Positions 1 to 64,000 of a DNA stretch of 64,000 bases are shown here, piece after piece. Under the pieces are notes generated by a model. That model was not told the origin of the DNA. It ran no database searches and saw only the letters and a list, made by a program, of their open reading frames with translations. Source of the stretch: Olsenella profusa DSM 13989 (GTDB taxonomy: Bacteria; Actinomycetota; Coriobacteriia; Coriobacteriales; Atopobiaceae). The stretch spans positions 1,178,001 through 1,242,000 of the forward strand of contig NZ_JAUSQK010000001.1 of NCBI RefSeq assembly GCF_030811115.1. The letters are read 5' to 3'. Numbering within the stretch: the stretch's first letter is position 1; each line of letters begins with the position of its first letter. A program made the translations under genes and the position numbers.

Positions 1-516
1 AGGCCATGGGACGAGAGGGACGCGGAGGATCTGTACTAGTACGCGAGCCATCCCGACGTGGGCCCCATCGCAGGCTGGCCCGTCCACACGAGCGTGGAGG
101 ACAGCTGGGAGGTCATACGTAACGTGCTCTCCGTGCCGGAGAGCTACGCCGTGGTCCTCAAGGAGGCGGGACGCCCGGTCGGCAGCATCGGGCTCATGGT
201 CGGTGGGGCGAGCAACATCGGCATCCCGGACACCGAGGGAGAGATTGGCTACTGGATCGGCGTCCCGCACTGGGGGCAGGGGCTCATCCCTGAGGCCACG
301 CGCGAGATCATGCGCCACGGCTTCGAGGATCTTGGGCTCGAGAGGATGTGGTGCGGATACTTCGACGGCAACGATAAGTCGAGACGCGTGCAGGAGAAGT
401 GCGGCTTCCGCTACCACCACACGGCGGAGAACGTCCCCTGCCAGATTGACGGTCTCCGCAGGACAGAGTACGTCACCTGCATCACGAGGGACGAATGGAG
501 TGCCTCCCGGTCGTAG
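1..516 (+). pseudogene. GNAT family N-acetyltransferase, amber-interrupted and cut by the window edge
   Basis: The frame that encodes a GNAT acetyltransferase (RimJ/RimL-like, acetyl-CoA dependent) is open from base 1, reads RPWDERDAEDLY, meets TAG at 37-39, and continues YASHPDVGPIAGWP to the stop at 514-516. The sequence on both sides of the TAG is typical GNAT N-terminus, so the amber falls inside the domain and not at a natural boundary. The acetyl-CoA loop region (IGYWIGVPHWGQGL) and the C-terminal half are intact. A GTG at 58 could restart translation but would drop the first strand and helix. The substrate is unknown. Seen: the stop codon. Inferred: loss of function. Confidence 0.75.
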
Positions 517-633
517 GTGCGCAGTACGTAAGCTGACCTCCGGCGAGGTCGAGAGATACCTGTCGGAGCGCTCGTTTCCGGTGGGCGCGTACGGCGCCCT
601 ACATCTGATGTGCTTGATAGTAGCGTTCACCTG

Positions 634-935
634 ATGTCCCACCCGCTTGAAACCGTACTCGCAGAGAAGCTCGAGACCGTCGTCTCCCGTGGCGTGACCA
701 CCACACGTCCGCGCGACTTCTACGACGTACACTTCTATGGCGGACCAAGGGCGACACCTGCGGCGTGCCGACATTGCGTGAGGCGCTAAAGGCTGCATGC
801 ACTAAGCGAGGCCGCGCAGAGAGGATGGAACGTTGGCGGGCGGTTCTCGATGAGGTCGCGGCCGCCCAGACGATGCTTGCGCTCTGGGGCAAACATGTGA
901 AGAAGAACCCTTACGCATTCGGCATAGAGCTGGCA
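634..935 (+). pseudogene. AbiEii/AbiGii-type nucleotidyltransferase toxin fragment, frameshifted
   Basis: The segment reads PLETVLAEKLETVVSRG then TRPRDFYDVH in one frame, and from about 738 continues as WRTKGDTCGVPTLREALKA and FGIELARCC in another frame. Rejoined, this is the middle to C-terminal part of an AbiEii-family toxin, the nucleotidyltransferase half of the type IV AbiE abortive-infection systems. One missing base near 735 explains the shift. There is no N-terminal catalytic domain and no AbiEi antitoxin beside it. The C-terminal end runs into a 55-bp segment that recurs near 17.8 kb. It is a dead remnant; the family call rests on the AEKLE and RDFYD patterns. Confidence 0.6.
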
Positions 936-986
936 CGCTGCTGCGTGAGTGTTTGCCCGCATAGGCAGTGGCATTATTCGGCTTGA
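932..986. repeat. 55-bp segment repeated in inverted orientation at 17764-17819
   Basis: The two segments differ at about three positions over 55 bp (core GCATAGGCAGTGGCATTATT). At this copy it replaces the expected end of the AbiEii remnant. At the other copy it lies against an IS30-like transposase remnant and overlaps a 22-codon open frame ending REYLPA. It may be an IS terminus or a recombination scar. Confidence 0.6.
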
Positions 987-1554
987 GCAACGCCGATATC
1001 CTGTCTGGGCGGGGGCGATCCGGTCCATGATGGCGTCGGCGCGAACGCCGCTGCCCGGTCTTGCGTGCCAGCCCTCCTACTGGAGCTGCGTGCGGGAGAT
1101 CGTCGACCCCCCTGGACCGTCGCTCCATGATCTCCGGGATGAACGCGCGGAAGCCCTCGTCTGGCTCCTCGAGGGGCCGCTCGTCCATCACGGGAAGCCG
1201 GAGGTTCGCCAGCCTGCGGTCGGTGCCGCCCTTCGCCAACGCCGCGCGGCGCGCTTCTCCGAGGTCGGGGACGCGCGCGTGGTGAGCCCTCATCCCACTT
1301 CGGCGGCCCTCCCCGGCGGGCGTGCCCCGCCGGCCGCCATCCGCACCCTCCCCTCGCAGGTCATGCCCATGCGCACCGCATCGTCCCGGGACCCGAGAGC
1401 CGCGAGGGAGTCCACCGCGCCCATGTCGCGAAGCTCTCCCCTCGCCCCTGCGCTGACGTTCGTCCGCGGCCCTCCGCAGCAGTCGGCGCCGCGGACGCAG
1501 CCGGTCGTGGCGCCGCCCACCGCTCCCGCCTTACCCTGGTCGGTCTCGGGCATC
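987..1554. other. 568-bp stretch without a recognisable gene
   Basis: GC-rich DNA between two AbiEii remnants. Several frames are open by chance because of base composition. A minus-strand frame from 1293 downwards overlaps another frame by ATGA and contains a protein-like stretch (EGFRAFIPEIMERRSRG) faintly reminiscent of IS256-type transposases, but it is too degenerate to call. Confidence 0.4.
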
Positions 1555-2076
1555 GGTGGGTTGGGTGTTCCGCTCTTCGCTGATGCTGACCTTACCGGAG
1601 GCAAGGTCAAGGCCTTCTTCGACCGTGTGAAGGTGTGGGACCTCTACGACGTTGCGAATCTCAAGCGCGTGCTCGACGGAAGAGGCGCTGCCGAGTGCGC
1701 CGTCGCCCACAAGGCGATTCTCTTCTATGCGTCGCTTTCGGCGGCGTTCCTGCATGGGTTCGAGGATCGCCTCGGACGCTTTGTCGACAGGGGACGCGAG
1801 CTCGAGGAGCAGCTCCTGCCCATGCTCAGGAGGGACGAGAAAGTGCCTACCCTCGATGGGCTGATCGGCACCGCGTACGAGTTCGTTTCCGCCTACGTCT
1901 TGCCGCGGACGGATGCCGAGGAAGAGTATCTCGGGCGGCTCTCGTAGGGAGCGTTCGATCCAAGCCTGCTCCTCGAAGACGAGGCGATGGCGCGTGCGGC
2001 GATCGCCAGTCCGGAAGCCCAGTGGAAGCTGCAGAACATCAGGAAGCTGCGAAGGCATGGCCATGGAGATGCCTAG
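1555..2076 (+). pseudogene. Second AbiEii-type toxin fragment with in-frame TAG
   Basis: From about 1555 one frame encodes LTGGKVKAFFDRVKV, RDEKVPTLDGLIGTAYEF and related AbiEii/COG2253 C-terminal sequence. It meets TAG at 1945-1947 (GRLS-stop), then continues in the same frame with GAFDPSLLLEDEAMARA and SPEAQWKLQNIRK to a second TAG at 2074-2076. The SPEAQWK-type ending is the usual end of these toxins, so the first TAG is an internal nonsense codon. The N-terminal nucleotidyltransferase core is missing. It is not the continuation of the fragment at 634-935, because both carry the same type of KVKA/RDFYD-like central region. Confidence 0.6.
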
Positions 2077-2121
2077 CTGCATGTAGTCACTCCTCGCGCA
2101 CGTGGCCATGCCTTCGCAGCT
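2045..2121. repeat. 19-bp perfect inverted repeat, 39-bp spacer
   Basis: AGCTGCGAAGGCATGGCCA at 2045-2063 is matched by its exact reverse complement at 2103-2121. The left arm lies in the last codons of the AbiEii remnant, so the right arm looks like an inverted duplicate of that gene end. No T-run follows, so an intrinsic terminator is unlikely. Confidence 0.8.
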
Positions 2122-2306
2122 CAGTGCCGCCACTCTTCACTCGGAGCCGTCACTCTCGGGTCAGGGGACGTCCCGTCCCGCCGGCACTGCTTTCGCTCAT
2201 GTAGTCAGTTGCGTGCAATTGAAATACGTTTCCGTAGGTCAAATTTAAGAGTGGTTGGGATGCTTTTTCGCCCTAACTCTGTCCCGCCACAGAGCCCAAG
2301 AGGAGC

Positions 2307-2620
2307 CTAGCGTTCTCCGAAGAGCTCCTTCATATAGAGTCGCTCTTGGCATAATGGACTCTGACTATCAGCGCACGTCCTTGTTTGCAGGAGAAGAGCA
2401 CCATCCAGTTGCCACTGACCATGTAGCGGTATCCCGTGTCTAGACCGTTGACGGAGCGAAGCATCATGCCGGAACCGGGAACGCCGGTGAACAGCTGCGC
2501 CTTCTCTATGACGGATTCCACCAGGCGTCTTGCGGCGGTTGGGCTGGAAAGCTCGAACTCGGTATGATCCGCGGCTGAAGCGAGGCCTTCCACGGTAGCG
2601 GGCAACCGGACGAAGTCCAC
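2307..2620 (-). pseudogene. RelE/YoeB-like toxin with frameshifted C-terminus
   Basis: A GTG at 2620, directly after the antitoxin stop, opens a 96-residue RelE/ParE-superfamily protein (RLVESVIEKAQLF, GYRYMVSGNWMVLF, RVHYAKSD). It ends prematurely as YAKSDSI-stop at 2330. Removing two bases of the GACTCTATATG tract gives YAKSDYMKELFGER and a stop at 2307, which is the normal ending of this toxin type (a Tyr-Met/Leu-x-x-Leu-Phe-Gly tail). A 2-bp insertion has therefore removed the conserved C-terminal residues, where the RelE fold normally supplies part of its RNase site. Attack on ribosome-bound mRNA is family knowledge; inactivity here is inferred. Confidence 0.65.
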
Positions 2621-2884
2621 CTAGCCAGCCTGAGGGAATCGCTTGTCGAACGCCGCGCGAACCTGATCGGTAGTGAGGGTTTCGCGCTCCTCCACAGAAT
2701 GCACGTCATAGCCAAACTGGGCTATCAGGGTTCGCTCTGCCTCGTAACGCTCGTAGTCCGACACGTCCTGGATGACGAATCTCCCGCGCCCGTTCTTCGT
2801 CAGGAACACAGGAGAGCCCGGTGCCACCTCGTCGAGCACCGCGCTGTAAGGCCTCAGATCAGAAATGGGCTTGATGTTCGGCAT
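2621..2884 (-). CDS. Type II antitoxin, Phd/YefM-like
   Basis: This 87-residue protein begins MPNIKPISDLRPYSAVLDE and contains GSPVFLTKNGRGRFVIQD, the pattern of Phd/YefM antitoxins: an N-terminal DNA-binding dimer and a C-terminal toxin-binding tail (VRAAFDKRFPQAG). The ATG at 2884 is preceded by AGGAGG seven bases upstream. Its TAG stop at 2621-2623 abuts the GTG of the toxin frame, so the two are translated as a pair. It probably represses its own promoter. Because the partner toxin has lost its C-terminus, the antitoxin may persist as an orphan repressor. Confidence 0.75.
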   Translation of the reverse strand: MPNIKPISDLRPYSAVLDEVAPGSPVFLTKNGRGRFVIQDVSDYERYEAERTLIAQFGYDVHSVEERETLTTDQVRAAFDKRFPQAG

Positions 2885-3764
2885 CACAAGCCTCCTAAGC
2901 TGCACATTCACACGTTAATATCACAGTGTCGCTCCGTTCGCCGCAATGCGAAAACGAAGACGCCCCGTTGCCCTTGGGCCCCGAGCTCGCCCCAGCATTC
3001 AGGGCTGAGAGGGGAATCCACGACGCTCGGGCACACGCTGGCGAGACATGCAGCCAGGCAGCCCGTGTTGAAATCCGGCGGTACTATGACTGCGTCGGAC
3101 GGCATGGACTCGACCTCTTCGGCACTTGCGGCCGTGTAACTGCTCTGCCCGCCCGAGCCGAATTCGCCGTACGCAACCCCGCCGCCCCGCGGAGCACCCG
3201 CCTTGCTCGAATGTGCTTCAGCCTTTGTGACCCTTGAGATCCCTGCGTCCGCAGCGTCCTTGCCGGGGGTCCCTTCTCGCGACGTCGGATTCCGGCTTCA
3301 GGGCGTCGGATTACGAAGCCATCGCAAAGCTCCTTTCGCCCTACTTGTTCCCACTGTGGCGAGGCGACTCGTCAGAGAGCAGACGCCTCGTTCGGCCGTC
3401 ATTCCCCGCGGGCCCCGCCGCGTGCCACGATCCAGCGTTGCCGCAAGGCGGGCGTTTAATCCTTACTGATCTGCGCTCATTCTCCGCCATTGCGTGTCAA
3501 GGCGGAACTCAGTCCTGAGTTCCAGGCGAGTTCCGGTTTTGGGACGATTTCGCGGACGTGAAAATAAGCAAAGCCGCTGTTCAGGCGGCTCGTGGGGTTC
3601 GCGCTTCCCTGTTTTGTGTCTATTGAGTGGGAGTAATTTTCGGCTCGCAACACTCTTTCACGGTCTACCTCTAAATACAACGTTTTCGCAGGTCAGAAGT
3701 GTTGTATTGAGAATTTCGGCGCACCACTTCATCCCACAAAACAACGCTCCTTTGAGGATATTTC
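2885..3764. other. 880-bp stretch without a recognisable gene
   Basis: No reading frame here gives a recognisable domain. Visible are a perfect palindrome at 3504-3523 (arms GGAACTCAG/CTGAGTTCC), a short hairpin GCCGC/GCGGC near 3574-3592, and an 8-bp inverted pair AATACAAC/GTTGTATT near 3675-3710 in the AT-richer right part. This right part probably carries the promoter of the small gene at 3839. Confidence 0.45.
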
Positions 3765-3800
3765 TTCCATGAATTCTTCCATGGAAAATTCCGTGGGAGC
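3765..3800 (+). promoter_or_regulatory. Three 12-bp-spaced iterated repeats (TTCCATG)
   Basis: TTCCATG at 3765, TTCCATG at 3777 and TTCCGTG at 3789 recur with exactly 12-bp periodicity, 39 bp before the ATG at 3839. This phasing (slightly more than one helical turn) suggests a cooperative operator or iteron-like protein-binding site. The regulator is unknown. Confidence 0.45.
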
Positions 3801-3838
3801 GCTGAGATTCGTACAAGTATTTATGAAGGGGACCTGCA

Positions 3839-4150
3839 ATGATCAACGAAGCGAAGATGACCGAACTCACCCAAGCCGAGGACATGGCCTACTTCCGAGC
3901 GGATCTCTGCCTGTACTCGCCGGAGAGCTACAGCCTGGAGGAGAAGAAGGAGATCTGCAACGACATGATGGCCACGAGCAAGGCGGTGCTCGACGCCATG
4001 CGCGAAGACTTCGAGCAACTGCCCCCGGACGCCCGTGCCAAGCTCCTGGACATGCTCTGCGCCTCCGGCGTCGAGTCGCCCCAGTGGTGGTGGGACGTGC
4101 TCGTGGGCGATGGGGACCCGCTCTACCGCGAGCTCGAACCGCTCAGCTAG
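3839..4150 (+). CDS. Hypothetical protein, 103 aa, at the prophage edge
   Basis: The frame MINEAKMTELTQAEDMAYF starts at ATG 3839 after a GAAGGGGA ribosome site; a second Met at 3857 is possible. The product is acidic and helical (LEEKKEICNDMMATSKAVLDAM) and ends VGDGDPLYRELEPLS. I recognise no family. It lies downstream of the 12-bp iterated repeats and runs towards the phage lysis genes, sharing the hairpin at 4171-4210 as a convergent terminator. It could be a phage-edge regulator or a moron gene. Coding is likely because of the clean start, codon use and terminator. Confidence 0.6.
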   Translation: MINEAKMTELTQAEDMAYFRADLCLYSPESYSLEEKKEICNDMMATSKAVLDAMREDFEQLPPDARAKLLDMLCASGVESPQWWWDVLVGDGDPLYRELEPLS

Positions 4151-4170
4151 CCCGAGAACCCACACAGCAA

Positions 4171-4210
4171 GGCGGAAGGCCGTCTATCAAGCGATAGGCG
4201 GCCTTCCGCC
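4171..4210. terminator. Convergent hairpin, 12-bp arms
   Basis: GGCGGAAGGCCG pairs with CGGCCTTCCGCC, with a further inner CTATC/GATAG pairing. It sits between the stop of the gene at 3839-4150 and the stop of the minus-strand gene at 4211-4372, so it can serve both. There is no U-tract on either side. Confidence 0.65.
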
Positions 4211-4372
4211 CTATTCGCCATCGCTCCCGTAGAGCCCTCGGACGTTGTCGTATGCCCGAAGCAGGAGCACCAGCGGCAGCAGGAACACAAGCAGCGGCAG
4301 GCAAAGCAGGATCCCCAGAAGCGCGTCGATCTGCTCAAGCAGCCACCGCGCACGCCTCAGCCACTTCCTCAT
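4211..4372 (-). CDS. Small membrane protein (53 aa) coupled to the phage lysin
   Basis: The lysin stop overlaps an ATG (sequence TCATGAGG), opening MRKWLRRARWLLEQIDALLG followed by a strongly hydrophobic stretch (ILLCLPLLVFLLPLVLLL) and a charged tail RAYDNVRGLYGSDGE. This is an Arg/Trp-rich amphipathic N-terminus plus one membrane-spanning helix of about 18 residues. The position, last gene of the lysis module and translationally coupled to the endolysin, suggests a lysis accessory protein such as a second holin, antiholin or spanin-like factor; that role is inference. The TAG stop lies against the shared terminator hairpin. Confidence 0.6.
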   Translation of the reverse strand: MRKWLRRARWLLEQIDALLGILLCLPLLVFLLPLVLLLRAYDNVRGLYGSDGE

Positions 4373-6024
4373 GACAACAGCACCTCGTTCACGCGCCGCT
4401 GCACAACTGAGTAGTACGAACCAAGGCGGCGCTTCCTCTCATCGCCGTTGCCGTAGTCGCCACGGATCACCGCCCGCGCCATGGCGTCGACGTCCATGGA
4501 GGTCGAGCTCGTGCCAGAAGTCCCCAGGATCTCGTTCACGCGATCCTGCACGGCCGAGTACTTGGACCCCAGGCACCGTTTGCGCTCGTCGCCGTTCCCG
4601 AACTCGCCGGCGATGACGCGCCGAGCGAGCGCGTCCACGTCGTAGGAGCCAGAGGACGAGCCGCCAGACAGGATCCGGTTGACCTCCGCCTGGACCACGT
4701 CGTAGCGGGAGCCAAGCGCCGCCACGCGAGCATCGCCATTTCCGAACTCTCCGGCGATGACCCTCGCCGCAAGCTCCGACACGTCGCCGGAGGGCGCACC
4801 AAAGCTGCATACGACCGAGGCCCCGCCCACGTCGGCCTTGCCGTTGTAGTGGAGCACGCCGTCCCAGTGCCCGCTGTAGTAGTCGTGGATCCAGCTCTCG
4901 CGCCCGGTCTGGTCGCCGGGCTCGCCGTCGATGCCGCCGGTCTCCGAGATCGAGAATTCACCAAGCAAGTCGACCGTGCCGTCGTTGCGGATGCACATGG
5001 CCGTGTGAGTGGACTCATCCAGGTAGATGTCGCCGCGCTTGGCGTCGAGCGACATCGACTTCCAGGAGAAGAGGCCCGAGCCCACGAACATCTCGCGCAT
5101 GCCGCCGATCCAGTTGTAGCGCGTGATGAGCCCGTCGTATGCCGTGCCGGCCAGCGCCAGCTCCCACGCCTCACACACGGCAGAGGAGCAGTCGCGGTCG
5201 CCCTTGGTGACCTTGACGACGCCCGCATCGGTGCTCACGTTGCAGTGCCCCGAGGTACCGTGCCGTCCGGGCTGCGAGTACCCATGCTCGGCACAGTTGC
5301 AGAGGTGCTCCATGATCTGAGCCGCCACGTTCGCCCTGCTGATAGCCACTTCCTTCACCTCCCCGGTGCCAGCGGAGGCGCCGGCTACCGCGCAGAGCCT
5401 CCGCCAGTCGTCCCTGGTGCCGTAGAAGAGGTCGAGGTCCAGGTGCCCGCCGTAGCCGGGTATGCGCCCGGTGCCCGTGTACTGGAAGACCAGCGGAGAA
5501 GACCACGCCCCGAAGTCCCAGCCGTCGGTCCACGGCTCGGAGAGGAAGCCGGTCTCTTCGTAGTTGGGGTACTGCGCCACCCACAGCGGGTACGCCTTGG
5601 CCACGGCCGCCCAGTCGTACGCGAGGCACACGCTCTTGCTCGTGTAGATGCCGGGCGTCACGCCGGTCTTGTCTCTAACGCGGTCGAGCCACTTCTTCGC
5701 CCAGGCCACGCCAAGGTTCAGCGCGTCCGCCTCCCAGTCCAGGAACGGGATCGCCTTGCCGACGTAGGGCCTGAACGCGTTGATGAAGTGGTCCGCCTCC
5801 GCCTCTGCCGAGCCTTCGTGGCCCCGGTCGCGCGCGTAGTGGTAGCAGCCGAGCAGCTTGCCGCAGGAGAGCGTGTCGTCGGCGTGCCGGCGGAAGCACT
5901 CGTTGGCGTAGCCGGCGCCGCCGGTCGCCTTCACGATGACGAAGTCGCAGGTGTCCATGGCCGATACGACCAGGTCCTCCTGCCAGCCGGAGATGTCGAT
6001 GCCGTTAAGCCCCACGGACCTCAC
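4369..6024 (-). CDS. Phage endolysin: GH25 muramidase + NlpC/P60-like peptidase + three Cpl-7 repeats
   Basis: This is a 551-residue modular cell-wall hydrolase. Residues 1-205 form a GH25 (Lyz-like) muramidase with GIDISGWQ (Asp10) and FLDWEAD (Asp96, Glu98). Residues about 225-410 look like an NlpC/P60 or CHAP-type cysteine peptidase (GDRDCSSAV with Cys279; GDIYLDESTHTAMC with His340). The C-terminus has three 38-residue Cpl-7 (CW_7) wall-binding repeats at about 414-452, 462-500 and 510-548, each with EFGNGD or DYGNGD. The start is the GTG at 6024, overlapping the holin stop at 6005; a GTG nine bases further in is an alternative. It would cleave glycan and peptide cross-links at the end of the lytic cycle. 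All key motifs appear intact although the prophage is defective. Confidence 0.9.
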   Translation of the reverse strand: MRSVGLNGIDISGWQEDLVVSAMDTCDFVIVKATGGAGYANECFRRHADDTLSCGKLLGCYHYARDRGHEGSAEAEADHFINAFRPYVGKAIPFLDWEADALNLGVAWAKKWLDRVRDKTGVTPGIYTSKSVCLAYDWAAVAKAYPLWVAQYPNYEETGFLSEPWTDGWDFGAWSSPLVFQYTGTGRIPGYGGHLDLDLFYGTRDDWRRLCAVAGASAGTGEVKEVAISRANVAAQIMEHLCNCAEHGYSQPGRHGTSGHCNVSTDAGVVKVTKGDRDCSSAVCEAWELALAGTAYDGLITRYNWIGGMREMFVGSGLFSWKSMSLDAKRGDIYLDESTHTAMCIRNDGTVDLLGEFSISETGGIDGEPGDQTGRESWIHDYYSGHWDGVLHYNGKADVGGASVVCSFGAPSGDVSELAARVIAGEFGNGDARVAALGSRYDVVQAEVNRILSGGSSSGSYDVDALARRVIAGEFGNGDERKRCLGSKYSAVQDRVNEILGTSGTSSTSMDVDAMARAVIRGDYGNGDERKRRLGSYYSVVQRRVNEVLLS

Positions 6025-6247
6025 CCCTCGGGATCTCCTGCTTGTCGCCGTCGCCTCCGCCGAGCGCGGCCATGATGGGGCTCAGCACCGCCATCACCAG
6101 CGCCACAACTAAAGCGCGCACGCTCGGGTCCATCACGCACCAGCCCATGATCAGGTCCAAGTTCGCGATCACCACGCCCAACACGCCCTGCACGATCGTG
6201 CGCAGGAGCCTCCACTGCCAGTCGTTGCTTGCCAGGAACTCGCTCAT
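6005..6247 (-). CDS. Phage holin
   Basis: This 80-residue protein (MSEFLASNDWQWRLLRTIV...) has two hydrophobic segments, GVLGVVIANLDLIMGW and ALVVALVMAVLSPIMAAL, and a charged C-terminus, the plan of class II-type phage holins. The ATG at 6247 is one base after the stop of the upstream XhlA-like gene, with GGGGAAGG as ribosome site. The 3' end overlaps the endolysin start. It would form the membrane lesion that releases the endolysin. Confidence 0.8.
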   Translation of the reverse strand: MSEFLASNDWQWRLLRTIVQGVLGVVIANLDLIMGWCVMDPSVRALVVALVMAVLSPIMAALGGGDGDKQEIPRGEVRGA

Positions 6248-6248
6248 C

Positions 6249-6467
6249 TCATGCCACCTTCCCCTTGATCTCATCGATGTCGTGCTTCGCCACGGCCATG
6301 TCCTGCTCGAGCTGATAGGTGCGCTCCAGGACCTGGTTGTGCTTCTCGACCTTTGCCGTGAGGGCGTCCAGCTTGACCTCCATGACGGCCCTGCTCTTCG
6401 AGTTGGAGAGGATCACCCCGACGAGGGTCACCACCCCCGTGATGCAAGCGACGATGATTGACTCCAT
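6249..6467 (-). CDS. XhlA-like membrane/coiled-coil lysis protein
   Basis: This 72-residue protein has an N-terminal membrane anchor (MESIIVACITGVVTLVGVIL) and a C-terminal heptad-like coiled coil (VEKHNQVLERTYQLEQDMA). The same plan is seen in XhlA/hemolysin-type and other small holin-partner proteins of Gram-positive phages. The ATG at 6467 follows GGGAGG. It is the first gene of the lysis run (this gene, holin, endolysin, small membrane protein), all overlapping or 1 bp apart. The exact family is not certain. Confidence 0.7.
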   Translation of the reverse strand: MESIIVACITGVVTLVGVILSNSKSRAVMEVKLDALTAKVEKHNQVLERTYQLEQDMAVAKHDIDEIKGKVA

Positions 6468-6597
6468 AAAGAACTGCCTCCCAAGGTCTCGTTGTCCGTC
6501 CTCGGGAGGCAGTGTCTTATGGCGTCACAAACCCATCCATTCGATGGCATATGCCTGATGTGCGCGTATGCGGCCAAGAGAGCCAGCAATTGGGTCG

Positions 6598-6615
6598 TAT
6601 AATTCCGCGTGGAGG
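6598..6615 (+). promoter_or_regulatory. Likely -10 element and ribosome site of the EcsC-family gene
   Basis: A perfect TATAAT at 6598-6603 is followed by GGAGG at 6611-6615 and the ATG at 6623. No good -35 is visible at the usual spacing, so a weak or activator-dependent promoter with a very short leader is suggested. Confidence 0.5.
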
Positions 6616-6622
6616 TATTCAT

Positions 6623-7777
6623 ATGAACGAGCAAACACAAGAGAAGCGACAGCCCGTCATGCCTAAGCCAATACTCGACGAGCGCGAGTGCGAAGAGCTT
6701 GATGCGCTGATCGAGCGATATGAGAAGCTGACCAGCCCAGGGCCAATAAGGCGGGCGGCGAAGAAGGCCGGTGCCATAGTTCCGGCAAGCGTTAAGGATG
6801 CGGTTGCGAATATCGGCAACAATATCTCGGAACAGGAGATCTACGAGCAGGCGCTCAAGCTCATAGGCAGCGGCTTCAAGGTGCTTGAAGAACAGGCGGC
6901 CCGTGTCACGGTGAACGAGGCGAGCATAATCAAGAACGTCAACGCAGTCTCAAAAGCCGCGGACATCGAGAGCATCGAGGAGGTCTGCAGAATCCGCGCC
7001 TATGACGTCTCGAAGGCTGCCAACAAGAAGAACACCCAGCATATCCTCGCAGCGCTCGCAGAGGGAGGCGGCACCGGCGTCGCGGGCTTTGCAGGCATAC
7101 CCTTCAATCTCGTCTTGAGCACGTTCATCTACTATCGGGCCGTCCAGTCGATTGCCATGTCATATGGATACGACGTCAAGAACGACCCGGCAGAACTTGT
7201 CATAGCCTCCGAAGTGTTCGCGAATGCGCTCAGCCCTGCGAGCAAGGGTGGGAATGGCGTATCCAATAACGTCGCCAAGTTCATGGCGATCAGCGCCGCA
7301 GAAGGCGTAAAGCAGACAGCGAAGAAGACGTGGACCGCGATGATCGAGCGTGGCGGTCCGGCCCTCATCCTCGCTCAGATGCGCGCGCTTGCGAACGCTG
7401 CGGCGAGAAAGGCGCTTGAGAACGCGGGTAAGAAGGGCTTGGAGAACAGCGTATTCAGGGAGATCTTCGAGCAGATTGGTAGGAGACTAACGCTCAAGGC
7501 AATCCAGCGTGCCGTCCCAGTTGTTTCTGCTGGCATAGGCGCTCTTATCGATACCGTTCAGATGAACACCGTGCTCCAGTATGCTGACATCTTCTACCAC
7601 AAGCGCTTCCTCATCGAGAAGAAAGATCGCGTGCACCGCCTCTTTGGCATCGTGTCCGACCCTCAAGCTGAGTTGGAGATCGAAGTGCTCGAAGAAGAGC
7701 CCATCGATGTCGAGGCCGTAGATGCGACGGAGGACTCGGCAGAAGTGGACAAGCCTGATGGTGAGGCGGCTGAATAG
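6623..7777 (+). CDS. EcsC family protein inserted antisense within the prophage
   Basis: This 384-residue protein has the EcsC-family core (GGGTGVAGFAGIPFNLVLS, then FIYYRAVQSIAMSYGYDV) of membrane-interacting helical proteins related to B. subtilis EcsC. An N-terminal coiled region (ERECEELDALIERYEKL) and a very acidic C-terminal tail (EVLEEEPIDVEAVDATEDSAE) flank it. The start at 6623 has GGAGGTATTCAT upstream. It is the only plus-strand gene between phage lysis and tail genes and has its own -10 element, so it looks like a lysogenically expressed moron gene. EcsC-family function is unclear; roles in membrane or secretion processes and in defence have been proposed. Any role in superinfection exclusion here is inference. 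Confidence 0.8.
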   Translation: MNEQTQEKRQPVMPKPILDERECEELDALIERYEKLTSPGPIRRAAKKAGAIVPASVKDAVANIGNNISEQEIYEQALKLIGSGFKVLEEQAARVTVNEASIIKNVNAVSKAADIESIEEVCRIRAYDVSKAANKKNTQHILAALAEGGGTGVAGFAGIPFNLVLSTFIYYRAVQSIAMSYGYDVKNDPAELVIASEVFANALSPASKGGNGVSNNVAKFMAISAAEGVKQTAKKTWTAMIERGGPALILAQMRALANAAARKALENAGKKGLENSVFREIFEQIGRRLTLKAIQRAVPVVSAGIGALIDTVQMNTVLQYADIFYHKRFLIEKKDRVHRLFGIVSDPQAELEIEVLEEEPIDVEAVDATEDSAEVDKPDGEAAE

Positions 7778-7800
7778 CTCGCCTCACCCTTGAATAGGAA

Positions 7801-9177
7801 TTACGCTGCCGTCAAATAGCCAGCCTGCCCAGCCTTGTCGATCCTCATGTACGTATAGTTCGTGTTCGAGCTCGACCAAGCCGTGCCGTTGCCGCCGACC
7901 AGCTTCTTGCAGTTGTAGAAGCACTGCATGCCGGAGATGCCGCTCGTGGGCAGCGCCCAGGTCGAGTCCGCGAGGATCGTCGTGAGGCTGCCGCATCCCG
8001 AGAAGCAGTAGAAAAGGTCGGTCAGGTGCGACGGGTCGAAGCCGCGCAGGTCGAGCGTCGTGAAGGCGCAGGAGCTGAACGTGTAGCGTATCGAACGCAC
8101 GTTGCCCAGGTTCCCCATGCCGGTGACGGCGGCGAGGTTGGTGCAGCTGTAGAACAGGTAGATCAGGCTCAGCTCCGCGAAGGTGCCCATGTCCGCCGCG
8201 AAGTGCACGCTCGTGAGCTGCGGGCGGTTCGAGCTGTCCCAGGGCGTGAAACCCATGCCCGTGTACTTGCCGATGGCGCAGATTCGCCCGGTCGCCAGGA
8301 GCTCGCGCGTTGCGTCCGGCGTCGCGGTGGCCGTGAGCACCGCCTGGCCGTCGGCGTAGAAGTGCCCGTAGAACCAGGTGCGGCTGTCCGAGTTGGGGTC
8401 CGTGAGCACGCCGCCGGTCCCGAGCTTGCACACGCTGCCCGCGCTCGTGCTCGTCGGCACGTAGCCATCGGTGCCGCCCACCAGCCTGCTGCAGCCGTAG
8501 AACATGGAACCCGAACTCGTGATGGCGTTCGTGAAGCTCGTGGCGTAGATGGTCTCCAACTTGTCGCAGCTCGTGAACATCTGCGTGGTGGTCTTCACGC
8601 CGGAGAGGTGCTCGAACCCGCGCACCTCGGTGCATTCCGAGAACGAGTTGAACCAGTACGCGCAGTTGGTGAGCCCGAGGGGACCGATGGTCGAGTCGAT
8701 GTAGACCTTCTTCACCAGCAGCTTGATGGAGTCGTAGGAGCGTGCGCTCGCAGACGAGTAGCCCGCCGGGTCGATCTCGAATACCTGCACGATGCGCCCG
8801 CCGGTTACGCTCGTGCGCCGCTCGTAGTAGTTGATCTCCAGCGTACTGTCGTCGAGCAAGAGCGCCCGGATCTTGTAGCCCACGTCCCATTCGAGTGCGA
8901 GTATCGCGGCCGCCATGTCTCCCGGCGCGTAGAGCGTACTCTCGCCGTTCTGGCCGCGTATGGCGGCAGCGATGTCCGAGAAGACAGACTCCGGCAGCAC
9001 GCCGGACTCAAGGGTCATGTACGGCTGCGCCTGGTAGTTTCCGGCGTCCGTGCCGTCGAGCGCGGCCACCGCAGCGGCCATCTCACGGGGCTTGTACAGC
9101 GTCGCCACGCCCGCCTGGTAACGGATCGCGTTGGCTATGTCGGTGAGGATCGATGTCGAGACGGTTCCAACAGCCAT
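7801..9177 (-). CDS. Phage tail fibre/receptor-binding protein with BspA/DUF285-type repeats
   Basis: A 458-residue protein. The N-terminus has a tandem duplication of a 30-residue unit (DIANAIRYQAGVATLYKP near residue 14; DIAAAIRGQNGESTLYAP near 68), typical of phage tail-attachment segments. From about residue 145 it carries leucine-rich repeats of BspA/DUF285 type with recurring F-x-x-C units (FNSFSECTEV, MFTSCDKLETI, LFYSCTNLAAV, CFSGCGSLTTI, CFYNCKKLVGG). Such repeats present a surface that binds host glycans or proteins, so this is probably the receptor-binding tip. It lies last in the tail operon, two bases after the baseplate gene, and ends TAA at 7801. Confidence 0.8.
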   Translation of the reverse strand: MAVGTVSTSILTDIANAIRYQAGVATLYKPREMAAAVAALDGTDAGNYQAQPYMTLESGVLPESVFSDIAAAIRGQNGESTLYAPGDMAAAILALEWDVGYKIRALLLDDSTLEINYYERRTSVTGGRIVQVFEIDPAGYSSASARSYDSIKLLVKKVYIDSTIGPLGLTNCAYWFNSFSECTEVRGFEHLSGVKTTTQMFTSCDKLETIYATSFTNAITSSGSMFYGCSRLVGGTDGYVPTSTSAGSVCKLGTGGVLTDPNSDSRTWFYGHFYADGQAVLTATATPDATRELLATGRICAIGKYTGMGFTPWDSSNRPQLTSVHFAADMGTFAELSLIYLFYSCTNLAAVTGMGNLGNVRSIRYTFSSCAFTTLDLRGFDPSHLTDLFYCFSGCGSLTTILADSTWALPTSGISGMQCFYNCKKLVGGNGTAWSSSNTNYTYMRIDKAGQAGYLTAA

Positions 9178-9179
9178 GC

Positions 9180-10268
9180 CTAGAACTCCTCTTCCTCGAG
9201 GTTCGCCAGTGCGGCGATCGCATCGTCCACGTACTGCTTGGTGGCGTAGGCCGAGAGGTCGGGCGTCGTTCCCGCCGGCCCCTGCGGTCCCTGAGGTCCG
9301 GTCGCGCCTTGCGGTCCCGTCTCTCCTTGGGGACCGGTCTCGCCCTGGACACCCTGGATGCCCTGCGGACCGCGAAGGTCGGCCGAGCTCGTGCCCGCCG
9401 CGCTCGTGACGGTCAGCACAGAGCCGTTCCAGCTGTGCGTGCAGGGCGTTCCGTCGGCGCCTGCAGGACCGGTGGCGCCCTGCGGCCCGGTGTCGCCTGT
9501 GTCACCCTTGGGACCTTGAGGTCCCGTCGCGCCGGCGTTGCCAGTGTCGCCCTTCGGGCCCTGGGGGCCGGCCTCGCCGGTGTCTCCCTTGTCGCCCTTA
9601 ACGCCCTTGGCCACGTCGGCCGTGGTCGTGCCGTTCCTGTCGGTTATCGTGATGGCGCAGCCGCCCTCGGTCTGTGTGACGGTTGCCGTTGGGCTGTAGC
9701 CATCCGTGCCGTCGTAGTCGCCCCGGGCCGCCGCCTGCTGAATCGCCGCGGCCACCGCGCTCGCGCTGTCTGCCGCGTCGCCAGCCGCCTCGGCCGCCTC
9801 GTTGGCGGCGTCGGCAGCAGCCGTGGTGATCTCGATCGCGCCCTCGTAGCGCTTGATCGTCTCCACGAACAGGGCGAAGCCGTCCTCGCTCTCGGTGCCG
9901 CCGACGATGACGGGCTCCACGCGGATCGTGAACGCGCGAGTCGAGATGGACTTGTCGTCCCAGCTCACCATGAACTGGGCGTCCACCGCACCCTCGGACT
10001 CCTGCATAGCAGCCGGGTAGTACACGACGTACTGGCCCAGCGACTCGTCGATCTCCTCCATGGGCTCGCACCCGCGCCTGCCGGCCATCTTGTGCCGCCA
10101 GAGGAAGTAGACCTCGGCGCCGGTGAGGTCGGCCGCCGCGCCGCCCTGCCGCACGTGCAGCTCCAGCCCGCGCCCCGAGGCGTCGGCCGGAGAGGCCACC
10201 AGGAAGTCTCCCAGCCGCTCGTCCGCCGAGTCCCATATCATCGTGTGAAGTCCGTAACCGTCGAGCAT
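9180..10268 (-). CDS. Phage baseplate upper protein (BppU-like) with collagen-like stalk
   Basis: The 362-residue product has an N-terminal BppU-type immunoglobulin-like domain (about 1-122; VYFLWRHKM, QYVVYYPAAM, FMVSWDDKS), an Ala-rich coiled coil (about 148-183), two Gly-X-Y collagen-like blocks (about 222-274 and 300-333) and an acidic C-terminus. The ATG at 10268 follows GAGGAGGGC; longer upstream open frame is not protein-like. Collagen-like stalks trimerise phage fibres and can change length by slippage. It joins the tail tip to the adjacent receptor-binding fibre. TAG stop followed two bases later by the next ATG. Confidence 0.85.
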   Translation of the reverse strand: MLDGYGLHTMIWDSADERLGDFLVASPADASGRGLELHVRQGGAAADLTGAEVYFLWRHKMAGRRGCEPMEEIDESLGQYVVYYPAAMQESEGAVDAQFMVSWDDKSISTRAFTIRVEPVIVGGTESEDGFALFVETIKRYEGAIEITTAAADAANEAAEAAGDAADSASAVAAAIQQAAARGDYDGTDGYSPTATVTQTEGGCAITITDRNGTTTADVAKGVKGDKGDTGEAGPQGPKGDTGNAGATGPQGPKGDTGDTGPQGATGPAGADGTPCTHSWNGSVLTVTSAAGTSSADLRGPQGIQGVQGETGPQGETGPQGATGPQGPQGPAGTTPDLSAYATKQYVDDAIAALANLEEEEF

Positions 10269-10321
10269 GCCGCCCTCCTCGCGTATGAGTTGCCGAGAAG
10301 AGCATCCGCCCGCGTCACAGA

Positions 10322-11543
10322 TTAGAAGTCCAAATCCGCCAGCTCGTCCAGGTCGTCGATCGCCGTTGTCACGGTGTTCTCCACCACGGTCACCGATGCG
10401 GCCGTGGTCAGGTTTCCGTCGATGCCCACCACGTCGTCGCGCAGCGTGGCCACGTCGGCTGCCAAAGCGCTCACCTGCGCGTAGTCCACGGGCTCCACGG
10501 TGCCGATCGTCACCCGCGCCACCACCTGCTCGCCGAAGGTCCGCACGCGCCGCACGACGCGGGCAGTAAGCCGCCACTCCGGGTCGCGCGACGTGTCTAT
10601 CACGGCCACGGTGTCGCCCAGGTTCGCGTCGTCGCCGTCGAGCGCTGCCACGTCCACCTCGTAGCTCACCTTGGGCTGCGACGCCTCCACGAGCGTCCGC
10701 CTGGTCAGCGCCAGCAGCCGCTCGGGCTCTGTCACCTCGGAGAACGTCACCTGCCCGAACGAATGCGCCTTCGCCGTGCGGTCAGCGTTCCAGCGTCCCC
10801 AGACCTGCTTGGCGCTCTCGTCTGCCACGTAGTTCAGCCCGCCGTTGATGTCCCCGAAGGTCAGCTTGCGCCTATAGCCCGCCTTGTAGTTGCCGTCCTC
10901 GTCGGTGAAGGGCAGACCCGCCCCGAAGCCGTAGAGGGCGGTGTACACGTCCTGCTCTAGCACCGTGCGCGTGCAGCCGGCCATGTTCTTGCCGTAGGTG
11001 AAGCGCAGGCCGCGCCAGTCGCCGCGCTGGGCGTCCAGGCGGACCGAGCGCGATGCCACGTGCCCGCCCGAAACGGTGATGATCGGCGTCACCTCGCCGC
11101 CCCACACCTCGGCCACGCGCCGCAGCGCCCAGAGCGCGTTCTGGTGGTAGATCAGCGCCCCGGCGGTGCCGAGACTCGCGCAATACGCAACGCTCCACCT
11201 GGTCGGCGCCAGCACGGGCCGCCAGGGCCTGCGCCGCCGTCCTGCTCACCAGCTGGGCCTCCTCGATGAAGTCGTCCAAGAGCTCGCAGAGCGACGACTC
11301 CGCGTACACGCTGCAGAGCCCGGCCACCGGCTCGTCGGTTCGCACCACCACGTGCTCGCGCCAGGTCGAGCCGTCCAGCCACAGCAGCCGGTCGCCCTTC
11401 GCGGGCACCTCGTAGCTGCAGAACTCGAGCGTGTCCTCGCCGTTCAGCTCCTCGGTGTGCACGAGCTCGCCGACCACGCGAAGGAGCCCGATCCGCTCGT
11501 CCCACCGGTCGAACCAGTAGAGCGTCGGCACCGAGCCCGCCAT
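10322..11543 (-). pseudogene. Phage tail endopeptidase/Tal-like protein, frameshifted
   Basis: The gene begins at ATG 11543 (MAGSVPTLYWFDRWDERIG), one base after the Dit stop, and encodes a prophage tail-associated (Gp37/Tal-like) protein to about EEAQLVSRTAAQALA. The frame is lost near 11220 and continues in another frame as LAPTRWSVAYCASLGTAGAL to the TAA at 10322. Rejoined length is about 405 residues. Such proteins sit at the tail tip, follow Dit, and attach fibres or open the cell wall. A one-base indel in a GC-rich tract (CCCTGGCGGCCC, minus strand) explains the break; sequencing error is possible. Confidence 0.75.
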
Positions 11544-11544
11544 G

Positions 11545-12264
11545 CTAGGCCCACCTCTCGCAGAAGCGCGTCTCCACGTAGGTGCAGTTGGAGGTCGACA
11601 CGACGCAGTCGCCGGGCTCCAGCGCGAAGAAGTCGCTCGCCAGGGCCACGCAGTCCCGAGCGTCAACGTCGTTTATCAGCACCGTCTCGCCCTGGCAGTC
11701 GATCACCACGGCCTCGCCGCCCGCGAAGTCGTAGTCCACGCGGATGCCCTTGCCGACAGACGGCAGCGAAACCTGCAGGTATGACCCCGCAGAGGCCACC
11801 ACGCGGAACTCCGGCAGCGTCGGCCAGTCGCCGCCCACCTCGAAGCGCGACGTGCGCTCCACGCGCTCCGCGCCCCAGCCGATGGGGTCGAACAGGGTGA
11901 AGGTCAGCGTGCACTCGCCGGCCTCGAAGAGGTTGGACCAGTCGGGCGCGCCCACGAGCATCGCGTCGCGGTACTCGACCTCGGGGTCGTCGGGCAGCAC
12001 CAGGCTCCCGCCGCCGGGCCAGCTGAGCCACCGGCGCACCTTGCCGCGCATCCGCGCCATGCCGGTGAATCCGGGGTTGTAGCCCATGTCCATGAAGAGC
12101 CGCACCCGCACGTCCACGGGCGGTATGTAGCCGGAGACCAGCAAAGCACCGGCGCGTCCCGGCACGGCCATGGCCTCCGCGACGATGGGGTTGGCCGCCC
12201 GCTCGATCACCTCGGCGCTGCAGATCTCGGAGAAGTCGTTCCCCGCGTAGACGATCGACCTCAT
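11545..12264 (-). CDS. Phage distal tail (Dit) protein
   Basis: This 239-residue protein starts MRSIVYAGNDFSEICS and carries the siphovirus distal-tail pattern (SGYIPPVDVRVRLFMD, RMRGKVRRWLSWPGG, LPDDPEVEYRDAML, FTLFDPIGWG). Dit forms the hexameric hub between tail tube and tip. The ATG overlaps the stop of the 49-aa gene upstream (GCATGAGG), and the TAG stop is one base before the next ATG. Dit normally follows a tape-measure gene; here it is preceded directly by small connector genes, so the tail-tube, chaperone and tape-measure genes are missing. Confidence 0.85.
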   Translation of the reverse strand: MRSIVYAGNDFSEICSAEVIERAANPIVAEAMAVPGRAGALLVSGYIPPVDVRVRLFMDMGYNPGFTGMARMRGKVRRWLSWPGGGSLVLPDDPEVEYRDAMLVGAPDWSNLFEAGECTLTFTLFDPIGWGAERVERTSRFEVGGDWPTLPEFRVVASAGSYLQVSLPSVGKGIRVDYDFAGGEAVVIDCQGETVLINDVDARDCVALASDFFALEPGDCVVSTSNCTYVETRFCERWA

Positions 12265-12410
12265 GCGTTGCCCCTGGCACGCCCGTAGGCCGATGCCCGG
12301 CGCTGCGACTCGCGCGCCGCCCTGTCGTCCTTGCCGAACGGCCGCGCACGCTTCAACGTGGCCTCGGCCACATGCCCGCTCGCGTTCACGCGCTTGCCCT
12401 TGTCGCTCAT
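12261..12410 (-). CDS. Small basic phage protein, 49 aa
   Basis: The frame from ATG 12410 (MSDKGKRVNASGHVAEATLK) is rich in Arg and Lys and ends SAYGRARGNA. It overlaps the upstream gene by ATGA and the downstream Dit gene by ATGA, so it is held in a translationally coupled chain. I recognise no family. The tight coupling at both ends supports real expression. Confidence 0.55.
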   Translation of the reverse strand: MSDKGKRVNASGHVAEATLKRARPFGKDDRAARESQRRASAYGRARGNA

Positions 12411-12793
12411 AGGCTCCTCACCACCGTAAGCACAACGTCGAAGGTCCAGACGAAGCGCCCGGACCCGTCCCTCTCCTTGAACGCCGGCGCCGTGGTGTCC
12501 AGGCCCGCGATGCGCCAGCTGCCGTTCTCCGCCACTGGCTCCCAGCCGTAGCGTCGGATCCACCTCTCGCAAGCGATAGCGTCGGCCTCGGCCTTGGCCG
12601 CCACCTCGCGCACGACCATCACGGCGACGGTGACGGTCCCGCGCTCCTCGTGCTCCATGCGGCTCACGCGCTCGAGCCTGCCCTCGCGGACCACGATGGG
12701 CTCGGGCTCCATGTCGGCCGACGGAAGACTTGCGAAGTAGCTTGCGAAGTCGCCCTCAAGCAGGGCCTTCGCCACCAAGAAGGAAAGCTGCAA
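12407..12793 (-). CDS. Phage minor capsid/tail-completion protein
   Basis: A 128-residue protein beginning MQLSFLVAKALLEGDFASYF and containing VTVAVMVVREVAAKAEADAI and WRIAGLDTTAPAF followed by a strand FVWTFDVVLTVVRSL. The size, alpha/beta plan and position after two head-tail connector genes match phage minor-capsid or tail-terminator-like proteins of Gram-positive siphophages. It overlaps the next small gene by ATGA. The assignment comes from gene order plus general fold, not from a specific motif. Confidence 0.6.
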   Translation of the reverse strand: MQLSFLVAKALLEGDFASYFASLPSADMEPEPIVVREGRLERVSRMEHEERGTVTVAVMVVREVAAKAEADAIACERWIRRYGWEPVAENGSWRIAGLDTTAPAFKERDGSGRFVWTFDVVLTVVRSL

Positions 12794-12800
12794 GACCAGC

Positions 12801-13127
12801 TCACCTCACCTTCAGTTCCCAGTGGTGCACGCGGCCAAAGAGGTCGCAGCACGCGTGCGACTCGGCCACCATCATCGAGTGCCCGCTCACGGCGACGCGC
12901 GATCCCGCCGGCACGTCGAACGCGCCGATGGAGTTCACGGCGTCCACGAACACCGTTCCCTGGCCCGCGTCGGCGCTTCGGTGGTCGTCCTCCGACACCT
13001 TCTGCGTCCGCTCGAACCGCACGTTGGCGATGATCTGCGGCTCCTCGAAGGTCCCGTCGGCAAGCGGCACCCTCACGGTCATAACGTCGGGCAGCGCCGA
13101 GCGAGGTATGGGCCGGATGGAGCGCAT
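12801..13127 (-). CDS. Phage minor capsid protein
   Basis: A 108-residue protein starting MRSIRPIPRSALPDVMTVRV, with FVDAVNSIGAFDVPAGSRV and a C-terminal VHHWELKVR. This matches the plan of the small minor-capsid/head-closure proteins encoded just after the connector in this phage type, including the characteristic His-Trp-Glu near the end. It lies 2 bp after the previous gene and 8 bp before the next. Confidence 0.65.
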   Translation of the reverse strand: MRSIRPIPRSALPDVMTVRVPLADGTFEEPQIIANVRFERTQKVSEDDHRSADAGQGTVFVDAVNSIGAFDVPAGSRVAVSGHSMMVAESHACCDLFGRVHHWELKVR

Positions 13128-13128
13128 G

Positions 13129-13467
13129 TCAGCACACCCCCGTGAACGCCATGCCGGAGAGCCCCAGCTCCCGCAGCGCGGCCGCCGTCGCCAGCTCCTC
13201 GCCGGTCGTCTGCTGGCTCGCGTAGTTCTTGACCGAGAACTCGCCGATCTGGAACCCCCCGACCTCGCCCGCGCCGTACTCGGCGAAGGCGTCCACGGCC
13301 GCGCACACCGCGCGCTTGAACACGTTGCAGGTGGTCGTCGCTCCCTTCACGGCGCAGAGCCACCTCACGTGCGCGTCGGCCATGGGCAGCGATGCCGCGA
13401 AGGCGGCCTCGGAAAGGCCGCCCCCGTAGGTTTGCGAATACCACTCGTATGTCACGGTGGAGGCCAC
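13129..13467 (-). CDS. Phage head-tail connector-like protein
   Basis: A 112-residue protein (MASTVTYEWYSQTYGGGLSE) with helices around FAASLPMADAHVRWLCAV and a conserved-looking segment VGGFQIGEFSVKNY. Its position immediately after the major capsid gene and its helical plan fit the gp6/gp15-like head-tail adaptor family. The ATG follows the capsid TAG stop within 2 bp. No catalytic role is expected; it would form the ring joining portal and tail. Confidence 0.65.
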   Translation of the reverse strand: MASTVTYEWYSQTYGGGLSEAAFAASLPMADAHVRWLCAVKGATTTCNVFKRAVCAAVDAFAEYGAGEVGGFQIGEFSVKNYASQQTTGEELATAAALRELGLSGMAFTGVC

Positions 13468-13469
13468 GG

Positions 13470-14498
13470 CTACTCCGTCGCCGCCGAGACGTACACGCCG
13501 TCGAGCTTGTTGTCGAAGAGCTCCACGATGCCGTACTTTCGGTACTTCATCATGTAAGAGTCCAGGGATTCCAGCTCGTCCGGGCTGAACACGCGCGACG
13601 CCACGTGCTTGTCGAACTTGATCACGGCGCTCTTCTCCACCACCATGAAGTTGATGGCGCGCCCCACGCCGGTGAGCTCGTAGTAGCCGGACAGGCCGCT
13701 CTTGGTGGGCGACGCCACGGCGGTGTAGGTGTAGCTGCCCTCGCTGCCGCTGCGCGTGTAGTAGGTCTTGGAGGCGTCCACCTCGGTGTCGGCCGTGGGC
13801 GCGTAGCTGCCCTCGGAGCGCTGGTAGCCGAACTGGTCCCCGTCGCCGGAGAGCAGGTCGATCGCCGTGTAGAAGCGCACCTGCGGCACCTCAACGATGC
13901 GCGAGAAGCGCTCGAGCACGCGGTTGGAGCGCGTCGGGTTCGCGTAGGAGAAGTCGTCGAGCACGCCCTTGAGCGTCGGCGTGATGAACAGGTAGCGGCT
14001 TCCCAGCGTCACCTGCTTCTCGTCCATGACGCTGGTGACCTCGCGGAGCTCGGCCAGCACGTCCAGTGCGGAGGCCTGCGAGAAGTCGTCGGTGGCGACC
14101 TCGACGCCGGCGTGCCCCGCGATCTGCGCGAAGGTGAAGGCGTCGGCCTCGGGCGCCACCTGCGTGCGCTGCAGCTCGGCGCCGGCCTCGACGAAGCAGT
14201 CGTTGACTCCGGCCTCCTCCACGTCCATCACGTCCGCGAACAGGCGGATGCCGCGGTCGTAGTTGAAGGTCTTGGTCTCGAACTCGTAGGTGATCGCGCC
14301 GGTCTTGTAGCCGACGTTTCTGGTGTAGTTCCCGAGGCCCGTCACGGAGATCTTCGGGATGAGGATCTCCTTTGCGTTGTGGCCCGCGCGCACCATGCGG
14401 CGGCCGCTGTTCAGGCAGCCGGACACGGATGCGCGCTGGTAGACCTCGTCGATTACGGATGTGTAGTTGCGTGCGAACGCGATGTTGTTGCTAGGCAT
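13470..14498 (-). CDS. Phage major capsid protein
   Basis: A 342-residue protein with the plan of HK97-fold major capsid proteins from Gram-positive siphophages: MPSNNIAFARNYTSVIDEVY at the start, RRMVRAGHNAKEILIPKISV, YDRGIRLFADVMDVEEAG, and FDKHVASRVFSPDELESLDS near the end. Residues about 225-282 form an inserted segment rich in Ser, Thr and Tyr (ADTEVDASKTYYTRS, TKSGLSGYYEL), a surface-domain-like insertion. It lies directly after the scaffold gene, as expected. Confidence 0.85.
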   Translation of the reverse strand: MPSNNIAFARNYTSVIDEVYQRASVSGCLNSGRRMVRAGHNAKEILIPKISVTGLGNYTRNVGYKTGAITYEFETKTFNYDRGIRLFADVMDVEEAGVNDCFVEAGAELQRTQVAPEADAFTFAQIAGHAGVEVATDDFSQASALDVLAELREVTSVMDEKQVTLGSRYLFITPTLKGVLDDFSYANPTRSNRVLERFSRIVEVPQVRFYTAIDLLSGDGDQFGYQRSEGSYAPTADTEVDASKTYYTRSGSEGSYTYTAVASPTKSGLSGYYELTGVGRAINFMVVEKSAVIKFDKHVASRVFSPDELESLDSYMMKYRKYGIVELFDNKLDGVYVSAATE

Positions 14499-14501
14499 CT
14501 C

Positions 14502-15044
14502 TTAGCCCTCCTTCTTGGTGTCGTCGTCATCGTCGGTGAGGCCCGCGATCTCGCGCCAGTGCTTGAGCGTCTTGCCTTCGTCGCTGGCCGCGCCCGCGTT
14601 GGGCAGCCCGGTCGTGCCGGAACCCGCAGAGCTGCCGCCCTTGGCGTGCTTGCCCGTGGCCTCGAAGAGCCAGGGCTCTGCCTCCTTGAGCTTGTCCACG
14701 TCGTTGCCGTGGTCGGAGAGCAGGGCGCGTGCCGCCTTCACGTTGCGCACGCCCGCGAGCTTCAGCCTGAAGTCGATCCGGTCGCTCTCGCCCTAGGCCT
14801 TGAGCTCGGCGATCTCGCCGCGCAGCTGCTCGGCGGTCTCGGCGTTCTTGGCCGCCTCGGCAACCTGGGCCTCCAGGGAGGCGATCTTCTCGTCGCGCTC
14901 GGCGATTTGCTTCTCGTAGTCGGTCTCGCTGCCGCTTACCTGCGACTGGCCCTGTTGCGTTTCCTGCTGCTCTTGGCCCTGCTGTTGCGCCTGGTCCTGC
15001 GCGCCCTGCGTGGCTTCCTGGCCGCCATTGGTCTCACCGTCCAT
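14502..15044 (-). pseudogene. Phage scaffolding protein interrupted by an in-frame TAG
   Basis: From ATG 15044 (MDGETNGGQEATQGAQDQ) a Gln/Glu-rich coiled coil runs to ETAEQLRGEIAELKA, then TAG at 14793-14795, and the same frame continues GESDRIDFRLKLAG, RALLSDHGNDVDKLKEAEPW and LPNAGAASDEGKTLKHW to TAA at 14502. The two halves together form a standard ~180-residue scaffold (GP20-like) protein placed right before the major capsid gene, so the amber is internal. It could be a nonsense mutation (CAG to TAG would be one change) or a readthrough site. A restart at 14750 would give only the C-terminal third. Confidence 0.8.
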
Positions 15045-15085
15045 GTTCTGTCCTGCCTTTCGTCTCGTAAGGCGGGCAGAGACGA

Positions 15086-15119
15086 ACAATGCCCGCACCT
15101 TTACCGGTACGGGCATTGT
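15086..15119. terminator. 10-bp-arm hairpin at the scaffold end of the prophage
   Basis: ACAATGCCCG and CGGGCATTGT enclose a 14-base loop containing ACC/GGT. It lies 42 bp before the scaffold ATG and 28 bp from the stop of the DUF6998-like gene, so it may end transcription of an earlier phage operon. There is no strong U-tract. It marks where recognisable phage sequence ends. Confidence 0.55.
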
Positions 15120-15146
15120 CTTGGGGTGTCACAAGCTGGTGCGTAT

Positions 15147-15617
15147 TTACGTCAGCGCGGGTATCCTGTCCCTCTCATCAACCGCTTTGTTCAGGGCTTT
15201 GAGCTTCGAGAGCGACACTTGGTATTGGCCGTTCTTCGGCCTTGCTCGGTTCTCGAACAAGTTCCAGACGGGTTGACCGGGTCCGTTGTACACCTCGCTT
15301 ATCTCGCCGTCCCCATCGATCTTGAGAACAATCAGGAAGTCCGGGTTCTCGTTCAAGGCCACGCTGCCGCGTTGAGTGGCCTTGACTTGCACGAGCCTCC
15401 CGTCCGGCGATGTTCCGTCATGTCTGGGCGTTGACGAGACGAAGAGGTCGATGCCGTACCTTTCGGCCGCGTAGACCTCGCCGATGCTTCCGATCAGATG
15501 CCCGTCCAGCGTAAAGTGGCGGTGCTGGTCATGGTAGTCATGTTCCAACTCACCGACGATGCCGTACAAGCGTCGGATGATCTCGGCAAGCTTCTTGCTG
15601 CCTGCGGTTTCTCCCAT
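15147..15617 (-). CDS. DUF6998-like protein next to McrC remnant
   Basis: A 156-residue protein (MGETAGSKKLAEIIRRLYGI) with HFTLDGHLIGSIGEVYAAERYG and SPDGRLVQVKATQRGSVAL, a pattern shared by DUF6998-type proteins with a restriction-endonuclease-like core (acidic residue then Q-V-K). The ATG at 15617 lies six bases after the mcrC stop; an upstream ATG at 15635 would overlap mcrC. The EVY...VKAT arrangement resembles a PD-(D/E)XK nuclease site, which suits a restriction island. Function is inferred from context; the family name is from memory of similar proteins. Confidence 0.6.
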   Translation of the reverse strand: MGETAGSKKLAEIIRRLYGIVGELEHDYHDQHRHFTLDGHLIGSIGEVYAAERYGIDLFVSSTPRHDGTSPDGRLVQVKATQRGSVALNENPDFLIVLKIDGDGEISEVYNGPGQPVWNLFENRARPKNGQYQVSLSKLKALNKAVDERDRIPALT

Positions 15618-15622
15618 GGTGC

Positions 15623-15995
15623 CTACTCCCTGCATCCTGCAAGCGATTCGATCGTTTCGAGGAGTGACGTGATGTTATCTGCAGCGTTGGAAAGGTCGAA
15701 GAAGAAAATGTCCACCTGCACGCCGTCGCTGCTCACGTGCCTGCCCTCGGGCATCAGCCCAGGCTTCACGCCCTCATGCCATGGGTAGAGAAGGACGACG
15801 TGTTGCATACCCTCGTCCTCGGCGCGGTACCGCTGCCCGTAGGCGTACATCTGGTGCATGTCCGCCACCGACAAATCCCTTGGGCCGAAGACGTGCTTCC
15901 ACTTGGTATCGAGCACGACGCGGCGCCCGTTGGCGCACCCACAGAGGATGTCGGGGCGCAGCGAGACGCGCCTGCCCTCGAAGAGTGGGAGTAAA
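15623..15995 (-). pseudogene. mcrC: McrC C-terminal fragment (McrBC type IV restriction)
   Basis: One frame reads LPLFEGRRVSLRPDILCG, RRVVLDTKWKHVFGPRDLS, MHQMYAYGQRY and VVLLYPWHEG. This is the C-terminal PD-(D/E)XK nuclease part of McrC, with the RPDI and LDTKWK catalytic motif pair and the YQMYAY-like helix. The N-terminal half and the McrB GTPase gene are absent: recognisable mcrC sequence stops at about 15995, where AT-rich DNA and the ATPase gene begin. McrBC cleaves methylated foreign DNA; without McrB this fragment cannot. Confidence 0.75.
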
Positions 15996-16026
15996 ATACA
16001 TCATCATATTAGCCAATTTTTCCAGA

Positions 16027-16072
16027 AATACGTCCTTATTTTCGCCTTTTCGTGTGAAAATAAGGACGTATT
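16027..16072. repeat. Perfect 17-bp inverted repeat before the AAA/DUF4143 gene
   Basis: AATACGTCCTTATTTTC (16027-16043) and its exact reverse complement (16056-16072) flank 12 bases. It sits 24 bp before the ATPase ATG in a short AT-rich island that replaces the rest of mcrC. It could be an autoregulatory operator, a transcript hairpin hiding the start region, or a mobility-related end. Confidence 0.8.
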
Positions 16073-16096
16073 AATATCGAAATGATTGGAGGGACC

Positions 16097-17398
16097 ATGG
16101 AGCGACCCCTCATGGAAGACCTCGTCAGGTGGAAGGACGCCGCCCGCAGGAAGCCCCTCGTGCTCAACGGGGCTAGGCAGGTCGGAAAGACCTGGCTACT
16201 CAAGGAGTTCGGCGCAAGGTACTTCGAGAATGTCGCCTACGTCAACCTTGACAACAACCCAGGCCTTGCCACCCAGTTCAATGCAGGCTACGACCTGTCC
16301 CGCCTTTTGCTCGTGATTCAAGCGGAGAGCGGGCAGAGGGTGACCCCCGGCAAGACCCTCGTCGTGCTCGACGAGATCCAGGAGTGCCCCAAGGCGCTCA
16401 CCTCGCTCAAGTACTTCTGCGAGAACGTCCCCGAGCTCGCCGTGGCGGCGGCGGGGTCGCTCCTCGGCATCACGTTCCATGAGGGCACCGGCTATCCCGT
16501 CGGCAAGGTCGACACACTCGACCTCCATCCTCTGAGCTTTCGCGAGTTTCTCGACGCGACAGGTAACCCAATGTTGCGGGAGATCGTCGACTCGGGCGAC
16601 GGAGAGCTCCTCGGATCCTTCGCGGTGAGGTTCGTGGAGCTGCTTAAGCAGTACTACTTCGTCGGGGGCATGCCTGAGGCGGTTGCCACGTTTACCGAGT
16701 CCGGCGACCTGGCCGCCGTTCGTGCCGTGCAGGAGGGCATCCTGTTTGGCTACGAGAGGGACGTCTCGAAGCACCTGGGGGCTGTCGAGGCGGAGCACGC
16801 CCTTGCCGCGTGGCGCTCGCTGCCGGCGCATCTCGGGCAGGAGAACAAGAAGTTCGTCTTCGGGCACGTCAGGGAGGGCGCCCGGGCTCGGGACTACCGT
16901 TCGGCGATTACCTGGCTCACCCGGGCCGGCATCGCGACCAGGGTCTCTAGGGTGTCCAAGCCGGGCATCCCTCTCTCTGCCTACGCCGACGAGTCCGCGT
17001 TCAAGCTCTTCGCCCTCGACCTCGGCCTCCTCGGAGCGCTCTCCGGGCTTGACGCCTCGAGCATTGTCGACGGCAACGCGCTCTTCACCGAGTTCAAGGG
17101 AGCCCTTACTGAGCAGTACGTCTGCCAGCAGCTGATCTCGGACTGCGGCCTCAGCCCGTGCTACTGGTCCGCGCAGAACTCCCGAGGCGAGGTCGACTTC
17201 CTCGTGCAGCGCGGCGGCAGGGTCTACCCCATCGAGGTGAAAGCTGAAGAGAACCTGAAGTCCAAGAGCCTGGGGGCGTTTTCCGAGCGGTATCCCGGCA
17301 CGATGCCGAGGCGCTTCAGCCTCTCGGGCTTCCGCGACCAGGGCTGGATGCGCAACGTGCCGCTCTATGCCATCGGAAACCCAGGGTGCTGGGATTAA
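16097..17398 (+). CDS. AAA family ATPase with DUF4143 domain
   Basis: This 433-residue protein has an N-terminal AAA_14 ATPase domain (Walker A GARQVGKTW near residue 26, Walker B LVVLDEIQE near 95, sensor-like AAAGSLLG) and a C-terminal DUF4143 domain with a nuclease-like ending (RGEVDFLV then VYPIEVKAEENLKSKSL), the plan of PD-(D/E)XK-fold proteins. The start at 16097 is chosen because GGAGGG precedes it; an ATG at 16082 has none. Members are widespread, patchily distributed, and often lie in mobile or defence regions; their cellular role is unsettled. The gene interrupts a McrBC locus here. Confidence 0.85.
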   Translation: MERPLMEDLVRWKDAARRKPLVLNGARQVGKTWLLKEFGARYFENVAYVNLDNNPGLATQFNAGYDLSRLLLVIQAESGQRVTPGKTLVVLDEIQECPKALTSLKYFCENVPELAVAAAGSLLGITFHEGTGYPVGKVDTLDLHPLSFREFLDATGNPMLREIVDSGDGELLGSFAVRFVELLKQYYFVGGMPEAVATFTESGDLAAVRAVQEGILFGYERDVSKHLGAVEAEHALAAWRSLPAHLGQENKKFVFGHVREGARARDYRSAITWLTRAGIATRVSRVSKPGIPLSAYADESAFKLFALDLGLLGALSGLDASSIVDGNALFTEFKGALTEQYVCQQLISDCGLSPCYWSAQNSRGEVDFLVQRGGRVYPIEVKAEENLKSKSLGAFSERYPGTMPRRFSLSGFRDQGWMRNVPLYAIGNPGCWD

Positions 17399-17521
17399 TG
17401 GGCGTCGTGGTAGGCGTTACGAGCTAAGGTTGCCTGGCAGATGAAATTTACTCCTTCTGGTCCAAAAGGGGCATGATTGCACGTGAAAGGGGCAGAGTCA
17501 GGTGGTCATTGCACCACGTGC

Positions 17522-17762
17522 TCATGATGCCTCGGATAGCACCTCGGCGATGGCCTCCGCGGGCGTCCTCCATCCCAGCGTCTCGCGGGCTCTGCCGGTG
17601 AGGAGGTCTTGGACGCAGACCACCTCTGCGTGGGCGGTTCCGCCCTTCTTGCGCAGCTCCACGGTCTTTTGCTCGGACCCCGTCGTGCGCCTGGGTGATC
17701 GGGGCATGCAGACTCCTGACCGGACCGCATCGGGCCCAACTTTTCGTCCGCATGCCCCTACC
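17522..17762 (-). pseudogene. IS30-family transposase remnant
   Basis: The minus-strand frame ends GRARETLGWRTPAEAIAEVL-SEAS-stop, the typical C-terminus of IS30 transposases (R-x-x-TLGW-x-TP). The upstream part (SEQKTVELRKKGG) does not continue into a transposase core, so the DDE catalytic region is deleted. The remnant is flanked on its right by the 55-bp segment that recurs at 932-986. Confidence 0.55.
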
Positions 17763-17763
17763 G

Positions 17764-17819
17764 CTCAAACCGAATAATGCCACTGCCTATGCAGGCAAAT
17801 ACTCACGCAGCAGCGTGCC
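17764..17819. repeat. Second copy of the 55-bp segment (inverted relative to 932-986)
   Basis: The reverse complement matches 932-986 with about three mismatches. On the minus strand it contains the end of a 22-codon open frame (from about 17855) ending GTLLREYLPA. The IS30-like remnant starts immediately to its left. Confidence 0.6.
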
Positions 17820-17885
17820 GTAGTCAGCCTTCACATTGATCTCATCCCTGGCCATGATTCTAGTCAGGATCGAAAGGAGACCATC

Positions 17886-18100
17886 ATGTCCGCTTTGACC
17901 ATGGGGCTCGCGGATGCGAAGAGCAACTTCTCCCGCGTCACCGTCGAGGTGAACAGGACCAGCAGACCCGTCACGATACTGAAGAACAACAACAAGCCCT
18001 GGGTCGTCATCCAGCCCGTCAAGAGCGCAGACAGCTCCTGGACGTCGCGGTCGGCTTCATGGACGAGTACACGGACGCCCTCGAAGAGCTCGCCAGGTGA
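17886..18100 (+). pseudogene. Phd/YefM antitoxin, frameshifted near its end
   Basis: ATG 17886 (after AAAGGAGACC) opens MSALTMGLADAKSNFSRVTV and VTILKNNNKPWVVIQPVK, a clear Phd/YefM antitoxin N-terminal DNA-binding half. At about 18034 the frame is lost. The expected tail (LLDVAVGFMDEYTDALEELA) lies one frame over and ends in TGA at 18098-18100. A one-base deletion explains it. The toxin-neutralising tail would be replaced by unrelated sequence. The restored stop overlaps the GTG of the next frame, a typical antitoxin/toxin junction. Confidence 0.65.
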
Positions 18101-18288
18101 GCGCGCCCAAGATGTCCGGACACGAGTTCAAGCCCAGCCATGGCGAGCTTCTGGAGACGATTCTCGGCGTGACTGACGGCACCTTGAGCTACGGAAGGTC
18201 TCGTAAGCTGGGTGCAGAGCGCTATGGGCTAGGGGGAATGCGGGTTGCGGCTGCTCCGGCATCGTCGGCCTCACAAGGGCTCCTTTGA
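18097..18288 (+). CDS. Short frame at the toxin position, unrecognised
   Basis: GTG 18097 overlaps the restored antitoxin stop (GGTGAGC) and opens 63 codons beginning MSAPKMSGHEFKPSHGELLE. The first ~30 residues look coding and include a hydrophobic-polar pattern (LLETILGVTDGTLSYGRSRK). The last third (AAAPASSASQGLL) looks like read-through of non-coding DNA. It may be the amino-terminal stub of the cognate toxin or of a toxin-like protein; I cannot assign a family. Confidence 0.3.
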   Translation: MSAPKMSGHEFKPSHGELLETILGVTDGTLSYGRSRKLGAERYGLGGMRVAAAPASSASQGLL

Positions 18289-18434
18289 CAACAACTGCAT
18301 GGCCCCCTTTTATTCGCCGTGTCAAGGGGTCTAGGGGTAAAAGCGTTATCCTTGATAATTTGCGACCGAGATGATACATAAAAAGCAATGGCGCCACCCG
18401 CAAGAACAAGACCGATGATAATCAAGACATTCAT
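18222..18434 (-). CDS. Small membrane protein after the XRE regulator, 3' end probably recombined
   Basis: ATG 18434 overlaps the regulator stop (ATGA) and opens MNVLIIIGLVLAGGAIAFYV, one membrane helix, then SSRSQIIKDNAFTPRPLDTA. This first part shares the lower GC of the regulator. The C-terminal half (RGPCSCCQRSPCEADDAGAA) has GC-rich, cysteine-rich sequence from the flanking DNA, so the original end was probably lost at a junction near 18310. Confidence 0.45.
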   Translation of the reverse strand: MNVLIIIGLVLAGGAIAFYVSSRSQIIKDNAFTPRPLDTANKRGPCSCCQRSPCEADDAGAAATRIPPSP

Positions 18435-18952
18435 CTGTTGTCCTCCGTTTTCTTACCCAGCAGTCTCAGCTTGAATTCCCTGATCCGGGCCGCAGATCTG
18501 CTTGTGAAGATCACGCCGAGAATAATCATTCCAAATGCAATGCCAAGGCCAAAACCATCGATGCCGTCATATGGCGTAGTCTTATCCAGCCCTAGCAATG
18601 TAATCACCAGAAAAGCGGCAAAGCCGATCAGGCCGGCGATAAACAGCCAGTGCATCCTGCGAAGCAGTCTTGCTTTTTCCTCGTTGCTGTAATCTGCAAC
18701 CTGCAATACCGTATCTTTCAGTTCCTGACTCATATGCTCACTTTTCCTTTCTCCGTTCAGGATCTCACGGAGGTCAACTGTGTAGAAATCAGATAATTCG
18801 ATCAGGATGTCCAGATCCGGCATATTGCTGCCGGTCTCCCACCGGGATACCGTTCTGCGCGCGACGCCAGTCCGCTCCGCGAGCTGCTCCTGCGTGAGTC
18901 CCTTTTCCTTACGAAGCTCCTGAAGGATTTTCCCAATCTTTACAAGATCCAT
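18431..18952 (-). CDS. XRE-family HTH regulator with two membrane helices
   Basis: A 173-residue protein. Residues about 6-61 form a Cro/C1-type HTH (KGLTQEQLAERTGVARRTVS, RWETGSNMPDLDILIELSDF). After a linker come two hydrophobic helices (LFIAGLIGFAAFLVITLLG and FGLGIAFGMIILGVIFTS) and a basic tail. HTH-plus-membrane regulators of this form are common in Clostridia. The base composition of 18.3-19.0 kb is visibly more AT-rich than its surroundings, and codon use (AAA, ATT, GAT, AGA) differs, which suggests recent transfer from a Firmicute. The coupled small membrane gene downstream may be its partner. Confidence 0.8.
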   Translation of the reverse strand: MDLVKIGKILQELRKEKGLTQEQLAERTGVARRTVSRWETGSNMPDLDILIELSDFYTVDLREILNGERKSEHMSQELKDTVLQVADYSNEEKARLLRRMHWLFIAGLIGFAAFLVITLLGLDKTTPYDGIDGFGLGIAFGMIILGVIFTSRSAARIREFKLRLLGKKTEDNR

Positions 18953-19922
18953 GGTCTTATGGCCTCCTCTCTGGGTTCAGCATGCTGCAGATTTCTTTTG
19001 CATAACAGGACACAAAGTGAGCAATTACCCTATTCCAAGGATGAGACATGGCATGACTCGTTGACATTAAAGATCATTGCTTTTTGCTTTTGCTCTTGAA
19101 CGCCTTGACCATAGCATCACTAAGCCCCTGAGACGGCACTTCCGTACCCATCGGTCTGGGCGGCCAGTCCGTGAACCTCCCGATTTCCCGTTTGCCGCTT
19201 CCGAGGTCACCGTAAAGACTTCCATCGACGGCACCGTCGAGAACCTCAGGGATGTCCCCCAGCTCATCAAGGATGGAGAGTTCTCAATCAGTGCTAAACC
19301 CATCACCTCCGACGAAATTCCCGAAGGCCTCGAACTCCCCGAGCAGGGCAAGGTCCCCGCTCGCCTTGTTGCCATGGCGGAGCAGCTCACGTTGAGCCTC
19401 TCAAAAGGTCGCGCATATCCCCCGTCGTCACCCTTGGGCGGCAGGGGGCTTCTGATGGTGCGGCACTATCATTTGCTCCACCACCGAGGCCTTCTTACTT
19501 GACGGAATACAGCCTCGACGTCCCCGTCGATCTTGAGGTTGTCTGGGGACAGCTTACGCTTTCGCTCAAGCACACTCCAGAGTCCCTCGATCATCAGTCT
19601 CCCCTTCAGGCAGAGAACCGTCTTGGCCGAGGTCGGTATGTCCTAGTCGCTTCGGCCTCGCTCATGCGCAGGTCGACGTACTCGCTGACGTCTACCGCGA
19701 GCAGCTTCCCGTGCTTCTCCGACGTCAGCTCGACTCTATATTTCTCCGCAGGTATGGCACCACCCTTCCCTCGTGTGGCGCCATCCCATCGAATATAAGG
19801 AGATTAATCACCAGTTTAGTGCCCTTTTCCTGGACTCTTTCAATACGTCACGTAGCCTTGGGTTGCATGGCTTCCGACCCGTGCTGCGACAGTTAATTCT
19901 AATCAGCTTTCTGATCAGCTGA
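18953..19922. other. 970-bp stretch of unassignable gene debris
   Basis: No intact gene. A plus-strand frame around 19200-19390 contains protein-like sequence (VTVKTSIDGTVENLRDVPQL, ISAKPITSDEIPEGLELPEQ). A minus-strand frame ending at 19616 contains EKYRVELTSEKHGKLLAVDV and SEYVDLRMSEAEA. Both look like pieces of real proteins but I could not assign either. The region joins the AT-richer XRE segment to the SemiSWEET gene and seems to be a pile-up of truncated inserts. Confidence 0.4.
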
Positions 19923-20180
19923 CTACAGGGCGGTGATTGCGGCGATTGCACCAAACAAAACGCCAAGAGCATTTGCCACCATGATAGGCCAATCCTTTTT
20001 CTTTTGAAAGAAGCCATAGCAGACCCATAGAGTGCAGTTTATTGCAGCAACCATAGGCTGCAAGAAACCACTTTTATCTCCGTGAAGGTTATTTATGATC
20101 TGAGGGAAGTAAGCTATATACATGAGCATGGCGGTGCATGTTGCTATCCACCCAACAGTTTTGAATGTTTTTTGGTTCAT
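19923..20180 (-). CDS. SemiSWEET family transporter
   Basis: An 85-residue protein with three predicted membrane helices (GWIATCTAMLMYIAYFPQI, PMVAAINCTLWVCYGFF, PIMVANALGVLFGAIAAIT). The PQ-type motif YFPQI in helix 1 and the Asn-Cys-Thr-Leu-Trp-Val-Cys-Tyr-Gly helix 2 are hallmarks of bacterial SemiSWEETs, which dimerise to form a sugar-transport channel. AT-rich codons and a lone position suggest horizontal acquisition. The substrate is unknown. ATG at 20180; stop TAG at 19923. Confidence 0.85.
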   Translation of the reverse strand: MNQKTFKTVGWIATCTAMLMYIAYFPQIINNLHGDKSGFLQPMVAAINCTLWVCYGFFQKKKDWPIMVANALGVLFGAIAAITAL

Positions 20181-20459
20181 AGTCTATTCCAACTTTCAGC
20201 GACGACAAGATGCACAAGATGGAAACGAAACAGCAGTAAGTAGAATAAAGCCCAACTCTATATATTATTACGAAAGCTATAGCGAAGTTTCATAAAAGTA
20301 ACACGGTATATGCTAATCCATTTGAAAATACCCTTTCAGCACTTGGTAGCAAATGGTAGCTTCCGGTCTCATCTATCGTGCCGCCCCAACCACTTCCTGG
20401 GAGTGCTCGAGGCGTCTCCTTTACGCTTGCCATCGGCACTACAAGCCGAGAGGACGTCT

Positions 20460-20971
20460 CTAGAATGCGAGATCCTCATTCGAGGACACATCGAACGTCG
20501 CCATCATCTCCGAGCCTGTGTCGTCAGGCCATTTGCGAACTGTCCTGACAGCGATTTTCGCTCCTCCTTCTGCGGGAAGCCGAATACGCCCGTGCCGATG
20601 CAGCAGAGGACAATCGAAGACAGGCTGTAATTCTTCGCCAGGACCAGGCAACTGCTGTGGCAGCTGGCGAGCTGTACGTGGGTGAAGGTCCGTGAGACTC
20701 CCGTGCGCGATGGTACCGGCCGTATGGATGACGTGCTTCGAGGGGAGGTTGTACGCGGTGGTGATCTTTACCGATTAACCCCTCGAGCAGCTCGTCCTGC
20801 GTTTTGAGCCAGTTTTCATCCGCAGGTGTCGGTGACCTGGTGTTCACTAAGGTGCGGGACGCGTTCCCCTAGCTCATTTGCGTCGTTCGCCGGAGGGGCG
20901 TGGAGCCCGCGCTCGGCACACAGCTCTGCCGCTAGATGCTCAGGCAATCCCTTCTTACGACCGGACTCCAT
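20460..20971 (-). pseudogene. Macrodomain ADP-ribosyl hydrolase, multiply frameshifted
   Basis: ATG 20971 overlaps the end of the SirTM-like frame and opens MESGRKKGLPEHLAAELCAE. Further pieces lie in different frames: NTRSPTPADENWLKTQDELL, KHVIHTAGTIAHGSLTDLH, YSLSSIVLCCIGTGVFGFP, and IAVRTVRKWPDDTGSEMMAT. In order these are the N-terminal extension and macrodomain (including GTGVFGFP) of the protein-ADP-ribose hydrolases linked to SirTM. At least three frameshifts, and loss of the central part between DELL and KHVIH, make it a pseudogene. Confidence 0.7.
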
Positions 20972-21800
20972 GCTGCGCCTCCTCGTGGCCGATCAACGCC
21001 AACGCCTCGGAGAGTGCCGTGTCGATATCGGCATCGAGTAGAATCAAACGGCTGCGGATCTCAGCCGGCGTATACGCCTCCCCATAGTTGGCGCATGCGT
21101 ACTTGGCCTGCGGATTGGTGCTCGTGTGCTGCCAGAAGGGATATTTGATGATGACGGGTGTGCTCATGCCCACCCCCAGCTCGAGATGGGACACCCTTCC
21201 CCACCCGTGTGCGTCCATGAAGTCACGGTAGCGCCCCGCTGCCTCGTGCCAGCCGTTATCTTCCACAAAGGTGTCGTCTGCTCGCAGGTTCATGCTCATA
21301 GGCGCCCCGCATTTGGGGCAATGGGGCACCAACCTTTCCGGTACCCGCATGCCATGCTCCTCCTCTACCATGCGCTTCACCGCCCCGTAGCTATCATAGG
21401 TGGCGTCGTGGCACGGTACGCTGCGCTGCCACAGGCCGTAGTCACCCTGTGTGTAGAACAAGCGCTCCTTGGGGAATCCTGCCAGCTGGAACCGATGGTT
21501 CACGTTAGTGGTCAGGATGAAGAGATCCTCACCGTCAAGCAGGCGCAGGAGTTTCTCGTAGGTACCCTTTGGCGCGTCTACGTAGCGGCTGTACCAGATG
21601 TGGCGACTCCAGCATGCCCATTGCTCCTTAAATGTGGGGAAGGGGAGGAAGCCGGCCGAGTACATGTCGGTGAATCCGCGCGACTTGATAAAATCGGCGA
21701 AGCGGTGACGGAAGCGCTCGTCGCCGTAGGCGAAGCCCGTGGCCATTGAGAGGCCCGAGTCGGCGCCACTCTTGCACTCGTCTGCAGTGATTTCCTGCAG
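20955..21800 (-). pseudogene. SirTM-like Sir2-family ADP-ribosyltransferase, N-terminally truncated
   Basis: The frame runs through SGADSGLSMATGFAYGDERF, SRGFTDMYSAGFLPFPTFKE, LFILTTNVNHRFQLAGFPKE, a zinc-site-like PHCPKCGAPMSMNLRAD and a C-terminal domain to the TAA at 20955. This is the class M sirtuin plan, in which TTNVDH-type and GAGSGLS motifs bind NAD. The N-terminal Rossmann start is missing, the SGAD replaces the usual GAGS, and the frame fuses into an unrelated membrane-protein frame near 21800. The nearest internal ATG is 21746. The neighbour is the macrodomain gene, the eraser for SirTM modification. Confidence 0.7.
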
Positions 21801-22044
21801 AAAGCAGGGACTGAAAGCCTGTCTGTGTGAAGGGCAAGCCCGCTTTGGACGGCTTGACGTCGTAGTCGTAGTGCGAACGAATAAATATGTGACCGAAAAT
21901 TATGCAGAGAACCTCAAGCGCAGGCGCAACTCCCGCAAGCACAGTAGCGACGAAAAAACTCCCTCCTCTGGGCTCTCCCGCCATTGATGCCAGAGTAGTC
22001 AGGACAGCAAATTGTGCGATGCCAGTTCCGCATAGCATAACCAT
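21760..22044 (-). CDS. Membrane protein fragment, unrecognised
   Basis: From ATG 22044 the frame gives MVMLCGTGIAQFAVLTTLAS, a polar loop GEPRGG, a second hydrophobic segment (FFVATVLAGVAPALEVLCII) and SHYDYDVKPSKAGLPFTQTG. It then runs out of frame into the SirTM remnant (the open frame ends at 21628). It appears to be the first two helices of a small membrane protein whose 3' end was lost when it joined the SirTM debris. No family recognised. Confidence 0.4.
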
Positions 22045-22120
22045 CCAATGACAGGGCGGTTACGTCGTCATCGGCGGAAAGAGATAGGTGCTGGCTTCCA
22101 CATGTACGGGGTATCGGGAC

Positions 22121-23005
22121 CTACGCCCAGATGGCCATCGCGAGCGTCGCCACCGTGACCAGCGCGAGGCCCGCGAGCGCCCGCCTGGTGTAGCGCTCGC
22201 GGAGCACGGTGGCCGCGAAGCCCATGGATACGAGCGTCGAGAGCCTGTCGATGGGCACGACGACGCTCACGATGCCCTGCTGGATGGCGAGGTAGTAGCA
22301 GAGCCAGCTGGCGCCCGTGGTCACGCCCGAAAGGGCGAGGAAGGCGAGTTCGCGCCGGTCGAGCGCGGAGGGCCGCGCCTGCGGCAGCTTGTGGCGCAGG
22401 GCCACGACGAGCCAGGCCATCACGAGCACGAAGCAGGTGCGCACGGCCGTAGCGAGGTTGGAGGGCACGCCCACGATGCCGACCTTGGCGAGGATCGAGG
22501 TGAGTGCCGCGAAGACGGCCGAGCCGACCGCATAGACGAGATAGGCGCTGCCGTGTGCCGCGGCCGTCTCGGCATCCGCCGCCTGCCTGCGTTCGACCAT
22601 CATGAGGGTGCCCAGCAGTATGGCCGCGGAGCAAGCGAGCTTGAGCGGCAGCGCATCCGTCTCGCCAAAGAGCGCCATGGCCAGGAGGATCGTGAGGACG
22701 GAGCTCGTCTTGTCGATGGGGACGACCTTGTTGACGTCACCCATCGAGAGCGCCTTGAAGTAGCAGATCCAGCTCGCACCGGTGGCTACGCCCGAGAGCG
22801 CGAGGAAGGCCCACGACGTGGCGCCGATGGAGCCGAGTGCCCCCGCCTGCCCCGTCAGTGCCGCCATGAGCCAGGCGAAGGCGAGCACTACGACGGTACG
22901 GATCGCCGTCGCCACGTCCGGGTCGGTCCTCCTGATGCCGAGCTTGGCGAGAACCGCCGTCACGCCCGCGAAGAGCGCCGAGCCAGCGGCAGCCAACAGC
23001 CACAT
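22121..23005 (-). CDS. DMT/EamA family transporter
   Basis: A 294-residue membrane protein of two repeated EamA domains with about ten helices. The halves share the same motifs: VTAVLAKLGIRRTDP and LTSILAKVGIVGVPS; SGVATGASWICYFKAL and SGVTTGASWLCYYLAI; VVPIDKTSSVLTILLA and VVPIDRLSTLVSMGFA. Members export small metabolites or amino acids; the substrate is unknown. Start ATG at 23005, stop TAG at 22121. It is a single-gene unit and looks intact, marking the end of the decayed region. Confidence 0.85.
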   Translation of the reverse strand: MWLLAAAGSALFAGVTAVLAKLGIRRTDPDVATAIRTVVVLAFAWLMAALTGQAGALGSIGATSWAFLALSGVATGASWICYFKALSMGDVNKVVPIDKTSSVLTILLAMALFGETDALPLKLACSAAILLGTLMMVERRQAADAETAAAHGSAYLVYAVGSAVFAALTSILAKVGIVGVPSNLATAVRTCFVLVMAWLVVALRHKLPQARPSALDRRELAFLALSGVTTGASWLCYYLAIQQGIVSVVVPIDRLSTLVSMGFAATVLRERYTRRALAGLALVTVATLAMAIWA

Positions 23006-23098
23006 GTCTGGTCATCCCCCAGGGGCCGCGATCCTGCAATCGCATCAGACTGTAGCGCCTTGGCGAGCCAAAATCCATGGCATCCCGCGGCCGCGTCG

Positions 23099-24358
23099 CT
23101 ATGCCACCTGGTGCCTTCTGAATGACACTGCGGACAGGGGCACGCAGACGACCAGCGCCAAGCCGTAGAGCGCCGTCACGACGGCCTCCAGGTCGAGCAC
23201 CACCGGTCCCAGGGCATACGAGACACCTTGGGTGAACAGCGGGCTGGGGGCCAGCGCATTCGTGGGGAACAGGTAGGACAGGCGTTCCAGCAGGTCCACG
23301 TCCCCGGTCGGGATCAGCGCGGTCATCAGCACGAGGACGACATCCACCATGAACACGGAGAGCGTCGACCTGGTCCGTGACGAGAGGGCCAGCGTGAGCG
23401 CCGCGAAACCCATCGCCATGAGGTAGGCGAGCGCGACGCCGACCGCCACCGCCTGACCCATCGTGAGGGCATATGGTGCAGTGACCGATACCAGCTGCAC
23501 GGGGAGGTCTCCTCCCTCCGCGCCGAACGCCCCGAGCGCGATGCCGCAGAGGATGGCCGCGCAGAGGGCGAAGTACGCCGTCGAGAAGAGGAGCGATGCC
23601 GCGACCTTCGCCGCGACGAGCCGGCCTCGGCCGTGCCGCGTGGCCAGGATGACGGCGTCGGTGCCATCCTGGTACTCGGAGGAGAACACGGGGGCGAGCA
23701 CGACGCAGATGGCTATCATGGGGAACGCCAAGAAGCCGAGGCAGTCGAGGACGTCCACCTAGCCGCCCGCGTACCCGTACGAGAGGGGCCTGCTGATCGC
23801 GGCTTGGCGGGAGGTCCAGTACGCCACCCCCGCGTCGGTGTAGTCCCAGCCGTTCCCTCCGTGGATGAGCTCTTGGTACCTTGCGTCCACGGCACCGTAG
23901 AAGTCGCCCTCCTCGTCGGACGAGAGGCCCGCAACCGTCTGGCAGGGCTCCTGCCCACGGACATGCCAGGGGGAGAGGAGGTAGGCGTAGTATTTGTTTG
24001 ACATCGTCTCGAACGTGGCGGCATCGTGGCTCTCGAGCATCAGCGAGTACGCCGCCTCGTCGCTCACGTCGAGGACGTCGTCGGGCGAGACGGTTCCGAA
24101 GGCCATGGAGCGATATCCCTCAAGGTCTTCCCGGACCCTCTGTGGGGTGAGGATCCCCGCGTGCTCGGCCGCCTCGGACCGCTCGTAGGCGATCGCCTCG
24201 GTTCCCGCAAGCACCCTTCCGGCACCGGCCTGCACCCGTGTCTCCGCCACGTTGAGGGCCATGATGCCGCACATGAGGAGGGCCACACCGATGCAGGTGA
24301 GCAGCGAGACCCGGCGGGAGAGCGTCTTCTTGAGCTCGAACGCGATGAGGCTAGGCAT
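23099..24358 (-). pseudogene. ABC-2 type permease interrupted by an in-frame TAG
   Basis: ATG 24358 (overlapping the ATPase 3' end) opens MPSLIAFELKKTLSRRVSLL, an N-terminal helix, and a large external domain to RPLSYGYAGG. TAG occupies 23759-23761, and the same frame resumes VDVLDCLGFLAFPMIAICVV with five further helices to 23099. Together they form one ~420-residue ABC-2 permease. TGG to TAG would restore a Trp after YAGG, typical at this point of such permeases. It may be a nonsense mutation, a sequencing error, or two chains made by restart at the GTG right after the TAG. Confidence 0.75.
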
Positions 24359-25262
24359 CCTCGTCCCCCTTCCTGGCGGCGGTGGGGCCGTCTGTGTTCA
24401 CATCGCTGAAGACATGCATGTAGAGGTCCTCGAGCGTCCCGGGGACCGTCCGTGCGCCCGGGAGGGGGCAGGAGTCGCTCACGATGCGCACGATGGCTCG
24501 CCCGCTGTCGTCGTACCTCACGTTGCAGACGCAGAGCCGCTCCGTGAGGGCATCCGCCTCGGCGGCGGAGGTCGCACATTCCCAGACCTTGCCGTCGACG
24601 TGCGAGACCACCTCCCGCGTGGCGCCCTGCAGGACGAAGGAGCCGTCCCTCATGACGAGCACATCGTCGGCTATGTGCTCCACGTCGGAGACGATATGGG
24701 TCGAGAGCAGGACGATCTTCCCTTGGGCGAAGCCAGCTATCAGGTTTCGGAACCGGACGCGCTCCTTGGGGTCGAGGCCCGCCGTCGGTTCGTCGAGGAC
24801 GAGGATGGACGGGTCGTTGAGGACCGCCTGCGCGATACCGAGCCGCTGCCTCATTCCCCCAGAGAACGTGCGGATCCTCGCGTCGCGCACCGTACCGAGC
24901 CCGACCAGGTCGAGGAGGGACGCGCTCCTGTCCCGTGCCGCCCTCTTGTCGACGCCCTTGAGCGCCGCGAGGTAGCGCATGAAGTCCATCGCGGTGAACT
25001 CGGGGTAGTACCCGAAGTCCTGGGGCAGGTATCCCAGCATCGAGCGGTACGTTGTCCCGAGCTCCCGGACGTCCTTCCCGTCGAGCAGCAGCCTTCCCGA
25101 GGTGGGGCGCAGGATGTCGCACACCATCCGCATGAGCGTCGTCTTGCCCGCCCCGTTCACCCCGAGCAGCCCATACACCCCCGGCATCAGGCGCGCGCAC
25201 ACGCCGTCCACTGCCACCTTGTCCCCGAAGGACTTGGTGAGCCTGTCAATCGTCAGCTCCAT
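24351..25262 (-). CDS. ABC transporter ATP-binding protein
   Basis: A 303-residue ATPase with Walker A GVNGAGKTT (near residue 34), Q-loop YLPQDFGYYPEFT, signature FSGGMRQRLGIAQA, Walker B ILVLDEPTAGLDP and switch His in LLSTHIVSD. The C-terminal extension is typical of ABC-2 export ATPases for lipids, antibiotics or peptides. The 3' end overlaps the permease start by 8 bp. Upstream are a membrane protein and an ECF sigma factor in the same direction, so the exporter is probably switched on by that sigma factor in response to an envelope signal. Confidence 0.9.
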   Translation of the reverse strand: MELTIDRLTKSFGDKVAVDGVCARLMPGVYGLLGVNGAGKTTLMRMVCDILRPTSGRLLLDGKDVRELGTTYRSMLGYLPQDFGYYPEFTAMDFMRYLAALKGVDKRAARDRSASLLDLVGLGTVRDARIRTFSGGMRQRLGIAQAVLNDPSILVLDEPTAGLDPKERVRFRNLIAGFAQGKIVLLSTHIVSDVEHIADDVLVMRDGSFVLQGATREVVSHVDGKVWECATSAAEADALTERLCVCNVRYDDSGRAIVRIVSDSCPLPGARTVPGTLEDLYMHVFSDVNTDGPTAARKGDEDA

Positions 25263-25299
25263 CGTCTGCTCCTTGTCATCGAGTCTGGGGGATCGTCCG

Positions 25300-26091
25300 T
25301 CAGAGGGCGGGGGTGCCGGTCCGGTTGGGCAGGGGTGCCATGCCGTACGCGCATGCCCGCACCCAGGAGATGGCCTCCGCGAGGGACCACGCCGCGCCGA
25401 TCCCGGACGCGACGCCCCAGACCCACATGGACGCCGCGTCGTAGGCCGCCGGAACGGCGGCGTACACGGCGCACGATGCCGCAGCCACGAGGGTGACCCA
25501 GGCGACGCCCGCCAGCGCCGCGTCGGTCCGACTGGATCTCATGCCGAGGGCGAGGGCGCCCGCGCACGAGAGGAGGTAGGGTGCCGCCGCCCGCACGGCA
25601 GTGATGACCGGGTCGGTCCCCGCCAGGGCGGGCGCGACCACCAGGATGCCCGTCAGGGAGAGGGCGCTTGCCATGCCGAGGACGAGCAGGCGGGCCAGCG
25701 CGACGCTCCCCGCGCCGAAGGGGCAGGAGCGTTCGAGCTCCGCCATGCCCTGCGCCCTGCTGGCGAGGAGCCAGGGCAGGCCGATGGCGGCACTCGTGGC
25801 AGCGAGCAGGCTCGTGGCCGCGGCCACGGTTCTGCCTCCCGCCCCGGAGGTGCAGACGGCGGCCATGAGGACCACCACCACGGTTTGGGCCGCCCAGGCC
25901 CGCCACCCTACGAACCGTACCTGCGCCCCCACGAAGGAGGCGAGCGCGTCGAGGCGGTCGGCCCTCCTGCAGCTGCGAGCCTCGCGCATCATCGCGCCCA
26001 CGACCGCCTCGCGCCCCTCGTTGCCTGCTGGCAGACGCTCGGAGTGGTACGCCCGTCTGACCAGGCTCTCCAGGTCCCTCGTGTGCCTCAT
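25300..26091 (-). CDS. Membrane protein coupled to the sigma factor, possible anti-sigma
   Basis: The ATG at 26091 overlaps the sigma factor stop (ACATGAGG). The 263-residue product has a soluble N-terminus of about 65 residues (RHTRDLESLVRRAYHSERLP, MMREARSCRRADRLDALASF) and about six membrane helices. Its position and the cytoplasmic helical N-terminus are those of a membrane-bound anti-sigma factor, but no zinc-binding anti-sigma motif is present, and it could instead be an accessory subunit of the ABC exporter. No family recognised with certainty. Confidence 0.65.
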   Translation of the reverse strand: MRHTRDLESLVRRAYHSERLPAGNEGREAVVGAMMREARSCRRADRLDALASFVGAQVRFVGWRAWAAQTVVVVLMAAVCTSGAGGRTVAAATSLLAATSAAIGLPWLLASRAQGMAELERSCPFGAGSVALARLLVLGMASALSLTGILVVAPALAGTDPVITAVRAAAPYLLSCAGALALGMRSSRTDAALAGVAWVTLVAAASCAVYAAVPAAYDAASMWVWGVASGIGAAWSLAEAISWVRACAYGMAPLPNRTGTPAL

Positions 26092-26645
26092 GTCCGCATC
26101 GTCTCCTCGTTCGTGGGAACGGTGGCTGCCGCGTCGTCCCCGTAGCCAGGTCCCAGGGCCTCCCCGAGTTGGGCGAGCGCCGCGTTGATCCTCCTGCGCG
26201 CGGCGAATCGCGAGATCCCGAGGACCCGTGCGACGTCCTTCACCATCAGGTCCTGCCCGTAGCGCAGCTCGACGGCTTCGCGGAGGTCCTCGGGCAGCTT
26301 CCCGAGTGCGGTGCGCACATCGAGGTGCACATCCGCCGCGGCGAAACGCCCCTCGGCGCCCCCATCCTCGATGATGGCGCCATCCAGCTCGCCGGGCTGG
26401 AACCTCCCGGACCTCGCTCGGTCGGCGCAGAGGTTCCGCGCGACGGTCAGGAGGAAGGCTATCGGCTTTCCCTCGTCCGCGTACCTCGAGCGGCTGCGCA
26501 CGAGCCGGAGGAACGTCTCCTGGGCAACGTCCTGCGCATCCTGCGGCGAGTCCGTGTGGCGGCGGCAGTATGCGAGCACGCCGTCGTAGCACTCGTCGAC
26601 GATGCGGCGGATGCCCGCCTCGTCGAGGGTATGGTCCTTGGCCAA
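26088..26645 (-). CDS. ECF-type RNA polymerase sigma factor
   Basis: The product (about 185 residues) has region 2 (DAQDVAQETFLRLVRSRSRY, then FLLTVARNLCADRARSGRF) and region 4 (ALGKLPEDLREAVELRYGQD, VKDVARVLGISRFAARRRI) of ECF sigma factors. The start is taken as TTG 26645 because AGGAGG lies eight bases before it; a GTG at 26654 in the same frame overlaps that ribosome site. It heads a chain with the membrane protein, ABC ATPase and permease, and probably directs their transcription and its own. Confidence 0.8.
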   Translation of the reverse strand: MAKDHTLDEAGIRRIVDECYDGVLAYCRRHTDSPQDAQDVAQETFLRLVRSRSRYADEGKPIAFLLTVARNLCADRARSGRFQPGELDGAIIEDGGAEGRFAAADVHLDVRTALGKLPEDLREAVELRYGQDLMVKDVARVLGISRFAARRRINAALAQLGEALGPGYGDDAAATVPTNEETMRT

Positions 26646-26792
26646 GATTCGCACCTCCTACCTACTACAACGTATGGGGGCCTGGGTATGTGCGCCCGGC
26701 CACCATTTTCTTCCTGTTCTTGCCGGGCGGGAGGTTACGGTAGGGGCGTGTGGGTCATGTAAGTCAGTTGCCGAGCACCTTTTTGGGCCGAT

Positions 26793-26904
26793 ACTCGGGG
26801 GGTGCCGCCCAAAGTGCACACGCAATGCCTTTCGTGCCGCGTTTGCTCAGTTGACGGTTTTGAAAATGCGTTGCGTGCGCACTTTGAAGGGCACCCTCCG
26901 AGCA
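26793..26904. repeat. Imperfect ~35-bp inverted repeat
   Basis: The left arm around 26793-26828 contains AAAGTGCACACGCAATGC. The right arm around 26868-26904 contains GCGTTGCGTGCGCACTTT. They pair with few mismatches, and the pairing extends through CTCGG-GGGTGCC. About 40 bases lie between. It occupies the gap upstream of the sigma-factor operon and could be a small hairpin element, a palindromic MITE-like insertion, or a binding site. Confidence 0.6.
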
Positions 26905-27052
26905 CAAGGATGCCAACGCCGCACATGGCAGCACGATGGGACAGAGCCCCCCTCGAGGCATATAGGAACGTCACCCCTGGCAGAGCCCCCCTGATGGCCT
27001 CCAGGTTACGAATCCCGATGCCCTTCCTGTCATAGGTGACGAGCTCATCGGC

Positions 27053-27190
27053 TCACATCCTGCCCAGCTTGCGCGAGAGTGATGGCCTGTGGATGCCCAG
27101 CCGCTCCGTCAACTCCTTCTTCGTGACATCGAGCCGCATCGCCAAGATGGCCCGGAAGTATAGGTTGGGTGACGACGTGCTCATGGCTGG
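27053..27190 (-). pseudogene. Crp/Fnr-type HTH remnant
   Basis: The minus-strand frame ends AMRLDVTKKELTERLGIHRP-SLSRKLGRM-stop. This is the C-terminal winged helix of Crp/Fnr-family regulators (LTERLGIHRPSLSR recognition helix pattern). Nothing resembling the cyclic-nucleotide-binding N-terminal domain precedes it, so it is a leftover piece. The rest of 26646-27380 is otherwise empty except for the inverted repeat. Confidence 0.5.
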
Positions 27191-27380
27191 TGGTGGCGTC
27201 AAGAATGGTACGCTGTGGGAGGTCCTGGAGGACGAGCTGATGTGCGACATCCATGAGGCCAATCTCTCCCCAGTTCAACGGGGCCATGGGAGCGGCGCTC
27301 ACCGAGAGGTCACGCACGGAGAGGGAGCAGCGGAAGGAGCGCCGGCGGTCGGGCGGAGGGCGACCGGAAGCCCAGACCCC

Positions 27381-27803
27381 TCAGTGTCCGCGATGCCTTC
27401 GCTTGCGCTTCTCGGCGCGCTTCTCGAAGCGCTCCTGCCTCTCGGCCTCGCGCCTTTCCCTGGCGGACGCCCTGCGCGCGGCCTTCGAGGTCTCCATCTG
27501 CTCCGAGAGCGCCTGCTGGGCCTTCGTGGATGGCCCCCTGCCCTTAAGGGCACGGGATGCCTCGCGCTGGCGGCGCTTGGGACTGCCAGGCTTCCTGGGC
27601 GCCTCGGCTTCGATGCCGTCGGTGAAGGCGAGGCGGCCCCAGCCGTCCGTGACGAGCCGGAGCACCTCCTCGTTGGACGGCTCCGCCCCGAACACCACGC
27701 GGCATGCGGATAGCCTCCCGCCCTCCACGCGCTCGAACATTCCCACCCAGAACTGGCCATCGTGGAAGACGGTCAGGGTCATGGACGCACCGACCTGTGC
27801 CAT
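27381..27803 (-). CDS. YjdF family protein
   Basis: A 140-residue protein (MAQVGASMTLTVFHDGQFWV-GMFER) matching the YjdF/DUF2992 family: an N-terminal beta-rich segment around TVFHDGQFWVG, and a C-terminal half of Lys/Arg-rich helix (KAARRASARERREAERQERF). The ATG at 27803 follows AAGGAGGAG. In Firmicutes this family is often controlled by the yjdF riboswitch, which responds to azaaromatic compounds. The function of the protein is not settled. The 404-bp upstream gap leaves room for such a leader. Confidence 0.75.
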   Translation of the reverse strand: MAQVGASMTLTVFHDGQFWVGMFERVEGGRLSACRVVFGAEPSNEEVLRLVTDGWGRLAFTDGIEAEAPRKPGSPKRRQREASRALKGRGPSTKAQQALSEQMETSKAARRASARERREAERQERFEKRAEKRKRRHRGH

Positions 27804-28207
27804 ACGCTCCTCCTTTTTCCATGTGCGGGCCAAAAGGAGAAGGGACGACCTAGGAGGAAGGCTACTGGGTCCGCATGGCGGCGGATCGCTCCACGAGTAC
27901 CCGACGGGAGCTCTGTTTTCATCTCCTGCCCCGTCCGACAGCGGGCTGGCTATCGGGCGGACATGCTGCGGCCCAGTCTATCCCATGCGGAGGGCGGTGT
28001 CATCCCTGAGGGATATGGCCTGTCCCTCCCCAGACGACGGCCGGTCGGGCCATTCGCGCCTGCGTGTGCCTCGAGATGAAGGCCATGCGCATGATGGACG
28101 AGACGTAGGGCGTATGTTTGAATCCATTGCACCCTTCGCGCAGGAGGTGCCACCGAGCGCCCGGCTAACGTGGTTCGGCATTGCGATGCCGCGGGAGTGG
28201 GGCGCCC
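27804..28207. other. 404-bp gap: possible structured leader of the YjdF gene
   Basis: No gene is recognised. On the minus strand, about 150 bases before the yjdF ATG contain several GC-rich complementary runs (for example GGAGCTC/GAGC and GTCCGCATG/CATGCGGAC near 27870-27890). This fits a folded leader, but I cannot match it to the yjdF RNA consensus by eye. Confidence 0.3.
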
Positions 28208-28777
28208 TCACTCAAAGGTGGCGGCACGCCTTCCCATGACCCTCTCGGCGAGGCGCATTCCCAGGATGGCTACCGGAATGGCCAGGAGCACCATGACGCA
28301 CAGCATCGGAACGTTCCGGATGACCTGTTCCACCAAGACCGCGTAGTCAGCGGACATCTCCTCGGTCGCGTCCTGCAGCGTGGCCGCCGTCGCCGTCCAC
28401 CAATGCGCCGCATAGCCGTAGTAGGACAGCGCCAGCGGGATGAAGCTCAGCCTGACGCCCCGAAGCGAGCCGTAGCCCCTGACACCTCGTATGATCTCTG
28501 ACAGGATGGTCAGCACAATCAGGATGATGATGAATGCCGCGTTGCCCTCGTCCATGACAAGGGCGCAGACAAGCGTGAGACCATTCAGGATCGTGGCCGC
28601 ACCAAACGTGCGGATCTCCGATGCCACGACAAGGTAGGGAAAAGCGAACAGAATCGGCGCTATAGTGCCAAAGTACGCATAGCATGCGGGATGAAGCAAG
28701 CTGCTCGTGGCTCCGATCACAAAGACCATGATGTAGGCAACGACTGCCACTCCGATGTGTAGTATCCGCTTTCCCAT
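28208..28777 (-). CDS. MptD family ECF transporter S component
   Basis: A 189-residue membrane protein with five to six helices (IGVAVVAYIMVFVIGATSS, YFGTIAPILFAFPYLVVAS, FIIILIVLTILSEIIRGVRG, and a C-terminal pair). The sequence and length fit the MptD/Trep_Strep family of putative ECF-transporter substrate-binding S components. The ATG at 28777 follows GGGAGGTC. The energising T and A subunits are not in this window. The TetR gene upstream in the same direction probably regulates it. The vitamin or metabolite carried is unknown. Confidence 0.7.
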   Translation of the reverse strand: MGKRILHIGVAVVAYIMVFVIGATSSLLHPACYAYFGTIAPILFAFPYLVVASEIRTFGAATILNGLTLVCALVMDEGNAAFIIILIVLTILSEIIRGVRGYGSLRGVRLSFIPLALSYYGYAAHWWTATAATLQDATEEMSADYAVLVEQVIRNVPMLCVMVLLAIPVAILGMRLAERVMGRRAATFE

Positions 28778-28849
28778 GGTTGACCTCCCGTCTCTTGCGT
28801 CCCAAGGACACTTGACGATATGCCGTGATGGCCCGCGGTTGGGCGTGCG

Positions 28850-29323
28850 TCAGATTCCCAGCACCCTTTGCCTTCCTAGGAACGGCTTGCACCGTTCCAT
28901 GAAGGCCATCATGCCCTTCGTCTCAGCCTGTGCCACATCGTCGGCGAAGTGCTCGTACCGGGTTCCGCCGCTATCCTGCAGGATCAGGCGGAATGCCGCG
29001 GCATGCTCGAAGACGAAGTGGATGAGCTCCCCGACCGAGTCGAGCGATTGCTGTAGGGAACGCATGATGCCCCCGCGGGACGCGATGTCCATGTACCGCT
29101 CGGCCATGCTGCCATAGAGCTCGTCAAAGCCGCTCACGCATGGCTTGACAAGTTGGTCGAACAGCTCCTCCTTGCTCCTGAAGTGCGCGTGGAACGCTCC
29201 GTTGGTCACGCCGGCCTCCCTGCAGATCCCGCGGATGGAGGTGCCTCGGAAGCCCATCCTCCCAAACTGGTCGAGCGCGGACTCCACGATGCGCTTGTGT
29301 GTCTTGTCAAAGTCGCGGGCCAT
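28850..29323 (-). CDS. TetR/AcrR family regulator
   Basis: A 157-residue regulator with a classical N-terminal TetR HTH (THKRIVESALDQFGRMGFRG, SIRGICREAGVTNGAFHAHF) and a C-terminal ligand domain (FEHAAAFRLILQDSGGTRYE). The ATG at 29323 has GGAGG upstream; a GTG at 29380 would overlap the promoter. The promoter/operator at 29361-29390 suggests self-repression. It precedes the S-component gene and probably controls it. Confidence 0.85.
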   Translation of the reverse strand: MARDFDKTHKRIVESALDQFGRMGFRGTSIRGICREAGVTNGAFHAHFRSKEELFDQLVKPCVSGFDELYGSMAERYMDIASRGGIMRSLQQSLDSVGELIHFVFEHAAAFRLILQDSGGTRYEHFADDVAQAETKGMMAFMERCKPFLGRQRVLGI

Positions 29324-29360
29324 GTGCGTGACTGCGCCTCCCCATGAAGCGGAACACCGT

Positions 29361-29390
29361 AATATTACTAAATAGTTCACTTAAGTCAAC
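29361..29390 (-). promoter_or_regulatory. Promoter with overlapping palindromic TetR-type operator
   Basis: On the minus strand a -35 TTGACT (29389-29384) and a -10 AATATT (29366-29361) are separated by 17 bp. The palindrome GTTCACTTAAGTCAAC (29375-29390; 14 of 16 positions symmetric) covers the -35. This position suits repression by the TetR protein encoded directly downstream. Confidence 0.65.
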
Positions 29391-29498
29391 TTTTTGATGG
29401 GCATAATTGCCTCGTGGAATCTGTGGGACAGAGCCGTGGAGAGGTATTGCATGATGCTTTCCTAGGGGACGAGCGCAAGATGCACGATGGGGATGGGG

Positions 29499-30365
29499 CT
29501 ACAGGATCTTCCGCCCTGCCCAGTCGAGGCAGGAGTTCCAGGCCGCCATTCCTTCGGGACGCGCCGGGTCGCGATCGAAGTCGTGCCCTCCCTCGTCGAC
29601 GAAGAAGGTCTCGGCCGTGGGGGCCTGCGCCGCCAGCGCCGTGGCATTCTGGAAGGGCACATCCTCGTCGTCCCTGCTTGCGGCGATGAAGAGGGGAGGG
29701 AGATCCTGCTGGGCCTCGGCATCGAGGGAGAAGGCATCGAGGTTGGATGGGGTGACCGCAAGGAGCGATCCCCAGTTGCCGGTCTGACGCGCGTAGACGT
29801 AGAGGCCAAGGCGACGTTCGAGCGGAGCGGAGCTGAGCGGTTCCGTGCCCGCGAGCCTTCGGGCGGTTCGTGGTGCTACGAGGGCATAGGTGCGGCGGTA
29901 GTGGAGGGAGGGCTGGAAGAGGGCGGCGCGCATCTTTGCCAGGTTGCAGTAGCCGTAGAAGTCGATCACGCCTGCGGGGGCCTCGCCCGACTGGCCCAAC
30001 TGGTGAGCGAGCATGAGGGCAAGGTAGGCGCCGGCAGAGCGGCCGCAGAGAAAGGTTCGCCCTGCCGGGAGGAGGTCGCTTGAGCTGCGAAAGACCTCCT
30101 CGACGGCATTGAGTATCGCGCCGATCTGAGCCTGGGGAGCCAGGGGATAGTCTGCCGTCACCAGGGTGAGGCCCCGCCCCAGGATGATATCGACATAGCG
30201 GCGGGGCAGGTCGTCTCGGCCGCCATAGAGAAGTCCCCCTCCGTGGAGGTAGAAGAGGGCAGCATGTCGGTCGCAGCCCGGCTGCGGCCGCTCGATCGTG
30301 ATGCCGACGGGGAGTGTGGCGCCTTTCGGAAGGGTGACGTGGGTCGTCCTCGCGCTTGCACTCAT
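29499..30365 (-). CDS. Alpha/beta hydrolase (carboxylesterase/lipase type)
   Basis: A 288-residue alpha/beta hydrolase of the HSL/esterase type. It shows the oxyanion motif YLHGGGLLYGG (near residue 40), nucleophile elbow CGRSAGAYLA, an acid in ASRDDEDVPF and the catalytic His in DEGGHDFDRD. The ATG overlaps the stop of the PucR-type regulator gene (CAATGAG), so the two are co-translated. It would hydrolyse short esters or act on a ureide-related carbamoyl/ester compound; the substrate is not evident. Confidence 0.8.
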   Translation of the reverse strand: MSASARTTHVTLPKGATLPVGITIERPQPGCDRHAALFYLHGGGLLYGGRDDLPRRYVDIILGRGLTLVTADYPLAPQAQIGAILNAVEEVFRSSSDLLPAGRTFLCGRSAGAYLALMLAHQLGQSGEAPAGVIDFYGYCNLAKMRAALFQPSLHYRRTYALVAPRTARRLAGTEPLSSAPLERRLGLYVYARQTGNWGSLLAVTPSNLDAFSLDAEAQQDLPPLFIAASRDDEDVPFQNATALAAQAPTAETFFVDEGGHDFDRDPARPEGMAAWNSCLDWAGRKIL

Positions 30366-32005
30366 TGCGGGATGTCCTCTCCCATAAGGGTCAGGAGTCG
30401 TCGGGCAATCACGAGCTGTGCCAGGGTATCCGAGTCATGGATGTCGATCCCATAGGATTCGCGGGCGCGGTTCACACGATAGCTCACGGTCTTGTGGTGC
30501 ACATAGAGCTGGTCTGCCGTCTGCTGGAAGTTGAGGTTGTTGTCCGTCAGGGCCATGAGGGTGCCGAAGACGAGTGGGTTCTCGCTGCGGAGCCTCCGCA
30601 GATGGGGGTCCATGAACTGCACGAGCTTGTCATGGTCCTCGATGTTCAGTAAGATGCGGTAGATGCCCAGATCCTCGTAGCACAGGAGATGGTTGTGCCC
30701 GCGGTCGGGATCGAAGAGGCGATAGACGCCCATGACCTGGTCGTTGGCACGCTGGATGTCGTAGCGGCCGACGATGCCGGAAAGCGTTGCCAGGTAGGTG
30801 AAGTCGGGCAGGTCGGGGTTCGCGCACATGTCCTTGAGGATGCCCCTGACGGTCGACATCTTGAGTCCCTGCGCCTCGGAGGTGAGATTGCGCAGGAAGA
30901 TGATGCGGTTGTTGCTCTCGTAGTAGACGACGCTGTAGTGCTGATGCTTGAGGCGCTGCCGGAGGGCATGGGGGAGCTCCGTCATCCGGGCGCCCTCCTT
31001 CGCATCGAGAATCTGGAAGCGCACAAGCAGCACCTGGTAGTAGGGCTTGCTCTCGATCGAGAGTTCCTTCAGGGACTCGTCGGTGGCGGCCTTCGTCGTG
31101 CAGCGACCCAGGAGCAGGTCATGCACGAGCGTGTTGTTGCGGCGGAAGAGCCGCTCCTCGATGGCGGACTCCTTGAGGAGCTCCATCTGCAGGAGGCTCG
31201 TGAAGCTCTCGATGGTCATCACGTCGAGCTGCGAGAGGGTCCTGCCACCCGTATGGATCAGGAAATAGGCAGGCATGCCCTCGGTCGTCGGAATCATGAC
31301 GGCCAGAGCCTCCCGTCCCTGTTCCGTTGCCGTGTCAAAGGAGGCATGGTAGTAATGAAAGGTCTGGTAGTGGCCGCGGTGGAGTTCCTTGAGGCTCAGG
31401 TTCTCGAGGCTGACCGCCCGGGGCGAGGTCGAGATGCAGGTGCCTGAGGAACGTCCGTAGTAGGAGCAGTCCATGCCGATCGACTTCTTGGCCTGGTCCA
31501 GGATCACATGGATGCTCGGCTGCTCAAGCGCCAGCTTCATGGTCCGCTGGTGGATGCTGAAGAAGCGGTTCAGGAGCATCAGGTTGGTGTCGAGGGCAGA
31601 GCCCATCACATCGGCAAGGATGCTCTCGTATTTCGTCTCCGTGGCAAGCTGGATGAGGGGGATGTCTGCCCGGTCGCAGCAGGCCACCACGTCCCCAGGT
31701 GCCTCGGCGTAGAGGCGTCCTGGCTTGAAGGCGATGCCTGCGGGCTCCACGGCCACAAGCCTCTGGAGAAAGCGCGTGCGCTCCTCGAGGGAGAGTGGCT
31801 CCAGGGCGAAGAAGCTGGTCACGAGAAAGATGCCCCTGCGGCCCCAGCGCTCGATGTCGGCCGCCTCCATTACCATCGCATTGCTGATGGTGCGGCCAAG
31901 CCCCCCTTCACCGGCAATGACCTCAGCACCTTCGAAGCTCGCCAGGTCGAGCACAGAGCGAGCGGTGAGCGTCTCTTCCTTGATCTGTATGCGGGGCCTT
32001 GTCAT
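30362..32005 (-). CDS. PucR family transcriptional regulator
   Basis: A 547-residue regulator with the PucR plan: an N-terminal purine-catabolism PucR domain (ARSVLDLASFEGAEVIAGEG, DIERWGRRGIFLVTSFF), a central GGDEF-like region, and a C-terminal PucR-type HTH (LTDNNLNFQQTADQLYVHHK followed by TVSYRVNRA). The ATG at 32005 follows AAGGAG six bases upstream; a TTG 21 bases earlier overlaps that site. PucR proteins regulate purine or ureide breakdown, which matches the allantoin genes that start 2 kb away on the other strand. Divergent from the 2-hydroxyacid dehydrogenase gene. Confidence 0.85.
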   Translation of the reverse strand: MTRPRIQIKEETLTARSVLDLASFEGAEVIAGEGGLGRTISNAMVMEAADIERWGRRGIFLVTSFFALEPLSLEERTRFLQRLVAVEPAGIAFKPGRLYAEAPGDVVACCDRADIPLIQLATETKYESILADVMGSALDTNLMLLNRFFSIHQRTMKLALEQPSIHVILDQAKKSIGMDCSYYGRSSGTCISTSPRAVSLENLSLKELHRGHYQTFHYYHASFDTATEQGREALAVMIPTTEGMPAYFLIHTGGRTLSQLDVMTIESFTSLLQMELLKESAIEERLFRRNNTLVHDLLLGRCTTKAATDESLKELSIESKPYYQVLLVRFQILDAKEGARMTELPHALRQRLKHQHYSVVYYESNNRIIFLRNLTSEAQGLKMSTVRGILKDMCANPDLPDFTYLATLSGIVGRYDIQRANDQVMGVYRLFDPDRGHNHLLCYEDLGIYRILLNIEDHDKLVQFMDPHLRRLRSENPLVFGTLMALTDNNLNFQQTADQLYVHHKTVSYRVNRARESYGIDIHDSDTLAQLVIARRLLTLMGEDIPQ

Positions 32006-32053
32006 CGTTATCTCCTTGGAAGACAAAGATATCGCATGCAGAGCCGGAGATGT

Positions 32054-32070
32054 TTATCTCTGATAGATAA
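32054..32070. promoter_or_regulatory. Palindrome TTATCT-N5-AGATAA between pucR-like and ddh-like genes
   Basis: The perfect 17-bp inverted repeat TTATCTCTGATAGATAA lies 49 bp before the regulator ATG in the divergent intergenic region. A related palindrome with TTATC/GATAA half sites occurs at 39906-39924 before allE. It is a candidate operator for the PucR-type protein. Confidence 0.5.
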
Positions 32071-32182
32071 GTCTGGTAAGAGGTGCTATCTATCCAGCGG
32101 TATAGATCATCGCCAGGGGGGGAGCCACGCTAGATTGGCAGCCTATAATGGGTTCGTAGTCTCGGACCTTGGGAGGGTTGGC

Positions 32183-33142
32183 ATGCGTGTCGCACTGCTG
32201 GAGCCGCTTGGCGTATCTGAGGAGACGGTCTCAAAGCTCAGTGCCCCCATCCGTGGGCGGGGCCATGAGTTTGTGTATTTCGACCAGAGGACGACCGATG
32301 TGGGGGAACTCGCGAAGAGGAGCGCAGGCGCCGATGTCGTGATGATTGCGAACAACCCCTACCCCGCTTCCGTCGTAGGGGGTGCCGACGCCCTCAAGAT
32401 GATTGCCGTGGCCTTCACGGGCATCGACCACGTCGGTCTCGACGCCTGCAGGCAGCGGGGTGTGGTGGTTTGCAACTGCGCGGGCTACTCCGATGTGAGC
32501 GTGGCCGAGTTGACCTTGGGTCTCACGATCGACGTCCTGCGTCTCGTGGCTGAGGGAGACGCGGCCGTACGCTCTGGGAAGACCTCGTCGGGACTCACGG
32601 GTCGCGAGATTGCCGGCAAGGTCGTCGGCATCGTCGGCACCGGCCATATCGGCACCCAGGCGGGCCGACTCTTTGCCGCCTTCGGTGCCCATGTCCTAGG
32701 CTATGCGCGCCACGAGAATCCGGAAGCGACGAGGGCGGGCATCGAGTATGTGAGCGATCTTGACGAGCTGCTCGCGGCAAGTGACATCGTGAGCCTGCAT
32801 CTGCCGAGCAATGCCTCGACGCACAGGATGTTTACGACAGGGAAGTTCGCCCTGATGCCGGAAGGCTCGGTCTTCATAAACTGTGCCCGTGGCGCCATCG
32901 TGGACAACGACGCCCTGGCCGCTGCCCTGAACAGGGGGCATCTGGCTGGTGCAGGCGTGGACGTCTTCGATATGGAGCCGCCCCTGCCGGAGGACTATGC
33001 GCTCCTCCATGCCAAGCATGCGGTGCTGACCCCGCATGTGGCCTTCCTCACCGAGGAGGCGATGGAGCGCCGCGCTCGGATCGAGTTCGACAACGTGATC
33101 GCCTGGCTCGATGGAAAGCCGGAGAATGTCTGCGAACTCTAG
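32183..33142 (+). CDS. D-2-hydroxyacid dehydrogenase
   Basis: A 319-residue NAD(P)-dependent dehydrogenase of the D-isomer 2-hydroxyacid family. It has the nucleotide-binding loop GIVGTGHIGTQAGR, catalytic Arg in NCARGAIVD, Glu in DVFDMEPPLP and His in LTPHVAF. The ATG at 32183 follows GGGAGGG. In this setting it could reduce glyoxylate or another 2-oxo acid, recycling NADH produced by AllD, but the substrate cannot be read from the sequence. It is transcribed divergently from the PucR-type regulator. Confidence 0.85.
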   Translation: MRVALLEPLGVSEETVSKLSAPIRGRGHEFVYFDQRTTDVGELAKRSAGADVVMIANNPYPASVVGGADALKMIAVAFTGIDHVGLDACRQRGVVVCNCAGYSDVSVAELTLGLTIDVLRLVAEGDAAVRSGKTSSGLTGREIAGKVVGIVGTGHIGTQAGRLFAAFGAHVLGYARHENPEATRAGIEYVSDLDELLAASDIVSLHLPSNASTHRMFTTGKFALMPEGSVFINCARGAIVDNDALAAALNRGHLAGAGVDVFDMEPPLPEDYALLHAKHAVLTPHVAFLTEEAMERRARIEFDNVIAWLDGKPENVCEL

Positions 33143-33208
33143 AGGCTGAAGGACTGCAGGCACGAGGAGGCGCGCCTTGCTGCAAGAAGCGGGAGCGGCG
33201 TGCTACGG

Positions 33209-33736
33209 CTACCAGACTTCCCTGTGGATGCGGCCACGGGGAAGCTCATCTAGGGCGTGGGACGCGGGCTCCTTGGCGGAATGGCCGAGGACCAGCAGCG
33301 CCTCGAGCTCCATCTGGTTGGGGAAGCCGAGGCGTTCCCTGAGGAATGCCATGGTCGAGACACCCTCCTTCTCGGAAGGGCGCAGGCGCACCTGCAGCCA
33401 GCAGCTGCCAAGGCCCAAGCTAAAGGCCATGAGATGCATGTTCTCGAGGGCGACCGAACTGTCCTCGATGCAGGTATCTGACTTCGTGGTGTCGCCGAGG
33501 ACGGCGATTGCGGCGGTCGCGGTCTCTAGCATCGCAGGTCCACCCCTGCGACAGCCGATCAGGCCATGGATATGGTCAGGGTCTTGGATTGTGATGAAGT
33601 GCCAGGGGCGGATGCCCTTGCCGGTGGGAGCCAACATGCCGGCCTCCACAATCTGTCTGATCTCATCGTCACTCACAGGCTCGCCGGTGAACTGGCGGAC
33701 GCTTCTGCGTGCCAGGAAGGTGTCCATGAGGCTCAT
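33209..33736 (-). CDS. Nitroreductase family protein
   Basis: A 175-residue FMN-dependent nitroreductase-fold protein: RRSVRQFTGEPVSDDEI, EAGMLAPTGKGIRPWHFITI, SSVALENMHLMAFSLGLGSC and a C-terminal GHSAKEPASH. The S-V-R-x-F and G-L-G-S-C-W motifs are typical FMN-binding positions. The ATG at 33736 follows GGAAAGGATCC. It is convergent with the dehydrogenase gene. Physiological substrate unknown. Confidence 0.8.
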   Translation of the reverse strand: MSLMDTFLARRSVRQFTGEPVSDDEIRQIVEAGMLAPTGKGIRPWHFITIQDPDHIHGLIGCRRGGPAMLETATAAIAVLGDTTKSDTCIEDSSVALENMHLMAFSLGLGSCWLQVRLRPSEKEGVSTMAFLRERLGFPNQMELEALLVLGHSAKEPASHALDELPRGRIHREVW

Positions 33737-34204
33737 GGTGGATCCTTTCCGTTGGGGGGTGGCTCGATGTTGTGTTCTGTATAGCGCAATCTGTTGGGCG
33801 GCGCACTGTCTGGCAGGATAGATTCTGGTAAAAGCTGAAGGGTCTGTCACTGCAGGCGCCGCGCTCCTGATGCCGTTCGGGCCCTGCGGGTTGAGCATGT
33901 TCCCGCGGACGGTCGGCCCTTCGACGCTCGCCGGCGGGAAGCTGCCGCTCAGCGGGTTGGCTCCCTGCGAGGCTGTGTGCAGGACCGTGATCTTACTAAG
34001 TCTACCTGCACATCTACAGCACAGGAAAGCGAAGAGCCCTTTTTTGTCCCCCGAGGATAAGCTGGTGGTGTGACCTCCGAATGATACTTGCCGCGTCAAG
34101 GGGAATCGGTAAGGCACGCCTCCGCTCCCTATTGAGATGTTCCAAATCCAGATACGTCTCGTATCGCTGTCCAGTCTCGTATCGCTGTCCAAGGGAGTGC
34201 ACTG
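33737..34204. other. 468-bp divergent regulatory region before allC
   Basis: No gene recognised. A minus-strand stretch near 33850-33990 reads like protein (GANPLSGSFPPASVEGPTVR) but has no start signal or family. Otherwise the gap must hold the promoters of the nitroreductase and of the allC-led operon, plus the direct repeats at 34156-34191. Confidence 0.35.
34156..34191 (+). repeat. Tandem 18-bp direct repeat just before allC
   Basis: GTCTCGTATCGCTGTCCA occurs twice without a gap, ending 13 bases before the allC ATG. It may be a regulator half-site pair, a slippage-made duplication, or part of the leader. Confidence 0.7.
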
Positions 34205-35434
34205 ATGAGCGTTTCCGTACAGGATGTCTCCAAGACTATCGATTGGCTCGCACAGTATGGCTACCAGGGCGAGGATCAGGGTATGGTGCGTCTGCTTTAC
34301 ACGCCCGAGTGGCGTGCCGCGCAGAGTGCGCTCAAGGAGAGGTTCGAGCAGGCGGGCATGGCCGTAAGGTTCGATGCGGTGGGCAATCTCAAGGGCACCT
34401 TCGCCGGGTCCGATTCGGACGCCGGCATCGTTGCTTCGGGCTCCCATGTGGATACGGTCGTGAACGGGGGCAAGCTCGATGGTGCCCTCGGTATCGAGGC
34501 CGCCCTCCTTGCGACGATGGACCTCGTCGCGACCCATGGCCAGCCGAAGAAGGGGCTTGCCGTCATCAGCATGGCGGAAGAGGAGGGGAGCCGCTTTCCC
34601 TATGTCTTCTGGGGTAGTAAGAACCTCTTCGACCTCGAGGACAATGCCCAGATGACAGACATTATGGATAAGGATGGTGTGAGGTTCGTCGATGCGATGC
34701 ATGAGTGTGGATTCGACTTCAACCGTGGACATGACCCCTTGATGGACGGAGTTACGAACTGGCTCGAGCTCCATATCGAACAGGGCAACACCCTCGAGAT
34801 GGAAGGAAGGCAGGTAGGCATCGTCCACGGCATCGTGGGCCAACGCCGCTATGACATCCATCTCAAAGGCGAGGCGAACCATGCCGGCACGACGATGATG
34901 CGCTATCGCCATGATGTGGTGCAGGCCTATGCGAAGGTCGTCTCCCAGTCTATCGAGAAGGCAAGGGCCGCAGGGGATCCACTCGTCCTCACCTTCGGCA
35001 AGGTCGAGGTCAGGCCCAATGTCGTGAATGTCGTGCCGGGCGAGATGACCTTCACGATGGACTGTCGCCATACGGACAAGGACTTCCTGGTGAGCTTCTC
35101 GGATGGTATCGTCTCCGACATGCGCGCCATCTGTGCCGACATGGGAATCGAGATCGAGGTCGACAACTGGATGGACGAAGACCCGGTGCCTATGGATGAT
35201 GGGATGATCTCTGTCATCCAGAGAGTCTGTCAGGAGCGGGGTCTCAATGCCCTCGACATGCATTCCGGCGCCGGTCATGATTCTCAGATTATCGCGAGGT
35301 ACATTCCGTCCGGAATGATCTTCGTTCCCTCCATCAGGGGTGTCAGCCACAATCCGGCAGAAGCCACGAAGATGGAGGACATCAAGGAGGGCATCGATGC
35401 CCTCGAGGCCACTCTCTACGCGCTTGCGTACTGA
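34205..35434 (+). CDS. allC: Allantoate amidohydrolase
   Basis: A 409-residue M20/M28-family metallo-hydrolase with SGSHVDTVVNGGKLDGALGI (His and Asp ligands), ISMAEEEGSRFP (catalytic and bridging Glu), ELHIEQGNTLE and the dimer-domain motif GEANHAGTTMM. The closing HSGAGHDSQ and GVSHNPAEAT supply further ligands and substrate contacts. It converts allantoate to ureidoglycine with release of CO2 and ammonia. This is the first gene of the allantoin operon; the permease follows within 36 bp. Confidence 0.9.
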   Translation: MSVSVQDVSKTIDWLAQYGYQGEDQGMVRLLYTPEWRAAQSALKERFEQAGMAVRFDAVGNLKGTFAGSDSDAGIVASGSHVDTVVNGGKLDGALGIEAALLATMDLVATHGQPKKGLAVISMAEEEGSRFPYVFWGSKNLFDLEDNAQMTDIMDKDGVRFVDAMHECGFDFNRGHDPLMDGVTNWLELHIEQGNTLEMEGRQVGIVHGIVGQRRYDIHLKGEANHAGTTMMRYRHDVVQAYAKVVSQSIEKARAAGDPLVLTFGKVEVRPNVVNVVPGEMTFTMDCRHTDKDFLVSFSDGIVSDMRAICADMGIEIEVDNWMDEDPVPMDDGMISVIQRVCQERGLNALDMHSGAGHDSQIIARYIPSGMIFVPSIRGVSHNPAEATKMEDIKEGIDALEATLYALAY

Positions 35435-35469
35435 TGGCCTTTGGCTGGCGGCAAGGAGGCGAGGCTGCT

Positions 35470-36945
35470 ATGACATTCGAGGATCAGATCATCACGGCAG
35501 CTGTGGTGCAGAAGCTCGAGGGGCGGGGCTACAACGACGATATCCTGCCCAAGCAGACATCGGAGCGCACGATGGGTGCCAGGAACTTCTTCACGCTGTG
35601 GATGGGGTCGGTGCATAACGTTCCAAACTACAATGCGGTGGCCGGCTTCCTCTTCCCCGTGGCGGGTGGCCTCGTGCTCGGCCTGCCTCCGATGGGCGTG
35701 ATGCTCGCAGTCGCCTTGGCCGGCGCCATAGTCACGGCATTCATGGTGTCCAATGGCGTGGCAGGGTCGAAGTATGGCATCCCCTTCGCGATTTGTCTGC
35801 GTTCGACCTATGGCAACCTGGGTGCCAAGCTGCCCGGGTTCCTGCGCGGCTGCGTTGCCGCCATCGGCTGGTTTGCCGTACAGACCTATCTGGGCTCCAA
35901 GGCGCTCTACATCATCCTCGTGAGGCTCTTCCCCGCCTTTGCCGATATTGCACCCGGTGTCGATATTCTGGGCATCAGTGTACCAGGGCTCGTTGCGTTC
36001 ATGGTGTTCTGGCTTGCGAACGTCGCAATTGGCATCGGTGGGGGTAGCGTTCTCAATAAGTTCACCGCCATCTTGAGTCCCCTCATCTATGTACTCGTGA
36101 TTGGCATGACCGTCTGGGCTGTCGGAGCCGCCGGTGGTATGGAAGGCATCCTTTCCTATCAGGTCGTGACCACAGGTGCCGTGAACCCCGTCTTTGCCTA
36201 CTTCGTTATATTCAGCTCGGTATTGGCTGTCTGGGCAGCACCTGGAGCGAGTGTCTCGGACTTCACTCGTGATGCGACATCGACCAGGGCGCAGGCGAAG
36301 GGACAGGCGTTTGGCCTTGTCGTAGGCTATGTGGTCTTTGCCATCTGCTCTGTCATCATCATGGTTGGCGGTTCCATCCATGATGGCGTCCAGTATCTCG
36401 ACATTCTTGAGCTCATCGGCAACTGGAGCTCGAGCCCGGCTGTCATCTTTGCAATGCTGTGCTTTCTGCTCTCCACCATCTCGACCAACGCAACGGGCAA
36501 CGTCATTCCGGCTGCCTTGCAGCTCTCGGCCCTCCTTCCTGACAGGATTGACTACCGCAGGGGCATCCTCATCGCCAGTCTCGTGAGCGTCGCGATTCTG
36601 CCTTGGAAGCTCATGGAGGGCGGCGGCATTGCGACCTTCCTCAATACGATTGGTGCCGTGCTCGGCCCTGTGGCGGGCTGTATGATGGCAAACTTCTATC
36701 TTGTGAGAAGGCAGCGGCTCGATCTCAACCAACTCTATATGAATCCAGCTGCCGACAACACAGGCAACCCATACTTCGGCCTCAAGAAATCGGCCTATGC
36801 CGCGACGCTCATGGCTCTCATCCTCTGCCTTCTCGGTCATTTCATACCGGCGCTCTCGTCTCTCTCGAACATTTCCTGGTTCGTCGGCTTCCTCTCGGCA
36901 GCCATCCTCTATGTCCTGCTTGAGCGGCTGGAAAGAAAGGTTTGA
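35470..36945 (+). CDS. NCS1 family purine/allantoin permease
   Basis: A 491-residue membrane protein with about twelve helices of the NCS1 (PucI/CodB) family: an N-terminal NFFTLWMGSVHNVPNYNAVA, VSNGVAGSKYGIPFAICLRS, FRGCVAAIGWF-like helix and FLLSTISTNATGNVIP. The ATG at 35470 has AAGGAGG upstream; an earlier ATG at 35434 overlaps the allC stop. Placed between allC and allB, it most probably imports allantoin with Na+ or H+. Hydantoin, uracil or cytosine remain possible on sequence alone. Confidence 0.85.
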   Translation: MTFEDQIITAAVVQKLEGRGYNDDILPKQTSERTMGARNFFTLWMGSVHNVPNYNAVAGFLFPVAGGLVLGLPPMGVMLAVALAGAIVTAFMVSNGVAGSKYGIPFAICLRSTYGNLGAKLPGFLRGCVAAIGWFAVQTYLGSKALYIILVRLFPAFADIAPGVDILGISVPGLVAFMVFWLANVAIGIGGGSVLNKFTAILSPLIYVLVIGMTVWAVGAAGGMEGILSYQVVTTGAVNPVFAYFVIFSSVLAVWAAPGASVSDFTRDATSTRAQAKGQAFGLVVGYVVFAICSVIIMVGGSIHDGVQYLDILELIGNWSSSPAVIFAMLCFLLSTISTNATGNVIPAALQLSALLPDRIDYRRGILIASLVSVAILPWKLMEGGGIATFLNTIGAVLGPVAGCMMANFYLVRRQRLDLNQLYMNPAADNTGNPYFGLKKSAYAATLMALILCLLGHFIPALSSLSNISWFVGFLSAAILYVLLERLERKV

Positions 36946-37077
36946 GTCCTGTCTCGCTTCTACCTGTCTTGGGTGCGATCCGGACGCATCCAGGCTGAAC
37001 CGACTTGCGGCGCCATGGCTCCGTCTGCAAGCGTTCGTGTACGTGCCGAATAACCCCTCTGATTGAAAGGACTCCTC

Positions 37078-38442
37078 ATGACTAATGATTGTGTTATCAG
37101 GCATGGTACGGTCATCCTCGAGGGCGGTGAGGTCATCTGCGACGTCGCCGTGAAGGATGGGAAGATCTCCCAGATTGGCCAAGACCTTGCGGGTGCCGAG
37201 ACCATCGACGCCAGTGGGCTGGTCGTCTCGCCGGGCATGGTCGACGGGCACGCCCATATCACGAGCATGGGTGGTGGCTACCGCGATGAGTGGGAGGGCT
37301 ATGAGACGGGCACGGCGGCCTGTGCCAAGGGAGGCATCACCACAATCGTCGAGATGCCGCTAAACCAGATCCCCTCCACGACCGACGGGTCATCGCTTCA
37401 GGCCAAGTATGACTCCGGCAAGAATCAACTCCGCGTGGACGACGCTTCGCTCGGAGGCTTGGTTCCCTTCAACCTCGGCGGTGGCATCCAAGAGCTTGAT
37501 GAGGGCGGCGTCTGCGGATACAAGTGCTTCCTTGCCACCTGTGGCGACCGTAGCATCGAGGGTGACTTCCAGAATGTCGACGACTACTCCCTCTACGAGG
37601 GCATGCGGCAGATTGCGAAGACTGGCAAGGTGCTGAGCATACACTGCGAGAATGCTGCGGTCACCGATACCCTGGGGGAGAGGGCAGTCGCAGCAGGCGC
37701 CCACACGCTCAAGGAGTTCGTGGAATCCCGTCCAGTCCTCACTGAGGTGGAGGCGGTGCGCCGTGCCATCTTCTTTGCCAAGGTGACGGGATGCCGCATC
37801 AACATCTGCCACTGCACCTGCTTCGAGGCGGTCGAGGAGGTTATTCGTGCCCGCGAAGAGGGGGTCGATGTGACCTGCGAAACCTGCCCGCACTATCTCT
37901 ACTTCACGACTGACGAGCTCGATGCGATCGGTGCCACGACCAAATGTACGCCACCGATTCGTGACAAGGCCGAGCAGGAGGGGCTTTGGAGGCACTTGTT
38001 CGATGGTGGACTCTCGATGGTCGTCTCCGACCACTCGCCTTGCACGCCTGACCTTAAGGACAAGGCGAACCCCTTCGATGCCTGGGGTGGTGTCTCGAGC
38101 ATCCAGACCTGCATGGACGTCATGTTCGACGAGGGCGTCCAGAAGCGTGGCATGAGCCTCGAACGCTTTGCTCAAGTCATGGCGGCGGACGCGGCCGACC
38201 GCTTCGGGCTCACGCAAAAGGGGCGCATCACGGTGGGCAAGGATGCCGACCTTTGCCTCATCAAGCCGAACTCTCCCCATACCCTGAAGGCCGAGGACCT
38301 GGAGTATCGCAACAAGATCAGCCCTTGGATCGGTCGTACGATCGGCTGCCAGGTAGTTCGCACCATTCTACGCGGCACGACCACCTATAGCCTCGAGGGG
38401 GGCGTGACCTCCTCCCACGACGGAACATTCATCCTCGTGTAG
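37078..38442 (+). CDS. allB: Allantoinase
   Basis: A 454-residue cyclic amidohydrolase with the metal ligands in GMVDGHAHITS (HxH), the carbamylated Lys position GYKCFLATC, LSIHCENAAV, INICHCTCFEA and Asp in MVVSDHSPC. The CETCPHYL motif is typical of allantoinases and dihydropyrimidinases. It opens the hydantoin ring of allantoin to allantoate, the AllC substrate. The ATG at 37078 follows GAAAGGA. A strong GC hairpin lies between it and the MFS gene. Confidence 0.9.
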   Translation: MTNDCVIRHGTVILEGGEVICDVAVKDGKISQIGQDLAGAETIDASGLVVSPGMVDGHAHITSMGGGYRDEWEGYETGTAACAKGGITTIVEMPLNQIPSTTDGSSLQAKYDSGKNQLRVDDASLGGLVPFNLGGGIQELDEGGVCGYKCFLATCGDRSIEGDFQNVDDYSLYEGMRQIAKTGKVLSIHCENAAVTDTLGERAVAAGAHTLKEFVESRPVLTEVEAVRRAIFFAKVTGCRINICHCTCFEAVEEVIRAREEGVDVTCETCPHYLYFTTDELDAIGATTKCTPPIRDKAEQEGLWRHLFDGGLSMVVSDHSPCTPDLKDKANPFDAWGGVSSIQTCMDVMFDEGVQKRGMSLERFAQVMAADAADRFGLTQKGRITVGKDADLCLIKPNSPHTLKAEDLEYRNKISPWIGRTIGCQVVRTILRGTTTYSLEGGVTSSHDGTFILV

Positions 38443-38473
38443 TCTGACAGACGGTCTGAGAACCTGTTCCACC

Positions 38474-38502
38474 AAGGCCGGGGCTCTTGGGGCCCCGGCC
38501 TT
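38474..38502 (+). terminator. Strong GC hairpin between allB and the MFS gene
   Basis: AAGGCCGGGGC and GCCCCGGCCTT form an 11-bp stem 30 bp after the allB stop. No U-tract follows, so it may be a partial terminator or an mRNA-stability hairpin that lowers expression of the downstream gene. Confidence 0.65.
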
Positions 38503-38525
38503 GCAAGGCCAAGGAGAGTTTCGAT

Positions 38526-39776
38526 ATGTCATCATCCGCAAAGCCTGCTGCCTCTAGCTGGAAGCGCCTTGTTATCGTCCTGGCGCTGGGTTGGGTCGTC
38601 ATCTGGATATCCCGGATGATGTTCACGCCAATCTACCCGGTTCTGAGCGACTTCTTCGGCGGTGTCAGCAACACGCAGCTCGGTGCCATTTCGAGCCTCT
38701 ATTTCTTGGGCTACGTGGTGATGCAGATACCCTCGGGCATCCTGGTCGACCATTTTGGCATGAGACAGGTCATCGTGCCCGGCTTCATCGTCTTCATGGC
38801 GGGCGTTGCCGTCATGGCGACAGCGACCACGCTCCCTGTGCTCTATGTAGGGTCCATCATCTCGGGTGCAGGTTGTGGCACCTTCTACGGCATTGCCTAT
38901 ACGATCACGAACGTCTTCGTCCCGAAGGACAAGAAGAGCCTTGCCACCGCAATCGTGAACAGTGGCACCGCTATCGGCTCAGGCGTAGGACTTGTCTCGG
39001 CGAGCCTCCTTGTGGGGACGCACATCGTCTCCTGGCAGGCGCTAGTCGCCTTCACGGGGTTCCTTGCCCTCATCATGGCCCTCGTCTTTGCACGGGCTCT
39101 GCCGGGGCGCATCTGCGAGATCGATGCGGAAGAGGAGGAACTCGCCGAAGGGGAGGAGACAGGACGCGTCGGGGGCCTGAGGAGACTCTTCCGTCCCCAG
39201 ATGGTCGCCGCCTACATCGTCTACTTCTCGGCGCTCTATGCGTACTATCTGATCAGCACCTGGCTCCCGAACTTCCTCGAGACCGAGCGAGGCTTTGCCA
39301 ACTCCTTCACGGGCATCGTGAGCTCGCTCGTCTTCTTTGCGAGCATACCGGGAGCACTCGTCCTCAGCCGGCTTGCCGATAGGATACCACAGAGTAAGGT
39401 CGCGCTCATCGTCCTTCTCCAGGCCGCTGCCGCCATCACCCTCTTCCTGATGGTGCAGCCCTTCCCGAGGCCCCTGATAGTCGCCTCCATCGTGCTCTAT
39501 GGGCTTCTGGGTAAGCTCACGGTCGAGCCTATCATCATCAGCTGGCTCGGGGACTTCGCCCCGAAGGGTAGCGTCACGACGACCTTTGGCGTCTTCAATT
39601 TCTCCGGCATGAGCGCTTCGGTCTTTGCGCCGGCAGTGACCGGATCTCTGACCGACTCCTTCGGCTCGAGCGTCTATGGCTACTACCTCGCTATCGTTAT
39701 CGTGGTCGTCTTCACGGCTTCCTTCCTGGCGATCGGCCGTCACGGTACGGGAGCGGTCTCTACGATCCGCCGATGA
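38526..39776 (+). CDS. MFS transporter
   Basis: A 416-residue major facilitator with twelve predicted helices, the A-like motif LVDHFGMRQVIV after helix 2 (a D-x-F-G-x-R form), and a charged central loop (EIDAEEEELAEGEETGR). The ATG at 38526 follows AAGGAGAG. It lies inside the allantoin operon between allB and allE, so it could export a product such as oxamate or import a second ureide or nucleobase. The family does not fix the substrate. Confidence 0.8.
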   Translation: MSSSAKPAASSWKRLVIVLALGWVVIWISRMMFTPIYPVLSDFFGGVSNTQLGAISSLYFLGYVVMQIPSGILVDHFGMRQVIVPGFIVFMAGVAVMATATTLPVLYVGSIISGAGCGTFYGIAYTITNVFVPKDKKSLATAIVNSGTAIGSGVGLVSASLLVGTHIVSWQALVAFTGFLALIMALVFARALPGRICEIDAEEEELAEGEETGRVGGLRRLFRPQMVAAYIVYFSALYAYYLISTWLPNFLETERGFANSFTGIVSSLVFFASIPGALVLSRLADRIPQSKVALIVLLQAAAAITLFLMVQPFPRPLIVASIVLYGLLGKLTVEPIIISWLGDFAPKGSVTTTFGVFNFSGMSASVFAPAVTGSLTDSFGSSVYGYYLAIVIVVVFTASFLAIGRHGTGAVSTIRR

Positions 39777-39905
39777 TGTGTCCCCAGCCGAGGGCACGAC
39801 AGGAGTAGGGGTCTCGCGAATCCCCTCTGCAGCGACAGAGTGCCTGCGGCAGCTCCGGCGTGCCTGTCAGACAAGGATAGCTTGGGGCGGAAAAGAATCC
39901 ATAAT

Positions 39906-39924
39906 CTTATCCATAGGAGATAAG
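39906..39924. promoter_or_regulatory. Palindrome CTTATC-N7-GATAAG upstream of allE
   Basis: The 6-bp arms are perfect. The TTATC/GATAA half sites match those of the palindrome before the PucR-type regulator (32054-32070). It lies in the 258-bp gap before allE and may mark a second regulated promoter. Confidence 0.45.
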
Positions 39925-39992
39925 TCACCCAGCTAGGTAGACACGTACTATGGACTTGCCACGAAGGATAGGGGACATTCATTCTGCGAAAC

Positions 39993-40013
39993 GCCTGGAT
40001 AGGGTATCCAGGC
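39993..40013. promoter_or_regulatory. Perfect palindrome before the allE ribosome site
   Basis: GCCTGGATA-GGG-TATCCAGGC is a 9-bp-arm perfect inverted repeat, 21 bases before the allE ATG and just upstream of GAGGAGA. It could be an operator at the transcription start or a hairpin at the 5' end of the allE mRNA. Confidence 0.55.
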
Positions 40014-40034
40014 ATCCGAGCCGAGGAGAATCTC

Positions 40035-40826
40035 ATGAGCTACATCAATAACGTTACTGGCTACCGCAAGGATATTCTCGAGACCCGTTCCGAGGTGCAC
40101 AAGGGCGCCTGGGCCCTCATCGAGCCTGACGGCATCGTCAAGAACGTGATCCCGGGCTTTGTGGACTGTGACACCACCATCCTCGGGTCCCCCCGTCTCG
40201 GGGCGTCGTTCGTCGACTACGTCGTGACCGTCCACGCCGGCGGTGGCTGTGAGGCCGGCTTTGGCACCGAGGGCGTCGAGGTGTTCCTCTATGTCTTCAA
40301 CGGACATATGGAGATTGGCAACGAAGAGAGGCGAGAGACCGTCACCGATGGCGGTTACATCTTCTGCCCCGCCGGCACCAGGCTCACCTTCAAGAACGTT
40401 GGCGACGAGGACGCCTTCTGCTTTCTCTACAAGCGCGTCTACGAGCCGCTTGAGGGCCATGAGGCCCACACGGTCCTCGCGAACATCAACGATGTGGACT
40501 GGGCCGATTACGAGGGCATGACGGACGTCCGCTGCAAGGACTTCCTGCCCTCCGCAAATGACCTCGGCTTCGACATGAACATGCACATCCTCTCCTTCAA
40601 GCCGGGTGCCTGCCATGGCTACATCGAGACTCACTACCAGGAGCACGGCGCCTACGTCTACTCCGGCGAGGGCATGTACGTCCTAGGCGACAAGTGGGTG
40701 CCCATCAAGAAGGGCGACTACCTCTACATGGATTCCTATGTGCCCCAGGCCTGCTACGCCATGGGCCGTGGAGAGGAGTTCGCCTACATCTACTCCAAGG
40801 ACTGCAACCGCGACCCTGAGCTCTGA
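40035..40826 (+). CDS. allE: (S)-ureidoglycine aminohydrolase
   Basis: A 263-residue bicupin protein. The N-terminal cupin has GTEGVEVFLYVFNGHMEI and YIFCPAGTRL; the C-terminal cupin has GACHGYIETHYQEHGAYVY, with Glu, His and Gln at the Mn2+ and substrate positions, then GDYLYMDSYVPQACYA. These match AllE (YlbA), which turns (S)-ureidoglycine into (S)-ureidoglycolate plus ammonia. The ATG follows GAGGAGA. It begins a tight run with the FdrA-YlbE fusion, allH, carbamate kinase and allD. Confidence 0.9.
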   Translation: MSYINNVTGYRKDILETRSEVHKGAWALIEPDGIVKNVIPGFVDCDTTILGSPRLGASFVDYVVTVHAGGGCEAGFGTEGVEVFLYVFNGHMEIGNEERRETVTDGGYIFCPAGTRLTFKNVGDEDAFCFLYKRVYEPLEGHEAHTVLANINDVDWADYEGMTDVRCKDFLPSANDLGFDMNMHILSFKPGACHGYIETHYQEHGAYVYSGEGMYVLGDKWVPIKKGDYLYMDSYVPQACYAMGRGEEFAYIYSKDCNRDPEL

Positions 40827-40854
40827 GGTCGCTCCGATTGAGTGGGGATTGCCC

Positions 40855-43854
40855 ATGCTGAGTACCGTCATCAAGAGGAACAGCTACCAGGACTCCATCA
40901 ACCTGATGCTGCTCACCAATGCGCTCAATGCGCTGCCCGGTGTCACGAAGAGTCAGATCATGATGGGCACCGATGCCAACAAGGACATCCTCGAGGGTGC
41001 GGGCCTCCTGACCGACGAGGCGGCGGCAGCCTCACCCTCCGACATGGTCATCGTCGTCGACTCCGAGCGCGAGGAGACGGTGGGTGAGGTCCTGGCCGAG
41101 ACCGAGCGCTTCCTCTCTGACCTTTCCGTGAGGGGGGATGCCTCCCAGCTCGCCGAGGTGGAGAGCTGGGACGAGGCCCTTGGGGCCATGCCCGACGCAA
41201 ACCTCGCCCTCTTCTCCACGCCGGGCGAGTACACCGCGCCCGAGATCGGGCATGCCCTCGACCTCGGTCTCAACGTCTTCTCGTTCACGGACAACATCAG
41301 CCTCGCCGACGAGGCGAGCCTGAAGCGGAAGGCACATGAGAAGGGCCTCATGCTCATGGGTCCCGATTGCGGCACCGGCATCATCAGCTCGACTCCCATC
41401 GCCTTCACGAACGTGGTCAGGCCCGGCCGCATCGGCATCGTGGGCGCCTCCGGCACGGGCATCCAGGAGGTCACCTGCATCATCGACCGCCTGGGCGAAG
41501 GCGTGACCCATGCCATCGGCACGGGCGGGCGCGACCTTTCCGGCGCCGTGGGCGCCATCACCGTCATGGATGGCATCTCTGCCCTCGAGCATGATAGGGA
41601 GGTCAAGGTCATCTGCGTCATCTCCAAGCCACCCGCGCGGGAGGTCCGTGACAGGGTGGTTGACCTCCTTGAGCGCTGCACCAAGCCAGTCGTGGCCATA
41701 TTTCTGGGTGAGAGGCCGGAGCACCATCTCGGCAGGGTCTATCTGGCCCACACCCTCGAGGAGACAGCCAGGATCGCGGTCGACCTCGCAGAGGGAAGGC
41801 CGGTCAAGAGGAACTACCTCGAGCCGCTCGGCTTTACGTGCAAGGACCCACTCCCCGAGGGCAGGACCGTGGTCGGCCTCTATTCGGGCGGCACCCTGGC
41901 GAATGAGGCAGGCATGCTCGTCTCCGAGGCGCTGGACCTCGGTGGCGTCGTGAAGGAGGACGGCTACATCCTCCATGCGAGTGGCTACGACGTGATCGAC
42001 CTCGGCGACGACGTCTATACCCAGGGTCGTCCGCACCCCATGATCGACCCCGATGTCCGCATCGACCACATCCGGAAGTACGCCCGCAGTCCGCGTGCCG
42101 GCGTCATCCTCTTCGACGTGATGCTTGGCTATGGCTGCCATCCTGACATGGCGGGGGCCCTGGCTCCCGTGATTCGCGAAGAGCTCTCCGTCGCCCGCAA
42201 GGAAGGCCGCGAACTTCACTTCGTGGGCTCGGTCACCGGTACCGAGGCAGATCCGCAGGACTACCAGAAATCCTTTGCGGAACTCCGTGCCGTGGGTGTC
42301 CATATGGAGACCTCCAACGCCCGTGCCGTCCGCTATGCCCTGGAGCTCAAGGGCGTCCACCTCATCGAGGCGGACCGCACTTCCGTCCCCTATGAGCCGA
42401 GCTGCAAGGATCCAGTTCCCGAGCCCTCCGAGTCCGTACGCGAGCTTCTCGATGCCAAGCCTCGCATCATCAATGTGGGTGTCGAGTCCTTCAATGACTC
42501 CCTGCGTGCCTGCGGTGCGAGGTCCGTCCAGTACAGCTGGAAGCCTATGGCTGGCGGCGACAGGCACCTGATCCATCTCCTTCAGGGGCTCAGCGAACAC
42601 GAGGAGGAGATCGACGAGGCAAACGACGTCGTGATTGGCCGCTTGCGTGACTCGCAGCCCTTCCTCGTGGATGTGGTGCCTGCCAAGGGCGAGATTCCCG
42701 AGCTTGCGGGCAGGGTCATCCTTCATGCGGGTCCCCCGATCGAGTACACCCACATGTCCGACCCCATGCAGGGTTCCTGCGTTGGCGCCGTCCTCTTCGA
42801 GGGCTGGGCAGACAGCGAGGAAGATGCCCGAAGGCTCCTCGAATCCGGGGAGGTTGCCTTCAAGCCCTGCCACTCCGCGCACGCCGTCGGTCCCATGGGT
42901 GGCATCACGACGGGTGGCATGGCGGTGCTCAAGGTCGTGAACAAGGTCGACGGCACCGTGGGCTTCTGCACCATGAACGAGGGAATCGGCAAGGTCCTGC
43001 GCTTTGGTGCCTACGACCAGGAGGTCATCGACCGTCTGCACTGGATGGCGGACGTCCTTGCCCCCGTGCTCTCGGCGGCGATCTGCTCGGTTCCAGGCGG
43101 CCTCAACATCAATCCTATGATCGCCAAGGCCATCACGATGGGAGACGAGTTTCACCAGCGCAACATCGCCGCGTCCCTTGTCTTCCTCAAGACTGTCGCA
43201 CCGCTCATCACCGTGCTTGATTGGGACCAGGGAGAGAAGCAGGACGTCATCCAGTTCCTTGCCGACACCGACCAGTTCTTCCTGAACATCATGATGGCGG
43301 CGGGCAAGTCGATGGTGGACTACGCCCGCAAGTACGAGCATGGCTGCGTCGTCACGACGATGGCGAGAAACGGCGAGAGCTTTGGCATCAGGATTGCCGG
43401 CATGGGGGACGAGTGGTTCTGTGCGCCCGTCAACACGCCCCAGGGCCTCTACTTCACCGGCTACTCTGCCGAAGATGCGAATCCCGACATCGGCGACTCC
43501 GCCATCACTGAGACCGTCGGTGTGGGTGCGATGGCGATGATCGCCGCCCCGGGCGTCACCCGCTTCGTCGGTGCCGGTGGCTTCGAGGACGCCATCCGCT
43601 ATTCCAAGGAGGGCGAGAGGATCTGCATCGCCCACAATCCCAATTGGACGATTCCTACCTGGGACTTCAAGGGCACGAACCTCGGCATCGACATCCGCAA
43701 GGTCGTGGCGACCGGCATCACGCCGACCATCAATACCGGCATTGCGAACAAGAGGGCCGGCCTTGGCCAGATCGGTGCCGGTACGGTCCTTGCCCCCATG
43801 GGCTGCTTCACCAAGGCGCTCGAGGCCTATGCGGCAAAGCATGGCATCGAGTAG
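40855..43854 (+). CDS. FdrA (AllF)-YlbE/DUF1116 (AllG) fusion, oxamate carbamoyltransferase subunits
   Basis: A 999-residue protein made of two units that are separate genes in E. coli. Residues 1 to about 515 are FdrA-like: succinyl-CoA-synthetase-type domains with LMGPDCGTGIISSTPIAFTN, GIVGASGTGIQEVTCII, AIGTGGRDLSGAVGAI and the second half GYGCHPDMAGALAPVI. After a linker (PVPEPSESVRELLDAK) residues about 533-999 are DUF1116/YlbE: VGVESFNDSLRACGA, HAVGPMGGITTGGMAVLK, SVPGGLNINPMIAKAITMGD and a Gly-rich ending. AllF, AllG and AllH have been assigned to oxamate carbamoyltransferase, which phosphorolyses oxalurate to oxamate and carbamoyl phosphate. There is no stop between the parts and frame is continuous, so the fusion is real in this sequence. 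ATG at 40855. Confidence 0.85.
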   Translation: MLSTVIKRNSYQDSINLMLLTNALNALPGVTKSQIMMGTDANKDILEGAGLLTDEAAAASPSDMVIVVDSEREETVGEVLAETERFLSDLSVRGDASQLAEVESWDEALGAMPDANLALFSTPGEYTAPEIGHALDLGLNVFSFTDNISLADEASLKRKAHEKGLMLMGPDCGTGIISSTPIAFTNVVRPGRIGIVGASGTGIQEVTCIIDRLGEGVTHAIGTGGRDLSGAVGAITVMDGISALEHDREVKVICVISKPPAREVRDRVVDLLERCTKPVVAIFLGERPEHHLGRVYLAHTLEETARIAVDLAEGRPVKRNYLEPLGFTCKDPLPEGRTVVGLYSGGTLANEAGMLVSEALDLGGVVKEDGYILHASGYDVIDLGDDVYTQGRPHPMIDPDVRIDHIRKYARSPRAGVILFDVMLGYGCHPDMAGALAPVIREELSVARKEGRELHFVGSVTGTEADPQDYQKSFAELRAVGVHMETSNARAVRYALELKGVHLIEADRTSVPYEPSCKDPVPEPSESVRELLDAKPRIINVGVESFNDSLRACGARSVQYSWKPMAGGDRHLIHLLQGLSEHEEEIDEANDVVIGRLRDSQPFLVDVVPAKGEIPELAGRVILHAGPPIEYTHMSDPMQGSCVGAVLFEGWADSEEDARRLLESGEVAFKPCHSAHAVGPMGGITTGGMAVLKVVNKVDGTVGFCTMNEGIGKVLRFGAYDQEVIDRLHWMADVLAPVLSAAICSVPGGLNINPMIAKAITMGDEFHQRNIAASLVFLKTVAPLITVLDWDQGEKQDVIQFLADTDQFFLNIMMAAGKSMVDYARKYEHGCVVTTMARNGESFGIRIAGMGDEWFCAPVNTPQGLYFTGYSAEDANPDIGDSAITETVGVGAMAMIAAPGVTRFVGAGGFEDAIRYSKEGERICIAHNPNWTIPTWDFKGTNLGIDIRKVVATGITPTINTGIANKRAGLGQIGAGTVLAPMGCFTKALEAYAAKHGIE

Positions 43855-43867
43855 GCAGGGGACAGCC

Positions 43868-44815
43868 ATGGGGACACAGGCGCGAATCTCCTCCTCCCTT
43901 GTCCCCCTAGGGGGGGATTCGCTTGCCGGCGTGGTCGTGCAGGCCTTTGCCCATGGAATGGACGTCCAGCCCGATCAGGGTCGGCTCTTCTACGTCGGCG
44001 GGCATGACAGGCCCCTCTCCTGCATTGGCCTCCAGCTCCCCCAAGGACAGACCGGCCTGCTTCTTGACCGGGCCCGTATCGGTGATGAGGTGCGCATAAC
44101 CTCGCGGGGACTCTTCCTGACACGTGGCAGCCGTCCGCTCCTGCGCCTTGTCTGGACGGAGCTGGAGACGGTCCGCCTCTCCCTCACGTCCCAACTCTCC
44201 CCGGAGGGGCGCAGGCGCGTGGCTTCGGCCGTCGCGCACGCTGATCCCCCACTTTCCCCAGGGCTCGCCATCGACACAAGCCTGCTTGCTGCCCTGCGGG
44301 GTCTGGCAGTGGGGGAGGCCGCCAGGGAGGATGCCATCTTCTGGCTTCTTGGCCGGGGGCTGGGCCTCACCCCCTCGGGAGATGACATCCTCTCCGGTTT
44401 TGGCCTGGGCCTTCGTGCCCGGGGGGACGAAGGGGACCTTGCCGCCTTTGCAGGTGCGCTCCAGCGCATGCTCCTCATCCGGCACACCACGCCCGTAAGC
44501 GAGGCCTACCTGGCGGCGATGCTCGAAGGTACCTGCAACGAGGGATTTCTCGAGCTTCTTGAGGCGGCACAGGAAGGGAGGCCGCTCGAGGGTGCCCTTG
44601 CGGGGGCCAGGTCCTACGGCCATACCTCGGGGGACGATATGCTTCTTGGTCTCTATGCCGCATTCGCACGTCGGGCCCCCTCCCCCTCCTTGTGGGGATG
44701 GGGCAACAGCCTCTGGCGTCACACCGTCATCGGCAAGAACGGAGGAGCCCATGCCTACGACGCACCCCGAGCGCATCGTGATCGCCCTCGGCGGCAATGC
44801 CATCCTGACGGATGA
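43868..44815 (+). CDS. allH: DUF2877 protein (AllH/YlbF), third oxamate carbamoyltransferase subunit
   Basis: A 315-residue DUF2877 protein: QGRLFYVGGHDRPLSCIGLQ, LGRGLGLTPSGDDILSGFGL and YGHTSGDDMLLGLYAAF. The two G-x-x-S-G-D-D motifs are the family hallmark. It follows the FdrA-YlbE fusion by 13 bp and overlaps the carbamate kinase gene by 65 bp. E. coli AllH is the third component needed with AllF and AllG for oxalurate cleavage. Its last ~25 residues arise from the overlap with the next gene, so the C-terminus may be longer than the family norm. Confidence 0.85.
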   Translation: MGTQARISSSLVPLGGDSLAGVVVQAFAHGMDVQPDQGRLFYVGGHDRPLSCIGLQLPQGQTGLLLDRARIGDEVRITSRGLFLTRGSRPLLRLVWTELETVRLSLTSQLSPEGRRRVASAVAHADPPLSPGLAIDTSLLAALRGLAVGEAAREDAIFWLLGRGLGLTPSGDDILSGFGLGLRARGDEGDLAAFAGALQRMLLIRHTTPVSEAYLAAMLEGTCNEGFLELLEAAQEGRPLEGALAGARSYGHTSGDDMLLGLYAAFARRAPSPSLWGWGNSLWRHTVIGKNGGAHAYDAPRAHRDRPRRQCHPDG

Positions 44816-45698
44816 CCCCTCGGCAGAGGCGCAGATCAGGGCGCTTCAGAGGACCTGCGCCCACATCGTCCCCCTGGTTCGGGAGGGCAAGGAGATAGTC
44901 ATCACACACGGCAATGGCCCCCAGGTGGGAAACCTGCTCCTGCAGCAGGAGACGGGCTCCTCTGCCAGGAGCCCCGCCATGCCGCTCGACACCTGTGTCG
45001 CAATGACGCAGGGATCGATCGGCTACTGGACCGTGCTGGCACTCAAGACCGAGCTCAAGCGGGCGGGCCTCGACCACAGGGTCGACGTGCTCATGACAAC
45101 GACGTCGGTTGCGGCGGACGATCCGGCCTTCAGGCACCCGACCAAGCCGATAGGTCCCTTCCTCACCGAGGAGGACGCAAAGGCACAGGCGGCGATTGAT
45201 GGCTGCACCTACATAGAGGACGCAGGCCGTGGCTGGCGTAAGGTCGTGCCCTCGCCCCAACCGCTCGACGTGCCCGGCTCCGCCTGCGTCCCGGCGCTTG
45301 TCAAGCGTGGCGACATCGTGGTCTGCGTCGGAGGCGGCGGCATCCCGGTCGTCGAGACCGAAGACGGCTTCCGCGGCGTCGAGGGTGTCATCGACAAGGA
45401 TCTCACGGCAGAGAAGCTCGCTGAGATCGTGGATGCAGACAATCTCGTGATCTGCACGGGCGTGGACAATGTCTGCATCGACTTCAACAGGCCGACCCAG
45501 CGTGCCTTGGGCGAGGTCTCCGTTCCGGAGCTTGAGCGCTACATCGATGAGGGCCAGTTCCCACAGGGGAGCATGCTTCCCAAGGTCGAGGCCTGCATCC
45601 GCTTCGTCGAGTCCGGTGCGGGTCGCGCGGCCACGATCACCTCGCTCGGTCGCCTGCGTGACCTGAGTCAGGGCGCCGGCACCCGTATCGTACGATAG
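44751..45698 (+). CDS. arcC: Carbamate kinase
   Basis: A 315-residue amino-acid-kinase-family protein with IVIALGGNAIL, ITHGNGPQVGNLLLQQE, FLTEEDA and VVCVGGGGIPVVE followed by VIDKDLTAEKLAEIVDADNL. These are the phosphate-binding and active-site motifs of carbamate kinases. The ATG at 44751 follows GGAGGA inside the allH 3' end. It transfers phosphate from carbamoyl phosphate to ADP, so it gains ATP from allantoin breakdown, as AllK (YbcF) does in E. coli. Confidence 0.9.
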   Translation: MPTTHPERIVIALGGNAILTDDPSAEAQIRALQRTCAHIVPLVREGKEIVITHGNGPQVGNLLLQQETGSSARSPAMPLDTCVAMTQGSIGYWTVLALKTELKRAGLDHRVDVLMTTTSVAADDPAFRHPTKPIGPFLTEEDAKAQAAIDGCTYIEDAGRGWRKVVPSPQPLDVPGSACVPALVKRGDIVVCVGGGGIPVVETEDGFRGVEGVIDKDLTAEKLAEIVDADNLVICTGVDNVCIDFNRPTQRALGEVSVPELERYIDEGQFPQGSMLPKVEACIRFVESGAGRAATITSLGRLRDLSQGAGTRIVR

Positions 45699-45725
45699 TC
45701 ACCATCTTGAGAGAAAGGACCTGAC

Positions 45726-46778
45726 ATGCTCGTTGCACGTGAGGAGCTCAAGCGGCTCATGAAGGGGAAGTTCATGGTGGCAGGCCTCCATGAGGGGCAT
45801 GCTGACGAGATGGCAGAGGTGCTCACCTGGTCGAGCGAACGGGGTCTTCACAGCCACGGAGAGGTGCGTGTCGAGTACTACGCCGAGCGCATCTCCAAGG
45901 GTGGTATCACGATAGACCCAAGATGGGACTGGGAGCAGACGGGTCCCTGCTCGGGCATCCTCGATGCGGACAATGGCTGCGGCTATCCCTTTGCGATCCT
46001 AGGCCTCAAGAAGGCCATGGAGCTCGCACGGGAGCATGGCCTCGGCGTCGTGGGCGTGAAGAACATCTCCCACTCGGGAGCCTTGGGATACTACACCGAG
46101 ATGGCAGCGAAGAGCGACCTCTGCTGTCTCACGATGTGTCAGTCCGACCCGATGGTCATTCCGTATGGTGGCGCGGAACCCTTCTATGGCACGAATCCGA
46201 TCGCCTTCGGCGCTCCGACGGCAGACGAGCGCTTCGTGAACTTCGACATGGCGACGACGGTGCAGGCATGGGGGAAGATCCTCGATGCCAAGAGCGCCGG
46301 TCGCCCCATCCCCGATGACTGGGCCGTCGATGCGGATGGCAAGCCGACGACCGACCCCCACAAGGTCAATGCCCTGCGTGCCATTGCGGGTCCCAAGGGC
46401 TACGGCCTGATGATGGTCGTCGACATCCTCTCCGGCATCCTTCTGGGCATGCCCTCCGGCAAGAACGTCTCCTCGATGTACCACGACCTGTCTGAGGGCA
46501 GGAACCTGGGCCATCTCCACATCGTGATCGACCCGTCCCGCTTCTGCGGCCTGGACGAGTTCAAGCGCCATATGTCCCAGACTCTGGATGAGCTGGCTGC
46601 CGTGAGGCCGGGCCCGGGCTTCGACAAGGTCTACTATCCTGGCGAGCGGGCGCTCATCCGCAAGGCCAAGTGCGATGCAGTGGGTGGCATCGAGGTCGTG
46701 GACGACATCTATGACTACCTCATCTCCGACAAGCTCTACATCCACAGCTGGGACCACAGGAACCGTTTCGCCGAGTAG
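45726..46778 (+). CDS. allD: Ureidoglycolate dehydrogenase
   Basis: A 350-residue member of the malate/L-lactate dehydrogenase type-2 family: GLHSHGEVRVEYYAERI, the active-site region VKNISHSGALGYYTEMA, TNPIAFGAPTADERFVNFDM and GPKGYGLMMVVDILSGIL. The His-Ser-Gly-Ala motif is typical of AllD. It oxidises (S)-ureidoglycolate to oxalurate with NAD(P)+, feeding the carbamoyltransferase encoded upstream. The ATG follows GAAAGGAC. Last gene of the operon. Confidence 0.9.
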   Translation: MLVAREELKRLMKGKFMVAGLHEGHADEMAEVLTWSSERGLHSHGEVRVEYYAERISKGGITIDPRWDWEQTGPCSGILDADNGCGYPFAILGLKKAMELAREHGLGVVGVKNISHSGALGYYTEMAAKSDLCCLTMCQSDPMVIPYGGAEPFYGTNPIAFGAPTADERFVNFDMATTVQAWGKILDAKSAGRPIPDDWAVDADGKPTTDPHKVNALRAIAGPKGYGLMMVVDILSGILLGMPSGKNVSSMYHDLSEGRNLGHLHIVIDPSRFCGLDEFKRHMSQTLDELAAVRPGPGFDKVYYPGERALIRKAKCDAVGGIEVVDDIYDYLISDKLYIHSWDHRNRFAE

Positions 46779-46835
46779 GGCACAGGCAGGCAGGAGGATT
46801 CCGAGACGTGTGCCACGGGCACCGGCACTCACGGG

Positions 46836-47791
46836 AATGCCTGTTTTCAGGTGGTCATGGGTGCCAAGGTGTCCAGGGTGTTCGAGGCGCTGATGCCCCT
46901 GCTCGACCCCTCCTGACGCACGGCACGGAGAAGGACGGCTCCGGTGCCCCCACGGTACGGGACTACCGCGGCTGGGGCGACAGGATCCTCTCGACCGTCG
47001 CCAGGATGTTCACGCCCCTCATGCCCGCCATCGCGGCGGCTGGCCTCGTCAAGGGCGTCCTCACGGCCGTCTCGCTGATCTTCAAGCAGCGGGGCATCGA
47101 CATCACCACCAACGACACCTATGTGCTGCTGTATGCCGCCGGCCAGGTCATCTTCTACTTCCTGCCCATCTTCCTGGGCTATACGGCGGCCAAGGCGCTC
47201 AGGTGCAACGAGATCATCGCCATGGTCCTCGGGGCCTTCCTCCGCTATCCGCAGGTCGACAAGCCCATCCAGGATGTGGGAACGGCGACGACGATCTATG
47301 GCATCCCCGGCGTCAAGGCGACGTGGACGATCGGCGAGTCCACCAAGGTCTTCAGCTACACCGAATCCGTCATTCCCATCCTGCTCGCCTTTGCGGGCGC
47401 CGCCAACTTCGCGCAGGGCGGTGCAGCCCCCGGTGTGTGGCTCAAGACCAAGAGCGAGGAGATGAGGGGCGTCTCCCTGTCCGTCATGATCTCCGCCGTG
47501 CTCGTGGGCATCACCGAGCCTGCCATCTACGGCTGCAACCTGCGCTTCAAGTGGCCCATGGCCTGCGCCATCATAGCTGGTGCCGTGGGTGGGGCCATCA
47601 TGGGCTTCGGCAACGTCTTTGGCGACGCCTTCGCCACCAACGGTGTGCTGACCATCTTCACGTACGCCTCCTTTGGTATCGCACAGTTCGTGTTCTACCT
47701 GGTCGGATGCGCCGTTGCGTTCTTTGGCGCCGCAGCCCTCACGGCCGTCGTGGGCTTTGAGGAGCTCACCGACGAGGGGATGGAGGTCTAG
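46836..47791 (+). pseudogene. Beta-glucoside PTS EIIBC remnant (frameshift plus internal deletion)
   Basis: The end of an EIIB domain (QVVMGAKVSRVFEALMPLLD) runs into TGA at 46914-46916. The EIIC part then starts in another frame (GAPTVRDYRGWGDRILSTVA, MFTPLMPAIAAAGLVKGVL). After FSYTESVIPI the sequence jumps to LLAFAGAANFAQGGAAPGVW, where BglF-type permeases normally have about 100 more residues with three or four helices. The end (GITEPAIYGCNLRFKWPMAC, TNGVLTIFTYASFG) is normal. Most of EIIB and any EIIA are missing. This is a non-functional sugar permease next to a damaged GH1 gene. Confidence 0.75.
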
Positions 47792-47793
47792 GC

Positions 47794-49223
<1,430 letters not shown>

Positions 49224-49245
49224 CGCCCCGGTGGTTCCCGTGGCA

Positions 49246-49418
49246 GGGGGGAGTCGTATGCAATCTTGAGCCAGCGTTTGGGGAGTCGTTCGCAAACTCG
49301 GATGACCCCTCTTCGTAAAGTTGCAGGTAAAGGAGCTGCAGCTACTTTTTGGAGCGGAAAAGTCAGCCCAAAATCGCGAACGACTCCCGAGAGGATTGCG
49401 AACGACTCCCGGGAGGGT
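49246..49418. repeat. ~170-bp intergenic repeat, copy 1
   Basis: It shares its whole length with 54065-54227. It carries four GGGAGTCGT-type units: two forward (49249 GGGAGTCGTATGCAATC; 49281 GGGAGTCGTTCGCAA) and two inverted (49374-49388 and 49396-49410, ending GAACGACTCCC). The right and left halves can pair into one long structure around a conserved centre (CAGGTA-AGGAG-TGC and TACTT-TGGAGC). Confidence 0.85.
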
Positions 49419-49439
49419 TGCCTACCTCAGGCGGCGCTC

Positions 49440-50444
49440 CTATCTCGTTGACTCGAGCCAGTTGACCGCACAGGGCAGGATGCGCTGTTGCGGAGCCTGC
49501 TCTCCGGCGATCAGCTGCGCGAGCATCGTGCAGGCCAGTTTCCCTTCCTCCTCGACGGGCTCGACCAATGTGGATATGGAGGGGGATGCGAGGCGGGTCC
49601 ACTCGGCATTGTTGAGCCCCAGGAGGCCGACCCGCTCCGGAATGAGCTGGCGCATGGAGAGGAGTGCCTCATAGGTACGGGCGAGGGCCCATTGGTGCAT
49701 GCAGAAGACGAGGGTTCTTCTGGACGGGTTGAGGGTGTATTCGAACTGATGCCGCAGCTCGGTGAGGGATGGCGCCTGATGGGAGATGGCGATATGCCGG
49801 AAGGGGCGTCCGTGTTCCTCCAGCGCGTCAGACAGCCCCCGCAGGCGCTCGGAACGGGTGCGCATCTCCTCGACATTCGCTGCCAGCACCACGAACTCCT
49901 CGTATCCCTTGGCGATGCATGAGCTGGTGACGTCATAGACGCCACCGTAGAGGTCCGTCTTCACCCAGGTGCTCGTCAGGTCGATGAGGTTGAAGTCATA
50001 GAAGACCACGGGCTTTCGCGCCCGCTTGATGCGCTCGTTGATGGCGCGGTAGCGCTTCGTCGGCTGTATGGCAAACCCGTCAACCCCGAGCGAGAGCATC
50101 TTCTCGACATAGTCATGCTCCACCTGAGGATCAAAGTGCGTGTCACAGACGACGGTCTGAAAGCCGCGTCCATATGCCTCGGTCTCAAAGCCCGAGACGA
50201 ATCGTCCGGCCCATGCATTGGTGTTGTCCTCGAGGAGCACGGCGATGACCCCCGACTTGACGTTCCCGAGCATGCGCGCCTGTGCATTCGGCACATAGCC
50301 GAGCTCTTGGATGGCCTGCTCGACGGTCCTGCGCGTGCCTTGGCTCATGCGGTCGAACTTCCCATTGAGATAATGGGAGACGGTTGCGGTGGAGGTATGC
50401 GCCGCGCGCGCCACGTCTCGTATGGTCACGCGCTGGCCATCCAT
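49440..50444 (-). CDS. LacI family transcriptional regulator
   Basis: A 334-residue regulator with an N-terminal LacI HTH and hinge (VTIRDVARAAHTSTATVSHY, GRK-like NGKFDRMSQGTRRTVEQA) and a periplasmic-binding-like ligand domain (SGVIAVLLEDNTNAWAGRFV, HFDPQVEHDYVEKMLSLGVD, LVEPVEEEGKLACTMLAQL). The ATG at 50444 has GGAGGG six bases upstream. It is divergent from the EIIBC-GatZ-EIIA operon and most probably represses it until a phosphorylated sugar binds. Confidence 0.85.
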   Translation of the reverse strand: MDGQRVTIRDVARAAHTSTATVSHYLNGKFDRMSQGTRRTVEQAIQELGYVPNAQARMLGNVKSGVIAVLLEDNTNAWAGRFVSGFETEAYGRGFQTVVCDTHFDPQVEHDYVEKMLSLGVDGFAIQPTKRYRAINERIKRARKPVVFYDFNLIDLTSTWVKTDLYGGVYDVTSSCIAKGYEEFVVLAANVEEMRTRSERLRGLSDALEEHGRPFRHIAISHQAPSLTELRHQFEYTLNPSRRTLVFCMHQWALARTYEALLSMRQLIPERVGLLGLNNAEWTRLASPSISTLVEPVEEEGKLACTMLAQLIAGEQAPQQRILPCAVNWLESTR

Positions 50445-50543
50445 GGCAATCCCTCCAATGTGCTGGCATGGGAGCAATGATAGCGGCAGGAACGTAGGGC
50501 TCCCCTGTGGTTATGCCCAGTCACCGATGCTCCCATCTTTCTG

Positions 50544-50591
50544 TTGACATTCATATCACTTTGTGATTCACGAGCGTGCAGAATATGTCAA
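50544..50591. promoter_or_regulatory. AT-rich divergent control region with nested palindromes
   Basis: The 321-bp gap between the LacI gene and the PTS gene turns AT-rich from about 50530. ATCAC-TTT-GTGAT (50555-50567) is a 13-bp perfect palindrome, and TTGACAT (50544) and ATGTCAA (50585-50591) form an outer inverted pair; the TTGACA may also be a -35 box. These are candidate LacI-family operator sites. Confidence 0.5.
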
Positions 50592-50765
50592 TCGTTTAAC
50601 TAAAATACAAAATTCTGGATAACAAAGACATATACAGAATAAATATTGATAGACGTCTCCATCCAATTCAAGATAGGCATCGAACGACCAAGCGTTTGGC
50701 AATGGCTGCCACTCGATCCGGACGCGCGTCAGTGTGTGATCGCACTGCTCGTAGGGGAGGGGAAC

Positions 50766-52169
50766 ATGAGACTTGTTGCCGTATGCGCGTGCACCGTTGG
50801 CATCGCACATACCTATCTGGCAAAGAAGGCCATCGAGAAGGAGTGCGCACGGCGCGGGATAGACTGCAAGGTGGAGGCCCAGGGCGGCCTGGGCATCGAG
50901 AACGAGCTCACGCAGGACGAGGTCGATGGGGCGGACGTCGTCCTGCATGCCATTGACGTTGGCATAGAGGGAGACGACCGCTTCGAGGGCATGCGGGGGA
51001 GGGGCCGCTTCCTCAAGGTGGGCACCGCGGAGGTCATCTCTGACGCCTCGGTCGCCGTCGACCAGGCGGTTGCCTTGGCCGAGGCGGCCGCCGAGGTCGA
51101 GACGTCCGATGGGGTACGGCAGGGCATCTTCGCCAACATGGGGCGCGACCTCCTGAACGCGTTCAACACCGGTGTGTCGTACTTCATCCCGGTCGTCGTC
51201 ATCGGTGGCGTGTTCCTGGCGTTCTCGCTGGCATCGGGCCAGGCGGGCAGCTCTGGCATGGAGGTCACCAACCCCTTCATGCAGAACCTCAACCTCATCG
51301 GCATGGCGGGCATCAGCATGATGATCCCCGTGCTGGCCGCCTACATCGCCTACTCGATTGCCGGCAAGCCTGCCCTCGCCCCGGGCTTCGTCCTGGGCTA
51401 CCTGGTCAACAACCCCGTGCCCGTGGGTGAGACCAACGTCTCCACGGGCTTTCTGGGCGCCATGATCATGGCCGTCGTGACGGGCTACTTCGTCCGCTGG
51501 ATGAAGACGTGGAGGACGAACGACACCGTCCGCACCATCATGCCCATCCTGATCATCCCCATCCTCACCTCGCTGGTCCTTGGCCTGCTGTACATCTACG
51601 TGCTTGCGGGTCCTCTGAGCGTCGTCATGGTGTGGCTCACGGACGTGCTCGGCAGCCTGCAGGGCGGTTCGGCGGTGGCGCTCGGCCTGGTCATTGGCCT
51701 CATGACCGCGTTCGACATGGGCGGTCCCGTCAACAAGACCGCCTCCACCTTCACGATGGCACTCATGACGACGGGCGTGTACGCTCCTAACGGCATGTTC
51801 CGTGTCGCCGTCGCGGTGCCTCCCATCGCCTGTGGCATCGCCTCGCTCGTCGCGCGCACCAAGTTTGATGACGCGGATCGTCAGATGGGCGTCTCCGCCA
51901 TCTTCATGGGCTGCATCGGCATCACCGAGGGCGCCATTCCCTTTGCCGTCAAGGATCTCGGGCGCACGCTTCCCGGCATCATGATTGGCTCCGCCGTCGG
52001 TGCAGGGCTGGCGGCGCTGCAGGGCATCGAATGCTACGTGCCCCACGGTGGCTTCATCGTCGCCCTCGCCACCAGCAACATCCCTCTGTTCTGCCTGGAC
52101 ATCGTGATTGGCGCGCTGATCGGTGCGGCAGTTCTGGTTGCCATGAAGCCAAGGCTGCAGGAACGGTGA
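50766..52169 (+). CDS. PTS fructose-type EIIBC
   Basis: A 467-residue permease. Residues 1-100 are a fructose-type EIIB with CACTVGIAHTYLA (phospho-Cys9). From about 115 comes EIIC with eight or nine helices (FNTGVSYFIPVVVIGGVFLA, PGFVLGYLVNNPVPVGETNV, TAFDMGGPVNKTASTFTMAL, ITEGAIPFAVKDLGRTLPG). The ATG at 50766 follows GTAGGGGAGGGG. It takes up and phosphorylates a sugar or polyol together with the EIIA two genes downstream. The GatZ-type gene between them suggests a hexitol, tagatose or fructose-like substrate. Confidence 0.9.
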   Translation: MRLVAVCACTVGIAHTYLAKKAIEKECARRGIDCKVEAQGGLGIENELTQDEVDGADVVLHAIDVGIEGDDRFEGMRGRGRFLKVGTAEVISDASVAVDQAVALAEAAAEVETSDGVRQGIFANMGRDLLNAFNTGVSYFIPVVVIGGVFLAFSLASGQAGSSGMEVTNPFMQNLNLIGMAGISMMIPVLAAYIAYSIAGKPALAPGFVLGYLVNNPVPVGETNVSTGFLGAMIMAVVTGYFVRWMKTWRTNDTVRTIMPILIIPILTSLVLGLLYIYVLAGPLSVVMVWLTDVLGSLQGGSAVALGLVIGLMTAFDMGGPVNKTASTFTMALMTTGVYAPNGMFRVAVAVPPIACGIASLVARTKFDDADRQMGVSAIFMGCIGITEGAIPFAVKDLGRTLPGIMIGSAVGAGLAALQGIECYVPHGGFIVALATSNIPLFCLDIVIGALIGAAVLVAMKPRLQER

Positions 52170-52258
52170 GGGCGAGTGATTCCAGCCTGACGGTTCCGTT
52201 CATCCCGTGTTCGTCCAACAGCAATCCGTCGCCCAAGGCGATGGGGAAGGGGGCTGCC

Positions 52259-53530
52259 ATGCCTGGCAGGCTTTCAATCAAGCAAGCGGTGCGGGGAATG
52301 CTCAAGCTTCAGGATTCGGGTGACCATGCCACGATGATCGGCATCGGCCCCATGTCGCCCAACCTGCTGCAGGCGGCGTTCGAGCTCGCCCGCGACGAGG
52401 ACTTCCCCCTGATGTTCATTGCCTCGCGCAACCAGGTGGACATGGACGAGCTGGGTGCGGGCTACGTCAACCACTGGGACCAGAGGCGCTTTGCGGCAGA
52501 CATCAGGAAGGCCGCTGACGAGGTGGGCTACGATGGCCCGTACTACCTGTGTCGTGACCACGGCGGTCCGTGGCAGCGTGACGAGGAGCGCAACGCGCAC
52601 CTGTCCGAGGACGCGGCCATGGAGATCGCCCGCAGGTCCTTCGTTGCCGACATGGAGGCGGGCTTCGACCTCCTGATGGTGGACCCCACCAAGGATCCCT
52701 ACCAGACCGGCAAGGTCATCCCCCTAAAGGTCGTGCTGCGGCGCACCGTCGACCTCATCGACTACCTCGAGAGGTACCGTTACGAGCACAACCTGCCCGA
52801 GGTTGCCTATGAGGTGGGCACTGAGGAGACCAACGGTGGCCTGACCACGACGGACACGTACGAGGAGTTCATCTCCCAGCTCAAGCCCGAGCTCGAGAGG
52901 TGTGGCTGCCCCATGCCCACCTTCATCGTGGGACAGACGGGCACCCTCACGCGCCTGACCGAGCAGGTGGGCCACTACAACTACCGGAACGCCCGCGAGC
53001 TGGCCGACATGGCCAAGCGCTATGGCGTGGGCCTCAAGGAGCACAACGCCGACTATCTGGATGACGTGACCCTGCTCGAGCACATCCCCGCCCACGTGAC
53101 CGCCTCCAACGTGGCTCCCCAGTACGGCACCGAGGAGACGCGCGCCTACCTCAAGCTCTGTGACGTGGAACAGCTGCTTGTTGACAACAACCTCTGCGGC
53201 GATCCCTCCGACCTGCGCCATGTGCTGCTGGTCAAGGCGATCAAGACGGAGCGCTGGCGCAAGTGGATGTGCGGCGGCGACGTCAACCTGCAGGTGGACG
53301 ACATTCTCAAGGACGAGGAGCTGTCCCTCCAGATCCTGGACATCTCCGGCCACTATGCCTTCGATGACCCGGAGGTCAAGGAGGAGCTTGCCACGCTCTA
53401 TCGGAACCTCGCGGCGCAGGGCATCGATGGCCAGCGCTTCGTGATCGAGCACATCAAGCGCCCCCTCAGGCAGCATGTCGTGGGCCTCAACCTCACGGGT
53501 GTGACCACGCGCATCAAGGACGTGCTGTAG
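52259..53530 (+). CDS. Class II tagatose-bisphosphate aldolase non-catalytic subunit (GatZ/KbaZ family)
   Basis: A 423-residue GatZ/KbaZ-family protein: FPLMFIASRNQVDMDELGAG, YYLCRDHGGPWQRDEERNA, FDLLMVDPTKDPYQTGKVI, TFIVGQTGTLTRLTEQVGHY and LKEHNADYLDDVTLLEHIPA. In E. coli GatZ/KbaZ stabilises GatY/KbaY, the catalytic subunit. No GatY-like gene is in this window, so either the partner is elsewhere or this protein acts alone, as has been suggested for some relatives. The ATG at 52259 follows GGAAGGGGG. It lies between the EIIBC and EIIA genes. Confidence 0.85.
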   Translation: MPGRLSIKQAVRGMLKLQDSGDHATMIGIGPMSPNLLQAAFELARDEDFPLMFIASRNQVDMDELGAGYVNHWDQRRFAADIRKAADEVGYDGPYYLCRDHGGPWQRDEERNAHLSEDAAMEIARRSFVADMEAGFDLLMVDPTKDPYQTGKVIPLKVVLRRTVDLIDYLERYRYEHNLPEVAYEVGTEETNGGLTTTDTYEEFISQLKPELERCGCPMPTFIVGQTGTLTRLTEQVGHYNYRNARELADMAKRYGVGLKEHNADYLDDVTLLEHIPAHVTASNVAPQYGTEETRAYLKLCDVEQLLVDNNLCGDPSDLRHVLLVKAIKTERWRKWMCGGDVNLQVDDILKDEELSLQILDISGHYAFDDPEVKEELATLYRNLAAQGIDGQRFVIEHIKRPLRQHVVGLNLTGVTTRIKDVL

Positions 53531-53591
53531 GTCCCGTCGGTGCCGGTGGGTGGATACCCATGCGAGGCGTAGCACAGGGGGGAAAGACGTC

Positions 53592-54047
53592 ATGGAACGA
53601 TCCGTCACGGAACGAAACGTGCTGCTGCACCAGCAGACGGCAACCGGGGAGGAGACCCTGCGCATCATCTCGGACTACCCCATCGCCTTGGCTGCCGCCG
53701 ACGACGCCTACGAGGTGTACGCCGGCTTCCTCGCGCGAGAGGAGGTCGACCAGACGGACATGGTCGAGGGGTTTGCCATTCCCCACCGCAAGACCGATGC
53801 CGTGAAGCGGGCGACGGTCATCGTCTTCAAGAACGACCGGAAGCTCGCGTGGCCCTCCCTCGACGACGAGTCCGTCGACATCGCCATGGCGCTCCTGGTC
53901 CCTGGCCAAGAGGCAGGCACGAAGCACCTGCGCCTGCTCTCGAAGACGGCGGTGCTGCTGATGGACGATGGGTTCAAGAAGCTGTTGTGCGAGGGGGATG
54001 ACGCCACGTTTGTCGCTGATGCCATCAACACCGAGTTGGAGCGGTAG
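53592..54047 (+). CDS. PTS fructose/mannitol-type EIIA
   Basis: A 151-residue EIIA of the fructose/mannitol family with the phospho-His motif EGFAIPHRKTDAV (His65), TVIVFKNDRKLAWPSLDDES and HLRLLSKTAVLLMDDGFKKL. The ATG at 53592 follows GGGGGGAAAG; a GTG at 53550 lacks a ribosome site. It passes phosphate from HPr to the EIIB Cys of the upstream permease. Last gene of the operon, 17 bp before repeat copy 2. Confidence 0.9.
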   Translation: MERSVTERNVLLHQQTATGEETLRIISDYPIALAAADDAYEVYAGFLAREEVDQTDMVEGFAIPHRKTDAVKRATVIVFKNDRKLAWPSLDDESVDIAMALLVPGQEAGTKHLRLLSKTAVLLMDDGFKKLLCEGDDATFVADAINTELER

Positions 54048-54064
54048 CCTCGTCCGTCCATCGC

Positions 54065-54227
54065 GGGAGTCGTATGCAATCTTGATTCAACGCTTCGGGG
54101 GTCGTTCGCAAAAGCGGACGGCTCCTCTCTTATAACGCTACAGGTAGAGGAGGTGCGGGTACTTGTGGAGCAGCGACATCGGCCCGAAAAATGTGAACGA
54201 CTCCCCTGAGGATTGCGAACGACTCGT
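54065..54227. repeat. ~165-bp intergenic repeat, copy 2
   Basis: Direct-orientation copy of 49246-49418, with the same left end (GGGAGTCGTATGCAATCTTGA), second forward unit (GGGGTCGTTCGCAA) and inverted right units (GTGAACGACTCCC; GGATTGCGAACGACTC). The central part is diverged but co-linear. The two copies bracket exactly the LacI-EIIBC-GatZ-EIIA cassette. Confidence 0.85.
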
Positions 54228-54242
54228 CAGACAGATGCGATG

Positions 54243-55931
54243 CTACCCCATGCCGCCGAGGATCGTGGCGAGCGCGATGACGACACCCACGATGGACTCG
54301 CCGCCGAGCACGCCGGATGCCACAACGATGCCATCCCCCTGCGGCACATCGTCGGCCCGCTCGTCACCTGCCTGCGACCTGTGCCGTGCATGCCCATCAA
54401 GGACGAGCTTGACCAGGCCTCCCAGGAACGCGGGCACGCTCATGTAGAAGGGCAGATAGACACCGAGGCCCATCATGATGGCGGGAAGCCCCATGCAGTA
54501 GAGCACGACGCCGCTCGCCAGTCCCATGGCAAACGCTGGCACGCTGGGCACGCCCGTCACCATTGTCGCCACCACGCTTGCTTGGGTCGAGACAAACTCC
54601 TTGCCCAGGCCAAACGCATCGGCTCCATAGGCGGTCCGTATGGCGACCATGGTGGCCACAGAGACGAACACACCAACGGTGGCGCCGAGGGCCTGCGCCT
54701 TCCATAGCACGCGTGGGTTGTTGCCCAGCAGCGCCCCGGTCTTGAAGTCGGCCATCACGTCACCGGCAAGTCCGCAGGTCACCGTGATGATGCCTGCCAC
54801 AAGGAAGAGGCCGACCTGGGACAGGCTGGAGACCGTCGCCACGCAGAGCAGCACGATGAGGCCGAAGACCTCCATGGGGTCCACGCCCGTCTGTCCCACG
54901 GACTGTGCGCTCATGGTGGTGGTCACGAACGAGAGCAGCACGATGAGTACGGTCGGCACGGGGCCGAGTCCCAGTCCCACCCCCACGATGAGGGTGGCTG
55001 CGGCCACAAGAAGCGCAAGCATCCCGATGTCTCGGTGTCCCTTGATGTCGCCCGTCCAATCGTTCCTACCTTCGGGGTCCGAGCCGCCCATCCTGCGCGA
55101 TCCGAGTAGTCGTGTGATGACCAGGCGGTACAGCACATCCTTCACGACGACTCCCAGGCCTGCTCCCATCATGAGACCCATGCCCAGGCTGCGTACGATG
55201 CCGCCGGCGGCCTCCACGCTCCACAGGCCCAGGCTGCTCGCACCCACGACAAGCCCAAAATTTGCGAACAGTGCCGAGGCAAGCCAGAACGATACGGGCA
55301 CAAAGCCCACGAGAAAGCCCATGGAGAGCCACATGGGCGAGTTGTTGAGGCCAAACGCCACCCCCGGGATATCGAGGGCGAAGAGGCGTGCCGGCAGGAG
55401 GTGCATCCCGTCACGGAGCACCGCCCAGGCACCGGCGATCCCCATGGACGCGAAGAGCCTCCGCCCCGTGGAGCCACCCTCGCGGGCTGCCTTGAGAGTC
55501 TCGGCAGCGGCGGTGCCTATGGGATACTCAAGGTCCGAGTTGTCCACGAAGCGCCTGCGGATCAGCATGGTGCATACCAGGCCCAACAGGGTGCCTGCGA
55601 CTGCCACCATGAGCATCTGCATCCAGCCTATGCCATCCGAGAGCCCCAGCATCCATGCCCCCGGTATGGTGAAGGCGAGGCCGCCCGCCACCATGGAGCC
55701 GGCAGACATCACGATTTGGGTGACATTGGCCTCGGTCACGCTGTGGCGCCCGCAGGCGCGCAGCACCAGCAGCGCCGTGATGGAGGTGAAGATGGTGGGC
55801 CAGGGGAGAGACCCCAGCTTGAGGGCCGTGTAGGCCGATGCAGCCGTGAGGATGACACACCCCACGATGCCGATGACGAACCCAGGCATGCTGAGCTCGT
55901 CGCGCAGACGCGCGCCACGCGGTTCGTCCAT
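54243..55931 (-). CDS. OPT family oligopeptide transporter
   Basis: A 562-residue membrane protein with about fourteen helices of the OPT family: GCVILTAASAYTALKLGSLP near the N-terminus, VTEANVTQIVMSAGSMVAGG, NSDLEYPIGTAAAETLKAAR and GDVMADFKTGALLGNNPRVL. The N-x-P-x-G-T-A and D-x-K-x-G motifs are characteristic. It probably imports small peptides or metal-chelate complexes. The ATG at 55931 follows AAGGAG. Single-gene unit, divergent from coaX. Confidence 0.85.
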   Translation of the reverse strand: MDEPRGARLRDELSMPGFVIGIVGCVILTAASAYTALKLGSLPWPTIFTSITALLVLRACGRHSVTEANVTQIVMSAGSMVAGGLAFTIPGAWMLGLSDGIGWMQMLMVAVAGTLLGLVCTMLIRRRFVDNSDLEYPIGTAAAETLKAAREGGSTGRRLFASMGIAGAWAVLRDGMHLLPARLFALDIPGVAFGLNNSPMWLSMGFLVGFVPVSFWLASALFANFGLVVGASSLGLWSVEAAGGIVRSLGMGLMMGAGLGVVVKDVLYRLVITRLLGSRRMGGSDPEGRNDWTGDIKGHRDIGMLALLVAAATLIVGVGLGLGPVPTVLIVLLSFVTTTMSAQSVGQTGVDPMEVFGLIVLLCVATVSSLSQVGLFLVAGIITVTCGLAGDVMADFKTGALLGNNPRVLWKAQALGATVGVFVSVATMVAIRTAYGADAFGLGKEFVSTQASVVATMVTGVPSVPAFAMGLASGVVLYCMGLPAIMMGLGVYLPFYMSVPAFLGGLVKLVLDGHARHRSQAGDERADDVPQGDGIVVASGVLGGESIVGVVIALATILGGMG

Positions 55932-56082
55932 AGCTGCTCCTTCGTATATCCGCTCCCCCTGATGCCAGCGCCCGTGCGTGGCGAGGAGTCGGGTTACCGG
56001 ACGTCCGCAGGACGGGACGAGTCCAGCGAACGGCTACAGTGTAGAGGATGCGAGCGCCATCCACCAGGCGAGGGGGACGAAC

Positions 56083-56892
56083 ATGGCAGGGGCACAGAAC
56101 GTGACCACAGGTGTCGTGCTGGCGGTTGACGTGGGCAACACCACGACGTCGCTGGGGCTGTTCGAGGGCGGCGGACATGCCTCCGACGAGCCCACGTGCA
56201 CCTGGGAGCTCTCGACTCCCCAGCGCCTGACGGTGGACGAGGTGGCGCTTCGCATGAGGCAGGTCATGGGGGAACCACCCACCGGAGAGGTCATGGGCGC
56301 GATTCTCTCCTGCGTGGTGCCAGCACTGTCCGATGTGTGGGAGCGTGCCCTGGGGCTTCTCGGGCGATGTCGCCCGTATGTGGTGGGTCCAGGTCTCAGG
56401 ACCGGGCTTCCGATGCGCTATCGCGATCCCTCGGAGATCGGCCCCGATCGCATTGCCGACGCCGTGGCGGCGCGTGAGCGCCATGGGACGCCCGTGATCG
56501 CCGTCGACCTGGGGACCACGCTCAACCTGGAGGTGGTGGGACGGGACGGCTCCTTCCTGGGTGGCCTCATCGCGCCGGGGCTGGCGGCGGGGGCACAGTC
56601 GCTCAGCCAGCGCGCGGCGCGGCTGCCCATGATCGAGCTGGCGGTGCCCGAGGCGGCCATCGGCCGCTCCACGCGCGAGGCCATGCTCTCGGGCGTGGTG
56701 CTTGGAGAGGTCGCGCGCATCGATGGCCTGCTCGACCGCGTGTTTGCCGAGCTGGGGGAGGATGCGCCCATCGTGCTGACGGGGGAGGGGGCCACGCGCG
56801 TGGCCAAGCTCGTCTCGCATGACGTGATCGTGGACGCAACGCTCGCCCTCCGGGGGCTGCACCAGCTCTATCTGCTCAACGCGCGGAGGTAG
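56083..56892 (+). CDS. coaX: Type III pantothenate kinase
   Basis: A 269-residue ASKHA-fold kinase with the phosphate-1 motif VLAVDVGNTTTSLGLFEG, a central GPGLRTGLPMRYRDPSEIGP, phosphate-2 IAVDLGTTLNLEVVGRDGSF, then LGGLIAPGLAAGAQSLSQRA. These are the family motifs of CoaX. It phosphorylates pantothenate, the first step of coenzyme A synthesis, and is not inhibited by CoA in known members. The ATG at 56083 follows GAGGGGGA. Confidence 0.9.
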   Translation: MAGAQNVTTGVVLAVDVGNTTTSLGLFEGGGHASDEPTCTWELSTPQRLTVDEVALRMRQVMGEPPTGEVMGAILSCVVPALSDVWERALGLLGRCRPYVVGPGLRTGLPMRYRDPSEIGPDRIADAVAARERHGTPVIAVDLGTTLNLEVVGRDGSFLGGLIAPGLAAGAQSLSQRAARLPMIELAVPEAAIGRSTREAMLSGVVLGEVARIDGLLDRVFAELGEDAPIVLTGEGATRVAKLVSHDVIVDATLALRGLHQLYLLNARR

Positions 56893-56898
56893 GGGCGG

Positions 56899-57042
56899 CT
56901 AACGAGCATCGTCATCCACTTCGCCCTGCCGCGATGCCTGTATGCGGCGCATGGGGTAGGTCCCGGTCCAGATGATGGCGAAGAGCGGCGCGGCCAGGGC
57001 GAGGGCGCTCTTGTCTACGGTTGCCGCCCTAGCTTGGCTCAC
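56899..57042 (-). CDS. Small membrane protein (47 aa) coupled to nrdG
   Basis: The nrdG stop overlaps a GTG (GATGTGAGCC), opening MSQARAATVDKSALALAAPL followed by FAIIWTGTYPMRRIQ and an acidic tail EVDDDAR. It has one short hydrophobic segment. It stops 6 bp from the coaX stop. The GTGA overlap and the Arg-Arg positive-charge cluster after the helix suggest a real small membrane peptide, but no family is recognised. Confidence 0.4.
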   Translation of the reverse strand: MSQARAATVDKSALALAAPLFAIIWTGTYPMRRIQASRQGEVDDDAR

Positions 57043-57584
57043 ATCTCGTGCGTCTCGAACAGCGGGTCGTCACTCCAGAGCACCACCTCACTTGCCGCGA
57101 GGCTGGCGGGCACGTCGATGATGCGCTGGTTGGAGGAGCCCTTGAAGCGCAGCGCGATGTCATGCAGCTCCTGCACGAAGGGGCCATCCACCAGCACGTC
57201 GAGCGTCCGCAGGATGCGCCGCATGTCCTCGCTGGCATGGCTTCCGGAACCCGTGAGCTCCTCCCAGGTACGGCCGGAGTAGAGCCAGATGCCCTTCTGG
57301 GGATGGGCCGCGCGCACGCGCTCGAGGAAGGGGGCCAGCGCCTGGGCGTTCTCGGGCTCGGTCGGCTCGCCGCCCAGCACGGTGAGGCCGTCCACGTAGG
57401 CCGGAGCGAGCGACTCGACGACGCGATCCTCCACCTCGGTCGTGAAGGGCTCCCCCGCGAGGAACGACCAGGCGCCGTTGTTGAAGCACCCCTTGCAGTG
57501 CAGGCGACAGCCCGAGACGAAGAGCGACGTGCGCACGCCCGCGCCGTTCGCGATGTCGCAGTACTTGATGCTGGCGTAGTTCAC
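57039..57584 (-). CDS. nrdG: Anaerobic ribonucleotide reductase activating protein
   Basis: A 181-residue radical-SAM enzyme with the Cys motif SGCRLHCKGCFN (Cys26, Cys30, Cys33), the SAM-binding GGEPTEPEN and the N-terminal NYASIKYCDIANG typical of NrdG. It installs the glycyl radical on NrdD. The start is GTG 57584 (GGGAGA five bases upstream); longer frames read through a palindrome at 57601-57628 that is more likely a control element. Downstream of nrdD in the same direction. Confidence 0.85.
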   Translation of the reverse strand: MNYASIKYCDIANGAGVRTSLFVSGCRLHCKGCFNNGAWSFLAGEPFTTEVEDRVVESLAPAYVDGLTVLGGEPTEPENAQALAPFLERVRAAHPQKGIWLYSGRTWEELTGSGSHASEDMRRILRTLDVLVDGPFVQELHDIALRFKGSSNQRIIDVPASLAASEVVLWSDDPLFETHEM

Positions 57585-57600
57585 GACTGTCTCCCATACA

Positions 57601-57628
57601 TGGAACGCCCGCATATGTGGGCGTTCCA
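57601..57628. promoter_or_regulatory. 28-bp palindrome before nrdG
   Basis: TGGAACGCCC and GGGCGTTCCA flank an 8-base near-symmetric centre containing CATATG. It sits 17 bp upstream of the nrdG GTG. It may be an operator or a transcript hairpin controlling nrdG separately from nrdD. Confidence 0.65.
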
Positions 57629-57695
57629 TAGTTGTTCCCGTCAGGGAATGCCAGGGGGTACGGAGGAGGTTGGCCCACGTCTCCCGAAGGTATAA

Positions 57696-57760
57696 GGGAC
57701 GGCCCCCGCCCGCACGAGTTCTCGCCACGCGAGCTGTCTGAGTGCGGAAGGGGGCCGTCC
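57696..57760 (-). terminator. Hairpin after nrdD
   Basis: GGACGGCCCCC (57697-57707) and GGGGGCCGTCC (57750-57760) form a perfect 11-bp stem with a long, partly self-complementary loop, starting 8 bp after the nrdD stop. It probably attenuates or ends nrdD transcription before nrdG. No U-tract is visible. Confidence 0.6.
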
Positions 57761-57768
57761 GGGCAGGC

Positions 57769-59991
57769 CTACAGGTGCAGCACGCGATCCTTGATCTCCT
57801 CGGTGCGTCCCTGGTTCCAGTACTGGGTCCCGATGTAGCCGCAGGTCCTGCGGGCGACGTTCATCTTGGACTGGTCGCGGTTGTGGCAGTGCGGGCACTC
57901 CCACACGAGCTTGCCATCATCCTCGGCGATCTGGATCTCGCCGTCGTAGCCGCACACCTGGCAGTAGTCGCTCTTGGTGTTGAGCTCGGCATACATGATG
58001 TTGTCGTAGATGTACTGCATGACGCGGATGACGGCCTCGAGGTTGTCCTGCATGTTGGGCACCTCGACGTAGGAGATGGCCCCGCCGGGGGAGAGGCGCT
58101 GGAACTCGGACTCGAACTTGAGCTTGGTGAAGGCGTCGATGTCCTCGCGAACGTTCACGTGGTAGCTGTTGGTGATGTAGCCGTGGTCCGTGATGCCCTT
58201 GACCACACCGAAGCGCTTCTGCAGGCAGCGCGCGAACTTGTAGGTGGTGGACTCCAGCGGCGTGCCATAGAGGGAGTAGTCGATGTTCTCGGCCGCCTTC
58301 CACTCGGCGCACCTGTCGTTCATGTGCTGCATGACGGAGAGGGCGAAGGGCGTCGCCTCCTTATCGGTGTGGCTGTGGCCCGTCATGTACTTGACGCACT
58401 CGTACAGGCCGGCATAGCCCAGGCTGATGGTGGAGTAGCCACCATAGAGGAGCCTGTCGATGATCTCGCCCTTCTTCAGGCGAGCCAGCGCACCGTACTG
58501 CCACAGGATGGGCGCGGCGTCGGATGTGGTGCCCACCAGGCGGTCATGACGGCAGCGCAGGGCCCTGTGGCAGAGCTCGAGGCGCTCGTCGAACACACGC
58601 CAGAACTCGTCCCTGTCGCCCTCGGAGGAGAGGGCCACGTCAGGCAGGTTGATGGTGACGACACCCTGGTTGAAGCGTCCGTAGTACTTGGGCTTGCCCG
58701 GCTCCCAGTTGCCGGCGTTGGCCACGTTGTCATAGCCGTTGCCGGAGCGGTCGGGCGTGAGGAAGGAGCGGCAGCCCATGCAGGTGTACACGTCGCCCTC
58801 GCCTTCGGTCTCTCCACGGGAGAGCTTGTACTCGCGCATCTTCTTCTCGGAGATGTAGTCGGGGACCATGCGCTTTGCGGTGCACTTTGCCGCGAGCTTG
58901 GTGAGGTAGAAGTACCGGTCGCCCTCGTGGGTGTTGTCCTCCTCGAGCACGTAGATGAGCTTGGGAAACGCGGGTGTGATCCAGACTCCCGCCTCGTTCT
59001 TGACGCCCTGGTAGCGCTGGCGGAGCATCTCCTCGATGCAGAGGGCGAGGTCGGCCTTCTCCTGCTCGCTCCTGGCCTCGTTGAGGTACATGAACACGGT
59101 GATGAAGGGAGCTTGGCCGTTGGTGGTCATGAGGGTGACCACCTGGTACTGGATGGTCTGGACGCCGCGGGCCACCTCGTCGCGCAGGCGCCTCTCGACG
59201 ATCCGGTCGATCTTTTCGACGGCGGGTGTGGCGCCAATGGCCTCGAGCTCGGCGTACACCTGGCGGCGGATCTTCTTGCGGCTCACGTCCACGAAGGGGG
59301 CGAGGTGCGCCAGGCTGATGGACTGGCCGCCGTACTGGCAGGAGGCCACCTGTGCGATGATCTGCGTGGCGATGTTACAGGCGGTGGAGAAGCTGTGCGG
59401 CTTCTCGATCATGGTGCCGGAGATGACGGTGCCGTTCTGCAGCATGTCCTCGAGGTTCACGAGGTCGCAGTTGTGCATGTGCTGGGCATAGTAGTCCGCA
59501 TCGTGGAAGTGGATGATGCCGGCGTCGTGGGCCTCCACCACGTCCTGCGGCAGCAGCTGGCGGCAGGCGAGGTCCTTGGAGACCTCACCGGCCATGTAGT
59601 CGCGCTGCACGGAGACCACGGTGGGGTTCTTGTTGGAGTTCTCCTGCTTGACCTCCTCGTTGTTGGACTCGATCAGCGAGAGGATCTTGTCATCCGTGGT
59701 GTTCTTCCGGCGCTTCTGGTTCTGCAGGTAGCGATAGATGATGTACTTGCGGGCCACCACGAAGCGGTCGAGGGCCATGAGCTGATCCTCGACGAGGTCC
59801 TGGACCTCCTCCACGGTGACGGTGTGGCCGGCGGAGGCGCACTCGTCCTCCACGTTGAGCGAGGCGAACCTGATCTCGCGATTGGTGAGACGATCACCCT
59901 CGGGCACCTCGGCGTTGGCGGCCTTGATGGCGTTGACGATCTTCTCGGTGTCAAACGTGACCTCTGAACCATTGCGCTTGATGATCTTCAT
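57769..59991 (-). CDS. nrdD: Anaerobic ribonucleoside-triphosphate reductase
   Basis: A 740-residue class III reductase. Residues about 1-95 are an ATP-cone (IIKRNGSEVTFDTEKIVNAI), followed by the glycyl-radical catalytic barrel (CMGCRSFLTPDRSGNGYDN; GRFNQGVVTINLPDVAL), a C-terminal zinc ribbon (YCQVCGYDG ... CPHC) and the radical site RRTCGYIGTQYWNQGR with Gly718. It reduces NTPs to dNTPs under anoxia. The ATG at 59991 is used because it is the conserved start; an ATG at 60003 is in frame. NrdR-like boxes lie upstream. Confidence 0.95.
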   Translation of the reverse strand: MKIIKRNGSEVTFDTEKIVNAIKAANAEVPEGDRLTNREIRFASLNVEDECASAGHTVTVEEVQDLVEDQLMALDRFVVARKYIIYRYLQNQKRRKNTTDDKILSLIESNNEEVKQENSNKNPTVVSVQRDYMAGEVSKDLACRQLLPQDVVEAHDAGIIHFHDADYYAQHMHNCDLVNLEDMLQNGTVISGTMIEKPHSFSTACNIATQIIAQVASCQYGGQSISLAHLAPFVDVSRKKIRRQVYAELEAIGATPAVEKIDRIVERRLRDEVARGVQTIQYQVVTLMTTNGQAPFITVFMYLNEARSEQEKADLALCIEEMLRQRYQGVKNEAGVWITPAFPKLIYVLEEDNTHEGDRYFYLTKLAAKCTAKRMVPDYISEKKMREYKLSRGETEGEGDVYTCMGCRSFLTPDRSGNGYDNVANAGNWEPGKPKYYGRFNQGVVTINLPDVALSSEGDRDEFWRVFDERLELCHRALRCRHDRLVGTTSDAAPILWQYGALARLKKGEIIDRLLYGGYSTISLGYAGLYECVKYMTGHSHTDKEATPFALSVMQHMNDRCAEWKAAENIDYSLYGTPLESTTYKFARCLQKRFGVVKGITDHGYITNSYHVNVREDIDAFTKLKFESEFQRLSPGGAISYVEVPNMQDNLEAVIRVMQYIYDNIMYAELNTKSDYCQVCGYDGEIQIAEDDGKLVWECPHCHNRDQSKMNVARRTCGYIGTQYWNQGRTEEIKDRVLHL

Positions 59992-60070
59992 TGGTGCCCC
60001 CATGGTGGTAGGTTTTGTTGTCGTGGGTGATGCTTTCCTGAAGACATACTTGACGGTGGTATCCACTATG

Positions 60071-60118
60071 ACACAATTTCTAGTGTTTTGCACGAGAATC
60101 TTCCACTAGATAATGTGT
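60071..60118 (-). promoter_or_regulatory. Pair of NrdR-box-like operators before nrdD
   Basis: Read on the minus strand, ACACATTATCTAGTGG (60118-60103) and ACACTAGAAATTGTGT (60086-60071) each resemble the NrdR box (ACACwATATATwGTGT). They are separated by exactly 16 bp, so 32 bp start to start, three helical turns, the classic NrdR spacing. They lie 80-127 bp before the nrdD start and predict NrdR repression when dATP/ATP is high. The nrdR gene is not in the window. Confidence 0.8.
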
Positions 60119-60305
60119 TTTCTCTTCGACAATTGCCACCTCCCCCTGCCCTACGTCGCTGTTTGCAAACGGCGTGTGGCAAGAGCACAGGAAACGAGAA
60201 TTTCCGGCGAGCGGTCGTCGAATGGCTACATTATGATGAGTCTATCGATATCGGGGACGCCATGCGTGTGCGGGCGTGACGTTCCCTCACAGACAAAGGA
60301 GCACC

Positions 60306-61097
60306 ATGTCCATCTGGAACACCCCGCGCCCCATCCGGGCGATCTTCTTTGACGTTGACGGAACCCTTCTCTCCTTCAAGGACCACCGCGTTCCGGAGAC
60401 GACGCTCATGGCCCTTGCAGAGCTCAAGCGCAAGGGCGTGATGTGCTTCCTGGCAACGGGGCGTCCCCCCTATCAGCTGGAGGAGATATCCATCGACAAC
60501 TTCGAGGCCTTCATCCTGTTCAACGGCCAGCTCTGCCTTACGCGCGACGAGGTCTTCTTTGACGAGTTCATGGACAAGGGAGACATCGCGGTCGTGGTGG
60601 ACCAGGTTGACCAGGGTCTCTACGAATGTCTCTTCATGGAGAAGGGGCGCTGCTATGTGAGCGGCCACAACGATGACGTGTGCGCCATCGAGGAGGCCAC
60701 CGGCCAGCACTTCCAGGAGGGCGACATCCACCAGGCGCTGCATAATGACATCTACCAGCTCAACGTCTTCCTGCATCCGGGTGAGACGGGCGTGGTGACC
60801 GATGCCACGGAGCATCTCAAGCTCACGCGCTGGTCGCCGCACTTTGTGGACGCCTTTCCACGCCATGGGGGCAAGCATGCGGCGGTGCGTCGCATGCTGA
60901 GGCGCTACGGGCTTGACGCCGACGAGGCGGCCGCCTTTGGTGACGGCGGCAACGACCTCGCGATGTTTGGCGTGGTGGGTACCTCCGTGGCCATGGGCAA
61001 CGGCAACCCCGAGGTCAAGGAGCAGGCTGACTTCGTAACGAGCGACGTCGACCACGATGGCATCTACAGCGCCTGTGTGAAGCTGGGCCTGCTGTAG
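60306..61097 (+). CDS. Cof-type HAD hydrolase
   Basis: A 263-residue HAD phosphatase with motif I IFFDVDGTLLSF, motif II CFLATGRPP, a C2 cap domain, Lys in HGGKHAAVRRML and motif IV AAFGDGGNDLAMF. This is the Cof/IIB subfamily that acts on sugar phosphates, FMN or similar metabolites. The ATG at 60306 follows AAGGAGC. Transcribed divergently from nrdD; the 314-bp gap between holds the NrdR boxes and an AT-rich segment. Confidence 0.9.
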   Translation: MSIWNTPRPIRAIFFDVDGTLLSFKDHRVPETTLMALAELKRKGVMCFLATGRPPYQLEEISIDNFEAFILFNGQLCLTRDEVFFDEFMDKGDIAVVVDQVDQGLYECLFMEKGRCYVSGHNDDVCAIEEATGQHFQEGDIHQALHNDIYQLNVFLHPGETGVVTDATEHLKLTRWSPHFVDAFPRHGGKHAAVRRMLRRYGLDADEAAAFGDGGNDLAMFGVVGTSVAMGNGNPEVKEQADFVTSDVDHDGIYSACVKLGLL

Positions 61098-61132
61098 GCT
61101 GAGATGGGTGGATGATGACGGAGGGAGCACCC

Positions 61133-61720
61133 ATGGCCATGGCATATGACGAGTTCTTGGAGCTGGCACGTGCCTCGCGCAGCTATCGCCGCTTTGACCC
61201 AGGTCGCCCCATCCCATGGGACGACCTGCTGGCGCTTGTGGCGGCCGCCCGTCTCGCCCCATCGGGCAACAACATGCAGCAGCTGCGCTTTCGCCTGGTG
61301 ACGGATGCCGATGCCGTGGCCTACTGCTGCGCGCACCATGGGTGGGCGGCACGCTACCGGGAGTGGGCGGGCCCGAAGGAGGGCGAGCGTCCCTGCGCCT
61401 ACATCGCCGTGTGCGTGCCCAGGCAGATGGTCACCACCCCCATACGCCTCGTGGACGTGGGCATCGCCGCCCAGACCCTCATGCTGGCGGCGACGGCGCG
61501 CGGCATGGGTGGCTGCATGATCAGGAGCTTCGATGCGACGATTGACGAGCGCCTGGGTCTTGACTGCCAGGGACTGGCCTGTGCGTTGCTGCTGGCGTTG
61601 GGCTACCCTGCCGAGACGGTGGAGTTGGATGATGCCCAGGGCGGCGACGTCGCCTATTGGCGCGACGGTGCCGACGTGCACCATGTGCCCAAGCTCTCCG
61701 TGAAGGAGCTCCTAGCCTAG
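61133..61720 (+). CDS. Nitroreductase family protein
   Basis: A 195-residue FMN-binding nitroreductase-fold protein: RASRSYRRFDPGRPIPWDDL, AARLAPSGNNMQQLRFRLVT, DVGIAAQTLMLAATARGMGG and LALGYPAETVELDDA. The R-S-x-R-x-F and P-S-G-N-N motifs contact FMN. The ATG at 61133 follows GGAGGGAG; earlier Met codons lack a ribosome site. It is 35 bp after the HAD gene and probably co-transcribed. Substrate unknown. Confidence 0.85.
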   Translation: MAMAYDEFLELARASRSYRRFDPGRPIPWDDLLALVAAARLAPSGNNMQQLRFRLVTDADAVAYCCAHHGWAARYREWAGPKEGERPCAYIAVCVPRQMVTTPIRLVDVGIAAQTLMLAATARGMGGCMIRSFDATIDERLGLDCQGLACALLLALGYPAETVELDDAQGGDVAYWRDGADVHHVPKLSVKELLA

Positions 61721-61741
61721 GGGTTCGCCAGGCCCCTAGGC
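61715..61741. terminator. Convergent hairpin shared by nitroreductase and GH25 genes
   Basis: GCCTAGGGG and CCCCTAGGC form a perfect 9-bp stem that overlaps the stop codons of both convergent genes (TAG at 61718-61720 and at 61736-61738). It is a likely bidirectional terminator without a U-tract. Confidence 0.7.
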
Positions 61742-62806
61742 AGCGTCCGATGTATGGGCGGTGGGATCGGGCACGGTCTGCCTGAGTGCTCCGGTGAGGT
61801 CCAGGTCGACATCCACCTTGGTGCCGATGCCGTCTATCATGCCGCTGCGTGAGTACTGCCATATGCCGAAGGCGATCTGCGAGGTGGGCGCGCTCTCGTA
61901 CTCCGCATACCAGAACCCATAGGGGGCAAGCCGCGCGAGGTCCATGCGTCCGAGATCGTACTGGTTGCCATAGACGACGGCGTTGTAGCCCCTCTCGCGG
62001 ATGCGCTCGCAGAACGCCACGGTGACGGCCGTGCGTTGATCGTTCGTGAGATCGCTCACGCGCGAGTCGTTGGTCGACTCCGGTTCCAGGTCGAAGGCGA
62101 CGGGATAGGTGAGCTGGCGGCCGCCGATGTGGTCGATGACGTAGTCGGCCTCCTCGATGGCCTCGTCCTCGGTGGTTGCCTGGGAGAAGAAGTACACGCC
62201 CAGGCTCATGCCCGCGTCGAGCACGCCGTCCATGTTCTGCTCGGCGCGTGAGTCTGCCACGATGTCAGGCGTGGTCGAGCCGCGGTAGCCCACACGCACG
62301 TAGGCAAAGTCGACCCCCATGTCATGGACGGTCGGCCAGTCTATGGCCCCCTGGAACTCCGAGACGTCCACGCCCACGCGGGAGGCGACGGTGCCATTCA
62401 CGCGGTACTCGTGGAAGTAGCCGGGATGCGAGAGCCTGCTCCAGTCATAGGGGTTTGCGAGCACGTCGTCGGGGGAGACGGCCATGGAGATGGGCGCTGG
62501 GGCGGGCGTGAGCTCCTCCTCGATGAACGTCGTGACGGGGTCGGTCGTGGCCTTGAACACGGTGAGGCGCAGCGCGAGCGCGGCTATGAGCGTCAGGGCC
62601 AGTATGATGAGCGGCCGCTTGCGCAGGCGCGGGCCCCTGCGGTGCGCACGGGCGCGCGCCTGGCGCCGCTGGCCTGTCTGAGGGGGCGCCATTGGGACGC
62701 GACGGGCGCCGCGCCTGCCGCTGCGCTTCGTGCCCGTTCGCGCGGTGGGGTGAGCCGCGCGCCGGGCGCGTGCGCCGCCGCCTCTTGCCGTCCTACGGGA
62801 GCCCAT
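61736..62806 (-). CDS. Membrane-anchored GH25 lysozyme
   Basis: A 356-residue protein with a basic Arg/Pro-rich cytoplasmic N-terminus, one membrane helix (PLIILALTLIAALALRLTVF near residue 65), an extracellular linker, and a GH25 domain with GVDVSEFQGAIDWPTV, FAYVRVGYRG, FFSQATTEDEA, VAFDLEPES (catalytic Asp/Glu pair) and FGIWQYSRSG. It resembles cell-wall remodelling lysozymes, distinct from the phage endolysin at 4.4-6.0 kb. ATG 62806 is used; a GTG at 62833 is possible. The N-terminal ~60 residues are low-complexity. Confidence 0.85.
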   Translation of the reverse strand: MGSRRTARGGGARARRAAHPTARTGTKRSGRRGARRVPMAPPQTGQRRQARARAHRRGPRLRKRPLIILALTLIAALALRLTVFKATTDPVTTFIEEELTPAPAPISMAVSPDDVLANPYDWSRLSHPGYFHEYRVNGTVASRVGVDVSEFQGAIDWPTVHDMGVDFAYVRVGYRGSTTPDIVADSRAEQNMDGVLDAGMSLGVYFFSQATTEDEAIEEADYVIDHIGGRQLTYPVAFDLEPESTNDSRVSDLTNDQRTAVTVAFCERIRERGYNAVVYGNQYDLGRMDLARLAPYGFWYAEYESAPTSQIAFGIWQYSRSGMIDGIGTKVDVDLDLTGALRQTVPDPTAHTSDAA

Positions 62807-63008
62807 CTTGGAGCTGCTGCGCCTTGCCGCCACGCTACCTGCCCGTGCGTTCGGTAACGATACGATCCATCATGCCGGCTGCGCCATGGACACATGCTTG
62901 GAGCATCTGGCAGCTGACCCGCACCAGGCGGCGGTCGCCGTCGGGCATGTCCCGCAGGCGGGACGTTGGGCCATGTCCGTGGCTGTCATGCAGGGGGGCG
63001 TCTGCCAC
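62807..63008. other. 202-bp gap before the GH25 gene
   Basis: No gene is recognised. It lies between the fumC stop and the GH25 start, both on the minus strand, so it should contain the GH25 promoter. I see no clear hexamers. Confidence 0.3.
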
Positions 63009-64000
63009 CTAGACCATCTCCTCGGGCTTGAACGCCTCGTCAAATTGCTCCCCCGTAAGATACCCTAGGGAGGTGCAGGCCGTGCGGAGGCTCGTGCCCT
63101 CGCAGTGGGCCTTCTGTGCCACCTCGGCCGTGCGCTCGTAGCCGATATGGGGGCTGAGGGCCGTCACGTTCATGAGCGAGCGATGCAGGTTGTCGTGCAT
63201 GCGCTCGCGATTGGCCTGGATGCCCTGGACGCAGTTGACGTCGAAGCTGCGGATGGCGTCCGCCAGGAGGCGGCAGCTCTGCAGGAAGTCGTAGGCGATG
63301 ACGGGCATGAACACGTTGAGCTCGAAGTTGCCTTGGCTGGCGGCGAAGCCGATGGCGGCATCGTTGCCCATCACCTGCACGGCCACCATGGTGAGGGCCT
63401 CGCACTGGGTGGGGTTCACCTTGCCGGGCATGATGGAGCTGCCCGGCTCGTTGGCGGGGATGGTGATCTCGCCCAAGCCGTTGCGCGGGCCACAGGCCAG
63501 CCAGCGCACGTCATTGGCGACCTTCATCAGGTTGGCGGCAAGCGCCTTCACCGCGCCATGGGCGAAGACGAGGGCATCCTTGCTGGTGAGGGCATGGAAC
63601 TTGTTGGGGTCGGTGCGGAAGGGCAGATCCGTGAGGTCGGCGATCCTGCGTGCCACGAGCTTGTCGAAGCCTGCGGGGGCGTTGAGCCCCGTGCCCACGG
63701 CCGTGCCGCCAAGCGCCAGGCGGTAGAGGAAGGGCAGGACGTGGACCATCTGATCGAGGGGCGTGGCCACCAGGCCGCGCCAGCCATGGATCTCCTGGCT
63801 GAAGGCGATGGGCACGGCGTCCTGCAGGTGCGTGCGCCCGCTCTTGACGACGCCCTCGTTCTCCACCTCGAGGCGCTTGAGAGTGTCCATGAGGTGTTGC
63901 GCGGGTGGGACGAGCTCGTGGGCGAGGGAGAGAGCCGCTGCCATGTTGAGGGCCGTGGGGAAGGTGTCGTTGGAGCTCTGGCTGCAGTTGACGTGGTCGT
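63009..64000 (-). CDS. fumC: Class II fumarate hydratase, 5' end beyond the window
   Basis: The C-terminal ~330 residues of a fumarase C-type lyase. In reading order they carry [20 protein letters not shown] (the S-S-N-D-T active-site strand), [16 protein letters not shown], the fumarate-lyase signature [16 protein letters not shown] and a C-terminal [17 protein letters not shown]. The frame stays open to base 64000, so the first ~130 residues lie outside. It hydrates fumarate to malate, usually as part of a reductive branch in these anaerobes. Aspartate ammonia-lyase is the main alternative; the ending and the signature favour fumarase. Confidence 0.85.

Follow-up and report, generated by a model that had tools for sequence, protein, structure and literature searches.

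One open frame of Olsenella profusa DSM 13989 probably encodes the single-chain core of an oxamate carbamoyltransferase (a reading to which we give a probability of roughly 0.8), in which an AllF/FdrA core (F), a short conserved module (s) and an AllG/YlbE/DUF1116 part (G) lie on one polypeptide that would work with a separate AllH. On this reading F would bind phosphate or carbamoyl phosphate directly, s would be an obligatory docking part, and the chain would have arisen from an s-carrying AllF and AllG. As judged from alignments, the protein joins three of the four conserved parts of a "three-gene" enzyme. According to the available text of PMC11326118, the genes of oxamate carbamoyltransferase were not assigned until 2024, and E. 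coli AllF-AllG-AllH was purified with this activity, which the fused chain presumably shares. A fused protein is already in the public record, on an E. faecalis plasmid and under the name FdrA; the literature searched, in which subscription journals were thinly covered, yielded no description of an AllF-AllG fusion or of s. What is new is the module between the AllF and AllG halves, together with its free micro-gene form.

Within the window, by which we mean the whole 64,000-nucleotide stretch of DNA analysed, the frame belongs to a same-strand run, allC-allW-allB-MFS-allE-allFG-allH-allK-allD (Table 1), that corresponds to the oxamate branch of the pathway for anaerobic allantoin breakdown laid out for E. 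coli in the available text of PMC11326118. The first-pass annotation had described one continuous 999-codon AllF-AllG frame followed directly by AllH and carbamate kinase, and both points hold: translation gives 999 residues and a stop with no internal stops, the Pfam, NCBIfam and PDB matches agree, and allH and allK come next. E. coli AllFGH has the same domains, order and operon partners (AllH, carbamate kinase, AllD, AllE), with AllF and AllG respectively 42% and 56% identical to the window protein. Because the gene context in the window is complete, it favours oxalurate as the substrate of this enzyme. A PucR-type regulator lies upstream of the run on the opposite strand.

Table 1. Features of the allantoin run and of the fused chain; positions are those of the window, and residues are numbered along the 999-residue protein.
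Feature	Position	Strand	Basis
allC, allantoate deiminase	34205..35434	+	NF006768 above cut-off; TIGR03176 below its cut-off
allantoin permease (allW-like)	35434..36945	+	NF008476 above cut-off
allB, allantoinase	37078..38442	+	NF005960 above cut-off
MFS transporter (start could be 38487)	38526..39776	+	NCBIfam matches shown below cut-off
allE, (S)-ureidoglycine aminohydrolase	40035..40826	+	TIGR03214 above cut-off
allFG, single-chain F-s-G protein	40855..43854	+	open frame, translation, Pfam, NCBIfam, PDB alignment
F, AllF/FdrA core, residues ~1-505, SCS-alpha-like CoA_binding + Ligase_CoA domain	40855..42369	+	Pfam, 3dmy, fold search, profile slices
F-s joint, residues ~506-523, Pro/Glu/Ser-rich; equals YahF/YahG gene border	42370..42423	+	alignments to E. 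coli proteins, profile gaps
s module, residues ~524-582, motif N-x-G-x-x-x-F ... W-x-P	42424..42600	+	profiles, short-frame scan, model, motif conservation
s-G joint, residues ~583-589; equals E. coli AllF/AllG gene border	42601..42621	+	PDB and E. coli alignments, profile gaps
G, AllG/YlbE/DUF1116, residues ~590-999	42622..43851	+	PF06545, 3clq
allH (DUF2877), 315 aa	43868..44815	+	PF11392; no NCBIfam match at E 1e-10
allK, carbamate kinase, overlapping allH end	44751..45698	+	TIGR00746 above cut-off
allD, ureidoglycolate dehydrogenase	45726..46778	+	TIGR03175 above cut-off

We weighed whether the enzymes of the fused clade might instead be transcarbamoylases acting on some related carbamoyl compound, tied to allantoin here only through the neighbouring genes. 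A strict HMM search of flanks of up to about 6 kb found AllH near 72 of the 75 fused rows, carbamate kinase near 50, AllD near 24, AllC near 8, and AllE and AllB near 3 each (71, 49, 24, 7, 3 and 3 of 73 once duplicates were removed). Many fused loci thus lack the upstream allantoin genes in the flanks seen, most of them without allB, allC or allE, and a fused gene need not come with a complete allantoin operon. The E. faecalis plasmid locus comprises fused fdrA, DUF2877, MFS, arcC, symporter and allD genes and two amidohydrolase-family genes, with nothing annotated allB, allC or allE within 14 kb. E. gilvus carries a split pair within a full allantoin operon. E. casseliflavus has both forms, each in its own gene context: a split AllF/AllG next to allC-D-E-H-K and, about 16 kb from it, a fused copy, so that some fused enzymes may act on a different substrate or obtain oxalurate from another source. 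Elsewhere in the fused clade the source of oxalurate may thus be different. For the clade as a whole, we nevertheless find a different substrate unlikely: the window gene sits between allE and allH-allK-allD, AllH is almost constant near fused rows, AllD, the maker of oxalurate, accompanies 24 of them, and E. coli AllF/AllG falls in the same supported clade.

Alignments place two joints in the chain, with a conserved module between them (Table 1). Pfam matches on the window protein cover CoA_binding (190-285), Ligase_CoA (342-495) and AllG (PF06545; 667-882), the NCBIfam FdrA model matches residues 1-579 above cut-off, and the PDB entries 3dmy (E. coli FdrA) and 3clq (an AllG homologue from E. 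faecalis V583 with the same fold as G) align to 85-582 and 584-994; the aligned 3clq chain begins at a point that matches about residue 580 and, unlike the window chain, has G without s. E. coli AllF (555 aa) aligns up to window residue 582 and AllG (419 aa) from about 583, whereas the E. coli paralogue YahF (515 aa) ends at about 500 and YahG (472 aa) starts at about 525. Because the two pairs break at different points, residues 524-582 end AllF in one pair and begin YahG in the other, which accounts for the different lengths of AllF/AllG and YahF/YahG within E. coli. E. coli AllFG therefore carries F, s and G on two chains, broken at about 583 with s on AllF, in contrast to the one chain of the window; having AllF and AllG as separate polypeptides characterises the E. 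coli enzyme and is not a feature of the activity itself. YahF/YahG (encoded with YahE and YahI, and annotated as putative or uncharacterised) likewise has F, s and G, and a DUF2877 protein and a carbamate-kinase-like protein are encoded next to it, but it breaks at about 520, carries s on YahG, is about 40% identical to the window protein and lies on another branch of the tree. A natural single chain shows which parts belong together and where the real module borders lie, and it is a simpler object for structure work.

With our own profiles for F, s and G, searched against the open frames of fetched loci, we assigned arrangements before any tree was built. F and G were both usable in 169 loci, of which 75 were fused, 52 carried s on G, 20 carried it on F, 22 had it on neither, and none had two copies. 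A short-frame scan of loci with s on neither neighbour revealed a separate s frame in 22 of 23, two of them being one place (E 1.4e-26 to 6.6e-13); counted as 22 distinct loci, 21 have a free s, and none was found only in L192, whose F match is gapped. The module was therefore found exactly once in 168 of 169 loci, or 164 of 165 after four duplicates were dropped (L210=L107, L211=L106, L212=L103, L214=L084): within a single chain in 73, at the end of AllF in 20, at the start of AllG in 50, as a separate micro-gene in 21, with none found in 1. The classification left aside as short L087 and L098 (frame broken inside the gene) and L097 (contig end), skipped L112-L125 (part loci or duplicates), did not extend to L001-L030, and preceded the fetching of L217, L218, L220 and L222; the list of free-s (type-C) loci was drawn up by eye from the profile search.

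The free s frames are 53-64 codons long in 20 of 21 loci and 79 codons, with the start chosen, in L172. All 21 follow F directly and G is close behind in 19, coming 1.3 and 3.3 kb after s in L141 and L191. Ahead of the assigned start, 13 of 22 rows have a Shine-Dalgarno-like sequence, a feature that was itself favoured in assigning starts; the micro-genes are presumably translated. At type-C loci, cloning only the F, G and H genes would omit a conserved part that usually lies in the short F-G gap. When the s consensus was run by tblastn against plasmids, no clear free s appeared among 60 of the 149 matching records, in which s lay mostly within DUF1116 genes. One Vibrio match in that search had no annotation and lay among transposases.

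Five positions of s, N540, G542, F546, W562 and P564, which make up the motif N-x-G-x-x-x-F ... W-x-P, are each conserved at 90% or more in every arrangement (168 s copies). The A-G-G that follows W-x-P is kept at 76-100% in fused, on-F and free s, and less strongly, at 60, 33 and 84%, when s is on G. Two stand-alone s proteins matched no Pfam family above cut-off and, of the NCBIfam FdrA model, only positions 505-555; one of them, compared with the PDB, matched only 3dmy. In a model of the full chain (pLDDT 86.4, pTM 0.77) s is ordered as helix-strand-helix-strand-helix, while s predicted alone (pTM 0.49) gave pLDDT 82-89 for the first 40 residues and 56-66 for the tail, which suggests that the tail may be ordered by its partners. 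A fold search with s alone returned 3dmy as the top row at E 0.075, the other rows being at chance level.

These observations bear on whether s is a part in its own right or a passive stretch without function of its own, its borders shifting simply because start and stop codons arise where an ancestral single chain had two weak points. The passive explanation draws on the facts that only two borders are in use, both at joints, and that the tree is unrooted, leaving room for an ancestral single chain. A useless fragment would be expected to be lost, however, and s was found in all but one of the distinct loci, 21 times as a free small frame, with its five motif residues held in each arrangement; we consider passivity quite improbable. 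A wider proposal seems to us reasonably likely: oxamate carbamoyltransferase and its paralogues would be four-part enzymes, F-s-G plus H, with s as a genuine subunit, able to exist as a separate micro-gene product of about 55 residues, whose gene has time and again fused with and detached from each of its neighbours. The free s would then be an overlooked essential subunit, hidden in E. coli as the AllF tail and the YahG head.

The first-pass annotation had placed the junction at a short Pro/Glu/Ser linker near residue 520. That stretch exists (about 513-527), but the E. coli AllF/AllG border is at about 583; the Pro/Glu/Ser stretch is the first of two joints and the AllF/AllG border the second. 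A plain two-part fusion, AllF plus AllG through one flexible linker, could point to this stretch and to the paralogues YahF and YahG, which do break there. We nonetheless hold it to be very unlikely, as the E. coli AllF alignment reaches residue 582 and residues 524-582 are conserved in all four arrangements and folded in the model. A single linker near 520 as the AllF/AllG border is contradicted by the alignments. Profile gaps in the 75 fused frames measure 22-42 residues from F to s (median 23) and 8-13 from s to G (median 9).

How widespread is the fusion? A scan seeded with short peptides of the window protein, from which the best 80 of 111 loci were kept and which over-samples fused relatives because of its seeds, contained one unbroken F-s-G frame in 72 of 79 loci, mostly from Coriobacteriia and Bacillota, with some from Chloroflexota and one each from Thermomicrobiota, Leptotrichiaceae and a spirochaete. 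Best-segment identity in these 79 (best 80 of 111) was 60-74% in 73, 100% in 1 and 35-55% in 5, far beyond chance. Surveys by class or phylum are less biased as a measure of fusion frequency. Among Coriobacteriia, 30 of 396 genomes match and 19 of the 30 are fused, including the window's genome and one of the same species. The corresponding values are 58 of 398 genomes with 2 fused for Bacillota, 44 of 201 with 1 fused for Chloroflexota and 14 of 198 with 1 fused for Spirochaetota; as the centre genome of each of these three surveys was picked for having a match and is itself fused, the values without it are 1/57, 0/43 and 0/13. The counts come from match tables, with DNA fetched for part of the Bacillota, Chloroflexota and Spirochaetota matches; one doubtful Bacillota genome (G790), when fetched, proved to be split with s on G. 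The joined FdrA plus DUF1116 architecture, which the first-pass annotation had proposed seeking across Coriobacteriia and other anaerobes, is thus scattered but recurrent, and relatives of the window gene are not always two genes. The O. profusa genome is one contig of 2,616,809 bases with a single match to the AllF-AllG chain, and its nearest named record, O. profusa F0195 (L031), carries an identical frame with 100% identity over the protein. An artefact of sequencing or assembly that deleted a stop can be dismissed with near certainty: both records of the species and many relatives carry the same open frame, and no supporting point was found.

We built two unrooted trees (LG+G4, no mixture), the first from F and G without s in 124 rows (122 different) and the second, more careful, from 46 rows picked after the first. 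Both group the window chain with the characterised E. coli AllFG and not with YahFG (support 100 with 124 rows, 100/99 with 46). In the first tree, 28 of the 30 fused rows fall together in a single clade (support 100) inside a clade of AllF/AllG pairs, within which E. coli branches first as drawn. Because the fused frames are nested among two-gene pairs, the fusion looks derived in the window lineage, where an s-carrying AllF would have joined AllG. The first tree needs at least 16 changes of arrangement (shuffled mean 62.0) and the second 12 (shuffled mean 25.6). AU tests rejected one clade per arrangement, whether for fused (11 rows; p 9e-155), s on F (p 5e-93), s on G (p 2e-45) or free s (p 8.9e-6); fused rows without the spirochaete L107 were also rejected as one clade (p 0.0022), a group named after the first tree had been seen. 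L107 is a fused row of the other branch, where its sister row carries s on G (100/99 in the 46-row tree), so its fusion would have closed the other joint. It thus appears to be an independent second fusion, resting on one metagenome-assembled spirochaete genome; a possible third, in L127, depends on weakly supported branches and on the p 0.0022 for that later-named group.

F shares the alpha-chain fold and the CoA_binding and Ligase_CoA domains of succinyl-CoA synthetase and the ADP-forming acyl-CoA synthetases. In succinyl-CoA synthetase the SGT and GGTL motifs face phosphate, and the histidine of the HAGA loop is the one phosphorylated. A fold search matched F to 2yv2, a succinyl-CoA synthetase alpha chain (Z 18.8, 213 residues, 2.5 A). 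Compared with SucD, F keeps the SGT..E motif but lacks the phosphohistidine loop (GHAGA in SucD), which is absent from the window protein, AllF and YahF alike, and its second part has GGTL..E where SucC has the corresponding stretch. No ATP-grasp or OTCase-type domain was matched in the window protein by Pfam at E 0.01. The latter result sets it apart from the classical transcarbamylases (ATCase/OTCase/YgeW), as Kim and Kim describe for E. coli AllFGH in the available text (PMC11326118). In the accessible part of PMC8550087, E. coli FdrA is said to have no succinyl-CoA synthetase activity, with data not shown there, and a D296Y variant altered oxamate output; residue 296 falls where the HAGA loop is missing and aligns with window residue 292. 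The F part of the full-chain model deviates from the 3dmy crystal chain by an rmsd of about 19 A over 427 residues, so that the placing of the F domains in the model is unsure.

G matched 3clq with Z 55.1 over 417 residues at 43% identity, the sole G match among the 50 rows listed for the full-length protein. Nine of its residues, E649, E709, H767, R769, K818, R838, D878, D881 and E886, are invariant in all 124 rows and are candidates for the substrate site. As F has neither phosphohistidine loop nor ATP-grasp domain, we infer that it binds phosphate or carbamoyl phosphate directly, which would take place without a phosphohistidine relay or CoA ligation, with G and AllH providing the oxalurate/oxamate side. 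Oxalurate and phosphate would yield oxamate and carbamoyl phosphate by direct phosphorolysis across F and G with AllH, and the carbamate kinase encoded downstream by allK would make ATP from the carbamoyl phosphate. The module would hold F and G in register, a docking role suggested by its retention in one copy on F, on G, in the chain or free. In a fused chain, F, s and G would be locked at one copy each. For the two-chain E. coli enzyme, although a western blot did not show it, the available text of Kim and Kim describes AllF and AllG as similar on gels, fitting one-to-one (PMC11326118).

At three homologous loci (L133, L150 and L154), AllG is duplicated in tandem behind the AllF/FdrA core and the small module (order F-s-G-G′), and the two copies may form a mixed AllG pair; at two others (L055 and L078), an additional stand-alone AllG of 424-433 residues lies 3′ of the fused gene. 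The order is reversed at L168 (2595-5615), where the AllG gene, carrying the small module at its head, precedes AllF. One Enterococcus casseliflavus genome (L062 and L126) encodes both arrangements, with the fused F-s-G and the split Fs|G separated by ~16 kb, and allC, allD, allE, allH and allK accompany the split copy. At L030/L221 (genome G034, contig 7), the match was limited to an AllF fragment, and an open frame is reported as 24538 residues; 47% of the fetched stretch is N, and masked bases are probably the cause of this frame.

Genes flanking the allantoin operon, and a split glycosyl hydrolase, in the window
Feature	Position (strand)	Remark
PucR-type purine regulator, hydrolase-like frame, D-2-hydroxyacid dehydrogenase	29502-32026 (-) and about 32222-33142 (+)	flanking allantoin operon
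Family 1 glycosyl hydrolase, in two overlapping frames	47794-49223	profile positions 3-274 and 279-452

Within the operon flanks, the dehydrogenase scores below family cut-offs, and one frame, hydrolase-like by eye, returned no NCBIfam match. The glycosyl hydrolase likely carries a frameshift near 48630, and a PTS EIIC frame adjoins it.
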